This document shows positions 1 through 42,048 of a stretch of 42,048 bases of DNA, piece by piece (within the stretch, counting starts at the first letter, position 1; every line of letters begins with the position of its first letter). The position numbers were made by a program, and so were the translations under genes. The notes beneath the pieces were generated by a model. The model searched no databases. It saw nothing but the letters and a program-made list of their open reading frames with translations, and was not told the origin of the DNA. The stretch lies in NCBI GenBank assembly GCA_017882455.1, contig JADGPL010000025.1, positions 1 to 42,048 on the forward strand. The letters run 5' to 3'. The stretch is from Solirubrobacteraceae bacterium (GTDB lineage Bacteria; Actinomycetota; Thermoleophilia; Solirubrobacterales; Solirubrobacteraceae).

Positions 1-749
1 CGCTCCATCGTGCCGCTGATCTTCAGCAGCGCCGAGGCGAGCGCGCTGGGGCGTCCGGTGAGCACCGCCGAGCCGCGGTCGGCGGCGAACTCGCGGTAGC
101 GCGAGAGGGCGCGCAGCAGCAGGAAGGAGATGGCATAGACGAGCGCCGAGACCACCAGCACGGCCATGATCTCCTCCTCCTCGTTCTGGTTGCGACCATA
201 GCCCCCGCCAAAGCCCCCGCCGAAGAACAGCGCGAACTGCGCGATCATCGAAGCGAGAGTCGCGAAGAAGCTCGCGAGCGTCATCACCATCACGTCGCGG
301 TTGATCACGTGCGTGAGCTCGTGCGCCATAACGCCTTCGAGCTCCGCCGGCGAGAGCAGCTCGAGAATGCCACGGGTGGCACAGACGGTGGTCGCCTTCT
401 TCGATTTGCCCATCGCGCAGGCGTTCGGCATCGAGGTCTCGATCACGCCCACTTTCGGCTTGGGCAGATCGGCCTGCACGCACAGCCGCTCGATGATCCC
501 GTGCAGCTCGGGCTCCTGCGCGGGGGTCACCTCCTTGACCCCCATCGTCGCCAGCGCGATCTTGTCCGCACCGAAGAACTGCACCACCAGCAGCACCAGC
601 GCCACGGCCACGATCAGGCCGGCGGCTGCCCCGGCTGCGAACAGCACACCGATGAACACGACGTAGACGAGCCCGAGCAGGAACATGGTCAGCAGCATCC
701 GCGCCTGCAGGCCGGTGTCCTTGCCGAAGCTCGAGCGTCTTGCCGCCAT
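1..749 (-). CDS. htpX: Protease HtpX-type, M48 family (partial, C-terminus beyond window)
   Basis: Membrane zinc metalloprotease of the M48/HtpX family, which degrades misfolded membrane proteins. The first 249 residues are present; the gene runs off the left edge. After a short basic N-terminus there are two hydrophobic segments (about residues 17-60), then the conserved motif HELTH at residues 143-147 (H143 and H147 bind zinc, E144 is catalytic). A hydrophobic stretch with a Gly-rich FFGGGFGGGYG turn follows, then a further membrane segment. The downstream motif REFAADRGSA supplies the third zinc ligand (Glu) of the family. The family is usually 280-300 residues, so roughly 40 residues are missing. 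The ATG at 749 has no Shine-Dalgarno, but GACAAT lies 7 nt upstream, so the message may be leaderless. It is divergent from lgt. Confidence 0.95.
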   Translation of the reverse strand, partial: MAARRSSFGKDTGLQARMLLTMFLLGLVYVVFIGVLFAAGAAAGLIVAVALVLLVVQFFGADKIALATMGVKEVTPAQEPELHGIIERLCVQADLPKPKVGVIETSMPNACAMGKSKKATTVCATRGILELLSPAELEGVMAHELTHVINRDVMVMTLASFFATLASMIAQFALFFGGGFGGGYGRNQNEEEEIMAVLVVSALVYAISFLLLRALSRYREFAADRGSAVLTGRPSALASALLKISGTME

Positions 750-756
750 GGTGCGG

Positions 757-762
757 ATTGTC
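757..762 (-). promoter_or_regulatory. Probable -10 element of htpX (leaderless layout)
   Basis: On the minus strand GACAAT ends 7 nt before the htpX ATG (750-756). There is no Shine-Dalgarno. The -35 region would fall in the tandem repeat at 780-809 but shows no clear consensus. Confidence 0.4.
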
Positions 763-779
763 GCAGACGCAGATACCGC

Positions 780-809
780 TGCCCTAAATCCCGGTGCCCT
801 AAAGTCCGG
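780..809. repeat. 15-bp tandem duplication between htpX and lgt
   Basis: Two adjacent 15-bp units (780-794 and 795-809), both starting TGCCCTAAA and ending CCGG, identical at 13 of 15 positions. They lie in the htpX/lgt divergent region, where the htpX -35 box would be expected. Confidence 0.75.
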
Positions 810-839
810 AGTTGATCCCGTGCCCGGCGCCCTGACTCC

Positions 840-1613
840 ATGAAGCCCGAAGTCGAACTCCTCGGCATCTCGATCAAGACCTTCGGCGTCTGCTTCGCGC
901 TGGGCTTCCTCGCCTGCGGCGCGCTCGTGGCACGCAGGCTGCGCGAGCTCGGCAAGCCGGTCGACTGGGCCTATGAGATCACCTTCGCTGCGCTCCTCGG
1001 CGGTGTGGTCGGCGCACGCGGCTACTACGTGATCCAGAACTACGACCAGGTCAAGCACGATCTGATCGGCAGCATCTTCTCCGGCTCGGGACTCGTGTGG
1101 TACGGCGGCGCCATCGGTGGCGCGATCGGCGTGATCGCGTGGATGCGCTGGCGCGACATGCTCGAACTGAGGGCCTTCGACATGTGCGCCACGGCCCTGG
1201 CGCTCGGGTACGCGATCGGACGCATCGGCTGCCAGGTGTCTGGCGACGGCGACTACGGGATCCGCTCGAGCCTGCCGTGGGCGATGGGCTATCCGCACGG
1301 CACGCTCCCCACGCCGCCCGGGGTTCGGGTGCAGCCAACCCCGATCTACGAGACGCTCGCCATGTGCCTGCTGGCCTGGCTTCTGTGGAAGCTGCGCGAC
1401 CGTGTGCGGCCCGGAGTCGTGTTCGCGCTGTATCTCGTCGGCAGTGGCCTGGAGCGGTTCCTGGTGGAGTTCATCCGCCGCAACAAAGAGGTGCTGGCCG
1501 GCCTGACGACGCCACAGCTCGAGAGCCTCGCGCTGCTGGCGATCGGGCTGCTGTGGCTGGCGGTGATGGTGCGCCGTGGCGGCACGGCCGCGCTGCGTCC
1601 CACGACGGCCTGA
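840..1613 (+). CDS. lgt: Prolipoprotein diacylglyceryl transferase
   Basis: Transfers diacylglycerol from phosphatidylglycerol to the lipobox cysteine of prolipoproteins, the first step of lipoprotein maturation in the cytoplasmic membrane. The 257-residue length is normal and the protein is multi-spanning. Motifs: GLVWYGG at 84-90, the Lgt signature region GRIGCQVSGDGDYG at 127-140, PTPIYE at 166-171 and ERFLVEFIRRN near the C-terminus. The signature differs from the Escherichia form (GRxGNFxNxE) but matches a variant I know from other phyla. The ATG at 840 follows a spacer without clear Shine-Dalgarno. It precedes lysA by 47 bp on the same strand. A lipoprotein substrate candidate is encoded at 8726-9313. 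Confidence 0.93.
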   Translation: MKPEVELLGISIKTFGVCFALGFLACGALVARRLRELGKPVDWAYEITFAALLGGVVGARGYYVIQNYDQVKHDLIGSIFSGSGLVWYGGAIGGAIGVIAWMRWRDMLELRAFDMCATALALGYAIGRIGCQVSGDGDYGIRSSLPWAMGYPHGTLPTPPGVRVQPTPIYETLAMCLLAWLLWKLRDRVRPGVVFALYLVGSGLERFLVEFIRRNKEVLAGLTTPQLESLALLAIGLLWLAVMVRRGGTAALRPTTA

Positions 1614-1647
1614 GCGGGCCGTCCGACGAGCTCCTCTGCAGGCAAGC

Positions 1648-1653
1648 GATAAT
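1648..1653 (+). promoter_or_regulatory. Probable -10 element of lysA (leaderless layout)
   Basis: GATAAT ends 7 nt before the lysA ATG (1661) in the 47-bp lgt-lysA gap, with no Shine-Dalgarno between. This suggests the lysine/threonine genes have their own promoter. No convincing -35 box is seen. Confidence 0.5.
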
Positions 1654-1660
1654 CACGGCC

Positions 1661-2944
1661 ATGGCCACCGACACGAGCCTCTCCCTCGCGTTCCCGCTCG
1701 CCAGCAGGCTGAACGAGCGCGGGCGCCTGGAGGTGGGAGGCTGCGACACGATCGAGCTGGCCAGGGAGTTCGGCACGCCGGCATATGTGGTGGCCGAGGA
1801 CGACCTGCGCGCTCGCGCGAGGGCCTTCGTGCAGGCCGGGCGCGACGGCGGCCATGGCGACTTCCACGTGGTCTTCGCCTCCAAGGCCTTTCCATGCGCG
1901 GCCGTCCTCGAGCTGTTCGCGCGCGAGGGGCTGTGGTGCGATGCGGCCTCCGGAGGGGAGCTGCACCTGGCGCTGCGGGCTGGCTTCGCCCCGGAGCGGA
2001 TCGTGCTGCACGGCAACGCGAAGTCCGAGGCCGAGCTGCGGATGGCCCTGCGCCATCGCGTGGGCCTGATCGTGATCGACAACTTCGACGAGATCGGCCG
2101 CCTTGAGAGGCTCGTGGGGGAGGGTGCGCTCGCCGACCTCGGCCCCCAGCCGGTGCTCGTGCGGGTCACCCCGGATGTCCGGGGAGAGACGCACGAGAAG
2201 ATCTCCACCGGCCAGGCCGACTCCAAGTTCGGCTTCTCGATGGCGGATGCGCCCGCGGCGATCGCCCGCGTCCAGGAGGTCGACGGACTTTCGCTGCAGG
2301 GCGTGCACGCGCACATCGGCTCGCAGCTCCTGAGCCTCGATCCCTTCCGCCGCGAGGTCGCCGAGCTGGCAGGGCTCGGCGACTTCCCCGTGTGGGACAT
2401 CGGCGGCGGGCTCGGCGTCCAGTACGTCGACGAGCAGCCCTCGCCACCGCCGATCGAGGAGTACGTGAGCGCGATCGTGGCGGCGGCGCACGCCAACGGC
2501 CTGGCCGAGCGGCGGCTGATGGTCGAGCCGGGCCGCTCGCTTTGCGCCAATGCCGCCGTGACCCTCTACACGGTCGAGAGCGTCAAGCAGAACGTCTCGC
2601 GCTGGGTGGCCGTCGACGGCGGCATGTCGGACAACCTGCGCCCGATGCTCTATGGCGCGGTCTACCAGGCGCAGGTGGCGGACCGCTTCGGTGGCTCCAC
2701 GCGCTGCGTGCTCGCCGGCAAGCACTGCGAGTCCGGCGATGTGATCGTGCGCGAGGCCGTGCTCGACGATCCCAGGCCAGGGGACGTGATCGTGACGCCC
2801 GCCACCGGCGCCTACGGCCATGCGATGGCGAGCAACTACAACGGCGTTCCCCGCCCGCCGGTCGTCTTCTGCAGGGACGGGGATGCGCGCGTGGTGGTCA
2901 GACGCGAGAGCTTCGAGGACCTGGCCGCGCGCGATGTCGTCTAA
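1661..2944 (+). CDS. lysA: Diaminopimelate decarboxylase
   Basis: Decarboxylates meso-diaminopimelate to L-lysine, the last lysine step, in the cytoplasm with PLP. The 427-residue length is typical. Fold-III PLP decarboxylase motifs are in order: FASKAF with the Schiff-base lysine K75, HAHIGSQ at 216-222, the phosphate-binding GGGLG at 248-252, EPGR at 289-292, the dimer-interface active-site motif CESGD at 356-360, and SNYNG at 391-395. The ATG at 1661 is chosen because family homology begins there and a GATAAT box sits 7 nt upstream. The frame stays open further upstream, but only through lgt. hom follows after 17 bp, so the two are probably co-transcribed. Confidence 0.97.
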   Translation: MATDTSLSLAFPLASRLNERGRLEVGGCDTIELAREFGTPAYVVAEDDLRARARAFVQAGRDGGHGDFHVVFASKAFPCAAVLELFAREGLWCDAASGGELHLALRAGFAPERIVLHGNAKSEAELRMALRHRVGLIVIDNFDEIGRLERLVGEGALADLGPQPVLVRVTPDVRGETHEKISTGQADSKFGFSMADAPAAIARVQEVDGLSLQGVHAHIGSQLLSLDPFRREVAELAGLGDFPVWDIGGGLGVQYVDEQPSPPPIEEYVSAIVAAAHANGLAERRLMVEPGRSLCANAAVTLYTVESVKQNVSRWVAVDGGMSDNLRPMLYGAVYQAQVADRFGGSTRCVLAGKHCESGDVIVREAVLDDPRPGDVIVTPATGAYGHAMASNYNGVPRPPVVFCRDGDARVVVRRESFEDLAARDVV

Positions 2945-2961
2945 GAAGGGGGGTGCGCACG

Positions 2962-4203
2962 ATGTCCCCTGAGGCCCCCATCCACGAGGCTCCGTTCAAG
3001 GTCGGCCTGCTCGGCTTTGGGACGGTCGGCGCCGCCTTCGCCGAGCTGCTGCAGGAGCGAGCTGATGAGATCGAGCGCTTCAACGGGCGCAGGCCGGTGA
3101 TCAGCGGGGTGCTCACGCGCACGCGGGGCGACTTCGAGGAGATCCTCGCCGAGGCCGACATCATCGTCGAGGTGATGGGTGGCATCGAGCCCGCGCGCGA
3201 GTATCTGCTGAGGGCGATGCGCGCAGGCAAGGATGTCGTGAGCGCCAACAAGCAACTGCTCTCCCAGCACGGCGAGGAGCTGTTCGAGACGGCCCGCGAG
3301 CACGACGTGAGGCTGCGCTTCGAGGCCGCGGTCGCGGGAACCGTGCCGGTCGTGCGCGTGCTCGAGGAGTCGCTGTCGGCCACTCCCATAGACCGCATCC
3401 ACGGGATCGTCAACGGCACCACCAACTTCATCCTCACCGAGATGACACACGGCTCGAGCTACGCCGAGGCGCTCGCAGAGGCCCAGCGCAAGGGCTATGC
3501 CGAGGCCGACCCGAGCGACGACGTCAGCGGCCGGGACGCGGCCGCCAAGATGGCGATCCTCGCCCGCCTGGCGTTCGGTACGCCCGTCCACCTCGACGAC
3601 GTGCGCTACGAGGGCATCGAGCACCTGCACGGCGATGACCTGGAGTACGCGCGCGAGTTCGGCCTGGGCCTGAAGCTGATCGGCACGGCGGAGCGGATCG
3701 ACGGCGGATTGTCGGTGAGCGTGTATCCGACGTTCCTGTACTCCGGTCATCCGCTGGCGGCGATCTCGGGGTCGTTCAACGCCGTGACGGTCGAGTCCGA
3801 GACGATCACCGAGATCACGCTGTCCGGCCCGGGCGCCGGCGGCCGTCAGACCGCGAGCGCCGTGTTGGGAGACGTCGTGAGCGTGATGACCGGCGGCGCC
3901 CGTCCGCCGGCGCCACCGCTGCCGCTGCGCCTGGTCGAGGACGTGCAGAGCGCCTTCTACCTGCACCTGGACGTGGCCGATCGCCCCGGGGTGCTGGCTT
4001 CGGTCACAAAGGTGCTGGGCGAACACGACGTGTCCATCAAGTCCGTGGTGCAACGGGGCATGGGCGAGAATGCCCGCCTGGTGATGGTCACGCATCCGGT
4101 GGTCGAGTCGAGCCTGCGCACGGCGGTCGAGCGGGTCGGCGAGTTCGACTTCATGCGCTCGACCCCGCGGACCATTCGTGTGATCGAAGAGGAGTTTGTA
4201 TGA
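2962..4203 (+). CDS. hom: Homoserine dehydrogenase with C-terminal ACT domain
   Basis: Reduces L-aspartate 4-semialdehyde to homoserine with NAD(P)H, the branch point towards threonine and methionine. It has 413 residues. The Rossmann motif GFGTVG is at about 18-23. The catalytic domain carries VNGTTNFIL, DPSDDVSGRDAAAKM (conserved Asp and Lys residues) and GPGAGG. An ACT domain at about 335-410 (YLHLDVADRPGVLASV...) normally gives threonine feedback inhibition. The ATG at 2962 follows a strong AAGAAGGGG Shine-Dalgarno about 11 nt upstream; a GTG at 2953 in the same frame is less likely. Its stop overlaps the thrC start (ATGA at 4200-4203), indicating translational coupling. Confidence 0.97.
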   Translation: MSPEAPIHEAPFKVGLLGFGTVGAAFAELLQERADEIERFNGRRPVISGVLTRTRGDFEEILAEADIIVEVMGGIEPAREYLLRAMRAGKDVVSANKQLLSQHGEELFETAREHDVRLRFEAAVAGTVPVVRVLEESLSATPIDRIHGIVNGTTNFILTEMTHGSSYAEALAEAQRKGYAEADPSDDVSGRDAAAKMAILARLAFGTPVHLDDVRYEGIEHLHGDDLEYAREFGLGLKLIGTAERIDGGLSVSVYPTFLYSGHPLAAISGSFNAVTVESETITEITLSGPGAGGRQTASAVLGDVVSVMTGGARPPAPPLPLRLVEDVQSAFYLHLDVADRPGVLASVTKVLGEHDVSIKSVVQRGMGENARLVMVTHPVVESSLRTAVERVGEFDFMRSTPRTIRVIEEEFV

Positions 4204-5279
4204 ACCAGGCCGCCGTCAAGATCCCGAAGGTGGAAGCGATACCGCCTACGGGAGCCCACGTTCCGCTGATCGAGCGCTATCTCGAGCGCCTCCCGTTCGA
4301 GCCCGGCGATCCTCTGGTCAGCCTGCAGGAGGGCTCGACCCCGCTGCTGCGCGCACCGGTGCTCTCGGAGCTGGTGGGGGCCACGGTGCGCCTGAAGCTC
4401 GAGGGCGCCAACCCGACGGGCTCGTTCAAGGACCGGGGCATGACCTGCGCCGTTTCGGCTGCCGTGCGCGACGGGGCCAAGGCCGTGATCTGCGCCTCGA
4501 CCGGCAACACGGCCGCGAGCGCCGCGGCCTACGCGGCGCGCGCGGGCATCACCTGCGCGGTGATCGTCCCCGAGGGCAAGATCGCCCAGGGCAAGATGGC
4601 CCAGACGCTCGTCCACGGAGCCCGCGTGATCTCGCTGAAGGGCAACTTCGACCAGGCGCTCACGCTCGTTCGCGAGCTCACCGACACGCATCCGATCGTG
4701 CTCGTCAACTCCGTGAACGAGTACCGGATCGAAGGCCAGAAGACGGCCGCCTTCGAGATTCACGAGGGGCTCGACGGAGGCCTGGAAGCGCTGTGCATCC
4801 CGGTCGGCAACGCCGGGAACATCACCTCCTACTGGCGCGGCTTTCGCGAGATGGGAGCCGCCCCGAAGCTGTTCGGCTTCCAGGCCGAGGGCGCGGCGCC
4901 GCTGGTCGAGGGCCGGGTGATCGAGCACCCGGAAACGGTGGCCAGCGCGATCAGGATCGGCAATCCGGTGCGCTGGGAGGACGCGATGGCGGCGGCGAGA
5001 GATTCGCGCGGGGCGATCCGTGTGGTGAGCGACGCCGAGATCCTCGCCGCCTACCGCCTGCTGGCCTCCAAGGAAGGGATGTTCTGCGAGCCGGCCTCAG
5101 CCGCCTCGGTCGCCGGCCTGCTCAAGTACGGAGCCGACGGCGCGGAGCAGATCGTGTGCGTGCTCACCGGTCGCGGTCTCAAGGACCCCGAGACTGCCAT
5201 CGCCAACAACGACGGCAAGGTCATCCAGTGCGTCGCCGAGCGTGGGCCGATCGAGGAAGCGGTCCTGGGTGATCCGTAG
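4200..5279 (+). CDS. thrC: Threonine synthase
   Basis: PLP enzyme converting O-phosphohomoserine to threonine. It has 359 residues, typical of the shorter class found in actinobacteria. The PLP lysine is K77 in GSFKDRG. STGNTAAS and the glycine-rich PVGNAGN loop bind the cofactor phosphate. QEGSTPLL near the N-terminus is a family hallmark. It starts inside the hom stop codon (ATGA) and its 3' end overlaps the thrB start by 11 bp, so hom-thrC-thrB form a tightly coupled operon. Confidence 0.97.
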   Translation: MNQAAVKIPKVEAIPPTGAHVPLIERYLERLPFEPGDPLVSLQEGSTPLLRAPVLSELVGATVRLKLEGANPTGSFKDRGMTCAVSAAVRDGAKAVICASTGNTAASAAAYAARAGITCAVIVPEGKIAQGKMAQTLVHGARVISLKGNFDQALTLVRELTDTHPIVLVNSVNEYRIEGQKTAAFEIHEGLDGGLEALCIPVGNAGNITSYWRGFREMGAAPKLFGFQAEGAAPLVEGRVIEHPETVASAIRIGNPVRWEDAMAAARDSRGAIRVVSDAEILAAYRLLASKEGMFCEPASAASVAGLLKYGADGAEQIVCVLTGRGLKDPETAIANNDGKVIQCVAERGPIEEAVLGDP

Positions 5280-6120
5280 GAGGGTCGTGCGCGTTCCCGC
5301 GTCCTCGGCCAACCTGGGGCCGGGATTCGACTCGATGGCGGCGGCGCTCTCGCCGCGGCTGGAGCTCGAGGTCGAGGAGACCGGGAAGTTCGGCGTCGAG
5401 ACCGAGCTGCCGGTGGCGAGGGGCCGTGAGAACCTCTGCGTGCGGGCGTTCGAGCAGCTGCATCCGGCGGACGGCTTCACCTTCAGGATCCGCTCGGAGA
5501 TTCCGCTTGCTGGAGGGCTGGGCTCGAGCGCGGCGGCGATCGTGGCCGGGCTGACAGCCGCCGACCACCTGTTCGAGCTCGACGCGGACCTGTTCGTCGA
5601 GGCAGTTGCGCTCGAGGGCCACCCGGACAACGTGGCAGCGGCCCTGCACGGTGGCTTCGTGGTCTGTGCGGACGACGAGGTCACGCGCCTGGATCCCCCG
5701 ACGGGCCTGGAGGCGTTGGCCGTGGTCCCCACGGAGGCGGTGCGAACGCGGGCGGCGCGGGCAGCGCTGCCGGCCGAGGTGCCGATGGAGGAGGCTGTCT
5801 TCAACGTCGCCCACGCGGCATTGCTGATGCTGGGTCTCGCGCGTGGCGACTGGGACCTGCTCGGCCGCGGCCTGCAGGACCGCCTGCACCAGCCGCGCCG
5901 GGCTCACCTCTTTCCCCGCTCCTACGAGCTGGTCGGCCGTGCTCGCGAGCTGGGCGCGCTCGGCGCCACCATCTCGGGCGCCGGGCCCACGGTGCTCGTG
6001 TGGTGCTTCTACGAGCAGACCGGCGCGGTGGCAGAGGCCCTCGCGCCGGAGATCGAGGGCTGGGCGTCGCTGCTGCGCGCCTCCTTCGAGCCCCAGGGCG
6101 CCTACGTGGTGGAGCTCTGA
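5269..6120 (+). CDS. thrB: Homoserine kinase
   Basis: GHMP-family kinase that phosphorylates homoserine to O-phosphohomoserine for ThrC. It has 283 residues from a GTG start. Motifs: substrate-binding PASSANLGPGFDS at 10-22, ATP loop PLAGGLGSSAAA at 79-90, EGHPDNVAAALHGGF at 116-130, and a C-terminal GPTVLVW stretch. Start choice: GTG 5269 is preceded by GAGGAAG at a good distance and overlaps thrC by 11 bp; ATG 5242 would extend deeper into thrC. The gene order lysA-hom-thrC-thrB is common in actinobacteria. The last 19 bp overlap the end of the convergent ParA gene. Confidence 0.95.
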   Translation: MIRRRVVRVPASSANLGPGFDSMAAALSPRLELEVEETGKFGVETELPVARGRENLCVRAFEQLHPADGFTFRIRSEIPLAGGLGSSAAAIVAGLTAADHLFELDADLFVEAVALEGHPDNVAAALHGGFVVCADDEVTRLDPPTGLEALAVVPTEAVRTRAARAALPAEVPMEEAVFNVAHAALLMLGLARGDWDLLGRGLQDRLHQPRRAHLFPRSYELVGRARELGALGATISGAGPTVLVWCFYEQTGAVAEALAPEIEGWASLLRASFEPQGAYVVEL

Positions 6121-6893
6121 GACAGCCTGGCGAGGCGCTTGCGGGCATCGCTGAGCCCAGGTAGGCGACCCATCAGTTCGCCCGCCACGGCGATGTAGTC
6201 GGCCCCCAGGTCGGGACGGTGGTCGAGGATCGACGTCGCCCGCTCGGCCGACTCGGCGTAGGCTATCGAGGCGCGGATGGCCGTCTCGAAGACGGCCTCG
6301 CCGAAGCGCTCCTGCAGTGAGACGAGCGCCTCGCGCGAGTGAACCGTGCGCATGTCCGCCAGGTTGAGCAGAACCCCGAGCAGCGAGAGCTCGGGATTGA
6401 GGCTCTCGCGCGCCAGCTCGACCACCTCCATCGCCTGCTCGACGCCCTGCAGCGCGAAGTACTGGGCCTCGGCTGTGATCAGCGCCTGGTCAGCCGCCAC
6501 GAGCGCGTTGATCGTGAGCAGGCCCAGTGACGGCGGGCAGTCGATCAGGATCACCTCGTAGTCCTCGCCGGCCTTGGCCAGGGCACGCTTGAGGGTCATC
6601 TCGCGACCCATCTTGCCGCCGAGCATCAGCTCGGCCTCGGCCAGGCTGAGGTTGGCGGGGATGATGTCCTCGTGGATCGCCTCGCTCGCCTTGGCGCGCC
6701 CGGAGAGGACCTCGGCGACCGTCGGCTGCACGTCGGTGGGCAGGTCGAAGTAGTCGGAGAGGTTGCCCTGGGGGTCCAGATCGACCGCCAGCGTGCGGAC
6801 CTCACAGCGGCGCAGGATGTCGGTGAGCGTGCGCACCGTGGTCGTCTTCCCGGTGCCTCCCTTCTGGGAGAGAACGGCGATCGTTTGAGCCAT
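6102..6893 (-). CDS. ParA/Soj-family ATPase (orphan)
   Basis: Deviant Walker-A ATPase of the ParA/MinD superfamily, 263 residues. KGGTGKTTT at 11-19 holds the signature lysine K11 and catalytic K16. AVDLDPQGN (about 36-44) is the Walker A' motif and VILIDCPPSLG the Walker B motif. Such proteins move DNA or protein cargo by ATP-dependent nucleoid binding. No ParB or parS-like partner lies beside it, so it is probably not the chromosomal parA; its cargo is unknown. It lies 123 bp downstream of the FHA gene on the same strand. TAGTAT sits 6 nt before the ATG, without a Shine-Dalgarno. Its 3' end overlaps thrB by 19 bp, antisense. Confidence 0.9.
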   Translation of the reverse strand: MAQTIAVLSQKGGTGKTTTVRTLTDILRRCEVRTLAVDLDPQGNLSDYFDLPTDVQPTVAEVLSGRAKASEAIHEDIIPANLSLAEAELMLGGKMGREMTLKRALAKAGEDYEVILIDCPPSLGLLTINALVAADQALITAEAQYFALQGVEQAMEVVELARESLNPELSLLGVLLNLADMRTVHSREALVSLQERFGEAVFETAIRASIAYAESAERATSILDHRPDLGADYIAVAGELMGRLPGLSDARKRLARLSQSSTT

Positions 6894-6899
6894 GGCGCG

Positions 6900-6905
6900 A
6901 TACTA
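6900..6905 (-). promoter_or_regulatory. Probable -10 element of the ParA-family gene (leaderless layout)
   Basis: On the minus strand TAGTAT ends 6 nt before the ATG at 6893. No Shine-Dalgarno is present, so transcription probably begins at or next to the start codon. Confidence 0.5.
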
Positions 6906-7016
6906 CGCACACACCGCCCACCGAAGCGCAGCGGGTCCCGCTCATGGCGCACCGAGTGTCCCTGGGCCCTCTCCCGCGTGGACAGTCAGTTTGGCCCTAT
7001 GGACCGGCTTGCGGCG

Positions 7017-7595
7017 CTAACCCTGCCCGTCCGGCTCCGGGCGCACGCTGAGGAAGCACAGGCGGTAGCGGCCCACGATGATCTCATCGCCGTCCTTCAG
7101 CACCTGGCCGTCCACGCGCGCGCCGTTGACGAACACGCCGTTGAGGCTGCGGTCGTCCAGCAGACGCACACCGTCCGGCTGGCGCACGATCAGCGCATGG
7201 CGGCGTGAGACCGTGGGGTCGTCGAAGCGCACGTCGGCTGCCATGCTGCGCCCGATGCGCGTCCACTCGCGGCTCAGCGCGATCGTGCGCAGCTCGCCAC
7301 CTTCCTCGAAGCAGAGATACTCGCCGGGCTGCTCGACCTGCTCCCTGGCGCGAGCCATCTGGGCCTTGCGATCGGAGGCGACCGGCTCGACGAGCTTCGC
7401 ATCGGGGTGCTCGGCATCCACTCGAGCCGACATGCGCTCGGTGTTGAACAGCGACGCCCGCACGAACTCGGTGCCGCCGCAGCTGGGGCATGCGGTGAGC
7501 GCGTCCGAGGAGGAGAGCGTCAGGGTGTAGCCGCAATCCTGGCAGCGGAACGAGCCCGCGCCGACAAAGGTATTCGAGGTAACTGCTGAGCTCAT
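7017..7595 (-). CDS. Zinc-ribbon and FHA domain protein
   Basis: Cytoplasmic protein of 192 residues. The N-terminal zinc ribbon has CxxC pairs at C18/C21 and C36/C39. A charged linker (about 50-105) is followed by an FHA phosphothreonine-binding domain (about 112-180) with the hallmark motifs RIGR, SRRHA and LNGVFVNG. FHA domains read Ser/Thr-kinase signals in actinobacteria; the partner kinase is not in this window. Start: ATG 7595 has GGGAGGA at good spacing; a TTG at 7628 in frame is possible but less likely. The ParA-type ATPase follows on the same strand. The pairing suggests, but does not prove, a shared role. Confidence 0.88.
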   Translation of the reverse strand: MSSAVTSNTFVGAGSFRCQDCGYTLTLSSSDALTACPSCGGTEFVRASLFNTERMSARVDAEHPDAKLVEPVASDRKAQMARAREQVEQPGEYLCFEEGGELRTIALSREWTRIGRSMAADVRFDDPTVSRRHALIVRQPDGVRLLDDRSLNGVFVNGARVDGQVLKDGDEIIVGRYRLCFLSVRPEPDGQG

Positions 7596-7690
7596 GCTGT
7601 CCTCCCTCTCTCTAGCTGCTGCTGCCAAGGGGGCGCTCCCTCGCCGGGGAAACTCGTGACGATCATAACAAGCCTGTCAATAGGGTCTGG

Positions 7691-7705
7691 TTCCGGATAC
7701 CGGAA
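7691..7705. promoter_or_regulatory. Perfect inverted repeat in FHA/small-protein divergent region
   Basis: TTCCGG-ATA-CCGGAA: 6-bp arms with a 3-bp centre, in the 247-bp gap between the FHA gene (start 7595, minus) and the small Cys-rich gene (start 7843, plus). The size and symmetry fit an operator. A TTGACA-like hexamer (minus strand, 7675-7680) lies nearby but has no -10 at standard spacing. Nothing else is recognised in this gap. Confidence 0.45.
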
Positions 7706-7842
7706 TCTATCGAAGCATCTGGGACACCGTGCGTCGAAGGACGCCTCGTCGATCTACCCCCGGCGCCGCCCTTGCAAACGCGTCCCGTCTGAGCGCAGGC
7801 TAAGCAGGAGCGCACGCGGCAACGCCGAAAACCGGGTCGATC

Positions 7843-8109
7843 ATGTCTTCGCCCGTCACCCATGTCGAGCAGCTCGAGCGTGTGCTCCTACAGCGTGGCC
7901 TCGGCGCGCTGGAGGCGGACAGGAGCAGCTGCGCCGACTGCGGGCGCACGCCGCTGACGGGCGAGCAGGTCCACCTCTACGGAGGGCGCTCTCACCATCT
8001 CGTCTGCGAGCTGTGCCGCCCGCGCCGGCGGGAGACGCCGGAGGCGAGCGAGATCGTGCGCCATTGCGAGCACGGCCACACCGTGCGCCTCACCGCCCGC
8101 GCGGCGTAG
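7843..8109 (+). CDS. Small cysteine-rich (zinc-ribbon-like) hypothetical protein
   Basis: Putative 88-residue protein. It has CxxC at about C30/C33 (SCADCG) and a second CxxC further on (VCELC), spaced like a treble-clef or zinc-ribbon motif, then a basic stretch and an HCEHGH tail. The paired cysteines and normal codon bias argue that it is real, although no Shine-Dalgarno or -10 box is clear at the ATG. A different frame stays open across the same stretch but lacks such motifs. The stop codon lies in the first unit of a 21-bp tandem duplication. I do not recognise a family; a metal-binding adaptor is only a guess. Confidence 0.55.
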   Translation: MSSPVTHVEQLERVLLQRGLGALEADRSSCADCGRTPLTGEQVHLYGGRSHHLVCELCRPRRRETPEASEIVRHCEHGHTVRLTARAA

Positions 8110-8145
8110 TTCCGGCCCTTCGCTGCGTAGTCCGGGCCCTCCGCG
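8104..8145. repeat. 21-bp tandem duplication over the stop of the small Cys-rich gene
   Basis: Two adjacent 21-bp units (8104-8124 and 8125-8145), both beginning GCGTAGT and sharing 17 of 21 bases. Each contains TAG in the reading frame of the upstream gene, so the duplication carries a second in-frame stop. Confidence 0.7.
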
Positions 8146-8196
8146 GCGCCCGCGCCCAGTCGGTCGCGAAGCGAGGCTAATAGACTTGCGCTAGCC

Positions 8197-8712
8197 GTGG
8201 ATCCCGTGACCGCCTCGATCGTCATATCCGCTCCCCGCGAGCGGGTGTTCGACTATCTCCAGGACATCGCCAACCACCCCGAGTTCACGGACCACTACCT
8301 GGTGGACTGGCACCTGACCAGGATCGATTCGATCGGCCGCGGGGCGGGTGCGCGCTTTCGCGTCAAGGCGCCCGGCAACCGCTTCAGCTGGGCCGACGTG
8401 ACGTTCTCGGAGGTCGAGCGCCCTCATCGGATCGTCGAGGTGGGGCGGACGGGCAAGAGCAATCGCATCAGAACCGTCGGCGTCTACGAGCTGGCGGTCG
8501 CCGAAGCCGGGGCGACGCGCGTGCGTTTCACGCTGCAGACGAGCCCCGTGACGATCTCCGATCGCATCATGGAGGGCCTCGGCGCGAAGGCCTGGCTGAG
8601 GCGCAACAACCAGCGCGCGATGCGCCGGCTGCGGGGCATCCTCGAGCAGGACGAGGGCCGCGGAGCCTCGCCCGAGAGCCGCGGGCAGCGTGTCACCGTC
8701 GCCGGCGGGTAG
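8197..8712 (+). CDS. SRPBCC-family (START-like) protein
   Basis: Cytoplasmic protein of 171 residues with the helix-grip fold of polyketide cyclase/START-type proteins, which bind hydrophobic ligands. The hallmark N-terminus is ITAPxxRVFDYL-like: VISAPRERVFDYLQDIANHPEF at about 8-29. A middle beta region follows (GARFRVKAPG..., VTFSEVERPHRIVEV) and the final long helix is GLGAKAWLRRNNQRAMRRL. The tail of about 20 residues is low-complexity. The GTG at 8197 is used; TAGACT lies 10 nt upstream. The ligand is not predictable. The lipoprotein gene follows after 13 bp. Confidence 0.82.
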   Translation: MDPVTASIVISAPRERVFDYLQDIANHPEFTDHYLVDWHLTRIDSIGRGAGARFRVKAPGNRFSWADVTFSEVERPHRIVEVGRTGKSNRIRTVGVYELAVAEAGATRVRFTLQTSPVTISDRIMEGLGAKAWLRRNNQRAMRRLRGILEQDEGRGASPESRGQRVTVAGG

Positions 8713-8725
8713 ACTGCCGCGTCGC

Positions 8726-9313
8726 ATGTCCAGCCGCCTGCGCAAGCTCCCGCCAGCCGTGCTCGCCCTGCTCGCCGTGTTCGTCCTCGGCGCCTGTGGC
8801 GACTCGCACACCAAGGTCACCACCGGCACCTACGCGGGCGAGTCGGGCGCCAACGCCCCTTACCTCGACGTCGGTCCCCTGAAATACGAGGTCCAGCTCT
8901 CGCGCGAGCTCAACCCGTACAACAGCGAGGACGCCGCCTACCTGCAGGGCCTGAGCGAAGGCGAACGCAAGCTCACCCCGGGCCAGGAGTGGTTCGCGGT
9001 GTTCATCCAGGTCTACAACGACACCTCGCATGAACTGCCGTCCTCCAGCGACATCACGATCAGCGACACCCAGGGCAACACCTACATCCCGATCGTGCCC
9101 AGCCAGATCAACGCCTACGCCTATCGCCCCGGTCCCGTGCCGGCCAAAGGCCAGCTGCCGATTCCCGATGCGACAGCTGATCTGGGACCCACCCAGGGGG
9201 CCCTGCTGCTGTTCAAGATCCAGACGGTCTCGCTCGACAACCGCCCGCTCGAGGTGAAGATCGTCGATCCGACGAACCCGGCCGAGACCGCCCAGGCCGA
9301 GCTCGACGTCTGA
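8726..9313 (+). CDS. Secreted lipoprotein, DUF4352-like
   Basis: Predicted lipoprotein of 195 residues. A basic N-terminus and hydrophobic core (residues 9-20) end in the lipobox LGAC with C24 as the acylation site, so it is a likely Lgt substrate. The mature part is beta-rich: GQEWFAVFIQVYNDT, SSDITISDTQGNTYIPI and QGALLLFKIQT resemble the immunoglobulin-like DUF4352 fold, in which an uncharacterised domain displays conserved YxxV-N stretches. This resemblance is tentative. ATG 8726 is chosen because the signal peptide starts there; the frame is open upstream into the preceding gene. TAGACT lies 10 nt upstream. The function is unknown. Confidence 0.8.
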   Translation: MSSRLRKLPPAVLALLAVFVLGACGDSHTKVTTGTYAGESGANAPYLDVGPLKYEVQLSRELNPYNSEDAAYLQGLSEGERKLTPGQEWFAVFIQVYNDTSHELPSSSDITISDTQGNTYIPIVPSQINAYAYRPGPVPAKGQLPIPDATADLGPTQGALLLFKIQTVSLDNRPLEVKIVDPTNPAETAQAELDV

Positions 9314-9347
9314 GCTCGAGGCGCCTACGGAGCTCTGGGCGCCTACG
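9312..9347. repeat. 18-bp tandem duplication between convergent genes
   Basis: Two 18-bp units (9312-9329 and 9330-9347), each starting GAGCTC and ending GGCGCCTACG, identical at 16 of 18 positions. They span the gap between the lipoprotein stop and the PBP stop. The PBP stop codon (TAG on the minus strand, 9343-9345) lies in the second unit, and the first unit has the same triplet 18 bp on. Confidence 0.75.
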
Positions 9348-11103
9348 CGCCTGAGTGCAGGCCGGCTTCGAGCACCTGCCTGGCGACCGGCGCCGCGGTG
9401 GTTCCGCCGGCGCCGTCTTCCACGAGCAGCACACACACGACGATGCGCGGGTGAAGAGCGGGTGCGAACGCGGCGAACCAGGCATCGGTGTTGCTGGCTT
9501 CGCTTTCGCTCGAGTGGCAGCTTTCCTTGCTCGCTTCCTTGCCTTCTGCGCCCGAGCCGGTTTCCGTTTCCGGTTTGCAGGCGCTCTTCAGTTCGGCGGT
9601 GCCGGTCTTTCCGGCGACTGTCACCCCCGGGATCGCGGCCGCGGTGCCTGTGCCTTCGCGAACGACGCCGATCATCAGGTGGCGGACCGTGCGTGCCACC
9701 GAGGCGCTGACGACCTGCCGACCGCCGCCGGACGCTGAGCCTGCCAGGAAGGAGGGCGCTGGGCGCCGTCCGCCGTCGGCGATGGTCGCGGCCACGATCG
9801 CCATCTGCAGGGGTGTGGCCAGCACCTGGCCCTGGCCGATGGCCGTCGATCCGATGTCGAGTTCGCCCTGGATGTCCGCAGCTGCAGGCAGCGTGCTCTC
9901 GGCCGCGCCGGGAACCCCGGTCTCGTGGTTGAAGCCGAGCTTTTCGGCCGTGGCCACCAGGCGCGCGGCGCCGAGCTTCACCCCGAGGGGGCTGAACACC
10001 GAGTTGCAGGACACCGCGAAGGCCAGTTCCAGCGAGCCACCGCAGTCCTCGCCGTTGGCGTTGCTCAGCTTCACGCCGTCGAGCGTCGCGTAGGTCGCAT
10101 ACGGGAAGACCGTGTGGGGAGCGGCGATGTGGGCCTCCAGCACGCCCGTCAGCGTGACCATCTTGAACGTCGAGCCGGGCGGCTGCAGCCCTTCGAGGCC
10201 GATGCCGGCCACCGCGAGGATCTGTCCCGTGGACGGCTGCAGCGCGACGATCCCGCCGAGCTGTCCTGCGAGCGCGCTCACGGCCGCGCGCTGGACCGTG
10301 GGGGAGACCGTCGTGCGCACAGGTGCGGCGGGGCGGGGAGCCGCGTAGGCGAGCAGCCGCCCGCCAGCGAGCAGTGCCCCGCCCGCGCGGCCCCGCAGGC
10401 GGTCATCGAGCGCGCGCTCCAGCCCGCTCAGCCCGACGGTCGCGCCAGCCGGGACGCCCTGGGCTTCGAGCGTGGCCAGGCGCGAGGCCGGGACGGGTCC
10501 CACCGTCCCGATCACGGCGCGCGCCGCTTCGCCGAGCGGCGAGCTGCGCGTGCCTTCGGTCGAGGCCTCGCCGGCGGGGCTTTCGGCCAGGACGCTGCCG
10601 TCGCGAGCGAGCAGCGTCGCACGGCGTGGCAGGCTGGTGCGACGGCTCAGCCGCTCGCCGCTGCGCAGCCCCGGAAAGCTCAGCGATCGTGACCACCTCA
10701 CGCGGGGAGGGCCTTCGCCGGCTTCGGCGATCGCCACTTCGAAGTTCAGCGACAGCGTCCCGAACAGGCGCGTGCTGACCCGCACCGGAATGCTCACGTC
10801 TGTGCCCGATGCTCGCGCCCTGCCGACGATCCGCAGGCGGGTCGCGGTGGCCGTTCGCAGCGCCTGCTCATAGATGTCGGCGAAGCTGCTGGCCGAGTAC
10901 TCGCGCTGGGAGGCGGGGTCGATGTCCCCGTACATCGTCACGTAGTCGCCGCGGGTCCATGCCGAGACGAACTGGTCGGCGAGCGCGGATGCGGCCGAGG
11001 TGCCGTGCTGGGCCCCCACGATCGCGCCCACGGCGAAGGCCACGGCGGCGAGCGCCAGCACCGGGCGCGCGCGCCGCAGTCTGTGGTTGCGGCTCTCAGT
11101 CAA
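9343..11103 (-). CDS. Penicillin-binding protein with MecA-type N-terminal domain
   Basis: Membrane-anchored DD-transpeptidase that crosslinks peptidoglycan; 586 residues. It has a basic N-terminus, one membrane anchor (about 15-32), then an NTF2-like MecA_N domain (about 37-155: ADQFVSAWTRGDYVTMYGDI). The transpeptidase domain has all three catalytic motifs: STFK (S311, K314), SCN (365-367) and KTG (499-501). The start is uncertain: no ATG or GTG precedes the membrane anchor. TTG 11103 gives the best basic N-terminus, TTG 11133 would overlap the divergent protease gene, and GTG 11061 would remove the basic residues. A Ser/Thr-rich insert of about 30 residues with two Cys follows the KTG motif. 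It is divergent from the MarP-like gene, and shared regulation is plausible. Confidence 0.9.
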   Translation of the reverse strand: MTESRNHRLRRARPVLALAAVAFAVGAIVGAQHGTSAASALADQFVSAWTRGDYVTMYGDIDPASQREYSASSFADIYEQALRTATATRLRIVGRARASGTDVSIPVRVSTRLFGTLSLNFEVAIAEAGEGPPRVRWSRSLSFPGLRSGERLSRRTSLPRRATLLARDGSVLAESPAGEASTEGTRSSPLGEAARAVIGTVGPVPASRLATLEAQGVPAGATVGLSGLERALDDRLRGRAGGALLAGGRLLAYAAPRPAAPVRTTVSPTVQRAAVSALAGQLGGIVALQPSTGQILAVAGIGLEGLQPPGSTFKMVTLTGVLEAHIAAPHTVFPYATYATLDGVKLSNANGEDCGGSLELAFAVSCNSVFSPLGVKLGAARLVATAEKLGFNHETGVPGAAESTLPAAADIQGELDIGSTAIGQGQVLATPLQMAIVAATIADGGRRPAPSFLAGSASGGGRQVVSASVARTVRHLMIGVVREGTGTAAAIPGVTVAGKTGTAELKSACKPETETGSGAEGKEASKESCHSSESEASNTDAWFAAFAPALHPRIVVCVLLVEDGAGGTTAAPVARQVLEAGLHSGA

Positions 11104-11111
11104 GGAGCTTG

Positions 11112-11117
11112 TACAAC
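11112..11117 (+). promoter_or_regulatory. Possible -10 element of the MarP-like gene
   Basis: TACAAC ends 7 nt before GTG 11125, the same layout as other probable leaderless genes here. A TTGCGG at 11087-11092 is the only -35 candidate (19-nt spacer). Confidence 0.35.
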
Positions 11118-11124
11118 ATGGCAG

Positions 11125-12294
11125 GTGACACAACTGGACTGGATCATTGTCGCGTTCGCGGCCATCCTCGCCCTTTTCGGATTCCGCCAGGGCTTCATCG
11201 TGGGGGCGCTCTCGTTTGCAGGGTTCGCACTTGGTGCATTCCTCGGAACCCGCCTGGGTCCTCTTCTGCTCCCGCGGGGCTCCTCCTCGCCCTATGCGCC
11301 GGCCTTCGGCCTCGTCGGTGCGCTGCTCGGGGGCGCGATCCTGGCGAGCGGCCTGGAGGGACTCGGGTTTCGCCTGCGGCGCACGTTGATCATCCCCGGT
11401 ATGGGCACGCTCGACGGGATGCTCGGCGCTGCGCTGGGGGCGGCGCTGGCACTGGGGATCGTCTGGATCGTGGCGGCGGTGGCGGGACAGACGCCCGGGC
11501 AGGAACAGCTGCGCGGCGACATCCAGCGATCGGCGATCCTGCGCAGGCTCAACCAGATCCTGCCGCCGTCCGGATCTGTTCTCAATGCGCTCGCCAGGCT
11601 CGACCCGCTCCCGTCGATCACGGGGCCCTCGCCCGACGTGGCGGCGCCCGAACCGGCGATCGCACGCGCGCCGGGCGTGAGCGCGTCATCGCGCAGCGTG
11701 GTGCGCGTCGACGGGACCGCGTGCGGATTGGCGATCGAGGGCTCCGGTTGGGTGGCTGCGCCGGACCTGGTGGTGACCAACGCGCATGTGGTGGCCGGCG
11801 AGCAGGACACGACCGTGGAGATCGATGGGCGTCAGCCGGGGCTCGCCGCGCAGCCGCTCGCCTTCGACCCGACGCATGACGTCGCGATCCTGCGCGTTCC
11901 CGGGCTCGGTCTTCCCTCGCTCAGCCTCCTCGCCGATCCTGCCTCGGGCACTTCAGGTGCGATCCTCGGCTACCCCGAGAACGGGCCCTTCAACGTCCAA
12001 CCCGGTCGGATCGGGCGCACGCAGACCGTGATCACCCAAAACGCCTACGGGCAGGGCCCGGTCTCACGGGAGCTGACCCCGCTGCGCGGGCTGGTGCGCC
12101 CGGGCAACTCGGGAGGCGCGATCGTGGACATCGACGGTCGCGTCCTCACGACGGTCTTCGCCGCTACCGTCGGGGGCCATCCCCGGGGCGGCTACGGGGT
12201 GGCCAACGCGACCGTGGCTGCGGTGCTGCGGGAAGCCGAGATGCGCCAGAGAGAAGGGGTCGAGGTCGGCACCGGGCAGTGCGCCCCGGGCTGA
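11125..12294 (+). CDS. MarP-like membrane serine protease (CvpA + trypsin-like domains)
   Basis: 389 residues: a four-helix CvpA/colicin-V-production membrane domain (about 6-120) followed by an extracytoplasmic chymotrypsin-like protease. The catalytic triad is visible: H221 (TNAHVVAG), D252 (THDVAIL) and S329 (RPGNSGG). C200 and C386 flank the protease domain in the same way as the disulfide pair of mycobacterial MarP (Rv3671c), which activates peptidoglycan hydrolases under acid stress. Start GTG 11125 precedes the first membrane helix; the upstream frame is only antisense to the PBP gene. TACAAC lies 7 nt upstream. Its neighbour is a transpeptidase, consistent with a cell-wall role. The specific substrate is unknown. 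Confidence 0.9.
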   Translation: MTQLDWIIVAFAAILALFGFRQGFIVGALSFAGFALGAFLGTRLGPLLLPRGSSSPYAPAFGLVGALLGGAILASGLEGLGFRLRRTLIIPGMGTLDGMLGAALGAALALGIVWIVAAVAGQTPGQEQLRGDIQRSAILRRLNQILPPSGSVLNALARLDPLPSITGPSPDVAAPEPAIARAPGVSASSRSVVRVDGTACGLAIEGSGWVAAPDLVVTNAHVVAGEQDTTVEIDGRQPGLAAQPLAFDPTHDVAILRVPGLGLPSLSLLADPASGTSGAILGYPENGPFNVQPGRIGRTQTVITQNAYGQGPVSRELTPLRGLVRPGNSGGAIVDIDGRVLTTVFAATVGGHPRGGYGVANATVAAVLREAEMRQREGVEVGTGQCAPG

Positions 12295-12328
12295 GAGCTC
12301 GGCGCGAAGCCGCGGTGCAGCTCGTCGC

Positions 12329-13108
12329 TCAGGTCCCGGCCGGCGCGGGGCGACTCGCCGCGCGCGGGCGGGCACTGCCGCGCTTCTTCGGTTCGCTCGG
12401 GGCCGGTGCGGGTGGGGCATGGGCGTCGGCCGGCCGCTGCCTCGCCGGCTGCTCGGCCGGCACTCTGCCGAGCTCGGAGTCGATCGCCTGCTGGATGGCC
12501 GCCAGGCGCCTGACGAGCCCGCCGCGGACCTGCTCGAGCTCCGCGGCGCTCAGGAGCGTGGGGCCGATGCCCGCGCTGGCAGCGCTCGACACGGACATCA
12601 GGGCGGGGTGAGCGGCCTCCATCTCCGCGAGCGTTCGCTCGAGCGATCCGATCTGGGCGCGCAGCGCTCGGCGCTGCTCGGCGGCCGCGTCTCGGGGAGC
12701 GTCGCGGGACTCGGCCGAGACGTAGAGCGCCGCGGCGACCTCCCGCGGATCGACCCCGGTCTCGAAGGCCTCGCGCGCGGCGCCGGCGGCGATCTTTCCC
12801 ACCGGTGAGCGCGTGCTCGGCGTGGCGCTGACGAACGTGCCGCTGCCCTGCTGGCTTTCGATCAGGCCCTCCTGATCGAGGCGCTGGTAGACCGCGCGAA
12901 CAGTGTTCACGTTGACCCCGCTGTCCTGTGCCAGGTCGCGCAGTCCCGGCAGACGTTGGCCGGGGGTGAGCTGGCCGTCCGCGATGCGGGAGCGCAGCGC
13001 CCACGCGAGCTGGACGCCGATCGGCACCTCCGCGTGGCGATCGACCACGAGCGTCTTGAAGTCGGGCGGGTCCGCCATCTCGGGGTTGTCATCTAGCTGC
13101 GAGCTCAC
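12329..13108 (-). CDS. GntR-family transcriptional regulator
   Basis: 259 residues. The N-terminal winged helix-turn-helix (about 28-95) has the GntR hallmarks LRSRIADGQLTPGQRLPGLR, then VNVNTVRAVYQRLDQEGLI and QGSGTFV. There is no large effector domain of the FadR, HutC or MocR kind. Instead there is an alpha-helical, probably coiled-coil segment (about 130-220) and a Pro/Ala/Arg-rich disordered tail. It starts at GTG 13108, with TAACTT 6 nt upstream and no Shine-Dalgarno; ATG 13078 in frame is an alternative. It is divergent from the YrbE permease pair. The palindrome over the permease promoter is its probable binding site, so it likely represses those genes and perhaps itself. Confidence 0.9.
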   Translation of the reverse strand: MSSQLDDNPEMADPPDFKTLVVDRHAEVPIGVQLAWALRSRIADGQLTPGQRLPGLRDLAQDSGVNVNTVRAVYQRLDQEGLIESQQGSGTFVSATPSTRSPVGKIAAGAAREAFETGVDPREVAAALYVSAESRDAPRDAAAEQRRALRAQIGSLERTLAEMEAAHPALMSVSSAASAGIGPTLLSAAELEQVRGGLVRRLAAIQQAIDSELGRVPAEQPARQRPADAHAPPAPAPSEPKKRGSARPRAASRPAPAGT

Positions 13109-13114
13109 ACGCAG

Positions 13115-13120
13115 AAGTTA
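13115..13120 (-). promoter_or_regulatory. Probable -10 element of the GntR gene
   Basis: On the minus strand TAACTT ends 6 nt before GTG 13108. With a 17-nt spacer, the -35 (TGTAAA on this strand) falls at 13138-13143, exactly the six bases that form TTTACA for the divergent permease promoter. Confidence 0.5.
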
Positions 13121-13137
13121 GCGCGCCACCGGACAGA

Positions 13138-13166
13138 TTTACAGTGTGCTGGTCAACTAGTACACT
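13138..13166 (+). promoter_or_regulatory. Promoter of the YrbE permease pair
   Basis: TTTACA (13138-13143), a 17-nt spacer, then TACACT (13161-13166): a near-standard housekeeping promoter. The predicted start of transcription is at about 13173, where an ATG lies, so the message is probably leaderless. Confidence 0.65.
13143..13166. promoter_or_regulatory. Operator-like palindrome, probable GntR binding site
   Basis: A 24-bp imperfect palindrome with outer arms AGTGT...ACACT; 18 of 24 positions match its own reverse complement. It spans the spacer and the whole -10 box of the permease promoter. Size, symmetry and position fit a GntR dimer site that blocks RNA polymerase. Confidence 0.6.
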
Positions 13167-13172
13167 ATGGAA

Positions 13173-14060
13173 ATGGGCAGGGAGGAGCGAGGAATTGGCG
13201 GGTCCGCGCCACCCATGAGGGGCGCTCCGGCGTCGCCATCCCCCGATGCCGGTAGCGCGCAGCGGGTCGCCGCCCGCGCCTTCCTGCCCACCAGGAGCCT
13301 GCTCGAGGAAGTGGGGGACATGGTCCTCCTGACGGGCAGAACGATCCGTTCGGCGCTGGCGCCGCCATATCCCTACGGCGGCGAGCTCGTCTCCCAGTTT
13401 CTCTTCGCGCTGCGCCTGTGCTGGCTGCCGCTGCTCCTATCCACCGTGTCGATCAACTACGGAGCGGCGGGTCTGCAGGCAGCGAACGTCCTGACGCTCA
13501 TCGGCGCTCTGGACAAGCTGGGTGGATTCTTCGTGCTTGCGGCCATCCGTGAAATCGGGCCGCTGATCACCTCGGTCGTGCTCGCAGGCGTCGCCGGCAC
13601 GGCGATCACGGCGGATCTCGGCGCGCGCAAGGTCCGGGAGGAGCTCGACGCGCTGCAGGTGCTCGGCGTGGACACCGTCAAGAACCTCGTGGTTCCGCGC
13701 TTCCTCGCGCTGATGGTCGTGACCGGGCTGTTCAACATCTACGCGATCCTGTTCGGCCTGTTCGGCGGCATCCTGGCCGAGATCGTCAGCGGTCAACCGC
13801 TCGGTCCGTTCTGGACGACGCTGTTCGCCAACGCCACGACCACCGATCTGTGGGGCTCGGTGCTGAAGACGACGATCTTCGGGGCGATCATCGCGATCGT
13901 CTGCTGTTACAAGGGAATGACCGCTTCCGGCGGCGCGGAGGGCGTCGGGCGGGCTGTCAACCAGGCGGTCGTGACATCTCTGCTGGTGATCACGGCGTTC
14001 AACTACGTCTTCATGCAGACGCTGCTCGCCACCCACCCTGGGCTCCTGGTGATCAAGTGA
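13173..14060 (+). CDS. MlaE/YrbE-family ABC transporter permease (first of pair)
   Basis: Integral membrane permease of the MlaE/YrbE family, 295 residues, which moves lipids with an ATPase and MCE-domain proteins. A polar leader of about 50 residues precedes the membrane part. The MlaE signature is present in REIGPLITSVVLAGVAGTA and ELDALQVLGVD; five or so hydrophobic segments follow. Start: ATG 13173 fits the predicted transcription start; ATG 13167 touches the -10 box and ATG 13215 lacks a Shine-Dalgarno. It overlaps the second permease by one base (TGATG at 14058-14062). No MCE or ATPase gene lies beside it. It is probably repressed by the divergent GntR protein. Confidence 0.88.
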   Translation: MGREERGIGGSAPPMRGAPASPSPDAGSAQRVAARAFLPTRSLLEEVGDMVLLTGRTIRSALAPPYPYGGELVSQFLFALRLCWLPLLLSTVSINYGAAGLQAANVLTLIGALDKLGGFFVLAAIREIGPLITSVVLAGVAGTAITADLGARKVREELDALQVLGVDTVKNLVVPRFLALMVVTGLFNIYAILFGLFGGILAEIVSGQPLGPFWTTLFANATTTDLWGSVLKTTIFGAIIAIVCCYKGMTASGGAEGVGRAVNQAVVTSLLVITAFNYVFMQTLLATHPGLLVIK

Positions 14061-14860
14061 TGGTTGGGCTGCTTGCGCTGCCGCGTGAATGGCTCTCCTC
14101 AGCGGGGGACATCGGCGGATTCATGGGTCGGGTGATGGGCGAGGTCTACGGCCTGCGCGTATTTCGCTTCTTCGGCGAGGCGCTGCGCCAGGCGGGCGTG
14201 CTGATCGTCTCCTCCACGCTCGTGATCTGGGGTCTGGCCTTCTTCACCGGGTTGGGCACGTGTGGCATCGAGGGCGCCTACTTCGCGGAGGCGCAGGGCA
14301 CCGGGGCGATCTCGGGCATCTTCGCCGCCTGGTGCGATCTGCGCGAGGCGGTTCCCTACGCGTTCGGCTACATGATGGCCGCGAAGGTCGGCACGGGAAT
14401 CGTGGCGGAGATCGGCGCGATGCGGATCAACGATGAGATCGACGCGCTCGAGGTGATGGGGATCGACTCGATCACCTTCCTGTGCGCCACGCGCCTGCTG
14501 GCCGCCTGGATCGTGCTGCCGTTCATGTATGTGTCGGCCATCGGCGTGGCATATCTGGCGTCCTACGTGGCCGTTGTCGACCAGGTCGGGTATGTGACCT
14601 CGGGTGGGTACCTGCTGGTCTTCTGGCAGTTCCAAAACCCGGGTGACGTGCTGTTCAGCCTGACCAAGGGGATGTTCATGGCGACCGCGGTGGTGCTGGT
14701 CGGCTGCTACTACGGCTACAAAGCCAGTGGGGGGCCCGTGGGCGTGGGCACTGCGACGGCCAAGTCGATGGTGCTGAACATCGTGCTCGTGAACCTGATC
14801 GGCATGCTCGGGAGCCAGGTCTTCTGGGGCGCCAATCCGCGCGCGCCGATCGGCGGGTAG
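14060..14860 (+). CDS. MlaE/YrbE-family ABC transporter permease (second of pair)
   Basis: 266-residue integral membrane protein paralogous to the preceding permease. Signature segments: AAKVGTGIVAEIGAMRIND and EIDALEVMGID, closer to the canonical MlaE motif than the first copy. Hydrophobic segments lie at about 48-70, 100-120, 150-175, 200-225 and 235-258. Its ATG overlaps the stop of the first permease (TGATG), indicating coupled translation and probably a heterodimeric permease, as YrbEA/YrbEB in mycobacterial Mce systems. The frame continues upstream only as an out-of-frame reading of the first gene. topB follows after 24 bp, apparently with its own promoter. Confidence 0.9.
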   Translation: MVGLLALPREWLSSAGDIGGFMGRVMGEVYGLRVFRFFGEALRQAGVLIVSSTLVIWGLAFFTGLGTCGIEGAYFAEAQGTGAISGIFAAWCDLREAVPYAFGYMMAAKVGTGIVAEIGAMRINDEIDALEVMGIDSITFLCATRLLAAWIVLPFMYVSAIGVAYLASYVAVVDQVGYVTSGGYLLVFWQFQNPGDVLFSLTKGMFMATAVVLVGCYYGYKASGGPVGVGTATAKSMVLNIVLVNLIGMLGSQVFWGANPRAPIGG

Positions 14861-14871
14861 CTCTGGACCGC

Positions 14872-14877
14872 TACGCT
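14872..14877 (+). promoter_or_regulatory. Probable -10 element of topB (leaderless layout)
   Basis: TACGCT ends 7 nt before ATG 14885 in the 24-bp gap after the permease genes. No Shine-Dalgarno and no clear -35. Confidence 0.45.
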
Positions 14878-14884
14878 GACCGCC

Positions 14885-17203
14885 ATGTCGAAGACGCTCC
14901 TGGTCGCAGAGAAGCCCTCCGTGGGGCAGGATCTCGCGCGCGTGCTGCCGGGACCCTTCAAGAAGCAGGAGGGTTTCCTCGAGGGGCCGGAGCACGTGGT
15001 CACGTGGGCCGTGGGGCACCTCGTGCAGCTGGCCGAACCGGAAGCATATGACGCCAAATACAAGAGCTGGCGAATGGCCGACCTGCCGATCGTGCCCGAC
15101 CGCTTCAAGCTCGAGGTGCGTGACGAGCGCTCGCGCAAGCAGATGTCGGTGGTCACCAAACAGCTGGGCCGCGAGGACGTGGAGGAGGTCGTCAACGCCT
15201 GCGACGCGGGCCGCGAGGGCGAGCTGATCTTCGCCTACCTGTTCGAGAAGGCCAAGGGCAAGAAGCCCGTGAAACGGCTGTGGCTGAACTCGATGACCAC
15301 CGCCGCGATGAAGAGCGCGCTGGCGTCGCTGCGCCCGGCCGAGGAGTTCGCGACCCTCGAGGAGGCCGCCCGCTCGCGTTCGGAGGCGGATTGGATCGTG
15401 GGCATGAACGCCACTCGCGCTGCCACGATCAGGCTGCGCAGCTCCTTCGACGGCGCCGTCTCGCTGGGGCGGGTGCAGACGCCGACACTGGCGATCGTGG
15501 CCCGCCGCGAGGAGGAGATCAGGGCGTTCAAGCCCGAGCCCTACTGGCTCGTGGACGCGACCTTCGCCGCCGGTCCGCTCGATGGCGAGGCGGCCGGCGC
15601 GGAGCGCACATATGTCGGGCACTTCCAGGCTCCGGCGGGGAGCCCCGGAACGACCAAGGGGCCGCGGATCGGCACCGAGCAGGAGGCCGCGGCGATCGTC
15701 AGCGCCTGCGAGGGGCGCCCCGGGACGATCACGAAGCTCGAGAAGAAGGAGCAGCGCGAGAAAGCCCCGATGCTCTACGACCTCACGACCCTGCAGCGCG
15801 AGGCCAACAATCGCTATGGCTTCTCGGCGCGCAGGACGCTTGCGGCGGCGCAGCGCCTGTACGAGGAGCACAAGGCCCTGACATATCCCAGGACCAACTC
15901 GCGCTACCTGACCACGGACATGGTCGAGGAGATCAAGCCGATCGCCGAGCTCGTGGGCAGGCACAGCGAGTACGCCAAGGGCGCCGCGTACGTGATCGGC
16001 CTGGACGTGCTGCCGCTCGGGCGCGTGGTCAACGACGAGAAGGTCACCGACCACCACGCGATCATCCCCACCCGCTCGGAGCACAACCTCGAGAAAATGG
16101 GCTCGGACGACAGGCGCGTGTACGACATGGCCGTGCGCCGCTTCCTGGCCGTGTTCCACCCGGAGGCGGTGTTCGAGAACACGCGCGTGGAGACGACCGT
16201 CAAGGCGGCCGACGCCAAGGGCGCCCACGTCTTTCGCACGCGCGGCAAGCTCCTGCTGGTGCCCGGCTGGCGCGGGGTCTACGACGAGATCTCAGCTGAC
16301 GCGAAGGCCGCCGAAAGCGAGGCGCGCGGCGAGGAGGACGAGGCCACCGAGCAGCAGCTGCCGCGACTGATCGACGGGGAGGAGGTCGAGACCCGCAAGA
16401 TCGAGAGCGCGCGCAAGGAAACCAAACCGCCACGGCGCTACAGCGACGCCTCGCTGCTCGGGGCGATGGAGACGGCGGGCAAGCTCGTGGACGACGACGA
16501 GCTGCGTGAGGCGATGAAGGACTCAGGGATAGGCACGCCGGCCACGCGGGCGGCGATCATCGAGCGGCTGATCACGGTCGGCTATATCGAGCGCGACGGC
16601 CGCGCGCTGGTGGCCACCGAGAAGGGTCTCAACGTGATCCGGCTGCTGAACGAGCACGCCCTCACATCGCCAGGGCTGACGGGCAGCTGGGAGCAGCGTC
16701 TGGGCAAGATCGAGCGTGGCGAGGACTCGCGCAAGAAGTTCATGAGCGACATCGCGGGCTTCGCCGAGGAGACCGTCAAGGAGCTCGACGAGACGCTCAA
16801 AGATGTGCGCATCCCGCGTGCCCGTCTCGGCCCGTGCCCGGTCTGCGGCCATGAGATCGTGGAGAACCGCAAGGGCTACTCCTGCTGGGCCCGCGACGAT
16901 CCGGGCTGCGGCTTCGTGATCTGGAAGGCCAAAGCCGGCAAGACCCTGCCGATCGCCATCGCCAAGGAGCTGATCAAGACGGGCTACACCGCCCAGGCGG
17001 TCACTGGCTTCCGCGGGCGCAGCGGGCGCAGCTTTCGGGCGCACCTCGCCCTCCAGCAGACCGAGGAGGGCAAATGGCGCGTGGAGTTCGACGAGCTGTG
17101 GGCGAAGGAGGGCGTCAAGCCGCCCGAGGCCGAGGCTGGCGAGGGCGAGACGGACGCCGCCGCAGCCAACGGCAAGGCCGTCGCGGCCCGCAGCGCCGCC
17201 TAG
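14885..17203 (+). CDS. topB: Type IA DNA topoisomerase (topoisomerase III-like)
   Basis: 772-residue enzyme that relaxes or decatenates DNA by single-strand passage. The Toprim motifs are VAEKPS (E9) and DAGREGE (107-113). SLGRVQTPTLAIV is at 193-205 and the active-site tyrosine is Y334 in ALTYPRTNSR. Architecture and motifs resemble TopB/topoisomerase III more than TopA. The C-terminal part adds a zinc motif starting CPVC at 651-654 with further Cys near 666-676, then a basic DNA-binding segment (about 690-745) and an acidic Ala-rich tail. ATG 14885 has TACGCT 7 nt upstream. A second, TopA-type enzyme is expected elsewhere in the genome. Confidence 0.92.
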   Translation: MSKTLLVAEKPSVGQDLARVLPGPFKKQEGFLEGPEHVVTWAVGHLVQLAEPEAYDAKYKSWRMADLPIVPDRFKLEVRDERSRKQMSVVTKQLGREDVEEVVNACDAGREGELIFAYLFEKAKGKKPVKRLWLNSMTTAAMKSALASLRPAEEFATLEEAARSRSEADWIVGMNATRAATIRLRSSFDGAVSLGRVQTPTLAIVARREEEIRAFKPEPYWLVDATFAAGPLDGEAAGAERTYVGHFQAPAGSPGTTKGPRIGTEQEAAAIVSACEGRPGTITKLEKKEQREKAPMLYDLTTLQREANNRYGFSARRTLAAAQRLYEEHKALTYPRTNSRYLTTDMVEEIKPIAELVGRHSEYAKGAAYVIGLDVLPLGRVVNDEKVTDHHAIIPTRSEHNLEKMGSDDRRVYDMAVRRFLAVFHPEAVFENTRVETTVKAADAKGAHVFRTRGKLLLVPGWRGVYDEISADAKAAESEARGEEDEATEQQLPRLIDGEEVETRKIESARKETKPPRRYSDASLLGAMETAGKLVDDDELREAMKDSGIGTPATRAAIIERLITVGYIERDGRALVATEKGLNVIRLLNEHALTSPGLTGSWEQRLGKIERGEDSRKKFMSDIAGFAEETVKELDETLKDVRIPRARLGPCPVCGHEIVENRKGYSCWARDDPGCGFVIWKAKAGKTLPIAIAKELIKTGYTAQAVTGFRGRSGRSFRAHLALQQTEEGKWRVEFDELWAKEGVKPPEAEAGEGETDAAAANGKAVAARSAA

Positions 17204-17219
17204 GTCCTTTTCGGGAGAC

Positions 17220-17238
17220 CCGGGCGCGCGCTGCCCGG
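17220..17238 (+). terminator. Possible terminator hairpin after topB
   Basis: CCGGGC (17220-17225) and GCCCGG (17233-17238) form a 6-bp GC stem with a 7-nt loop 16 bp after the topB stop. There is no T-run, so it may only be GC-rich noise. Confidence 0.25.
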
Positions 17239-17324
17239 TCCGGCCGTAGTGGCGCCGGTCACCGCAGTTGTCGTTTGCGCAGAGGCACAGGAGCATGTCG
17301 GGGCTGTGCGCCAGGATGGATGGG

Positions 17325-20219
17325 ATGCCCATCACCCTGCTCACGGGTCCCGCGAACGCCGGCAAGGCCCAGGTGGTCATGGACGCGGTGCGCGCCCATC
17401 TCGCCCACGGCGAGGAGCCGCTGTTGGTCGTGCCGACCAGGGCGGATACCGAGTACTACCTGCGCGAGCTCGCGGGTGACGGCGCCGCGATGGGCGCGCG
17501 CGTGGAGCGCTTCGACGGCCTGATCGAGGAGGCAGTGGGTCGCGCTCGGGTGAGGCAGCCGGTGCTCGGAGGACTGGCCCGCGAGCGGATCCTGGGCGCG
17601 ATCGCCGCGCCCGCGGAGGGCGTGCGGGCGACCCCGGGACTCATACGCGCGCTGGGGGCAATGTTCGCGGAGCTGCGCGTGCGCAGGGTGACGCCGGCGA
17701 CGCTCGCGCGCTCGTTGGCGCAATGGGCCGCGCAGGACGATGCGGGAGCCTCGCGGCTGCACCTGGCAGGGCTGTTCGAGCGCTACCAGGCAGCGCTTTC
17801 GGAGATTGGGCGCCTCGATGGCGAGCAGCGGGCGATAGCCGCCCTCGACGAGCTGCGGCGCACACCGGCCCGATGGGGTGCGACGCCCGTGCTGTTCTAC
17901 GGCTTCGATGACCTGACGCGGCTGCAGATCGATGCGATCGAGACGCTCGGCAGGGTCGTGGGGGCCAGGGTGACGGTCTCGCTCACGTTCGAGCCGGGGC
18001 GCACGGCGTTCGCCGGGCGGGCGGGGACGTTCGCGGCGCTCGCTCCGCTGGCCGACGAGCATCGCCACCTCGCAGCTCGCGCCGAGTACTACGCGCCCCG
18101 ATCCCGTAACGCTCTGAGTCATCTCGAGCGCTCGCTGTTCGAGGGCGAGGCGGAGCGCGTGGATCCGGCGGACGCAGTCCGCCTGCTCGAGGGCGGTGGC
18201 GAGCGCGCCGAGCTCGAGCTGGTCGCGCATGAGATCGATCGGCTCCTGCGGGATGGGATGGCGCCGGAGGAGATCGCGGTGGTGCTCCGCGCCTCGCCCG
18301 CCGGCGCCGACCTGCTCGAGGAGGTCTTCCTCGCTGCGGGAGTTCCCTACGCGTTTCAGCGGCGCAGGCGCTTCGTCGACACCTCCGTCGGCCGGGCCCT
18401 CGTCGGCCTGTTGCGCTGCGCCGGAGAGGCCCCTGACGGTGAGCTCGGCGATCTGCTTGCGTGGCTGCGCGCGCCCGGCCTGCTGGAGCGCCCCGAGCTG
18501 GCCGACCGGCTGGAGCTCGCGGCCCGCCGCAGCGGTGCCGTCAGCGCCGGGCGGGCCAGAGAGCTGTGGGAGCAGCGAAACTGGTCGCTACAGGAGCTGG
18601 ATCACCTCGGAGAGGCCGCCGGCCGTGGGCCGATCGCGCTGATCGATCGCGCCGGGCGCGAGCTGCTGCGCCTGTTTGCGGCGCCCAGGCGCAGGAGCGC
18701 AAGCGTGCTCGACGGCGAGGACGTGGAGGAGGCGCGTGCGTTCGCGGCCGGGCGTCGAGCGTTGGGGGAGCTGCGCGAGCTGGCCCGGGCGGCTCCCGAG
18801 ATGGCGCCTCGGCGCCCGGGCGATCTGGCGGAGGCGCTCGCCGGCGTGGAGCTCGTCGGTGGAGAGCGACCGGCTCCCGGTGCGGTGGCGGTCCTCGACC
18901 CGCTGGCCTTGCGCGCCCGGCGTGTCAGGGCGCTGTTCGTGTGCGGCCTGCAGGAGGGGGTCTTCCCAGCGCGTCCCCGGCCCCAGGCGCTGCTCGCAGA
19001 GGAGGAGCGCAGGCGACTGGCAGAAGCGGGCGGGCTGCGCCTAGGCGAGCACGAAGATCCGCTCGCCGCTGAGCGCTACCTGTTCTATGCGGCCGTCTCG
19101 CGCCCTGAGGAGCTGCTCGTCCTCAGCTGGCACGTGAGCGACGACGACGGCGAGCCGACAGCCTCCTCGCTGTTCGTCGAGGACCTGTGTGACCTCTTCG
19201 ACGCGGGCTTGATCGAGCGCAGGGCGCGCCGTGCGCTCGGCGCGGTCGGCTGGGCCGGCGAGTCGGCGACCCAGGCGCCGGCTGCGGCCCCGGCCGCGAC
19301 GCTCGGACACCCGCGCGTGCTCGAGCAGCTGCGCGGCCAGGTGTGGTCGGCGTCCTCGTTGGAGGTGTGGATCAGCTGTCCGGTGCGCTGGTTCGTGGAG
19401 CGGTTGCTGCGCCCCGGGGACCTCGAGCCGGACGCCGAGCCGCTCGCGCGCGGCGGGCTGGCCCATGCGGTGCTGAAGGACACGCTCGAGGGACTCAGGC
19501 GCCAGACCGGCTCAGCGCGGTTGACCCGTGCATCCTTGGCGGCGGCGCGCGAGCAGCTCGAGCGGGCTCTTGCCGAGAACGAGCCTCGGTTTCCGCTCTC
19601 GGTCGAGCCGGAGCGAGCACCCGGCGCCCTGCGCCGCCTGCGCTCGGACCTCGAGCGTTACCTGACTCATGCCGCCGAGACTGAGAGCCCACTCGAGCCG
19701 AGCGCCCTGGAGCTCGGCTTCGGCTTCGCCGCCGCGGATGAGCGCGGGCAGGCGAGCACGCTTGCGGCGTTCGAGCTCGGCGGGGGCGTGCGGATGCGCG
19801 GGAGGATCGACCGCGTCGACGTCGGTGAGGACGGCGAGGCGGTCGTGTACGACTACAAGGCGCGCAGCGCCCCGCCCGCCGCGAAGTGGATCGGGGAGGG
19901 CAAGCTGCAGGTGGCCCTGTACATGCGCGCGGTCGAGCAGCTCCTGGGTGTCTCCGCCGCCGGCGGCTTCTACCAGCCGCTGTCCGGCCCCGACCTTCGC
20001 GCTCGCGGCCTGCTCGACGGCGACAGCGGGGTGGAGCTCGATTGCGTCCGGGGGGACGTGCGCGAGCACGCCGATGTGCGCAGCCTGCTCGAGGAGGCGC
20101 TCGACGCCGCGCGTCAGGCGGCCGTCCAGGCCGGTGCCGGCGCACTGCAGTCGCGGCCGCGGAGCTGCGCCTATCAGGGCGGCTGCATGTATCCGACGAT
20201 CTGCCGGTGCCAGCCGTGA
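17325..20219 (+). CDS. addB: AddB-like helicase/nuclease subunit with PD-(D/E)XK domain
   Basis: 964-residue subunit of a RecBCD/AddAB-type double-strand-break repair complex. The N-terminal Walker A is GPANAGKA (residues 8-15), with Ala instead of Ser/Thr after Lys, so ATP turnover here is doubtful. The middle is a diverged UvrD-like body. The C-terminal RecB-family nuclease has DYK at 843-845, with C685 (SCPVRWF) before it and C948, C954, C960 and C962 after it, the layout of an Fe-S-stapled nuclease. ATG 17325 has AGGA 8 nt upstream; ATG 17316 and TTG 17268 are possible. Its stop overlaps the addA start (GTGA), so the two are coupled. Confidence 0.88.
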   Translation: MPITLLTGPANAGKAQVVMDAVRAHLAHGEEPLLVVPTRADTEYYLRELAGDGAAMGARVERFDGLIEEAVGRARVRQPVLGGLARERILGAIAAPAEGVRATPGLIRALGAMFAELRVRRVTPATLARSLAQWAAQDDAGASRLHLAGLFERYQAALSEIGRLDGEQRAIAALDELRRTPARWGATPVLFYGFDDLTRLQIDAIETLGRVVGARVTVSLTFEPGRTAFAGRAGTFAALAPLADEHRHLAARAEYYAPRSRNALSHLERSLFEGEAERVDPADAVRLLEGGGERAELELVAHEIDRLLRDGMAPEEIAVVLRASPAGADLLEEVFLAAGVPYAFQRRRRFVDTSVGRALVGLLRCAGEAPDGELGDLLAWLRAPGLLERPELADRLELAARRSGAVSAGRARELWEQRNWSLQELDHLGEAAGRGPIALIDRAGRELLRLFAAPRRRSASVLDGEDVEEARAFAAGRRALGELRELARAAPEMAPRRPGDLAEALAGVELVGGERPAPGAVAVLDPLALRARRVRALFVCGLQEGVFPARPRPQALLAEEERRRLAEAGGLRLGEHEDPLAAERYLFYAAVSRPEELLVLSWHVSDDDGEPTASSLFVEDLCDLFDAGLIERRARRALGAVGWAGESATQAPAAAPAATLGHPRVLEQLRGQVWSASSLEVWISCPVRWFVERLLRPGDLEPDAEPLARGGLAHAVLKDTLEGLRRQTGSARLTRASLAAAREQLERALAENEPRFPLSVEPERAPGALRRLRSDLERYLTHAAETESPLEPSALELGFGFAAADERGQASTLAAFELGGGVRMRGRIDRVDVGEDGEAVVYDYKARSAPPAAKWIGEGKLQVALYMRAVEQLLGVSAAGGFYQPLSGPDLRARGLLDGDSGVELDCVRGDVREHADVRSLLEEALDAARQAAVQAGAGALQSRPRSCAYQGGCMYPTICRCQP

Positions 20220-23200
20220 GCTCCGGCGCATCCGCTCCCCCCGCGGCCGGCCCCGTCCTGACCGACGAGCAGGAGCATCCGGTAGCGCGCCGCGCCGAGC
20301 CGCTGCTGCTGTCCGCGGGGGCCGGCTCAGGGAAGACCTCGGTGCTCGTCGAGCGCTTCGTCAGAGCGGTGCGCGAGGACGGCATCGCTCCCGGGAGGAT
20401 CCTCGCGATCACATTCACCGATCGGGCCGCGGGCGAGCTGCGCGAGCGCGTGCGGGCGCGCTTCCTGGAGCTTGGAGAACGCGAGGCGGCACGGGACACG
20501 GAGGCCGCCTTCGTGGGCACCTTCCACGGGTTCTGTGCGCGCCTGTTGCGCGCCCACCCGCTGCTGGCGGAGCTGGACCCGGACTTCGCGATCCTCGACG
20601 AGGGCACGGCAGGACGCCTGCGCGGGCGGGCCTTCAGCGCGGCGCTTCGCCTGTTTCTCGGTCGAGAGGATCGCGCCGGAGCGGTTGACCTGCTGGGCGC
20701 CTACGGGGTCGATCGCGTCCACGCGATGATCGCGGCCGTCCATGCGCAGCTGCGCAGTCGCGGGCAGCGCGTGCCGAGCCTGCCCGAGCCGATCGTGATC
20801 GAAGGCGCCACCGACGCGGATCAGAACGCGGAGGCAGCCGCGGCCTGCGCCCTGCTCGACGAGCTGCTGGGCGGCTTCTCGTGCGCTTATGAAGAGCTCA
20901 AGCGCGAACGCAGCGCCGTCGATTTCGACGACCTCGAGCTCTTCGCCCGTGACCTGCTCGAGCGCCACGAGACGGTCCGCGCGGCCTGGGCGGAGCGCTT
21001 CGAGCTGCTGATGGTCGATGAGTTTCAGGACACCAATCCACGCCAGCTCGCAATCCTGCGGGCGCTGGAGCGCGGGAACCTGTTCACGGTGGGCGACGAG
21101 TTCCAGTCGATCTACGGCTTCAGGCATGCCGACGTGAGCCTGTTTCGGGCGCGGCGCCAGGAGCTGGCGCCAAGCGGTGCCAGCCTCGCGCTGACCCGTA
21201 ACTTTCGGAGCCGCGCACCGCTGCTCGAAGTCGTCAACGCGGTCTTCGAGGAGCGCTTCGTCGAGTTCGCTCCGCTGCTGGCCGGGCGTGCGACCGAGTC
21301 GCCGGACGCAGGCGGGGCGAGCACGGCGCAGGCGCGCTCGCCCGGGCCCTCGGAGCCGCTGACCGAGCTGCTGCTGACGGACCGCTGCGGCTGGGAGGAG
21401 GACGGGGAGCTCGCGCGCGAGATCGCCGCTGGGCTGCCGAGCGCGCCGTTGTGGCGCCAGGCCGAGGCGTGCATGCTCGCCCAGCGTGTGGCCGAGCTCG
21501 TGCAGAGCGGTCGCGCCCGGGCGGGGGAGGTGGTCGTGCTGCTCCGCGCCCTGGGCGACCTCGACGTGTACGAGCGCGCGCTGCAACAGCGAGGGCTGCG
21601 CACGCTGGCGGCGGTGGGCGCCTTCTGGGAGCACCAGCAGGTGGGGGACCTGCTCGCCTACCTGCGCACCCTCGCCAACCCGCTGGACGAGCTGGCGCTG
21701 TACTCGACGTTGGCCTCGCCGCTGGTGGGAGTCTCACGGGACGGCCTGGCGCTGCTCGCCCTGGTCGCCCGCGCCGACGGGCGCGGGGCCTGGGAGACGG
21801 CCCTGCGCGTGGAGAGCGACGATCTCCTCGCGGGCGAGATCTCGCTGGAGGACCGTGGCGCGATCGTCGGCTTCTGCGAGCGCCTGCGCGGCGAGCGCGA
21901 GCGGGCCTCCAGACGGACCATCTCCGAGCTCGTCGAGCGCGCGATCGAGCACAGCGGCTACGAGCTGCACGCGCTGGGGCTCGAATGGGGCGAGCGTCGC
22001 CTGGCGAACCTGCACAAGCTCCTGCGCCTCGCGCGGCGCTTCGAGGCCAGCGAAGGGCGCGATCTACGCGCGTTTCTCGATCACGTGGCGTATCTCATCG
22101 GTGCGAGCAGCGCCGCCGAGTCCGACGCGCCCGTCGATGGAGCGGAGCCTGATGCTGTGCGCCTGATGAGCATCCACGCAGCCAAGGGCCTCGAGTTTCC
22201 GGTGGTGTGCGTGGCCGACCTCGGGCGCGCCCCCAACACGCGGCTGGCGGACCTGTTGGTGGAGGGCTCGCGGATCGGCTTGCAACTGGTCCGCCTCGAT
22301 GGCGGGAAGGCGACCGCCACGCTCGACTATGAGCAGCTGGCCGAGGAGCGCAGGGCGGCAGAGGCAGCGGAGGAGGATCGGATCCTGTACGTGGCGATGA
22401 CCCGGGCGCGTGAGCGCTTGATCCTGAGCGCAGCCGTGGACCTCCAACGCTGGCCAGAGGCGCGCCAGGGATCGACGGCGATCTCCTGGCTGGGGCCGGC
22501 GCTCGCGGCGGAGCTGCCCACGCTGGCTCAATCTGCGGGCGCGGAGTGGGAGCTGGCGGTCGGTCCGCTCGCAGCCCCGATCGGCGTTCGCCTGAACACC
22601 CCCGCGACCGCCACTGCAGTCCTGCGCCCGTCGCTCTCGCGCTCGGAGGGGGAATCGGACGCCAGTCGCGAGTTGGCCCCGGAGAGCCAGCCTGAGCCGG
22701 CCACCGCCGCGACGGATGCGCTGTCGGAGCAGGCGCCGCGAGGGAGCGCTCGGGTCCGAGCCGAGGCCACGCTGGAGCGGATCTCGACCCTGAGCTACAC
22801 CTCGCTCACCGAGTTGCAGCGCTGCGGGTACCGCTACTACCTGGAACGGGTGCTCGGCCTCCCCGAGGACCGGGCGGCGGCACGCGCGCCGGGCTTCGCT
22901 CACGGCCTGAGGGCGCGCGAGCGCGGGATTCTCGTGCACAGGCTGCTCGAGTCGTTTGACTTCGCCCGCCCGGTGATGCCGTCGCCCGCCGCCGTCGAGT
23001 CCCTGGCCCAGGAGCTCGGGATCGGCCTCGAGATCGGCGACAGCGCGAGGATCGCCGAGCTCCTCGAGACGGCCGTCCGCTCTGCGCCGGCGAGGCGGAT
23101 CGCGGCGGCGCGCGAGGTGCGCCGCGAGCATCCGTTCGCCTTCTCGCTCGGCGCAGGGGAGCCGCTGGTCACGGGAGCGATCGACCTGCTCGCTCGTGAG

Positions 23201-23602
23201 CAGGACGGCGGGTGGGTGGTGCTGGACTACAAGAGCGATCGCGTCGGGCCCGAGGTCGACCTGGCAGGGCTGGTGGAGCGCGAGTACGGCGTCCAGCGAC
23301 TGCTCTACGCGCTCGCGGTTCTGCGCAAAGGTGCGCCGAGGGTGGAGATCGTGCACTGGTTTCTCGAGCGTCCCGACGACTGGGTTGGCGCGAGCTACGC
23401 CGCGGGGGAGCGGGAAGCCCTCGAATCGGGCCTCGCCCAGCGCCTGACGCGAGCTCGGGAGAGAGGGTTCGCGGTCGCCGGGGCTCCCCATCGCGGCCTG
23501 TGCCTGACCTGTCCGGGGCGCGCCAGCCTCTGCTCCTGGGGAGAGGAGCGGACGATGCGCGAGCTTCCACTCGAGGGCGGGCCCTTGCCGGAGGGCCGCT
23601 GA
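20216..23602 (+). CDS. addA: AddA-like UvrD-type helicase with C-terminal nuclease
   Basis: 1128-residue motor-nuclease subunit partnering the AddB-like protein. Superfamily 1 helicase motifs in order: Q-like LTDEQ (15-19), Walker A SAGAGSGKT (K40), Walker B VDEFQDTN, VGDEFQSIYGFR, RNFRS, SIHAAKGLEFP and LYVAMTRARERL. The C-terminal RecB-type nuclease has GAIDLL and LDYKSD (D1004, K1006). C870 lies before it and C1096, C1099 and C1106 after it, again an Fe-S arrangement; Bacillus AddA lacks this, as far as I know. A Ser/Pro/Glu-rich linker (about 800-860) separates motor and nuclease. GTG 20216 overlaps the addB stop. It processes double-strand ends for recombination. Confidence 0.9.
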   Translation: MSSGASAPPAAGPVLTDEQEHPVARRAEPLLLSAGAGSGKTSVLVERFVRAVREDGIAPGRILAITFTDRAAGELRERVRARFLELGEREAARDTEAAFVGTFHGFCARLLRAHPLLAELDPDFAILDEGTAGRLRGRAFSAALRLFLGREDRAGAVDLLGAYGVDRVHAMIAAVHAQLRSRGQRVPSLPEPIVIEGATDADQNAEAAAACALLDELLGGFSCAYEELKRERSAVDFDDLELFARDLLERHETVRAAWAERFELLMVDEFQDTNPRQLAILRALERGNLFTVGDEFQSIYGFRHADVSLFRARRQELAPSGASLALTRNFRSRAPLLEVVNAVFEERFVEFAPLLAGRATESPDAGGASTAQARSPGPSEPLTELLLTDRCGWEEDGELAREIAAGLPSAPLWRQAEACMLAQRVAELVQSGRARAGEVVVLLRALGDLDVYERALQQRGLRTLAAVGAFWEHQQVGDLLAYLRTLANPLDELALYSTLASPLVGVSRDGLALLALVARADGRGAWETALRVESDDLLAGEISLEDRGAIVGFCERLRGERERASRRTISELVERAIEHSGYELHALGLEWGERRLANLHKLLRLARRFEASEGRDLRAFLDHVAYLIGASSAAESDAPVDGAEPDAVRLMSIHAAKGLEFPVVCVADLGRAPNTRLADLLVEGSRIGLQLVRLDGGKATATLDYEQLAEERRAAEAAEEDRILYVAMTRARERLILSAAVDLQRWPEARQGSTAISWLGPALAAELPTLAQSAGAEWELAVGPLAAPIGVRLNTPATATAVLRPSLSRSEGESDASRELAPESQPEPATAATDALSEQAPRGSARVRAEATLERISTLSYTSLTELQRCGYRYYLERVLGLPEDRAAARAPGFAHGLRARERGILVHRLLESFDFARPVMPSPAAVESLAQELGIGLEIGDSARIAELLETAVRSAPARRIAAAREVRREHPFAFSLGAGEPLVTGAIDLLAREQDGGWVVLDYKSDRVGPEVDLAGLVEREYGVQRLLYALAVLRKGAPRVEIVHWFLERPDDWVGASYAAGEREALESGLAQRLTRARERGFAVAGAPHRGLCLTCPGRASLCSWGEERTMRELPLEGGPLPEGR

Positions 23603-23642
23603 GGCGCCTCGCCAGACGCCCCAAAAAGGCCCTGAAGAGTTT

Positions 23643-23681
23643 GCGTAGCGCACGGTTTCCAGCGCCTTTTCGCTGCTACGC
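23643..23681. promoter_or_regulatory. Inverted repeat and possible promoter upstream of gltB
   Basis: GCGTAGC (23643-23649) and GCTACGC (23675-23681) are perfect 7-bp arms 25 bp apart. The right arm overlaps TACGCT at 23677-23682, preceded by TG, which would be an extended -10 box about 100 bp before gltB. It could be an operator or an RNA stem; nothing else is recognised in the 186-bp gap. Confidence 0.4.
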
Positions 23682-23788
23682 TTTCTGGCTCCGCCTCAGG
23701 TGCCCGCCTGCCTGCGCGACGGTGGGTATGCCCGCAAAGGGTGTGTCAACCCTCCGCGCGGGATGCACCGCCCCAAGGGAGCACTTCC

Positions 23789-26700
23789 ATGAATCCGCAC
23801 AACAAGCAGCCGCCGAAGGCCGTCGGACTTTACGACCCCCGCTTCGAGCACGACGCCTGCGGGGTGGGGATGGTCGCGCGCCTGGACAACCAGCCGACCC
23901 ACGAGGTCGTCTCGAGGGCGATCACGGCGCTGGAGAACCTGGAGCACCGCGGAGCCAACGGCGCCGACCCGCGCACGGGCGACGGCGCGGGGATCCTCAT
24001 GCAGATGCCCGACGAGCTGCTGCGAGCGGTGGTCGACTTCGAGCTGCCGGCGCCCGGCGCCTACGGCGTGCTGATGTGCTTCCTGCCGACCGACACCGAG
24101 GCACGCGGCCGGCTCGAGGCGCTGCTGGAGCGGACCGTCGAGGAGTGCGGCCAACGTCTTCTGGGCTGGCGCGACGTGCCGATCAACGAGCAGGAGACAG
24201 GAGATGTCGCGGCGGCCTGCCGACCGGTCATCCGCCAGCTGTTCGTGGGGTCGGGCGCGGCCGGGGAGCACGACTATCCGGAGGGCGCACGGCAGGACGC
24301 CTTCGAGCGCAAGCTGTACGTGATCCGCCGCATCTGCGAGCTGAACGCCGAGGACCCCGGGCTGTACGTGACCTCGAGCTCCTCGCGGACGATCAACTAC
24401 AAGGGCATGCTGATCAGCTTCCAGCTGGCGGCCTTCTATGAGGATCTGCGCGACGAGCGCACCAAGAGCGCGCTCGCCCTCGTGCACTCGCGCTTCTCCA
24501 CCAACACCTTTCCCAGCTGGGAGCTCGCCCACCCCTACCGGGTGATCTGCCACAACGGCGAGATCAACACGGTGATGGGCAACGTCAACTGGATGCATGC
24601 CCGCGAGAGCGAGCTGCGCAGCGAGCTCTTCGGCGAGGACCTCGAGCGGATCCTGCCGGTCGTCAGCGCCGGCAACTCCGACTCGGCGACGTTCGACAAC
24701 GTGCTCGAGCTGCTGATGCTCGCCGGGCGCTCGCTGCCCCACGCGGCGATGATGATGATCCCCGAGGCCTATCGCAACCGCGATGACCTGCCCGACTACC
24801 TCAAGGGCTTCTACGCGTTTCACTCCTGCCTGATGGAGCCCTGGGACGGACCGGCCTCGGTGGCGTTCACCGACGGGCGCGTGGTCGGGGCCACGCTCGA
24901 CCGCAACGGGCTGCGACCCGGCCGCTGGGTGGAGACCACCGACGGGCACGTGGTGCTCGGCTCTGAGTCCGGCCTGCTCGAGATCCCGCCGGAGCAGGTG
25001 CGCCGTCTCGGGCGCCTGCAGCCGGGAAAGCTGTTCCTGGTGGACCTCGAGCGGGGCCGCATCGTCGAGGACGAGGAGGTCAAGCGCGAGGTCGCCTCGC
25101 ACAGGCCCTACGGCGAGTGGTTCGCCCGCAACGCGGTGCGCTTCGCCGAACTGCCCCCGTCGAGCGAAGTGACGCTCTCAGACCAGCCGATGCGCCTGCG
25201 CCAGCGCGCCTTTGGATACTCCCAGGAGGACCTGCGGGTGCTGCTCGCGCCGATGGCGATCGACGGGGCCGAGCCGATCGGGTCGATGGGCAACGACGTC
25301 TCGCTGGCGGTGCTCTCCGACCAGGCGCCGCCGCTGTTCTCCTACTTCAAGCAGCTCTTCGCCCAGGTCACCAACCCGCCGATCGACCCGATCCGCGAGG
25401 AGATCGTGATGAGCCTCGCCACCAGCCTGGGCAACGAGCGCAACCTCTTCGACGAAACACCCGAGCACGCGCACAAGCTGCTGCTCGACCAGCCGATCCT
25501 GCTCAATCGCGAGCTCGAGACCCTGCGTCATGTCGACCACGACGTCTACGCGGCGCGCACGATCGACATCACCTGGCCGATCGTCGAGGGCCCCGCCGGT
25601 ATGAGCGAGGCGATCGAACGCATCTACCGCAAGGCGTGCGAGGCGATCGCCGAAGGCGTCAACATCATCATCCTCTCCGACCGCCTGGTCGGTCCCCGCA
25701 AAGCGCCTATTCCCTCGCTTCTGGCCGTCGCCGCCGTCCACCACCACCTGGTGCTCGAGGGCACGCGCCTGCGGGCGGGGATCATCGTCGAGTCCGGGGA
25801 GCCCCGCGAGGTCCACCACTTCGCGACGCTGATCGGCTACGGCGCCAGCGCGATCAACCCCTACCTGCTGCTCGAGTCCCTCGACGAGATGGTCTTCGAA
25901 GGGCGGATCGTGCGCAGGGTGGACGGTGCGGAGGTGCCGGTGGGCGCCGAGGAGGCTGCCCAGAACGTGGTCAAGGCGATCGGCAAAGGCCTGCTCAAGA
26001 CGATCTCCAAGATGGGCATCTCCACTATCCAGTCCTACCGCGGCGCGCAGATCTTCGAGGCCGTTGGGCTCGAGAAGGCGCTGATCGACACCCACTTCAC
26101 GGGTACGGCCTCCCGCATCGGCGGGATCGGGCTGGAGGCGCTGGCAACCGAGGCGCTCGAGCGCCACGCCCGTGCCTATCCGGCCCCTCACGACCAGCTG
26201 CTCCCCGTGGGTGGCGTATACGCCTGGCGCCGCGACGGCGAGCACCATATGTGGAACCCGGAGACCATCGCCCTCGTCCAGCACGCCGTGCGGGCCGCCA
26301 ACGGCAATGTGGGCGCCGCTCTGAAGGGTGACGCCGAGGCTCACAGGGTCGTCCGTGAGAGCCCGGCTTTCGAGAAGTACCGCGAGTACGCAAGAGCCAT
26401 CAACGAGGACGCGGCGCGCAAAGCCACGCTGCGCGGTCTGCTCCGGATCGGCAATGGCGGCGAGCAGCCGATCCCGCTCGAGGAGGTCGAGCCGGCGAGC
26501 GAGATCGTCAAGCGCTTCTGCACCGGGGCGATGAGCCTCGGGTCGATATCGCGCGAGGCCCATGAGACGCTCGCGATCGCCATGAACCGCCTCGGCGGGC
26601 GCTCCAACACGGGCGAGGGCGGCGAGGACCCCTCGCGCTTCCTGCCGGACGCCAACGGCGACCGCCGCCGCTCGGCCATCAAGCAGGTCGCCTCGGGCCG

Positions 26701-28474
26701 CTTCGGTGTGACGATCCACTACCTCGTCAACGCGGATGAGCTGCAGATCAAGATGGCCCAGGGCGCCAAGCCCGGCGAGGGCGGGCAGCTGCCGGGCCAC
26801 AAGGTGGACTCCTACATCGGCTCGATCCGCCACACCACACCCGGCGTCGGCCTGATCTCCCCGCCGCCACACCACGACATCTACTCGATCGAGGACCTCA
26901 AGCAGCTGATCTACGACCTGCGCTGCGCCAACCCCTCCGCGCAGGTATCGGTCAAGCTCGTCTCCGAGGTGGGGGTCGGGACGGTCGCCGCGGGCGTCTC
27001 CAAGGCCAACGCCGATCGCGTGCTGATCGCGGGCCACGACGGCGGAACCGGCGCCTCGCCGCTCTCCTCGATCCAGGCGGCGGGCGTGCCCTGGGAGATC
27101 GGTCTCGCCGAGACCCAGCAGACGCTGCTGCTCAACGACCTGCGCCCGCGGATCATCGTCCAGACCGACGGGCAGCTGAAGACCGGTCGCGACGTCGTCG
27201 TCGCGGCGATGCTCGGCGCCGACGAGATGGGCTTCTCGACCGCCCCGCTGATCGCCACCGGCTGCATCATGATGCGAGCCTGCCACCTGAACACCTGCCC
27301 CGTGGGCATCGCCACCCAGGACCCCGAGCTGCGCAAGCGCTTCAAGGGCACCCCCGAGCACGTGGTCAACTTCTTCTTCTTCGTGGCCGAGGAGGTGCGC
27401 GAGATCCTGGCCTCGATCGGGCTGCGCAGCCTCGACGAGGCGATCGGCCGCGTCGATCTGCTCGGCGCGGCGGAGGTTATCGAGCACTGGAAGGCGCGCG
27501 GGGTCGACCTGACCCACCTGCTGAAGAGCATCGAGCTGCCCGAGGGCGCACCGCGCCGCCGGGTGGAAGCGCCGCCGGCGGTGCTCGAGGACGCGCTCGA
27601 CTGGCAGCTCGTGGAGCGCTCCCGCCTGGCCCTCGAACGGCGCGAGCCGGTCAGCATGTCGCTTGAGATCCGCAACCGCAACCGCTGTGTCGGAGGCATC
27701 CTCTCCAGCCACATCGCCCAGCGCTGCGGCGCGGACGGCCTGGAGGAGGACTCGATCGTGGTCGAGTTCGAGGGCTCGGCCGGCCAGAGCTTCGCCGGCT
27801 GGCTCGCACCCGGCGTGACCTTCACGCTTCGCGGCGACGCCAACGACTACGCCGGCAAGGGCCTCTCCGGAGGCGTGTTCGCGATCCGCCCGCGCGAGGG
27901 CATGGGCGAGCACTTCAAGGCCGAGCAGAACGTGATCGTGGGCAACACCGTGCTCTACGGCGCGACCGCCGGGCGGGCCTTCTTCCGCGGCCTGGCCGGT
28001 GAGCGCTTCGCGGTGCGCAACTCGGGTGCCTGGACGGTCGTGGAGGGCGTCGGAGATCACGGCTGCGAGTACATGACGGGCGGACGTGTCGTGGTGCTCG
28101 GACCGACGGGCCGCAACTTCGCGGCGGGCATGAGCGGGGGCGTCGCCTATGTCCTCGACGAGGACGGCTCGTTCCCCGCGCGCTGCAACATGGGCATGGT
28201 CGGCTTCGAAGAGCTCTCGGGCGCCGACGCGCTCGAGCTGCGGGCGATGATCGAGGAGCACCAGATGCGCACGGACTCGCCGGTTGCGGCCCGGGTGCTG
28301 GCCGAGTGGGAGGAATTGCTCGGGCGCGGCGCCTTCCTGAAGGTGATGCCCCACGACTACAAGCGCGTGCTGCGCGAGCGCGCCGAGGAAGAGGCCATCG
28401 CCGCCCGCGCGGCCGGCAACGGGGAGGTCTCCACGCCCCGCCCGCTGGACCCGGTCGGCGAGGCGGGCGCCTGA
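23789..28474 (+). CDS. gltB: Glutamate synthase large subunit
   Basis: Large subunit of NADPH-dependent GOGAT, which transfers the amide nitrogen of glutamine to 2-oxoglutarate. It has 1561 residues, a normal length. Class II amidotransferase domain: the nucleophile C24 in HDACGVG becomes the N-terminus after removal of a 23-residue propeptide. A central domain and the FMN-binding synthase domain follow (GGRSNTGEGGEDP, KPGEGGQLPG, GHDGGTGASP). The 3Fe-4S ligands are C1159, C1165 and C1170 in CIMMRACHLNTC. A GXGXG beta-helix domain ends the protein (GGVFAIRP, GATAGRAFFRG). AAGGGAG lies 7 nt before ATG 23789. It overlaps gltD by one base. Confidence 0.98.
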   Translation: MNPHNKQPPKAVGLYDPRFEHDACGVGMVARLDNQPTHEVVSRAITALENLEHRGANGADPRTGDGAGILMQMPDELLRAVVDFELPAPGAYGVLMCFLPTDTEARGRLEALLERTVEECGQRLLGWRDVPINEQETGDVAAACRPVIRQLFVGSGAAGEHDYPEGARQDAFERKLYVIRRICELNAEDPGLYVTSSSSRTINYKGMLISFQLAAFYEDLRDERTKSALALVHSRFSTNTFPSWELAHPYRVICHNGEINTVMGNVNWMHARESELRSELFGEDLERILPVVSAGNSDSATFDNVLELLMLAGRSLPHAAMMMIPEAYRNRDDLPDYLKGFYAFHSCLMEPWDGPASVAFTDGRVVGATLDRNGLRPGRWVETTDGHVVLGSESGLLEIPPEQVRRLGRLQPGKLFLVDLERGRIVEDEEVKREVASHRPYGEWFARNAVRFAELPPSSEVTLSDQPMRLRQRAFGYSQEDLRVLLAPMAIDGAEPIGSMGNDVSLAVLSDQAPPLFSYFKQLFAQVTNPPIDPIREEIVMSLATSLGNERNLFDETPEHAHKLLLDQPILLNRELETLRHVDHDVYAARTIDITWPIVEGPAGMSEAIERIYRKACEAIAEGVNIIILSDRLVGPRKAPIPSLLAVAAVHHHLVLEGTRLRAGIIVESGEPREVHHFATLIGYGASAINPYLLLESLDEMVFEGRIVRRVDGAEVPVGAEEAAQNVVKAIGKGLLKTISKMGISTIQSYRGAQIFEAVGLEKALIDTHFTGTASRIGGIGLEALATEALERHARAYPAPHDQLLPVGGVYAWRRDGEHHMWNPETIALVQHAVRAANGNVGAALKGDAEAHRVVRESPAFEKYREYARAINEDAARKATLRGLLRIGNGGEQPIPLEEVEPASEIVKRFCTGAMSLGSISREAHETLAIAMNRLGGRSNTGEGGEDPSRFLPDANGDRRRSAIKQVASGRFGVTIHYLVNADELQIKMAQGAKPGEGGQLPGHKVDSYIGSIRHTTPGVGLISPPPHHDIYSIEDLKQLIYDLRCANPSAQVSVKLVSEVGVGTVAAGVSKANADRVLIAGHDGGTGASPLSSIQAAGVPWEIGLAETQQTLLLNDLRPRIIVQTDGQLKTGRDVVVAAMLGADEMGFSTAPLIATGCIMMRACHLNTCPVGIATQDPELRKRFKGTPEHVVNFFFFVAEEVREILASIGLRSLDEAIGRVDLLGAAEVIEHWKARGVDLTHLLKSIELPEGAPRRRVEAPPAVLEDALDWQLVERSRLALERREPVSMSLEIRNRNRCVGGILSSHIAQRCGADGLEEDSIVVEFEGSAGQSFAGWLAPGVTFTLRGDANDYAGKGLSGGVFAIRPREGMGEHFKAEQNVIVGNTVLYGATAGRAFFRGLAGERFAVRNSGAWTVVEGVGDHGCEYMTGGRVVVLGPTGRNFAAGMSGGVAYVLDEDGSFPARCNMGMVGFEELSGADALELRAMIEEHQMRTDSPVAARVLAEWEELLGRGAFLKVMPHDYKRVLRERAEEEAIAARAAGNGEVSTPRPLDPVGEAGA

Positions 28475-30045
28475 TGGGCAAGCTGGGGGGCTTCCTGCAG
28501 ATCGAGCGCCATGGGATCCCGCAGAGGGACCCGGCCGAGCGCATCCACGACTACCGCGAGTTCCAGCTGCAGCGCCCGGTGGCCGAGCTGCGAGAGCAGG
28601 GCGCGCGCTGCATGGACTGCGGCGTCCCGTTCTGCCACAACGGCTGCCCTCTCGGCAACCTCATCCCCGACTGGAACGACCTCGTCTACCGCGATCGCTT
28701 CCAGGACGCGATCGCGCAGCTTCACGCCACCAACAACTTCCCCGAGTTCACCGGACGGCTGTGTCCGGCGCCATGCGAGGCGGCCTGCGTGCTCGAGATT
28801 CGCGAGGGCGAGGCGGTCACGATCAAACAGGTCGAGAACGCGATCATCAACCGCGCCTGGGAGGAGGGCTGGGTCGTCCCGCAGCCGCCGCATCCGCGAC
28901 GCGAGACCGGCCAGGCGGTCGCCGTGGTGGGCTCGGGGCCCGCCGGGATGGCAGCCGCCCAGCAGCTGCGCCGCGCGGGACACGACGTGACCCTGTTCGA
29001 GCGTGACGAGGCGATCGGCGGACTGGTGCGCTTCGGGGTCCCCGACTTCAAGATCGAGAAGACACTCGTGCAGCGGCGCGCCGAGCAGATGATCGCCGAG
29101 GGCGTCGAGGTGCGCTGCGGGGTGGAGGTCGGCAGCGACATCACCGTGGAGGACCTGCGCGAGCGCTTCGACGCGGTCGTGCTCGCGACCGGCTCGCGGG
29201 TAGCGAGAGAGCTCGCGGTCCCCGGCCGGGAGCTCGAGGGCGTGCACTTCGCGATGGAGTATCTCTACCAGCGCAACCGTTGGGTGGCGCGCGAGTTCGG
29301 ACCAGAGCCGACGGCGCCCCAGCCTGCGATCGAGAAGACGATCACCGCCAGGGACAAGGACGTGGTGGTGATCGGCGGCGGGGACACCGGCGCCGACTGC
29401 GTGGGCAACTCGCTGCGCGAGGGCGCTCGCTCGGTGGTCCAGCTCGAGCTCCTCTCAGAGCCGCCGGCCCACCGCCCCGACGAGCGCACCCCATGGCCCG
29501 AGTGGCCCCTGAAGTACCGCCTCAGCTACGCGATGGAGGAGGCAAAGAACCAGGGTCTGGGCGAGCAGGACTACTCGGTCACCACCACGAGCTTCTCTGA
29601 TGACGGCAGCGGTCGGGTTGCTGCCCTGCAGATCGCCCAGGCGCAGCCCCAGCCGCCGTTCGCGCCCGTCCCGGGGACCGAGCGCGAGCTCCCCGCCCAG
29701 CTGGTGCTGCTCGCGATGGGCTTCCTGCATCCCGAGCAGGAGCTGCTCGACCAGCTCGGGGTCGAGAAGGACCAGCGCGGCAACGTCAAGGCCGTCAGGC
29801 CCTACACCACCTCGGTGGAGGGCGTGTTCGCGGCCGGCGACGCCCGCCGGGGACAGTCGCTGATCGTGTGGGCGATCAACGAGGGGCGCCAGTGCGCGCG
29901 CATGGTCGACCGCTTCCTCGCGGAGCGGCATGGCGATGACGCCCTGGCCGCGCGCGACGAGGGCATCGCCGGGCACTCCGACGCCGACAGCGGCCCCGAG
30001 GGACCGCCACAGCACGTCGGGCCGGGCATCGTCGGCGCAGGCTAG
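28474..30045 (+). CDS. gltD: Glutamate synthase small subunit
   Basis: FAD- and Fe-S-containing subunit that passes NADPH electrons to GltB. It has 523 residues. The N-terminal cysteine clusters CMDCGVPFCHNGC and CPAPCEAAC bind two 4Fe-4S centres. The FAD motif is VVGSGPAGMAAA and the NADPH motif VIGGGDTGADC; GVFAAGDARRGQSLIVWAI is the C-terminal FAD segment. The last 30 residues form a polar tail. ATG overlaps the gltB stop (TGATG), so the subunits are made together. A monooxygenase gene follows 93 bp downstream with its own -10-like box. Confidence 0.98.
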   Translation: MGKLGGFLQIERHGIPQRDPAERIHDYREFQLQRPVAELREQGARCMDCGVPFCHNGCPLGNLIPDWNDLVYRDRFQDAIAQLHATNNFPEFTGRLCPAPCEAACVLEIREGEAVTIKQVENAIINRAWEEGWVVPQPPHPRRETGQAVAVVGSGPAGMAAAQQLRRAGHDVTLFERDEAIGGLVRFGVPDFKIEKTLVQRRAEQMIAEGVEVRCGVEVGSDITVEDLRERFDAVVLATGSRVARELAVPGRELEGVHFAMEYLYQRNRWVAREFGPEPTAPQPAIEKTITARDKDVVVIGGGDTGADCVGNSLREGARSVVQLELLSEPPAHRPDERTPWPEWPLKYRLSYAMEEAKNQGLGEQDYSVTTTSFSDDGSGRVAALQIAQAQPQPPFAPVPGTERELPAQLVLLAMGFLHPEQELLDQLGVEKDQRGNVKAVRPYTTSVEGVFAAGDARRGQSLIVWAINEGRQCARMVDRFLAERHGDDALAARDEGIAGHSDADSGPEGPPQHVGPGIVGAG

Positions 30046-30125
30046 GTGCCGCGCCCGTCATCGGCGTTCCACCGCGATCCCGAACGCGGGGCGACGCTGA
30101 CGGCGCTCGCACCCGGTGTTTCTTC

Positions 30126-30131
30126 TAGGCT
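30126..30131 (+). promoter_or_regulatory. Probable -10 element of the monooxygenase gene (leaderless layout)
   Basis: TAGGCT ends 7 nt before ATG 30139, with no Shine-Dalgarno. This supports ATG 30139 over the in-frame GTG at 30046 directly after gltD. Confidence 0.45.
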
Positions 30132-30138
30132 GCCCGAG

Positions 30139-31563
30139 ATGGATCTCTCATCCGACACCGACAGCGGCCGCCAGATCACACAGGAGGGCGCTCGGCCTCG
30201 TGTGTGCCTGATCGGCGCAGGCTCCTCGGGGATCGCCGCCGCCAAGGCGCTGCACGCCCGCGGCATCGACTTCGACTGCTTCGAGAAGTCAGATCGCATC
30301 GGCGGAAACTGGGTGTTCGAGAACAAGAACGGGATGTCGGCCGCCTACCGCGACCTGTTCATCAACACCTCACGCCCGCGCATGGAGTACTCGGACTTCC
30401 CGATGCCCGAGTCCTACCCGGACTTTCCCCACCACACCCAGATCGCGGCCTACTTCGAGGAATACGTCGACCACTTCGGCTTTCGCGACAGGATCGTCTT
30501 CGAGACGGGCGTAGAGCACGCCGCGCGCGCCGAGGATGGCAGCTGGACGGTCGAGCTCGACACCGGCGACCGATCGGAGATCGGCCAGCGCACCTACGAC
30601 GCGCTGATCGTGGCCAACGGCCACCACTGGAACCCGCGCTGGCCCGAACCGGCGTTCCCGGGCTCTGAGAGCTTCACGGGAGAGCAGCTCCACGCCCACT
30701 CCTACATCGACAACTCCATCTTCGCGGGCAAGCGGGTGGTGGTGCTCGGCATGGGCAACTCGGCGATGGACATCGCCGTCGAGTCCTCCTACGTCGCCGA
30801 GCGCACCTACCTGGCGGCCCGTCAAGGCGTGTGGATCGTCCCCAAGTACGTGTTCGGCAAACCGGTCGACCAGTTGCGTAACGACCCCCGCATACCCTTC
30901 AAGATCCGCCAGCGCTTCATCCAGCAGCTGATCCGCAGCTACGCCGGCCCGCCCGAGCGCCACGGCCTGCCCAAGCCCAACCACCGCTTCGGCGAGGCCC
31001 ATCCGACGATCTCGGGACGCATACTCGACCGCATCCAACATGGCACGATCGCCCCGAAGCCCAACATAGAGTCGTTGGCGGGCTCGGAGGTCCGCTTCGT
31101 GGACGGGACGGCGGTGGAGGCGGATGTGGTCGTGTACTGCACCGGCTACAAGATCACCTTCCCGTTCTTCGACGAGGAGCTGATCTCGGCGCCTGAAAAC
31201 CACATCGAGCTCTTCAGGCGCGTCTTTCACCCGGAGATCGACAACGTGTTCTTCATCGGGCTGCTCCAGCCGCTCGGTGCGATCATGCCGCTCGCCGAGG
31301 CTCAGGGGGCGTGGGTGGGCGATTACCTGCTGGGCGACTACTCGCTGCCGTCGCCTGCGGAGCTGCGTGCGGACATCGCGGCCGACCAAGCGGCCATGCG
31401 TGCGCGCTACGTGGCCTCCAAGCGCCACACCATCCAGGTGGACTTCGACGACTACCTCCACGCCCTGGCCAAGGAGCGCGCGGCCGGCGCCGCGCGGGCG
31501 CGCGCCAACGGGTATGAGCCACCGGCACTATGCCGACATTCTGTCGCCACGGCCGTTTCCTAG
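30139..31563 (+). CDS. Flavin-containing monooxygenase (FAD/NADPH)
   Basis: 474-residue class B flavoprotein monooxygenase. The FAD motif GAGSSGIAAAKAL is near residue 28 and RIGGNW follows. The FMO fingerprint FxGxxxHxxxY reads FTGEQLHAHSY. The NADPH motif is GMGNSAMDIA, and the C-terminal YCTGYKITFPF matches the family. Family members oxygenate N- or S-containing soft nucleophiles or ketones; the substrate cannot be told. The start ATG 30139 is supported by the TAGGCT box 7 nt upstream and by homology beginning soon after. The last 34 bp overlap the next gene in another frame. Confidence 0.9.
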   Translation: MDLSSDTDSGRQITQEGARPRVCLIGAGSSGIAAAKALHARGIDFDCFEKSDRIGGNWVFENKNGMSAAYRDLFINTSRPRMEYSDFPMPESYPDFPHHTQIAAYFEEYVDHFGFRDRIVFETGVEHAARAEDGSWTVELDTGDRSEIGQRTYDALIVANGHHWNPRWPEPAFPGSESFTGEQLHAHSYIDNSIFAGKRVVVLGMGNSAMDIAVESSYVAERTYLAARQGVWIVPKYVFGKPVDQLRNDPRIPFKIRQRFIQQLIRSYAGPPERHGLPKPNHRFGEAHPTISGRILDRIQHGTIAPKPNIESLAGSEVRFVDGTAVEADVVVYCTGYKITFPFFDEELISAPENHIELFRRVFHPEIDNVFFIGLLQPLGAIMPLAEAQGAWVGDYLLGDYSLPSPAELRADIAADQAAMRARYVASKRHTIQVDFDDYLHALAKERAAGAARARANGYEPPALCRHSVATAVS

Positions 31564-32540
31564 AGCGCTGCCCGATCTGCAGCAAGACCCTCCCAGGCGC
31601 CACGCCGGCAGGGGGACGGCCGGCGCGCGCCAAGAACGCGAGAAGCCAGGGCGCCGGCAGCCAGGGCTCGGCGCGCCGGCGCGTGCGCGGTGAGGGCATG
31701 CGCGTGCGGCGCGAGGGCCGCGCCGAGGACGACGGCTATCGCTCTGAGCTCGTGCCCGGCGTGCGCGCCTCCGCGGACGTGCTGAGGCTGGTCGAGGAGG
31801 TCTCGTTTGCGAGCGGGCGCCTGCAGGCGCTTGCAGCCGATCCGCCCGGGCTCTACGGCGAGGCGCGCACGCTGGCAGCAGGCGATCTCGAGCGCGCCAG
31901 CTGGATGTGCTTCCTTCTTGCCTACCTCTCGCCGCTGAACGACGAGGACGATCCATTCGCCGGGATCGCGCTGGCCCTCGAGCGGGCGCCGACGCTTCCG
32001 GCCGCTGATCGCCTGCCCGAGCTGGCCGACATTCCGCTGGGCCCCCGCGCGTCCCACGATCCCGCTCGTGGAGCGGAGACGCTGCTCGCCTACCGGCAGT
32101 GGATCGATCGCGGCGGTGGCACGCAGGCGGTGGCGCTGGTGGGCGACCCGGCGTGGAGTCCCGAGCGCCGCTTCGAGCGGCTGTTCGAGCGACTCGCGCT
32201 CCCAGGCCTCGGGCGGGTGGGACGCTATGAACTGCTCGTGACGCTCGGGCGCCTGGGCTGCTACGAGCTTCGCCCCGACTCCCTGCACCTCTCCGGCGGA
32301 CGCGGCGTGGCGGCCGACGATCCCACCACCGTCGCCGCCAAGCGCGTGTTTGGCATCGGCGATCAGCTGCTCCTCGACCGCCGCGCAGCCGCGCTCGCGC
32401 AGGCTGCGAGCGTGCCGGTGGAGGCGCTCGATCTCGCGTTGGCCAACTGGGGGGCCGCTGAGCGGGCGACTGTCGGGTTCGCCGCCGAGACCAGGGACGA
32501 CGGCGCCTACGAGCGTATCGGCGAGGCGCTGGGTCTCTGA
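31530..32540 (+). CDS. Zinc-knuckle and helix-hairpin-helix-like protein of unknown function
   Basis: 336-residue protein. The N-terminus has a CxH...CxxC knuckle: C5, H7, C14 and C17. A basic disordered linker (about 20-65) is followed by an all-helical domain. LPGLGRVGRYELLVTLGRLG (about 222-241) looks like the hairpin of HhH DNA glycosylases, and KRVFGIGDQLLLDRRA also resembles an HhH motif. From memory it is like proteins annotated as alpha-glutamyl/putrescinyl thymine pyrophosphorylase clade 3, a predicted base-modification family; this is a weak inference. It overlaps the monooxygenase by 34 bp. The conserved-looking cysteine knuckle supports ATG 31530 over ATG 31698. A role in DNA or nucleotide chemistry is possible. 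Confidence 0.75.
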   Translation: MPTFCRHGRFLERCPICSKTLPGATPAGGRPARAKNARSQGAGSQGSARRRVRGEGMRVRREGRAEDDGYRSELVPGVRASADVLRLVEEVSFASGRLQALAADPPGLYGEARTLAAGDLERASWMCFLLAYLSPLNDEDDPFAGIALALERAPTLPAADRLPELADIPLGPRASHDPARGAETLLAYRQWIDRGGGTQAVALVGDPAWSPERRFERLFERLALPGLGRVGRYELLVTLGRLGCYELRPDSLHLSGGRGVAADDPTTVAAKRVFGIGDQLLLDRRAAALAQAASVPVEALDLALANWGAAERATVGFAAETRDDGAYERIGEALGL

Positions 32541-32660
32541 AGCTCCGGCTGGACGCGTGAGTCGAGCCGGGCGCGGACGGGTGGCGAGCGGCGAAAAATG
32601 CCGTCCACACGGCCACCTACAGTCTTTGCTGTCAGCTGTCCCAATCCACCGGGAGTCGCG

Positions 32661-33116
32661 ATGCCCCTCTGTTTCATCGAGCCTCAGGATGCGATCCGCG
32701 TCATCGCCGAGTCCGTCGGCCGCGAGGCGCGGCGCCAGCTCGTCGGCGAGGTGGTCCGCGCGTGGGTCGATGACATCCCAGACCAGGAACTGTCGCTCCA
32801 CTACGCCAAGGCGATCGCCGACCTGGACGAGGAGGACCTGCATCTGCTCGCCGCATGGCACGCCTCGCTGGAGGTCGGCCAGCCGATCCCCAACACGGAG
32901 TTCCTCGTCGGGGTGTTTCCGAGTCTCGGCGAGAACCGCCGCGAGGCACTGAAGATTGCGGCGGGCTTCCGCGGCGAGGAAGCCTTCCAGGCAGGGGTGG
33001 CCGAGGACCAGGCGCTCGACACCGTGCTCCCGCGCCTCTCCAACGAGCGGGCGATCGAGCTCGCCAACGAGTGCATCCAGCTGTACATGTGGGACCGCCT
33101 CGGCTGCGACAACTAG
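32661..33116 (+). CDS. Hypothetical helical protein
   Basis: 151-residue soluble protein, rich in Glu, Leu and Ala and predicted mostly alpha-helical. I do not recognise a domain. It has no signal peptide, membrane segment or metal motif. Conserved-looking pieces are the N-terminal PLCFIEPQDAIRVIAE and the C-terminal ECIQLYMWDRLGCD. ATG 32661 has GGGAG at 32651-32655, a good ribosome binding site; the frame is open for 63 bp upstream. It lies 120 bp after the HhH-like gene and 39 bp before a methyltransferase gene on the same strand. Codon use matches the neighbours, so it is probably real. Confidence 0.75.
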   Translation: MPLCFIEPQDAIRVIAESVGREARRQLVGEVVRAWVDDIPDQELSLHYAKAIADLDEEDLHLLAAWHASLEVGQPIPNTEFLVGVFPSLGENRREALKIAAGFRGEEAFQAGVAEDQALDTVLPRLSNERAIELANECIQLYMWDRLGCDN

Positions 33117-33123
33117 AACGCAT

Positions 33124-33153
33124 GGCGTACCGCTGTACGTGATAGCGTACGCC
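33124..33153 (+). promoter_or_regulatory. Inverted repeat and -10-like box before the methyltransferase
   Basis: GGCGTAC (33124-33130) and GTACGCC (33147-33153) are perfect 7-bp arms, 16 bp apart; a third GTAC lies between them. TAGCGT (33143-33148), preceded by TG at 33140, forms an extended -10 ending 7 nt before ATG 33156. The palindrome therefore covers the likely promoter, as an operator would. Confidence 0.45.
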
Positions 33154-33155
33154 CG

Positions 33156-33830
33156 ATGAGCGATTCGGTCAGCGTCTTTGCGGCCCACGCAGCTGATTAC
33201 GACGCCCAGCGACGGCGTCTGGTCCCGTCCTTCGAGCTGTTCTACGGGACGGCAGTGGACATGCTCGGACTTCGCGGCGCAGCGATGCTGCGCGTGCTCG
33301 ACCTGGGGGCCGGCACCGGGCTGCTCAGCGCCGCCGTCCTGAGTCGGCATCCGCAAGCCGAGCTCGTGCTGCTCGACGGCGCTGCGGAGATGCTGCGCCA
33401 CGCCGAGGAGCGCCTCCCGGCCGCGTCGATCACAACCGTGACCGGCGATCTGCGCGAGGAGCTGCCCGCAGGCCCGTTCGACGCGATCGTCTCGGCGCTC
33501 GCGATCCATCACCTCGAGCATCCGGACAAGCGCGACCTCTTTGCGCGCATACACGACGGGCTGCGCCCAGGCGGCGTCTTCGTCAACGCCGAGCACGTCG
33601 CCGGTCCCACGCCATGGCTGGACGGCGTATACCGCGCGACGTGGCGCGAGGCCTGCGGGGCGGTCGGTGCCACGGCGCGCGAGCTCGCCGACGCGGAAGG
33701 CCGGATGGAGATGGATCGCTCCATCGACGTCGCCACCCAGCTGCAGTGGATGGGCGCTGTCGGCCTGCAGGACTGCGACTGCTTCTTCAAGCATCTGCAT
33801 TTCGCGGTGCTCGCCGGTTGGCGGGCATAG
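33156..33830 (+). CDS. Class I SAM-dependent methyltransferase
   Basis: 224-residue cytoplasmic methyltransferase. SAM motif I is VLDLGAGTG at 47-55, followed by an acidic residue in VLLDGA (motif II). FDAIVSALAIHHL is the post-II segment and LRPGGVFVNAEH is motif III. Methyltransf_25/12-type proteins of this size modify small molecules; the acceptor is not predictable. ATG 33156 has no Shine-Dalgarno but TAGCGT ends 7 nt before it. It follows an unknown helical protein and an HhH-like protein; a shared pathway is possible but unproven. Confidence 0.88.
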   Translation: MSDSVSVFAAHAADYDAQRRRLVPSFELFYGTAVDMLGLRGAAMLRVLDLGAGTGLLSAAVLSRHPQAELVLLDGAAEMLRHAEERLPAASITTVTGDLREELPAGPFDAIVSALAIHHLEHPDKRDLFARIHDGLRPGGVFVNAEHVAGPTPWLDGVYRATWREACGAVGATARELADAEGRMEMDRSIDVATQLQWMGAVGLQDCDCFFKHLHFAVLAGWRA

Positions 33831-33860
33831 GCATGGCCCGACGGCTCTGAGCTCCGCGGC

Positions 33861-33866
33861 TAGACT
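33861..33866 (+). promoter_or_regulatory. Probable -10 element of the SufT-like gene (leaderless layout)
   Basis: TAGACT ends 6 nt before ATG 33873; no Shine-Dalgarno. The same hexamer precedes the SRPBCC gene (8181-8186) and the lipoprotein gene (8710-8715), there 10 nt from the start. Confidence 0.5.
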
Positions 33867-33872
33867 CAGGGC

Positions 33873-34187
33873 ATGTCCGAGACCGCAGCCGCACTCACCG
33901 AGGAAGATGTGATGGACGCCCTGTCGAACGTGATCGACCCCGAGCTGGGACTCGATTTCGTGGAGTTGGGGCTGATCTACGGCGTCGAGCTGTCCGCCGG
34001 GAACGTGAAGGTCACCTTCACACTGACCACGCCCGGGTGCCCGATCGGCCCGCAGGTCAACGAACAGATCGAAGAGTTCGTGGGCGAGCTCGAGGGCGTC
34101 AAGACGGTGGAGTCCGAAATGGTGTTCACGCCGTCATGGTCGCCGGAGATGATGAGCGAGGACGCCAAGTTCGCGCTCGGCTACTGA
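33873..34187 (+). CDS. Metal-sulfur cluster assembly factor, SufT/MIP18 (DUF59) family
   Basis: 104-residue protein of the DUF59 family, which helps mature Fe-S proteins. Hallmarks: VIDPELGLDFVELGLIYGV near the N-terminus and TTPGCPIGPQVNEQIEEFV, with the conserved reactive Cys in the PGCP loop. WSPEMMSEDAKFALGY closes the domain. The length is typical of single-domain members (SufT, PaaD-like). sufB is about 6.4 kb away at 40561-41961, and several Fe-S enzymes (GltB, GltD, IspH, Add subunits) are nearby clients in principle. TAGACT 6 nt upstream suggests a leaderless message. It is convergent with the acyltransferase, with a 7-bp gap. Confidence 0.92.
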   Translation: MSETAAALTEEDVMDALSNVIDPELGLDFVELGLIYGVELSAGNVKVTFTLTTPGCPIGPQVNEQIEEFVGELEGVKTVESEMVFTPSWSPEMMSEDAKFALGY

Positions 34188-34194
34188 GCCCAGG

Positions 34195-35610
34195 CTAGAC
34201 TGCAGCGGGAGCCGTCTCGCGGGCAAGCGAGACCAGGGTGGCGAGTTCCGCGGCGATGTTCTCCCCGATCACATCGATGTCGGGAAGCGCGTCGAAGTCG
34301 CCCAGCAATCCGAAGTTCATCTGCCCGTTGTAGGACATGATCGCGATCGCCAAGGCATGGTTTTCGGGCAGGAAGGCAACAGGGATCGCCTGGAGCATCT
34401 CGCGTCCGAGCACGTAGAGCGGGAACTGCGGACCGGGCACGTTGGTGACGATCAGGTTGAACAGTCGCGTGGAGAAGTTCAGGCGCGACGCCTGGGCGAG
34501 GATCGTCGGCGGAGCGAAGTTCTGCGCGCCGGAGATGACCTCGGCGCCGAGCGCCTGCTTTGACTCCTTCAGCCCGTCCATGGCGCTCGAGACGAACCGC
34601 AGCCGGTTGAGCGGATCTGAGATGTATACGGGCAGTGGGCCGCGCATCACCACGATGCGGTTGCCGCCCCCGTCGCGCTCGGCCTCGGTGCGCACGGACA
34701 CGGGCACGAGCGCCCGCATCTCCACACCCTCGGTTCGGCGCCCGCGCGAGATCAGAAAGGAGCGCAGGGCGCCCGCGACCACGGCGAGCACCACGTCGTT
34801 GACGGTGCCGCCAAACGCGTTCTTGACGGTCTTGAAATCGGCCAGCTGGCTCGTGACAGCCACGAAGCGCCGGTGAGGGCCGATGGGAACGTTGAGCGGC
34901 GTTTCCGGGGCGGGGTTCAGCCCCGCCCAGATGATCTCGCCGACGCCCTCGGCCGCTTCCCGCGCCCGCGTGAGAGCCCGCTCGGGGTGTGCGAGCGCAT
35001 CCATGGCCCCCTCCGCCAGGGCGACCCCCGTTCGCAGCGCCCCCGCCAGTCCCGCGGCGAGCAGGTGCGCGGTGCCCGGTTCGGAGTGGGGCTGCCAGGG
35101 GCGTCCCGAGGTGGGCAGCGGCGGGGGATCGGGTGAGAGGTCGAACAGCACGGTCGCCAGATCGACGCCGGCGATCCCATCGATCAGCGAGTGGTGGGTC
35201 TTGGTGATGAGCGCGAAGCGATTGTCCTCCAGTCCCTCGATCAGCCACATCTCCCACAGCGGCTTGGAGCGGTCGAGCTGCTGGGAGAAGATCCGCGCGG
35301 TCAGGTCCTGCAGGTCCTGCCAGCTGCCGGGGGCGGGCAGGGCGGTGTGGCGGACGTGGTACTCGAGGTTGAAGCTCGGGTCGTCGATCCAGACCGGCCG
35401 GCCGCTGTCCAGGGCGGTGTAGGCGAGCTTGTGGCGGTAGCGCGGAACGACATGCAGGCGTCTGCGGATCTGTTCCAGGAACTCGTCCATCGTCGGCGGC
35501 GGACCCTCGATGATGGTGAGGCCTCCGATGTGCATGTGTGAGACCGGACCCTCCTGATGCAGGAAGGAAGCGTCTACAGGAGTCAGCCTGTCGAGGTGGC
35601 GCTGAGGCAT
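34195..35610 (-). CDS. WS/DGAT-type wax ester/triacylglycerol synthase
   Basis: 471-residue bifunctional O-acyltransferase family protein that esterifies diacylglycerol or fatty alcohols with acyl-CoA, making storage lipid at the membrane surface. The catalytic motif HHxxxDG is intact: HHSLIDG at 139-145. Other family motifs are PLWEMWLIEGL at 117-127, GGTVNDVVLAVVAGALR in the middle and TNVPGPQFPLYVLGR near the C-terminus. It is closest to the long form (about 460 residues) common in actinobacteria. ATG 35610 has no clear Shine-Dalgarno; TACGCT ends 8 nt before it. It is divergent from ispH with a 40-bp shared promoter region. Confidence 0.93.
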   Translation of the reverse strand: MPQRHLDRLTPVDASFLHQEGPVSHMHIGGLTIIEGPPPTMDEFLEQIRRRLHVVPRYRHKLAYTALDSGRPVWIDDPSFNLEYHVRHTALPAPGSWQDLQDLTARIFSQQLDRSKPLWEMWLIEGLEDNRFALITKTHHSLIDGIAGVDLATVLFDLSPDPPPLPTSGRPWQPHSEPGTAHLLAAGLAGALRTGVALAEGAMDALAHPERALTRAREAAEGVGEIIWAGLNPAPETPLNVPIGPHRRFVAVTSQLADFKTVKNAFGGTVNDVVLAVVAGALRSFLISRGRRTEGVEMRALVPVSVRTEAERDGGGNRIVVMRGPLPVYISDPLNRLRFVSSAMDGLKESKQALGAEVISGAQNFAPPTILAQASRLNFSTRLFNLIVTNVPGPQFPLYVLGREMLQAIPVAFLPENHALAIAIMSYNGQMNFGLLGDFDALPDIDVIGENIAAELATLVSLARETAPAAV

Positions 35611-35618
35611 CAGCGCTT

Positions 35619-35643
35619 AGCGTACCTGGACGCCCCCTACAAT
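35619..35643. promoter_or_regulatory. Divergent -10 boxes for the acyltransferase and ispH
   Basis: On the minus strand TACGCT (35619-35624) ends 8 nt before ATG 35610. On the plus strand TACAAT (35638-35643) ends 7 nt before ATG 35651. The two boxes are only 13 bp apart, so their polymerase footprints must overlap and the promoters probably compete. Confidence 0.5.
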
Positions 35644-35650
35644 GACACCC

Positions 35651-36613
35651 ATGGACAATACGGTTGAGAAGCTGCTCTTGGCGGCGCCTCGTGGCTACTG
35701 CGCAGGGGTCGATCGTGCCGTGCAGACGGTCGAACGCGCCCTCGTGATCCACGGCGCGCCCGTCTACGTGCGCAAGGAGATCGTGCACAACAAGCACGTC
35801 GTCGAGCAGCTGCGCGAGCGGGGCGCGATCTTCGTCGACGAGCAGACCGAGGTGCCCGAGGGCGCCGTGTGCGTGTTCTCCGCTCACGGCATCGCGCCCA
35901 GCGTGCGTCGGGGCGCCGAGGAGCGCGGATTGCAGACGATCGACGCCACCTGCCCGCTTGTGACCAAGGTCCATCGCGAGGCCGTGCGCTTCGCCGAGGA
36001 GGGATACACGATCGTGCTCGTCGGCCACGATGGGCACGAGGAGGTCGAAGGCACGATGGGCGAGGCCCCCGATCAGATCGTGCTGGTGCAGAGCGAGGCC
36101 GATGTCGAGGACCTTCAGGTGAAGGACCCGAAGCGCATCGCCTACGTCACCCAGACGACGCTTGCCGTTGACGAAACGAGCGCGATCCTCGCCCGCCTGC
36201 GCGAGCGCTTTCCCGATATCAGGGGCCCGCGCACCGATGACATCTGCTATGCCACCACGAACCGTCAGGCGGCGGTCAAGCAGATGGCGAGCAGCTGCGA
36301 TCTGATGCTCGTGATCGGTTCGCGCAACTCCTCCAACTCGGTGCGCCTCGTGGAGGTCGCACGGGACTGCGGCACGGCGGCCCACCTGATCGACAACGCG
36401 GGCGAGGTGCAGGAGCAGTGGCTGAGCGGCGTGCGCGTGGTGGGCATCTCCTCCGGCGCGAGCGCGCCCGAGAACCTCGTCGGAGAGCTGGTCGACCTCT
36501 TCCGCTCGCGCGGCGTCAGCGATGTCTCGGAGTTCGACGTGGTGCGCGAGGACGTCCGCTTCATGCTGCCCAAGCAGATACGCGAGGCGGTCGTCGCGGG
36601 CGGGGCCTCCTGA
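35651..36613 (+). CDS. ispH: 4-hydroxy-3-methylbut-2-enyl diphosphate reductase
   Basis: Last enzyme of the MEP isoprenoid pathway, a 4Fe-4S protein that reduces HMBPP to IPP and DMAPP. It has 320 residues. The three cluster cysteines are C17 (RGYCAGV), C101 (DATCPLV) and C199 (DDICYATTNRQ). The catalytic E is in the EVEGTMGEAP loop, and SSGASAPENLV is the C-terminal substrate motif. Start: ATG 35651 lies 7 nt after the TACAAT box; ATG 35642, three codons upstream, overlaps that box and is less likely. The actual difference is three residues. It is divergent from the acyltransferase. Confidence 0.96.
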   Translation: MDNTVEKLLLAAPRGYCAGVDRAVQTVERALVIHGAPVYVRKEIVHNKHVVEQLRERGAIFVDEQTEVPEGAVCVFSAHGIAPSVRRGAEERGLQTIDATCPLVTKVHREAVRFAEEGYTIVLVGHDGHEEVEGTMGEAPDQIVLVQSEADVEDLQVKDPKRIAYVTQTTLAVDETSAILARLRERFPDIRGPRTDDICYATTNRQAAVKQMASSCDLMLVIGSRNSSNSVRLVEVARDCGTAAHLIDNAGEVQEQWLSGVRVVGISSGASAPENLVGELVDLFRSRGVSDVSEFDVVREDVRFMLPKQIREAVVAGGAS

Positions 36614-36687
36614 GCGGCGTGCGCGCGGGTGGCCGGGCGGCCGGCGCCCGATCGGCGGCAGTCCTCGGCGGCGCACGCATCTGAGCC

Positions 36688-37857
36688 ATGCGCACGCTGA
36701 TCCTCTCCGACCTGCACCTGGGTGGCCTGTCGCGCTCGGATCTGCTGCGACGGGCTGAGCTGCGCGCGCCGCTGCTCGCGCTCGCCGCGGGCGTCGAGCG
36801 CGTCGTCCTGCTCGGCGACGTGCTCGAGCTGCGACACGGCCCCGTGCGCGACGCGATGAGCGCCGCGCGGCCGTTCTTCGAGGATCTCGGACGGGCGTTG
36901 GGCGACGGCGAGCTGATCGTGACCGCCGGCAACCACGACCATGCCCTGGTCGAACCCTGGCTGGCGGCGCGTGGAGCGGAGCTCGAGCCGCATCCGCTCG
37001 GGCTCGAGCAGCTGCTCGAGCCCGCCCAGGTCTCGCCCGCGCTGGAGCGGATCTCCACGTGGGTCGCCCCCGCGAGGATGCGCGTGGCCTACCCGGGGCT
37101 GTGGGTGCGTCCGGACGTGTATGCAACCCACGGCCACTACCTGGACTGCCATCTGACCGTGCCGACCCTCGAGCGCCTGAGCGTCGGCGTTATGAGCAGG
37201 GTGCTGGGACGCTCGGCGACCACGTTCGACTGCGTGGACGACTACGAGTCGGTGAGTGCGCCCGTGTTCGCGTGGAGGGATGCGGTCGCCAGGGACGCCC
37301 ACACCGGCGATGCCCTCAACGGGATCGCGACGGTCAGCGCCTGGCGCACCTTGGGGGGCGGCCACAACGGCTCCACCGGCCCCGTCCGCCGCTTCGATCG
37401 CGCCGCGGTTCTGCGTGGGCTGCGCAGTCGCGCTCTCATCGCCGGCTTCCCTGTGGCCGTCGCCGCGCTCAACCGCGCCGGGCTGGGGCCGCTCCGTGCC
37501 GAGGTCTCTACGAGCGAGCTTCGTCGAGCCGGACTGCGCGCCATGGGCGAGGTGGCCGCACGGCTCGGCCTCGGCGACTCCTACGTGGTCTTCGGGCACA
37601 CCCATCGCACGGGCCCGCTACCGGGCGATGAGCAGCAGGAGTGGCGCGGCAGGGACGGGGCGCGCTTGGTCAATGCCGGCAGCTGGACCTATGCCTCGAT
37701 CTTCTTGACTTCAGCCGCGGGCGAGAGCCCTTACTGGCCCGGCGGATGCGTCCTCGTCGAGGACGACGGGCCGCCGGTGGTGCTGCGGCTCCTTCAAGAG
37801 CGCACGCGTGAGGAGATCCGCCCGCCGCGCCAAGCGCCAACACCTGCCGCCGGCTGA
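36688..37857 (+). CDS. Calcineurin-like metallophosphoesterase
   Basis: 389-residue protein with all motifs of the dinuclear metal phosphoesterase family: SDLHLGG (D8, H10), LLGDVLEL, AGNHDHALV, THGHYLD and VFGHTHR. The body contains an insertion of about 110 residues (about 175-285) between the GH and GHTH motifs. There is no signal peptide, so it acts in the cytoplasm. It is broadly like UDP-2,3-diacylglucosamine-type or Ser/Thr phosphatase-like members; the substrate cannot be told. It starts 74 bp after ispH. No clear Shine-Dalgarno or -10 box lies before ATG 36688, so it may be read through from ispH. Confidence 0.88.
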   Translation: MRTLILSDLHLGGLSRSDLLRRAELRAPLLALAAGVERVVLLGDVLELRHGPVRDAMSAARPFFEDLGRALGDGELIVTAGNHDHALVEPWLAARGAELEPHPLGLEQLLEPAQVSPALERISTWVAPARMRVAYPGLWVRPDVYATHGHYLDCHLTVPTLERLSVGVMSRVLGRSATTFDCVDDYESVSAPVFAWRDAVARDAHTGDALNGIATVSAWRTLGGGHNGSTGPVRRFDRAAVLRGLRSRALIAGFPVAVAALNRAGLGPLRAEVSTSELRRAGLRAMGEVAARLGLGDSYVVFGHTHRTGPLPGDEQQEWRGRDGARLVNAGSWTYASIFLTSAAGESPYWPGGCVLVEDDGPPVVLRLLQERTREEIRPPRQAPTPAAG

Positions 37858-37904
37858 ATCGCGGGCGTCTTCGATGCGAGCTGACCCGCCGACGTTGTTC
37901 GAGG

Positions 37905-37959
37905 CTACGCCGATTGAGCGTAGGTTGAGACCATGGGTCTCGGTAGACACCATGTGTCT
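37905..37959. promoter_or_regulatory. Cluster of three perfect inverted repeats upstream of the secreted Ig-like gene
   Basis: CTACGC/GCGTAG (37905-37923, 7-bp spacer), GAGACC-ATG-GGTCTC (37927-37941) and AGACAC-CAT-GTGTCT (37945-37959). The last two also share CCATGKGTCTC (10 of 11 bases) as a direct repeat 19 bp apart, about two helical turns. This looks like tandem operators for one dimeric regulator. Confidence 0.5.
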
Positions 37960-37979
37960 CTGATTGACTGCGGAGCCTC

Positions 37980-39680
37980 GTGCTCGGAGGACACCGCCAC
38001 AAGCTCTGCCTGACGGCTGCTCTCACGGCGCTCGGCTTGGCGGGCTTTGGTCAGAGTGCCGCCGCGGCCGAACCGCCGAGCTTCAACATGATGGGCGTCT
38101 GGACGACGGGATACCTCTCAGGGAGCACTCGCGAAGCGGCCAACGGCAGCTATGACATCACGGCTATGAACATGGCCACAGGTGCTCTCTCGGGGACGGC
38201 GGAAACCTCAGGTGTGCACTTCGCCCTCGAAGGCCTCGAGAGCGGGTCCGTTGCCCAGATCAAGCTCACCGAGGGCAGCTACACGGCCTACGACACCCTG
38301 CACCTCTCCGTCCTCGCCAGCGGGCATGTGGGGGGCAACGGGACCTTCAACTCGGCTGGATTCAGCGAAACGGGCGCGGGGTATTGGGCCGAACAGAACG
38401 GGGCGAGCGCCTCCGAAGAAGCCGCCATGAAGGCCAAGGAAGCCGAAGGGGAAAAGCGCCCCACCGGCACGAGCATCATCTGCAATTACGAATTCGCGAC
38501 CTCGGAGAACACGTGTGTTGCCTCCGTCGGCGATGGGGGCGCACCCCCGTCGGTGGCGCCGACGGGCACCGTCACCTTCACCACCACCAGCGGCGCCTTC
38601 TCCAGCGGTGCCAGCTGCTCGATCACGCCGACGCCGTCATCGCCCTCCGTGTCGAGCTGCTCGCTCGTGTACTTCACCACCACGAGCGGCCTGCCCTCGA
38701 TCACAGTCACCTACGGCGGCGATGCCCGCCATGCCCCGAGCAGCGGGAAGACGCAGTTCCTCGGGCTCGGCACAGAAGGCACCTACGAATCTCCTACCGG
38801 CCCCGCCGGGCAGTACCCCAACGAAGTCACGATCGAAACCGAAGCGCCCGTCGCCGGCACCACCGTCGAAGGCAGCGCGCAGGGCCCTGACCCGCATCCG
38901 ATCCCGGTGCCAATCGTGCTCCCGGGTGTTTCCTCCTCGCTCGATCCGACCTCGGCGGCCGACCTGCGGATCGCGGAGGCGCTCGCGACCGCGGTGGACG
39001 TGAGCGGCCCTCAGGACACGGCGAAGCTGACCGAACTCGATCAGAGCGTCGAACGGCTCGACGCCCGGGCGGTGGAACTGACGAAGAGCCCGAATGCGGC
39101 CGAACAGGCAGAGGCCCAGAAGCTCGTCAAAGACGCCACCGCCCTGATGGAATCGATCACGAGGATGGACAAGATCCAAGGGGAATACGCCAAGGATGCG
39201 CTCGAAGGATCGCGCACGGCTGAAAGCGCCGAGAGCAGCATCGAGAAGCTCGACGGGCAGGCCGTCGAACTGCTGAAGAAGCCGGACCCTGCCGACCAGG
39301 CCAAGGGTCAGGCGCTCCTGAACGAAGCCACGCAGACGCTCGAAGCGCTCCTGAAGGCCACCAAGCTGAAGGGGGAAACGCTCAAGAAGGTGATCGGCAA
39401 TGCCAGCACGGCGGCCGCCCATCGGCGGCTGCAGCGGATCCGCACGCGGCGGGTGCGCGCGCTGGGCCACGTGACCATGCGCAATGTCGCCGCCGGCAAG
39501 TTGAAGTTGAAGCTGCGCCTGAATCGCGCTGAGCTGAACAGGCTCGCCGGCAGGCGCTCCAGCGTGACCGTCTACGTGCACGTCAGCATGATCCTGCCCA
39601 GCAGGCTCATACCGGGAGGCATGCCGCGCTCCTTCGCGCTGCCCGTCACGATCAGGCGCGCCCCCAAGCACAGGCGATAG
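37980..39680 (+). CDS. Secreted protein with Ig-like domain and helical tandem repeat
   Basis: 566-residue exported protein. A signal peptide (residues 1-30, cleavage likely after AAAA) is followed by a beta-rich domain (about 33-135) and a bacterial Ig-like domain (about 161-262), with PTGTVTF and ITVTYGGDARHAPSSG typical of the Big_3 type. There is a Pro-rich linker (about 285-325). A duplicated helical, coiled-coil-like unit begins at 356 and 420: SVERLDARAVELTKSP and SIEKLDGQAVELLKKP. The last 90 residues are strongly basic. Start GTG 37980. Glu codons are mostly GAA (about 12 of 16 in the repeat), unlike the GAG-rich neighbours, which hints at transfer. A cell-surface role is inferred; the function is unknown. 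Confidence 0.8.
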   Translation: MLGGHRHKLCLTAALTALGLAGFGQSAAAAEPPSFNMMGVWTTGYLSGSTREAANGSYDITAMNMATGALSGTAETSGVHFALEGLESGSVAQIKLTEGSYTAYDTLHLSVLASGHVGGNGTFNSAGFSETGAGYWAEQNGASASEEAAMKAKEAEGEKRPTGTSIICNYEFATSENTCVASVGDGGAPPSVAPTGTVTFTTTSGAFSSGASCSITPTPSSPSVSSCSLVYFTTTSGLPSITVTYGGDARHAPSSGKTQFLGLGTEGTYESPTGPAGQYPNEVTIETEAPVAGTTVEGSAQGPDPHPIPVPIVLPGVSSSLDPTSAADLRIAEALATAVDVSGPQDTAKLTELDQSVERLDARAVELTKSPNAAEQAEAQKLVKDATALMESITRMDKIQGEYAKDALEGSRTAESAESSIEKLDGQAVELLKKPDPADQAKGQALLNEATQTLEALLKATKLKGETLKKVIGNASTAAAHRRLQRIRTRRVRALGHVTMRNVAAGKLKLKLRLNRAELNRLAGRRSSVTVYVHVSMILPSRLIPGGMPRSFALPVTIRRAPKHRR

Positions 39681-39681
39681 G

Positions 39682-39703
39682 GCGCGGCGCCAGGGGGCCG
39701 CGC
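39682..39703 (+). terminator. Possible terminator hairpin after the Ig-like gene
   Basis: GCGCGGC (39682-39688) and GCCGCGC (39697-39703) give a 7-bp stem with an 8-nt loop, starting 2 bp after the stop codon, between convergent genes. There is no T-run. Confidence 0.4.
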
Positions 39704-39746
39704 GTCCCGGCGCAGCAGTGCCTGTGTGGGCGCGGGTCAGATCAGA

Positions 39747-40514
39747 TCAGGCCAGCCCGGGCGTGAAGCACGTCGCCAGGCAGCGCACGCCATCGCCGAG
39801 CTCGAGCTCGAGCACGGCCTCGGTGTGGCGATCGTGCTCGATCAGGCTGTAGGCGCCCGGGTGGCTCACCTCGAGGACCGATCCGCCCGCGTCGGGGCCG
39901 CCGTTGACGAGCACCCTGCCCCGGCCCTCCAGCACCGCCCACACGCCGCCCGCCGCGTACGGTCCGCGGTAGGCGCCCTGCTGATCGGCCGTCTGCGCCT
40001 GCAGCCGGACGTCCGGGGCGTCCTCCGCGCGTACAGGGCCGAGCGGCTCGCGCTCGACGTCGAGCAGCTCTTGCACGGCGAGCTCCGTCTCGAGGTAGGC
40101 CCCCTCGCCGTAGTGGTAGTCGAACAGCCGAGCCCGCCCGTCGAAGAGATAGCGCGCCGGCCAGCCCTCGTTGCCGTAGTCCTGCCAGACCTCGAGCTCG
40201 CTGTCGATCAGCACCGGATACTCGATACCCAGGCGCGCCACCGCATCCCTCACGGCCTGCTCGTCGTGCGAAGCCTCGAAGCCGGGGCAGTGCACGCCGA
40301 TCACGCGCAGGCCCAGCGGCGCGTAGCGCTCGTGCCAGGCCTTTACGTAGGGCAGCGTCCGCAATGAGTTGGGCCTGCAGAAGTCCCAGAACTCCACCAG
40401 CATCGGCCTACCGCGCTGGATGATGCTCGCCTGGCCGCTGCTTCCCGTGACGTTCACCCACGGCAAAGACCGCGGGAACAGCGGAGCAGCGATCGTGTCA
40501 ACAGGCGCGCGCAT
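39747..40514 (-). CDS. Thioredoxin-fold protein (TlpA/DipZ-C-like) with degenerate active site
   Basis: 255-residue protein. The thioredoxin domain (about 15-145) resembles the DipZ/TlpA type: LVEFWDFCRPNSLRTLPYVKAW, RVIGVHCPGFE, VLIDSELEVWQDYG and the cis-Pro loop GWPARYLFD. The usual CxxC is replaced by C46-R-P-N49, so the resolving Cys is missing at its normal place; C76 in GVHCPGFE might substitute. A C-terminal beta-rich domain (about 165-255) with GRGRVLVNGG and a CLATC end resembles the extra domain of DipZ-type proteins. No signal peptide is visible. It lies 46 bp downstream of sufB on the same strand, so probably co-transcribed. A role in Fe-S or redox biology is inference. Confidence 0.8.
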   Translation of the reverse strand: MRAPVDTIAAPLFPRSLPWVNVTGSSGQASIIQRGRPMLVEFWDFCRPNSLRTLPYVKAWHERYAPLGLRVIGVHCPGFEASHDEQAVRDAVARLGIEYPVLIDSELEVWQDYGNEGWPARYLFDGRARLFDYHYGEGAYLETELAVQELLDVEREPLGPVRAEDAPDVRLQAQTADQQGAYRGPYAAGGVWAVLEGRGRVLVNGGPDAGGSVLEVSHPGAYSLIEHDRHTEAVLELELGDGVRCLATCFTPGLA

Positions 40515-40560
40515 TCTGAGGTGCGATGGCCGGCGCCTGCCTGCGTCCTCGGTCGCTCGC

Positions 40561-41961
<1,401 letters not shown>

Positions 41962-42011
41962 GGGGCTCCTCGCTGGCGGGTCGCTTGCGAATCCTGTGCG
42001 CTGAGGTAGGA

Positions 42012-42017
42012 ATTGTA
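42012..42017 (-). promoter_or_regulatory. Probable -10 element of sufB
   Basis: On the minus strand TACAAT lies about 50 bp before the sufB ATG, giving a leader of about 43 nt with a GAGGAG ribosome binding site. The -35 (CCGGTT at 17-nt spacing) is poor. The presence of a promoter here suggests sufB heads its own transcript. Confidence 0.4.
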
Positions 42018-42048
42018 TCGGGCCGCGGGCGCGTAACCGGAGCGGCGA

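What the first reader, a model, noticed from the sequence alone, without database searches (positions are those of the whole stretch)
17325..23602. AddA- and AddB-like subunits both carry Fe-S-type nuclease cysteines
In Bacillus-type AddAB only AddB is known to hold a 4Fe-4S cluster. Here the AddB-like protein has C685 plus C948/C954/C960/C962, and the AddA-like protein has C870 plus C1096/C1099/C1106 (CxxC-x6-C), each set bracketing a DYK nuclease motif. The AddB-like Walker A (GPANAGKA) lacks the Ser/Thr after Lys, suggesting a single-motor, dual-Fe-S nuclease machine.
Basis: partly seen in the sequence, partly recalled or inferred. Interest (0 to 1): 0.62.

Follow-up and report, generated by a model that had tools for sequence, protein, structure and literature searches.

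The report
AddAB enzyme with two iron-sulfur nucleases
In a large group of soil actinobacteria, both halves of the AddAB enzyme that trims broken DNA carry the four-cysteine signature of an iron-sulfur nuclease, whereas in the textbook Bacillus enzyme only one half does; this is a well-supported variant of a known machine, predicted from sequence and not yet tested at the bench.

Summary
The window (a Solirubrobacterales genome) encodes an addB-addA pair, 17325-20219 and 20216-23602. Both proteins end in a PDDEXK_1 (RecB-family) nuclease with the full catalytic set and four cysteines bracketing it. In AddA all four are invariant in 43/43 aligned relatives. In AddB, C685, C954 and C960 are invariant in 33/33 and C948 nearly so; the fifth, C962, is not conserved. 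High-confidence models (pLDDT 92.8 each) superpose on known Fe-S nucleases (AddB, AdnA, Cas4 family, Dna2, EXO5) through the cysteine tail; the AddA model matches Bacillus AddA only to residue 212, where that chain ends. In sampled Actinomycetota, AddA cysteines never occur without AddB cysteines (20 both, 18 AddB only, 9 neither, 0 AddA only). The dual state spans several Thermoleophilia families, two families of other classes, and some AdnAB-like systems. The degenerate AddB Walker A is real (Ala in 34/35 Solirubrobacterales), but a single motor is normal for AddAB. Best reading: an AddAB-type resection enzyme with two iron-staple nucleases, a new variant of a known kind. I found no paper in the held library reporting Fe-S in AddA. 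Metal binding is inferred, not measured.

The parts
17325..20219 (+). addB-like gene, 964 aa: degenerate SF1 helicase-like N-terminus plus C-terminal RecB-family nuclease
   Evidence: ADDB_N, PDDEXK_1; no PF00580 motor match; addB_Gpos best, below cut-off
17346..17369 (+). degenerate Walker A GPANAGKA in AddB (Ala where Ser/Thr is expected)
19344..20207 (+). AddB nuclease domain (PDDEXK_1)
19377..19379 (+). AddB C685, first Fe-S cysteine
19851..19859 (+). AddB DYK catalytic motif (843-845)
20166..20204 (+). AddB C948-x5-C954-x5-C960, Fe-S cysteine tail; C962 just behind it is not conserved
20216..23602 (+). addA-like gene, GTG start, 1128 aa: UvrD-type motor plus RecB-family nuclease; overlaps the addB stop by 4 bases (GTGA)
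20315..20338 (+). intact Walker A AGAGSGKT of the AddA motor
22787..23521 (+). AddA nuclease domain (PDDEXK_1)
22823..22825 (+). AddA C870, first Fe-S cysteine
23225..23233 (+). AddA DYK catalytic motif (1004-1006)
23501..23533 (+). AddA C1096-x2-C1099-x6-C1106, Fe-S cysteine tail

Best explanation
The pair is an AddAB-type helicase-nuclease for processing double-strand DNA ends. AddA is the single ATP-driven 3'-5' motor; AddB is a motor-dead scaffold. Each subunit ends in an active RecB-family nuclease, and in both the four cysteines most likely hold an iron-sulfur cluster that staples the C-terminal tail to the start of the domain. The AddB cluster would have its known job of DNA-end binding and domain integrity on the 5'-strand path. 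The AddA cluster would do the same for the nuclease at the exit of the 3'-strand path, which in Bacillus lacks a staple. Shown here: genes, motifs, invariance, fold, lineage distribution. Inferred: metal binding, cluster type, complex formation, strand assignment (from Bacillus AddAB) and function.
For: PDDEXK_1 in both subunits over cut-off. AddA Cys 43/43 with invariant H, E, D, D-x-K, QxxxY; AddB C685/C954/C960 33/33 and C948 at least 90%, with the same catalytic set. Models with pLDDT 92.8 each. The AddA model aligns through the Cys tail with AdnA (Z 16.6, 230 residues, rmsd 3.5), AddB (13.3), ACE1 Cas4-family (13.1), Cas4 SSO0001 (11.6), Dna2 (10.8) and EXO5 (10.6), but with Bacillus AddA only over model residues 1-212 and with RecB to 228. 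The AddB model aligns with Bacillus AddB over 1-297 (Z 24.6). hhalign puts the first Cys of AddA on the first Cys of AddB. AddA Cys occur only with AddB Cys: 20 both, 18 AddB only, 9 neither, 0 AddA only. The pattern of four Cys spanning the domain is the published iron-staple signature (PMC7430649).
Against: No metal was measured. Four cysteines could bind zinc. NCBIfam equivalog cut-offs for AddA (349 against 707.65 bits) and AddB (99.9 against 903.7) are not reached.
Confidence: 0.82

Rival explanations
1. The AddA cysteines form a structural zinc site (or, after evolution, a disulfide) and not an Fe-S cluster; only AddB carries Fe-S.
For: CxxC-x6-C motifs are also used by zinc sites; no spectroscopy exists for this lineage.
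Against: The first cysteine sits about 226 residues before the tail, at the equivalent position to the first Fe-S cysteine of AddB, and the tail superposes on known Fe-S nucleases (AddB, AdnA, Cas4, Dna2, EXO5). This domain-spanning pattern is the signature by which Fe-S nucleases were recognised (PMC7430649).
Confidence: 0.1
2. The pair is an AdnAB (two-motor) system like that of mycobacteria, not AddAB.
For: Same phylum. On a quick tree of helicase parts the window AddA falls on the side that also holds AdnB and the stand-alone helicase-nucleases of f19, though that fork is weak (82, not starred). The AddA nuclease model is nearest to AdnA by Z, tied with AddA.
Against: The upstream subunit has no PF00580 motor match and a dead Walker A, and matches ADDB_N. 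AdnA-like subunits in the sample keep GPGTGKT or GAGSGKS. The AddB nuclease model is clearly nearer to AddB (Z 24.6) than to AdnA (18.3).
Confidence: 0.08
3. The AddA cysteines are conserved by descent or codon chance without a shared function.
For: The relatives are from one order, with many rows at 40-60% identity.
Against: Other AddA cysteines vary freely in the same rows; the four stay fixed down to 31% identity, and the same pattern, with different tail spacing and sequence, recurs in other families.
Confidence: 0.01

Closest known systems
Bacillus subtilis AddAB (PDB 3u44, 4cei, 4cej)
   Same: Two subunits, each with a RecB-family nuclease; one SF1A motor in AddA; AddB with Fe-S cysteines; AddB nuclease model aligns over its whole length.
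   Different: Bacillus AddA ends where the cysteine tail begins (model 1-212 only) and the stretch that should hold its first cysteine has none in the printed alignment. Tail spacing in AddB differs: C-x5-C-x5-C here against C-x2-C-x5-C in Bacillus.
Mycobacterial AdnAB (PDB 6ppr, 6ppu, 7sjr, 9np6)
   Same: Heterodimer with a nuclease on each subunit; Cys set in AdnA.
   Different: AdnA keeps a motor Walker A; AdnB of the sampled f31 genomes has no Cys tail and Asp at the place of the first Cys. Here the upstream subunit is motor-dead and both have Cys.
UvrD-Cas4 fusions of pfam12705 (PMC5704561)
   Same: A 3'-5' SF1 helicase fused to a Cas4-like Fe-S nuclease on one chain, as in the window AddA.
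   Different: Reported as stand-alone or in variable contexts; here the protein is the partner of an AddB in a conserved overlapping gene pair.
Iron-staple nucleases: Cas4, Dna2, Bad, EXO5
   Same: Four Cys spanning the RecB-family domain; superpose through the tail.
   Different: Single-chain proteins or other partners.

Membership tests
AddAB | Two adjacent genes, each product with an SF1-like N-terminal part and a C-terminal RecB-family nuclease | tested here: met
   conserved pair in relatives
AddAB | AddA carries a full SF1A motor | tested here: met
   PF00580 1.2e-58 and PF13361; Walker A AGAGSGKT, DEFQDTN
AddAB | AddB has a helicase-like fold but is not a motor | tested here: met
   ADDB_N match, no PF00580 match; dead Walker A. 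By sequence only
AddAB | AddB nuclease holds four Fe-S cysteines | tested here: met
AddAB | NCBIfam equivalog cut-off for addA_Gpos / addB_Gpos | tested here: not met
   349.4 of 707.65 and 99.9 of 903.7 bits: best-matching AddAB models, but a divergent lineage; this is a naming threshold of Gram-positive models, not a biochemical feature
AddAB | Chi recognition by AddB | not tested
   the Chi of this lineage is unknown
AdnAB | Motor motifs in both subunits | tested here: not met
   upstream subunit GPANAGKA, no PF00580 match
Iron-staple (Fe-S RecB-family) nuclease, AddA subunit | One N-terminal Cys and three C-terminal Cys bracketing intact nuclease motifs | tested here: met
   43/43
Iron-staple (Fe-S RecB-family) nuclease, AddA subunit | The four Cys lie together in space | tested here: inconclusive
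Iron-staple (Fe-S RecB-family) nuclease, AddA subunit | Bound Fe-S cluster | not testable with these tools
   needs purified protein

The most novel reading that the evidence does not exclude
A whole lineage of actinobacteria runs a break-resection enzyme with an Fe-S cluster on each strand-exit nuclease, so that the 3'-strand nuclease also depends on cluster integrity and could be switched off by oxidation or iron loss, giving a second, Chi-independent control on resection.
Probability: 0.2. Interest if true: 0.6.

Novelty: new variant of a known kind. Interest (0 to 1): 0.42.

Why it matters
In the studied AddAB, only the AddB nuclease carries an Fe-S staple, which is needed to bind broken ends. 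A natural AddAB in which both nucleases carry it lets one ask, by separate Cys changes in each subunit, what the cluster does for each strand. It also shows that the AddA nuclease comes in two forms, and in the sampled Actinomycetota the stapled AddA is found only next to a stapled AddB.

Tried and rejected
C962 as a fifth ligand: rejected, 18/28. Single motor as a novelty: rejected, normal for AddAB. Link between Walker A loss and dual Fe-S: rejected, f6 and f15/f18 have dual Cys with intact Walker A. The phylum survey favours genomes with high A1 scores, so its counts are not frequencies. hhalign of AddA against AddB covered only the first two thirds. Key primary papers (Yeeles 2009, Sinha 2009, the AdnAB structure paper) are not held, so an earlier remark on AddA or AdnB cysteines there cannot be excluded.

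Full report
WHAT IS THERE. Two overlapping genes on the + strand. addB runs 17325-20219 (964 aa) and addA starts at GTG 20216, sharing GTGA with the addB stop, and ends at 23602 (1128 aa). AddB matches ADDB_N and PDDEXK_1; AddA matches UvrD-helicase, UvrD_C and PDDEXK_1. The best whole-protein models in NCBIfam are addB_Gpos and addA_Gpos, both well below their naming cut-offs. The gene upstream is a topoisomerase III (topB), the gene downstream glutamate synthase large subunit.

THE CYSTEINES. All positions in the finding are right (AddA positions in P0002 are higher by 11 because P0002 begins 11 codons upstream of the GTG). In 29 relatives from the same genus, family and order, the AddA four are 29/29, while other AddA cysteines vary (C402 2/29, C430 1/29, C234 1/28); C118 and C676, in helicase motifs, are also conserved. 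AddB C685 is 20/20, C948 27/28, C954 and C960 28/28, C962 18/28. In the named set, AddA is 43/43 and AddB 33/33 for C685, C954, C960, with C948 at 90% or more. The catalytic H, E, D, DxK and QxxxY positions are invariant in both sets, so both nucleases should be active (inference). These two sets share many genomes and are not independent; and the scan patterns behind the named set include cysteines. The 29-relative set was found with the whole AddA protein, so it does not share that bias.

STRUCTURE. AlphaFold2 models of the two nuclease domains have mean pLDDT 92.8 and pTM 0.88 and 0.91. In VIA-align, the AddA model aligns with AdnA over 1-262 (Z 16.6), AddB over 1-276 (13.3), ACE1 7-264 (13.1), Cas4 SSO0001 8-268 (11.6), Dna2 6-268 (10.8) and EXO5 3-263 (10.6). 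With Bacillus AddA (Z 15.9) it stops at model residue 212, at the last residue of that chain (1232), and with RecB at 228. The three tail cysteines of the model are 249, 252 and 259. A range gives only first and last aligned residues, so this shows that the tail is matched in Fe-S nucleases and absent in Bacillus AddA; it does not measure Cys distances, and no coordinates were laid in the box. The AddB model aligns with Bacillus AddB over 1-297 at Z 24.6 and with AdnA at 18.3. Profile alignment of the two families puts the first Cys of one on the first Cys of the other. Cas4 with four Cys holds an Fe-S cluster by crystal structure (PMC4176176), and the domain-spanning four-Cys pattern is the published iron-staple signature, first found in AddB (PMC7430649).

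DISTRIBUTION. 60 places were taken from genomes of the class and phylum, chosen partly by score, so counts are not frequencies. Dual Cys sets: Solirubrobacterales, and in the same class families f6, f7, f8, f51; outside the class f25, f47, and the two-motor AdnAB-like f15 and f18. AddB/AdnA only: f5 and f50 of the same class, f9, f11, f20, f27, f31, f35, f42, f43, f49. Neither full set: f17, f22, f28, f40, f41 (by a tail pattern, with the first Cys read by eye). f19 proteins have a Cys tail but no upstream partner was found. Of 47 rows with both states called, 20 are both, 18 AddB only, 9 neither, 0 AddA only. On a quick tree of the AddA motor part without the nuclease, 69 rows, the AddA state needs 3 changes and the AddB state 4; the tree is unrooted, so gain and loss cannot be told apart. 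f31 genome G130 carries an AdnA whose printed stretch (SPSTLQMLTDCPLRWLLER) equals that of the solved mycobacterial AdnA; for AdnB of f31 the tail has no cysteine. Thus in mycobacteria-like AdnAB only one subunit has the set.

WALKER A. GPANAGKA is typical: the last position is Ala in 34 of 35 Solirubrobacterales rows. In f8 and f51 it is Val, in f25 Lys, and in f6 the motif is GSGKT. In Bacillus, AddAB uses a single SF1A motor in AddA (PMC4027173), while ATP binding at a second site in AddB affects stability of the Chi complex (PMC4824097). So the lost Ser/Thr may mean that this second ATP site is weakened (inference), but it does not create a new single-motor design and it does not travel with the dual Cys state.

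MECHANISM. Most likely: end binding by AddB with its Fe-S nuclease; translocation on the 3' strand by AddA; cutting of the two strands by the two nucleases at the channel exits, as in Bacillus (PMC4027173). In this lineage the nuclease on the AddA side is stapled as well. Steps shown: genes, motifs, invariance, fold. Steps inferred: cluster, complex, strand assignment, effect of the AddA cluster.

NOVELTY. I found no report in the held library of an Fe-S cluster in AddA, but the main primary papers are not held. UvrD-Cas4 fusions (PMC5704561) already show that a UvrD-type motor can carry such a nuclease, which lowers the surprise. I rate this a new variant of a known kind, well supported as a sequence and fold prediction.

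Noticed in passing
L001 1486-3171 (-), i.e. G000 contig C48: The same genome has another UvrD_C-like plus PDDEXK protein piece (561 aa, no N-terminal motor in this frame) with its own four-Cys pattern (RSCPLRY ... CSICDYRIVC), like the UvrD-Cas4 fusions; longer ORFs (about 1050-1400 aa) stand at the like place in relatives.
   Followed up: partly
window 40561-41961 (-) and 35642-36613 (+): The window also encodes a SufB/SufD Fe-S assembly protein and a LytB/IspH protein (an Fe-S enzyme family).
   Followed up: no
window 14885-17203 (+): DNA topoisomerase III (topB) lies directly upstream of addB; whether the neighbourhood is conserved was not checked.
   Followed up: no
L164, L174, L183 upstream subunits (families f17, f29, f40): AddB/AdnA-like tails read CAWCDHDGLG, CHYCDPDGLG, CVFCDPDGLG: the third tail cysteine is gone and replaced by a DGLG stretch, a possible decayed or altered cluster site.
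   Followed up: no
L047: A contig labelled Chlamydiae (BOG_genome_mining.142) carries an AddA that sits inside the Solirubrobacterales clade, so the record is probably mislabelled or misbinned.
   Followed up: no

What the first reader, a model, noticed from the sequence alone, without database searches (positions are those of the whole stretch)
39747..40514. Thioredoxin-fold protein with CRPN instead of CxxC, next to sufB
The fold markers are intact, but the active site reads C46-R-P-N49, and C76 appears in GVHCPGFE, where I would expect a non-Cys residue in relatives. A single-Cys thioredoxin downstream of sufB could act as a sulfur or persulfide carrier, or an Fe-S-related chaperone, rather than a disulfide reductase.
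Basis: partly seen in the sequence, partly recalled or inferred. Interest (0 to 1): 0.5.

Follow-up and report, generated by a model that had tools for sequence, protein, structure and literature searches.

The report
Redox-dead thioredoxin relative beside sufB
This soil-bacterium gene encodes a relative of the disulfide-handling protein DipZ that lacks both catalytic cysteines and carries other conserved residues in their place, so it is probably a binding protein rather than a thioredoxin; its place next to the iron-sulfur gene sufB is real but not shared by many of its relatives.

Summary
The ORF, its fold and its place 46 nt downstream of sufB are real. The reading of CRPN as the active site is a one-residue misalignment: in DipZ, its closest solved relative, SCINC aligns with CRPNS. 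The catalytic pair therefore falls on R47 and S50, and C46 is the residue before it. Of 110 aligned orthologues none has Cys at 47, two have Cys at 50, none has CxxC. C46 is conserved only in the window's family (70 of 76; 0 of 34 elsewhere). C76 is Cys in 20 of 110.

The model matches the whole DipZ ectodomain, thioredoxin plus carbohydrate-binding-like domain (Z 24.5, 242 residues), without a membrane part. The genome keeps a separate DipZ with CINC. The orthologues form one well-supported clade, seen only in this order among the loci read. They share new residues where the redox site was (D44, R47/Q, S50, G117), which speaks against decay.

suf genes lie near in 39 of 87 neighbourhoods, and this does not track C46, which argues against a C46 sulfur carrier. 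IspH is the steadier neighbour (79 of 87). Most likely this is a cytoplasmic, redox-inactive DipZ paralogue acting as a client- or ligand-binding module; the ligand is unknown.

The parts
39747..40514 (-). stand-alone redox-dead DipZ-ectodomain-like protein, 255 aa (thioredoxin-like domain about residues 1-155, carbohydrate-binding-like beta domain about 180-255)
40365..40376 (-). codons R47-P48-N49-S50, the true position of the CxxC motif (Cys1 = R47, Cys2 = S50)
   Evidence: alignments; codon positions
40377..40379 (-). codon of C46, one residue before the canonical Cys1; Cys in 70 of 76 family f1 rows, 0 of 34 others
40383..40385 (-). codon of D44; D or E in 110 of 110 clade rows, T in 29 of 30 DipZ-like rows
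40287..40289 (-). codon of C76; Cys in 20 of 110 rows
40158..40166 (-). codons G117-W118-P119, the loop up to the invariant proline (cis-Pro position); residue 117 is Y in 29 of 30 DipZ-like rows
   Evidence: that this Pro is cis is recalled from thioredoxins in general
40561..41961 (-). sufB (type A of two SufB types seen in this order)
35642..36613 (+). ispH (LytB); most steadily kept neighbour. That IspH is an iron-sulfur enzyme is recalled
36688..37857 (+). calcineurin-like phosphoesterase; neighbour in 55 of 58 family f1 loci, 0 of 29 others
33873..34187 (+). SufT-like gene, assigned by clustering with L139:3317-3631 (Pfam FeS_assembly_P)
34195..35610 (-). wax ester synthase/diacylglycerol acyltransferase-like gene, kept neighbour (61 of 87 loci)

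Best explanation
It is a membrane-free, probably cytoplasmic paralogue of the DipZ ectodomain (thioredoxin-like domain plus carbohydrate-binding-like domain). Its clade lacks both catalytic cysteines, and the old active site carries other conserved residues (D44, R47 or Q, N49, S50, R52, G117-W118-P119). Most likely the rebuilt groove binds a client peptide or a small, perhaps anionic, ligand without thiol chemistry. Shown: identity, fold, absence of CxxC in all 110 aligned rows, conserved replacement residues, no N-terminal hydrophobic segment, coexistence with a CINC DipZ. Inferred: loss of the cysteines before the families diverged, cytoplasmic location, the binding role. Unknown: the ligand, and whether the iron-sulfur neighbourhood (SUF, IspH, SufT) reflects function.
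For: Fold and domain order match the DipZ ectodomain over model residues 1-251 (Z 24.5, 242 aligned, 2.5 A); profile match to 2hyx over both domains (1.4e-44). No row of 110 has Cys at 47 and two have it at 50. The 110 rows separate from 20 DipZ-like rows with SH-aLRT 100 (quick method). Clade-specific residues replace DipZ ones at the site: D/E44 110 of 110 (DipZ T 29 of 30), S50 104 of 110 (DipZ C 23, W 7 of 30), R47 88 plus Q47 16 of 110 (DipZ C 30 of 30), G117 109 of 110 (DipZ Y 29 of 30). W19 and P119 are invariant, so the scaffold is kept. The first 45 residues of the 110 rows hold no hydrophobic stretch (highest 19-mer mean hydropathy 1.21). The own genome keeps a separate DipZ with DsbD_TM, AhpC-TSA and Thioredoxin_10 domains and CINC. 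Best match at E <= 1e-60 in 126 of 146 genomes of the window's family, my count from the table.
Against: No ligand or partner is known, and no coordinates were returned to see whether D44, R47 and S50 face one pocket. C46 is nearly fixed in family f1, so a thiol role in that family is not excluded. The gene is not universal: 20 of 146 family genomes lack a match at 1e-60 and 8 of these, among them G153 of the window's own genus (97% complete) and G072 (98%), have none at 1e-10. The dN/dS estimate was uninformative: median 0.62 over 5327 pairs with dS under 1.2, probably saturated in this GC-rich DNA; it does not show strong purifying selection.
Confidence: 0.55

Rival explanations
1. A single-cysteine sulfur or persulfide carrier for SUF, with C46 as the carrier thiol.
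For: sufB lies upstream on the same strand in 12 of 13 loci of the window's genus that have 5 kb upstream; C46 is Cys in all 19 aligned rows of that genus and in 70 of 76 of the family; S. aureus thioredoxin-like TrxP and TrxQ reduce protein persulfides (PMC6196236, start of abstract in the listing).
Against: C46 is absent in 34 of 34 aligned orthologues of families f2, f3 and f4, and 22 such loci are suf-linked; 36 loci have C46 without suf linkage; C46 is not the catalytic position.
Confidence: 0.08
2. A chaperone or adaptor for IspH or for iron-sulfur delivery, without a role for cysteine.
For: IspH lies downstream and convergent in 79 of 87 loci; sufB, sufD, sufS or sufU lies within 7.2 kb in 39 of 87; a SufT-like gene within 7.2 kb in 33 of 87 (sums of the group rows).
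Against: Neighbours without a known iron-sulfur link are kept too, such as the wax ester synthase-like gene (61 of 87), so common descent may explain the order; IspH is convergent and cannot share an operon; suf is 0.4 Mb or more away in 11 of 12 single-contig genomes (10 of the 12 are from family f1).
Confidence: 0.15
3. A new enzyme: the D44/R47/S50 site has turned into a non-thiol catalytic centre.
For: Conserved polar residues replace the redox pair across the order, and the second domain also carries clade-specific residues (R162, D165, G189, G220, H227, where 25 to 28 DipZ-like rows have letters at those columns).
Against: R47 is Q in 16 of 19 rows of family f2, unusual for a catalytic Arg. 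The fold and profile lists are headed by thiol oxidoreductase relatives and suggested no such enzyme, but I did not check each row.
Confidence: 0.15
4. A redox switch using a non-canonical disulfide such as C46-C76, or C46 with C245/C249 of the second domain.
For: C46 and C249 occur together in 58 of 76 family f1 rows.
Against: C76 is Cys in 20 of 110 rows; C46 and C249 show no independent co-change on the tree (4 pairs on starred branches, too few to reach 0.05; sign test median p 1). Distances could not be measured.
Confidence: 0.07

Closest known systems
DipZ (Rv2874) C-terminal ectodomain of Mycobacterium tuberculosis, PDB 2HYX/5CYY
   Same: Both domains in the same order and arrangement (Z 24.5 over model 1..251); sequence match 3e-25.
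   Different: DipZ has CINC and, from recall, a CcdA-like membrane part; this protein has RPNS at that place and no hydrophobic segment.
DipZ paralogue of the same genome (L156:6527-8344)
   Same: About 40% identical in the thioredoxin domain.
   Different: Keeps CINC, DsbD_TM and a full Thioredoxin_10 domain (98.8 bits); the window protein gives PF17991 only 14.8 bits, below its cut-off of 27.1.
SOQ1 and NHLRC2 thioredoxin-like domains
   Same: Next best solved relatives. SOQ1 (7djj) reads CCINC in the alignment, so a Cys before Cys1 is not unique to this clade.
   Different: SOQ1 keeps the CxxC pair; for NHLRC2 this is recalled, its alignment was not printed. By their entry titles they carry NHL or other domains.
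DipZ-like thioredoxin domains fused to GH126 in Clostridium butyricum
   Same: Said to be modelled on DipZ and to have no correspondence to its Cys-Ile-Asn-Cys motif (PMC7479077, passages read).
   Different: Fused to a glycoside hydrolase; not compared with this clade here.

Membership tests
Thioredoxin superfamily fold | thioredoxin fold | tested here: met
Thioredoxin / TlpA-ResA type thiol oxidoreductase | CxxC active-site motif | tested here: not met
   0 of 110 rows have CxxC; the Cys1 position is R47
DipZ (CcdA-fused) family | two-domain ectodomain, thioredoxin-like plus carbohydrate-binding-like | tested here: met
DipZ (CcdA-fused) family | N-terminal membrane electron-transfer domain | tested here: not met
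   255-aa protein without hydrophobic segment; the genome's own DipZ has DsbD_TM
DipZ (CcdA-fused) family | CxxC in the ectodomain | tested here: not met
   7 of 30 DipZ-like rows have CxxW instead, so this feature is not strict
Pfam AhpC-TSA (PF00578) / Redoxin (PF08534) | score above the gathering cut-off | tested here: not met
   24.7 of 26 and 23.9 of 26.6 bits for the window protein; at E <= 0.001, 61 and 35 of 110 members match
SUF system component | conserved operon with suf genes | tested here: not met
   direct adjacency in the window's genus; suf within 7.2 kb in 39 of 87; 0.4 Mb or more away in 11 of 12 single-contig genomes
Sulfur/persulfide carrier | conserved acceptor cysteine | tested here: inconclusive
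   not conserved in the clade: C46 absent in 34 of 34 rows of f2-f4, C76 in 20 of 110; but C46 is Cys in 70 of 76 rows of the window's family
Sulfur/persulfide carrier | persulfide transfer activity | not testable with these tools
   needs biochemistry
Carbohydrate-binding module | binds glycans | not testable with these tools
   fold only; two of 110 members match CE2_N

The most novel reading that the evidence does not exclude
The ectodomain of a membrane disulfide carrier was brought into the cytoplasm of an ancestor of this order, lost both catalytic cysteines and gained a new conserved non-thiol site (D44-x-x-[RQ]47-x-N-S50-x-R52 with G117-W118-P119), making a new ligand-binding or enzymatic protein class that is widespread in the order and sits in an iron-sulfur gene neighbourhood.
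Probability: 0.35. Interest if true: 0.55.

Novelty: new variant of a known kind. Interest (0 to 1): 0.4.

Why it matters
Thioredoxin-fold proteins that lack both cysteines and stay conserved are useful cases of how a redox fold becomes a binding or catalytic fold. Here the absence is clade-wide, the replacement residues are conserved, and an active relative sits in the same genome, so the change can be tested by comparing the two. It also warns that a single-Cys call read by eye near a thioredoxin site can be off by one residue.

Tried and rejected
CRPN as a monothiol active site: rejected, see alignments. C46-C76 distance: not measurable, the structure tool returned no coordinates. C46-C249 pairing: 58 of 76 f1 rows have both, but there is no independent co-change, and too few pairs to test it well. 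dN/dS by a simple counting method: uninformative, dS probably saturated. Promoter and terminator scan of 39600-42048: one promoter-like site, inside sufB, and no terminator-like site on the minus strand; no conclusion drawn. Plasmid collection: 197 records match, all under 60% identity; the one I read, in Arthrobacter, has CINC. Literature: searches listed no paper whose title or abstract start describes this family; only openly licensed PMC papers are held and I read passages of three (PMC6544083, PMC7479077, PMC3961690). PMC6544083 names thioredoxin twice, both for thioredoxin-disulfide reductase. The Goldstone 2016 DipZ paper is not held and is known here only through PMC7479077.

Rows dropped before counts: one search took 163 loci with a match to 129 distinct protein rows. 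The 110-row alignment A1 leaves out nine CxxC relatives (L028-L036), six DipZ-like (L155-L160), two partial (L023, L154), L084 and L123 (by choice) and L161 (the window itself, entered as window). Neighbourhood counts use the 87 loci with at least 5 kb upstream; the 93 also take shorter loci if linked. One of the suf-linked f4 loci (L130) has sufB on the opposite strand. Outside the order only loci handed out were read: 9 in the class and 17 of the matches in 64 phylum genomes.

Full report
Observation. The ORF is at 39747-40514 on the minus strand, 255 aa. It starts with ATG, ends with TGA, and lies 46 nt after the sufB stop on the same strand. The upstream gene is SufB by TIGR01980 (651 bits, cut-off 346). 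The letters C46-R-P-N49 and C76 are present.

The motif is misaligned by one residue in the finding. phmmer against the PDB gives the DipZ ectodomain of M. tuberculosis first (2hyx, 3e-25), then SOQ1 and NHLRC2. In that alignment 'waySCINCqraip' of DipZ lies over 'wdfCRPNSlrtlp'. Cys1 is therefore R47, Cys2 is S50, and C46 is the residue before the pair. In L194 and L202, DipZ-like proteins of another family of the phylum, an in-frame TGA stands exactly at the Cys1 place, which marks the same column.

Fold. AlphaFold2 on the 110-row alignment gave pLDDT 95 and pTM 0.91. VIA-align puts DipZ first with Z 24.5, 242 residues, 2.5 A, model range 1..251, so both the thioredoxin-like and the carbohydrate-binding-like domain match in one arrangement. 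The profile finds 2hyx at 1.4e-44 over both domains. Pfam scores stay just under the cut-offs for AhpC-TSA and Redoxin.

Conservation. In 110 orthologues from four families of the order, no row has Cys at 47, two have it at 50 (L019, L144), and none has CxxC. R47 is R in 88 and Q in 16; S50 is S in 104. C46 is Cys in 70 of 76 rows of the window's family f1 and in 0 of 34 rows of f2, f3 and f4. C76 is Cys in 20 of 110, C249 in 60 of 76 f1 rows and 0 of 34 others. Family f4 averages 0.46 Cys per protein. Against up to 30 DipZ-like rows, the clade has its own conserved residues at the site: D/E44 (DipZ T), R/Q47 (C), S50 (C or W), G117 (Y), and in the second domain R162, D165, G189, G220 and H227. 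I read this as replacement, not decay. A dN/dS estimate was uninformative.

Phylogeny and range. The 110 rows separate from 20 DipZ-like rows with SH-aLRT 100 (quick method, trait columns masked). In the order, 224 of 232 genomes match at 1e-10, DipZ paralogues included. Within f1, 126 of 146 have a best match at 1e-60 or better; of the other 20, eight have none at 1e-10, among them G153 of the window's genus at 97% completeness (my counts). Outside the order the loci read keep a Cys or a TGA at the Cys1 place: 9 of 9 loci of the class (fetched, read) and 17 of 17 phylum loci, drawn from 64 non-order genomes with a match (fetched, read); the other matches were not read. A pattern scan of 84,980 species genomes, which finds close relatives only, gave 31 loci: 22 without CxxC, titled Solirubrobacterales, Solirubrobacteraceae, Conexibacter or unclassified actinobacteria, and 9 with CxxC in Pseudomonadota and other phyla.

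Own genome. A second copy (L156) keeps CINC and has DsbD_TM, AhpC-TSA and Thioredoxin_10 domains. The window protein has no hydrophobic segment, and the first 45 residues of the 110 rows have none, so I infer that it is cytoplasmic.

Neighbourhood. Of 87 loci with at least 5 kb upstream, sufB, sufD, sufS or sufU lies within 7.2 kb in 39: 12 of 13 in the window's genus, 5 of 45 in the rest of f1, 6 of 9 in f4, 2 of 2 in f3, 14 of 18 in f2. IspH lies downstream and convergent in 79 of 87. In 12 single-contig genomes (10 of f1, one each of f2 and f4, none of the window's genus), sufB is 5 kb away in one and 0.4 Mb or more in 11, though the gene is present in all 12. suf linkage does not go with C46: 23 linked with, 22 linked without, 36 unlinked with, 12 unlinked without. 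Each of 28 genomes searched for sufB has one hit over the cut-off, and the 16 hits typed fall into two types 50-58% identical.

Mechanism. The clade kept the fold and the proline loop, lacks both catalytic cysteines and holds other polar residues there. The simplest reading is a non-redox binding module: an Arg or Gln at the helix start suits an anion or a peptide carbonyl, and the proline loop is where thioredoxins hold substrate backbones (recalled, not tested). A sulfur carrier would need a conserved cysteine, which the clade as a whole lacks. An iron-sulfur role remains possible through IspH or SUF, but gene order alone is weak evidence here because other neighbours are kept as well. A thiol role special to f1 through C46 is not excluded.

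Verdict. New variant of a known kind: a redox-dead, membrane-free DipZ-ectodomain paralogue. Interest is moderate.

Noticed in passing
L194 (G487) and L202 (G580); also G499, G561, G639: In phylum family f29, DipZ-like proteins have one in-frame TGA (5 of 5 f29 genomes listed); in the two read it stands exactly at catalytic Cys1 (WTYS*INC, WTYT*INC), a probable selenocysteine. The five genomes have SelB over the family cut-off; the window's genome does not. No SECIS test was made.
   Followed up: partly
window 40561-41961 and L203-L218: Two SufB types 50-58% identical occur in this order, with one sufB over the cut-off per genome in 28 of 28 searched. Type A lies near the thioredoxin-like gene in the 11 genomes typed as A; type B is on another contig in the three f1 genomes typed as B but within 7.2 kb in 12 f2 loci.
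   Followed up: partly
L155, L168, L174, L188, L190, L191, L195: DipZ-like proteins with CxNW: the second catalytic Cys replaced by Trp (7 of 30 DipZ-like rows; motifs read).
   Followed up: no
L135-L153 (family f2), column of residue 115: 17 of 19 f2 orthologues have a Cys two residues before the G117-W118-P119 loop, absent in the rows of the other families.
   Followed up: no
window 37980-39680 (+): A 566-aa protein with a weak Ig-like hit (Big_3_5, below its cut-off) sits between the gene and the phosphoesterase; not seen in the 13 other neighbourhoods printed.
   Followed up: no
near the gene in f1 loci outside the window's genus (for example L081, L111): ThiF-rhodanese (33 of 45), ThiS-like (24 of 45) and PALP-type, perhaps cysteine synthase, genes (15 of 45) lie within 7.2 kb, a likely sulfur-transfer cluster on the upstream side, where other families have suf.
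   Followed up: partly
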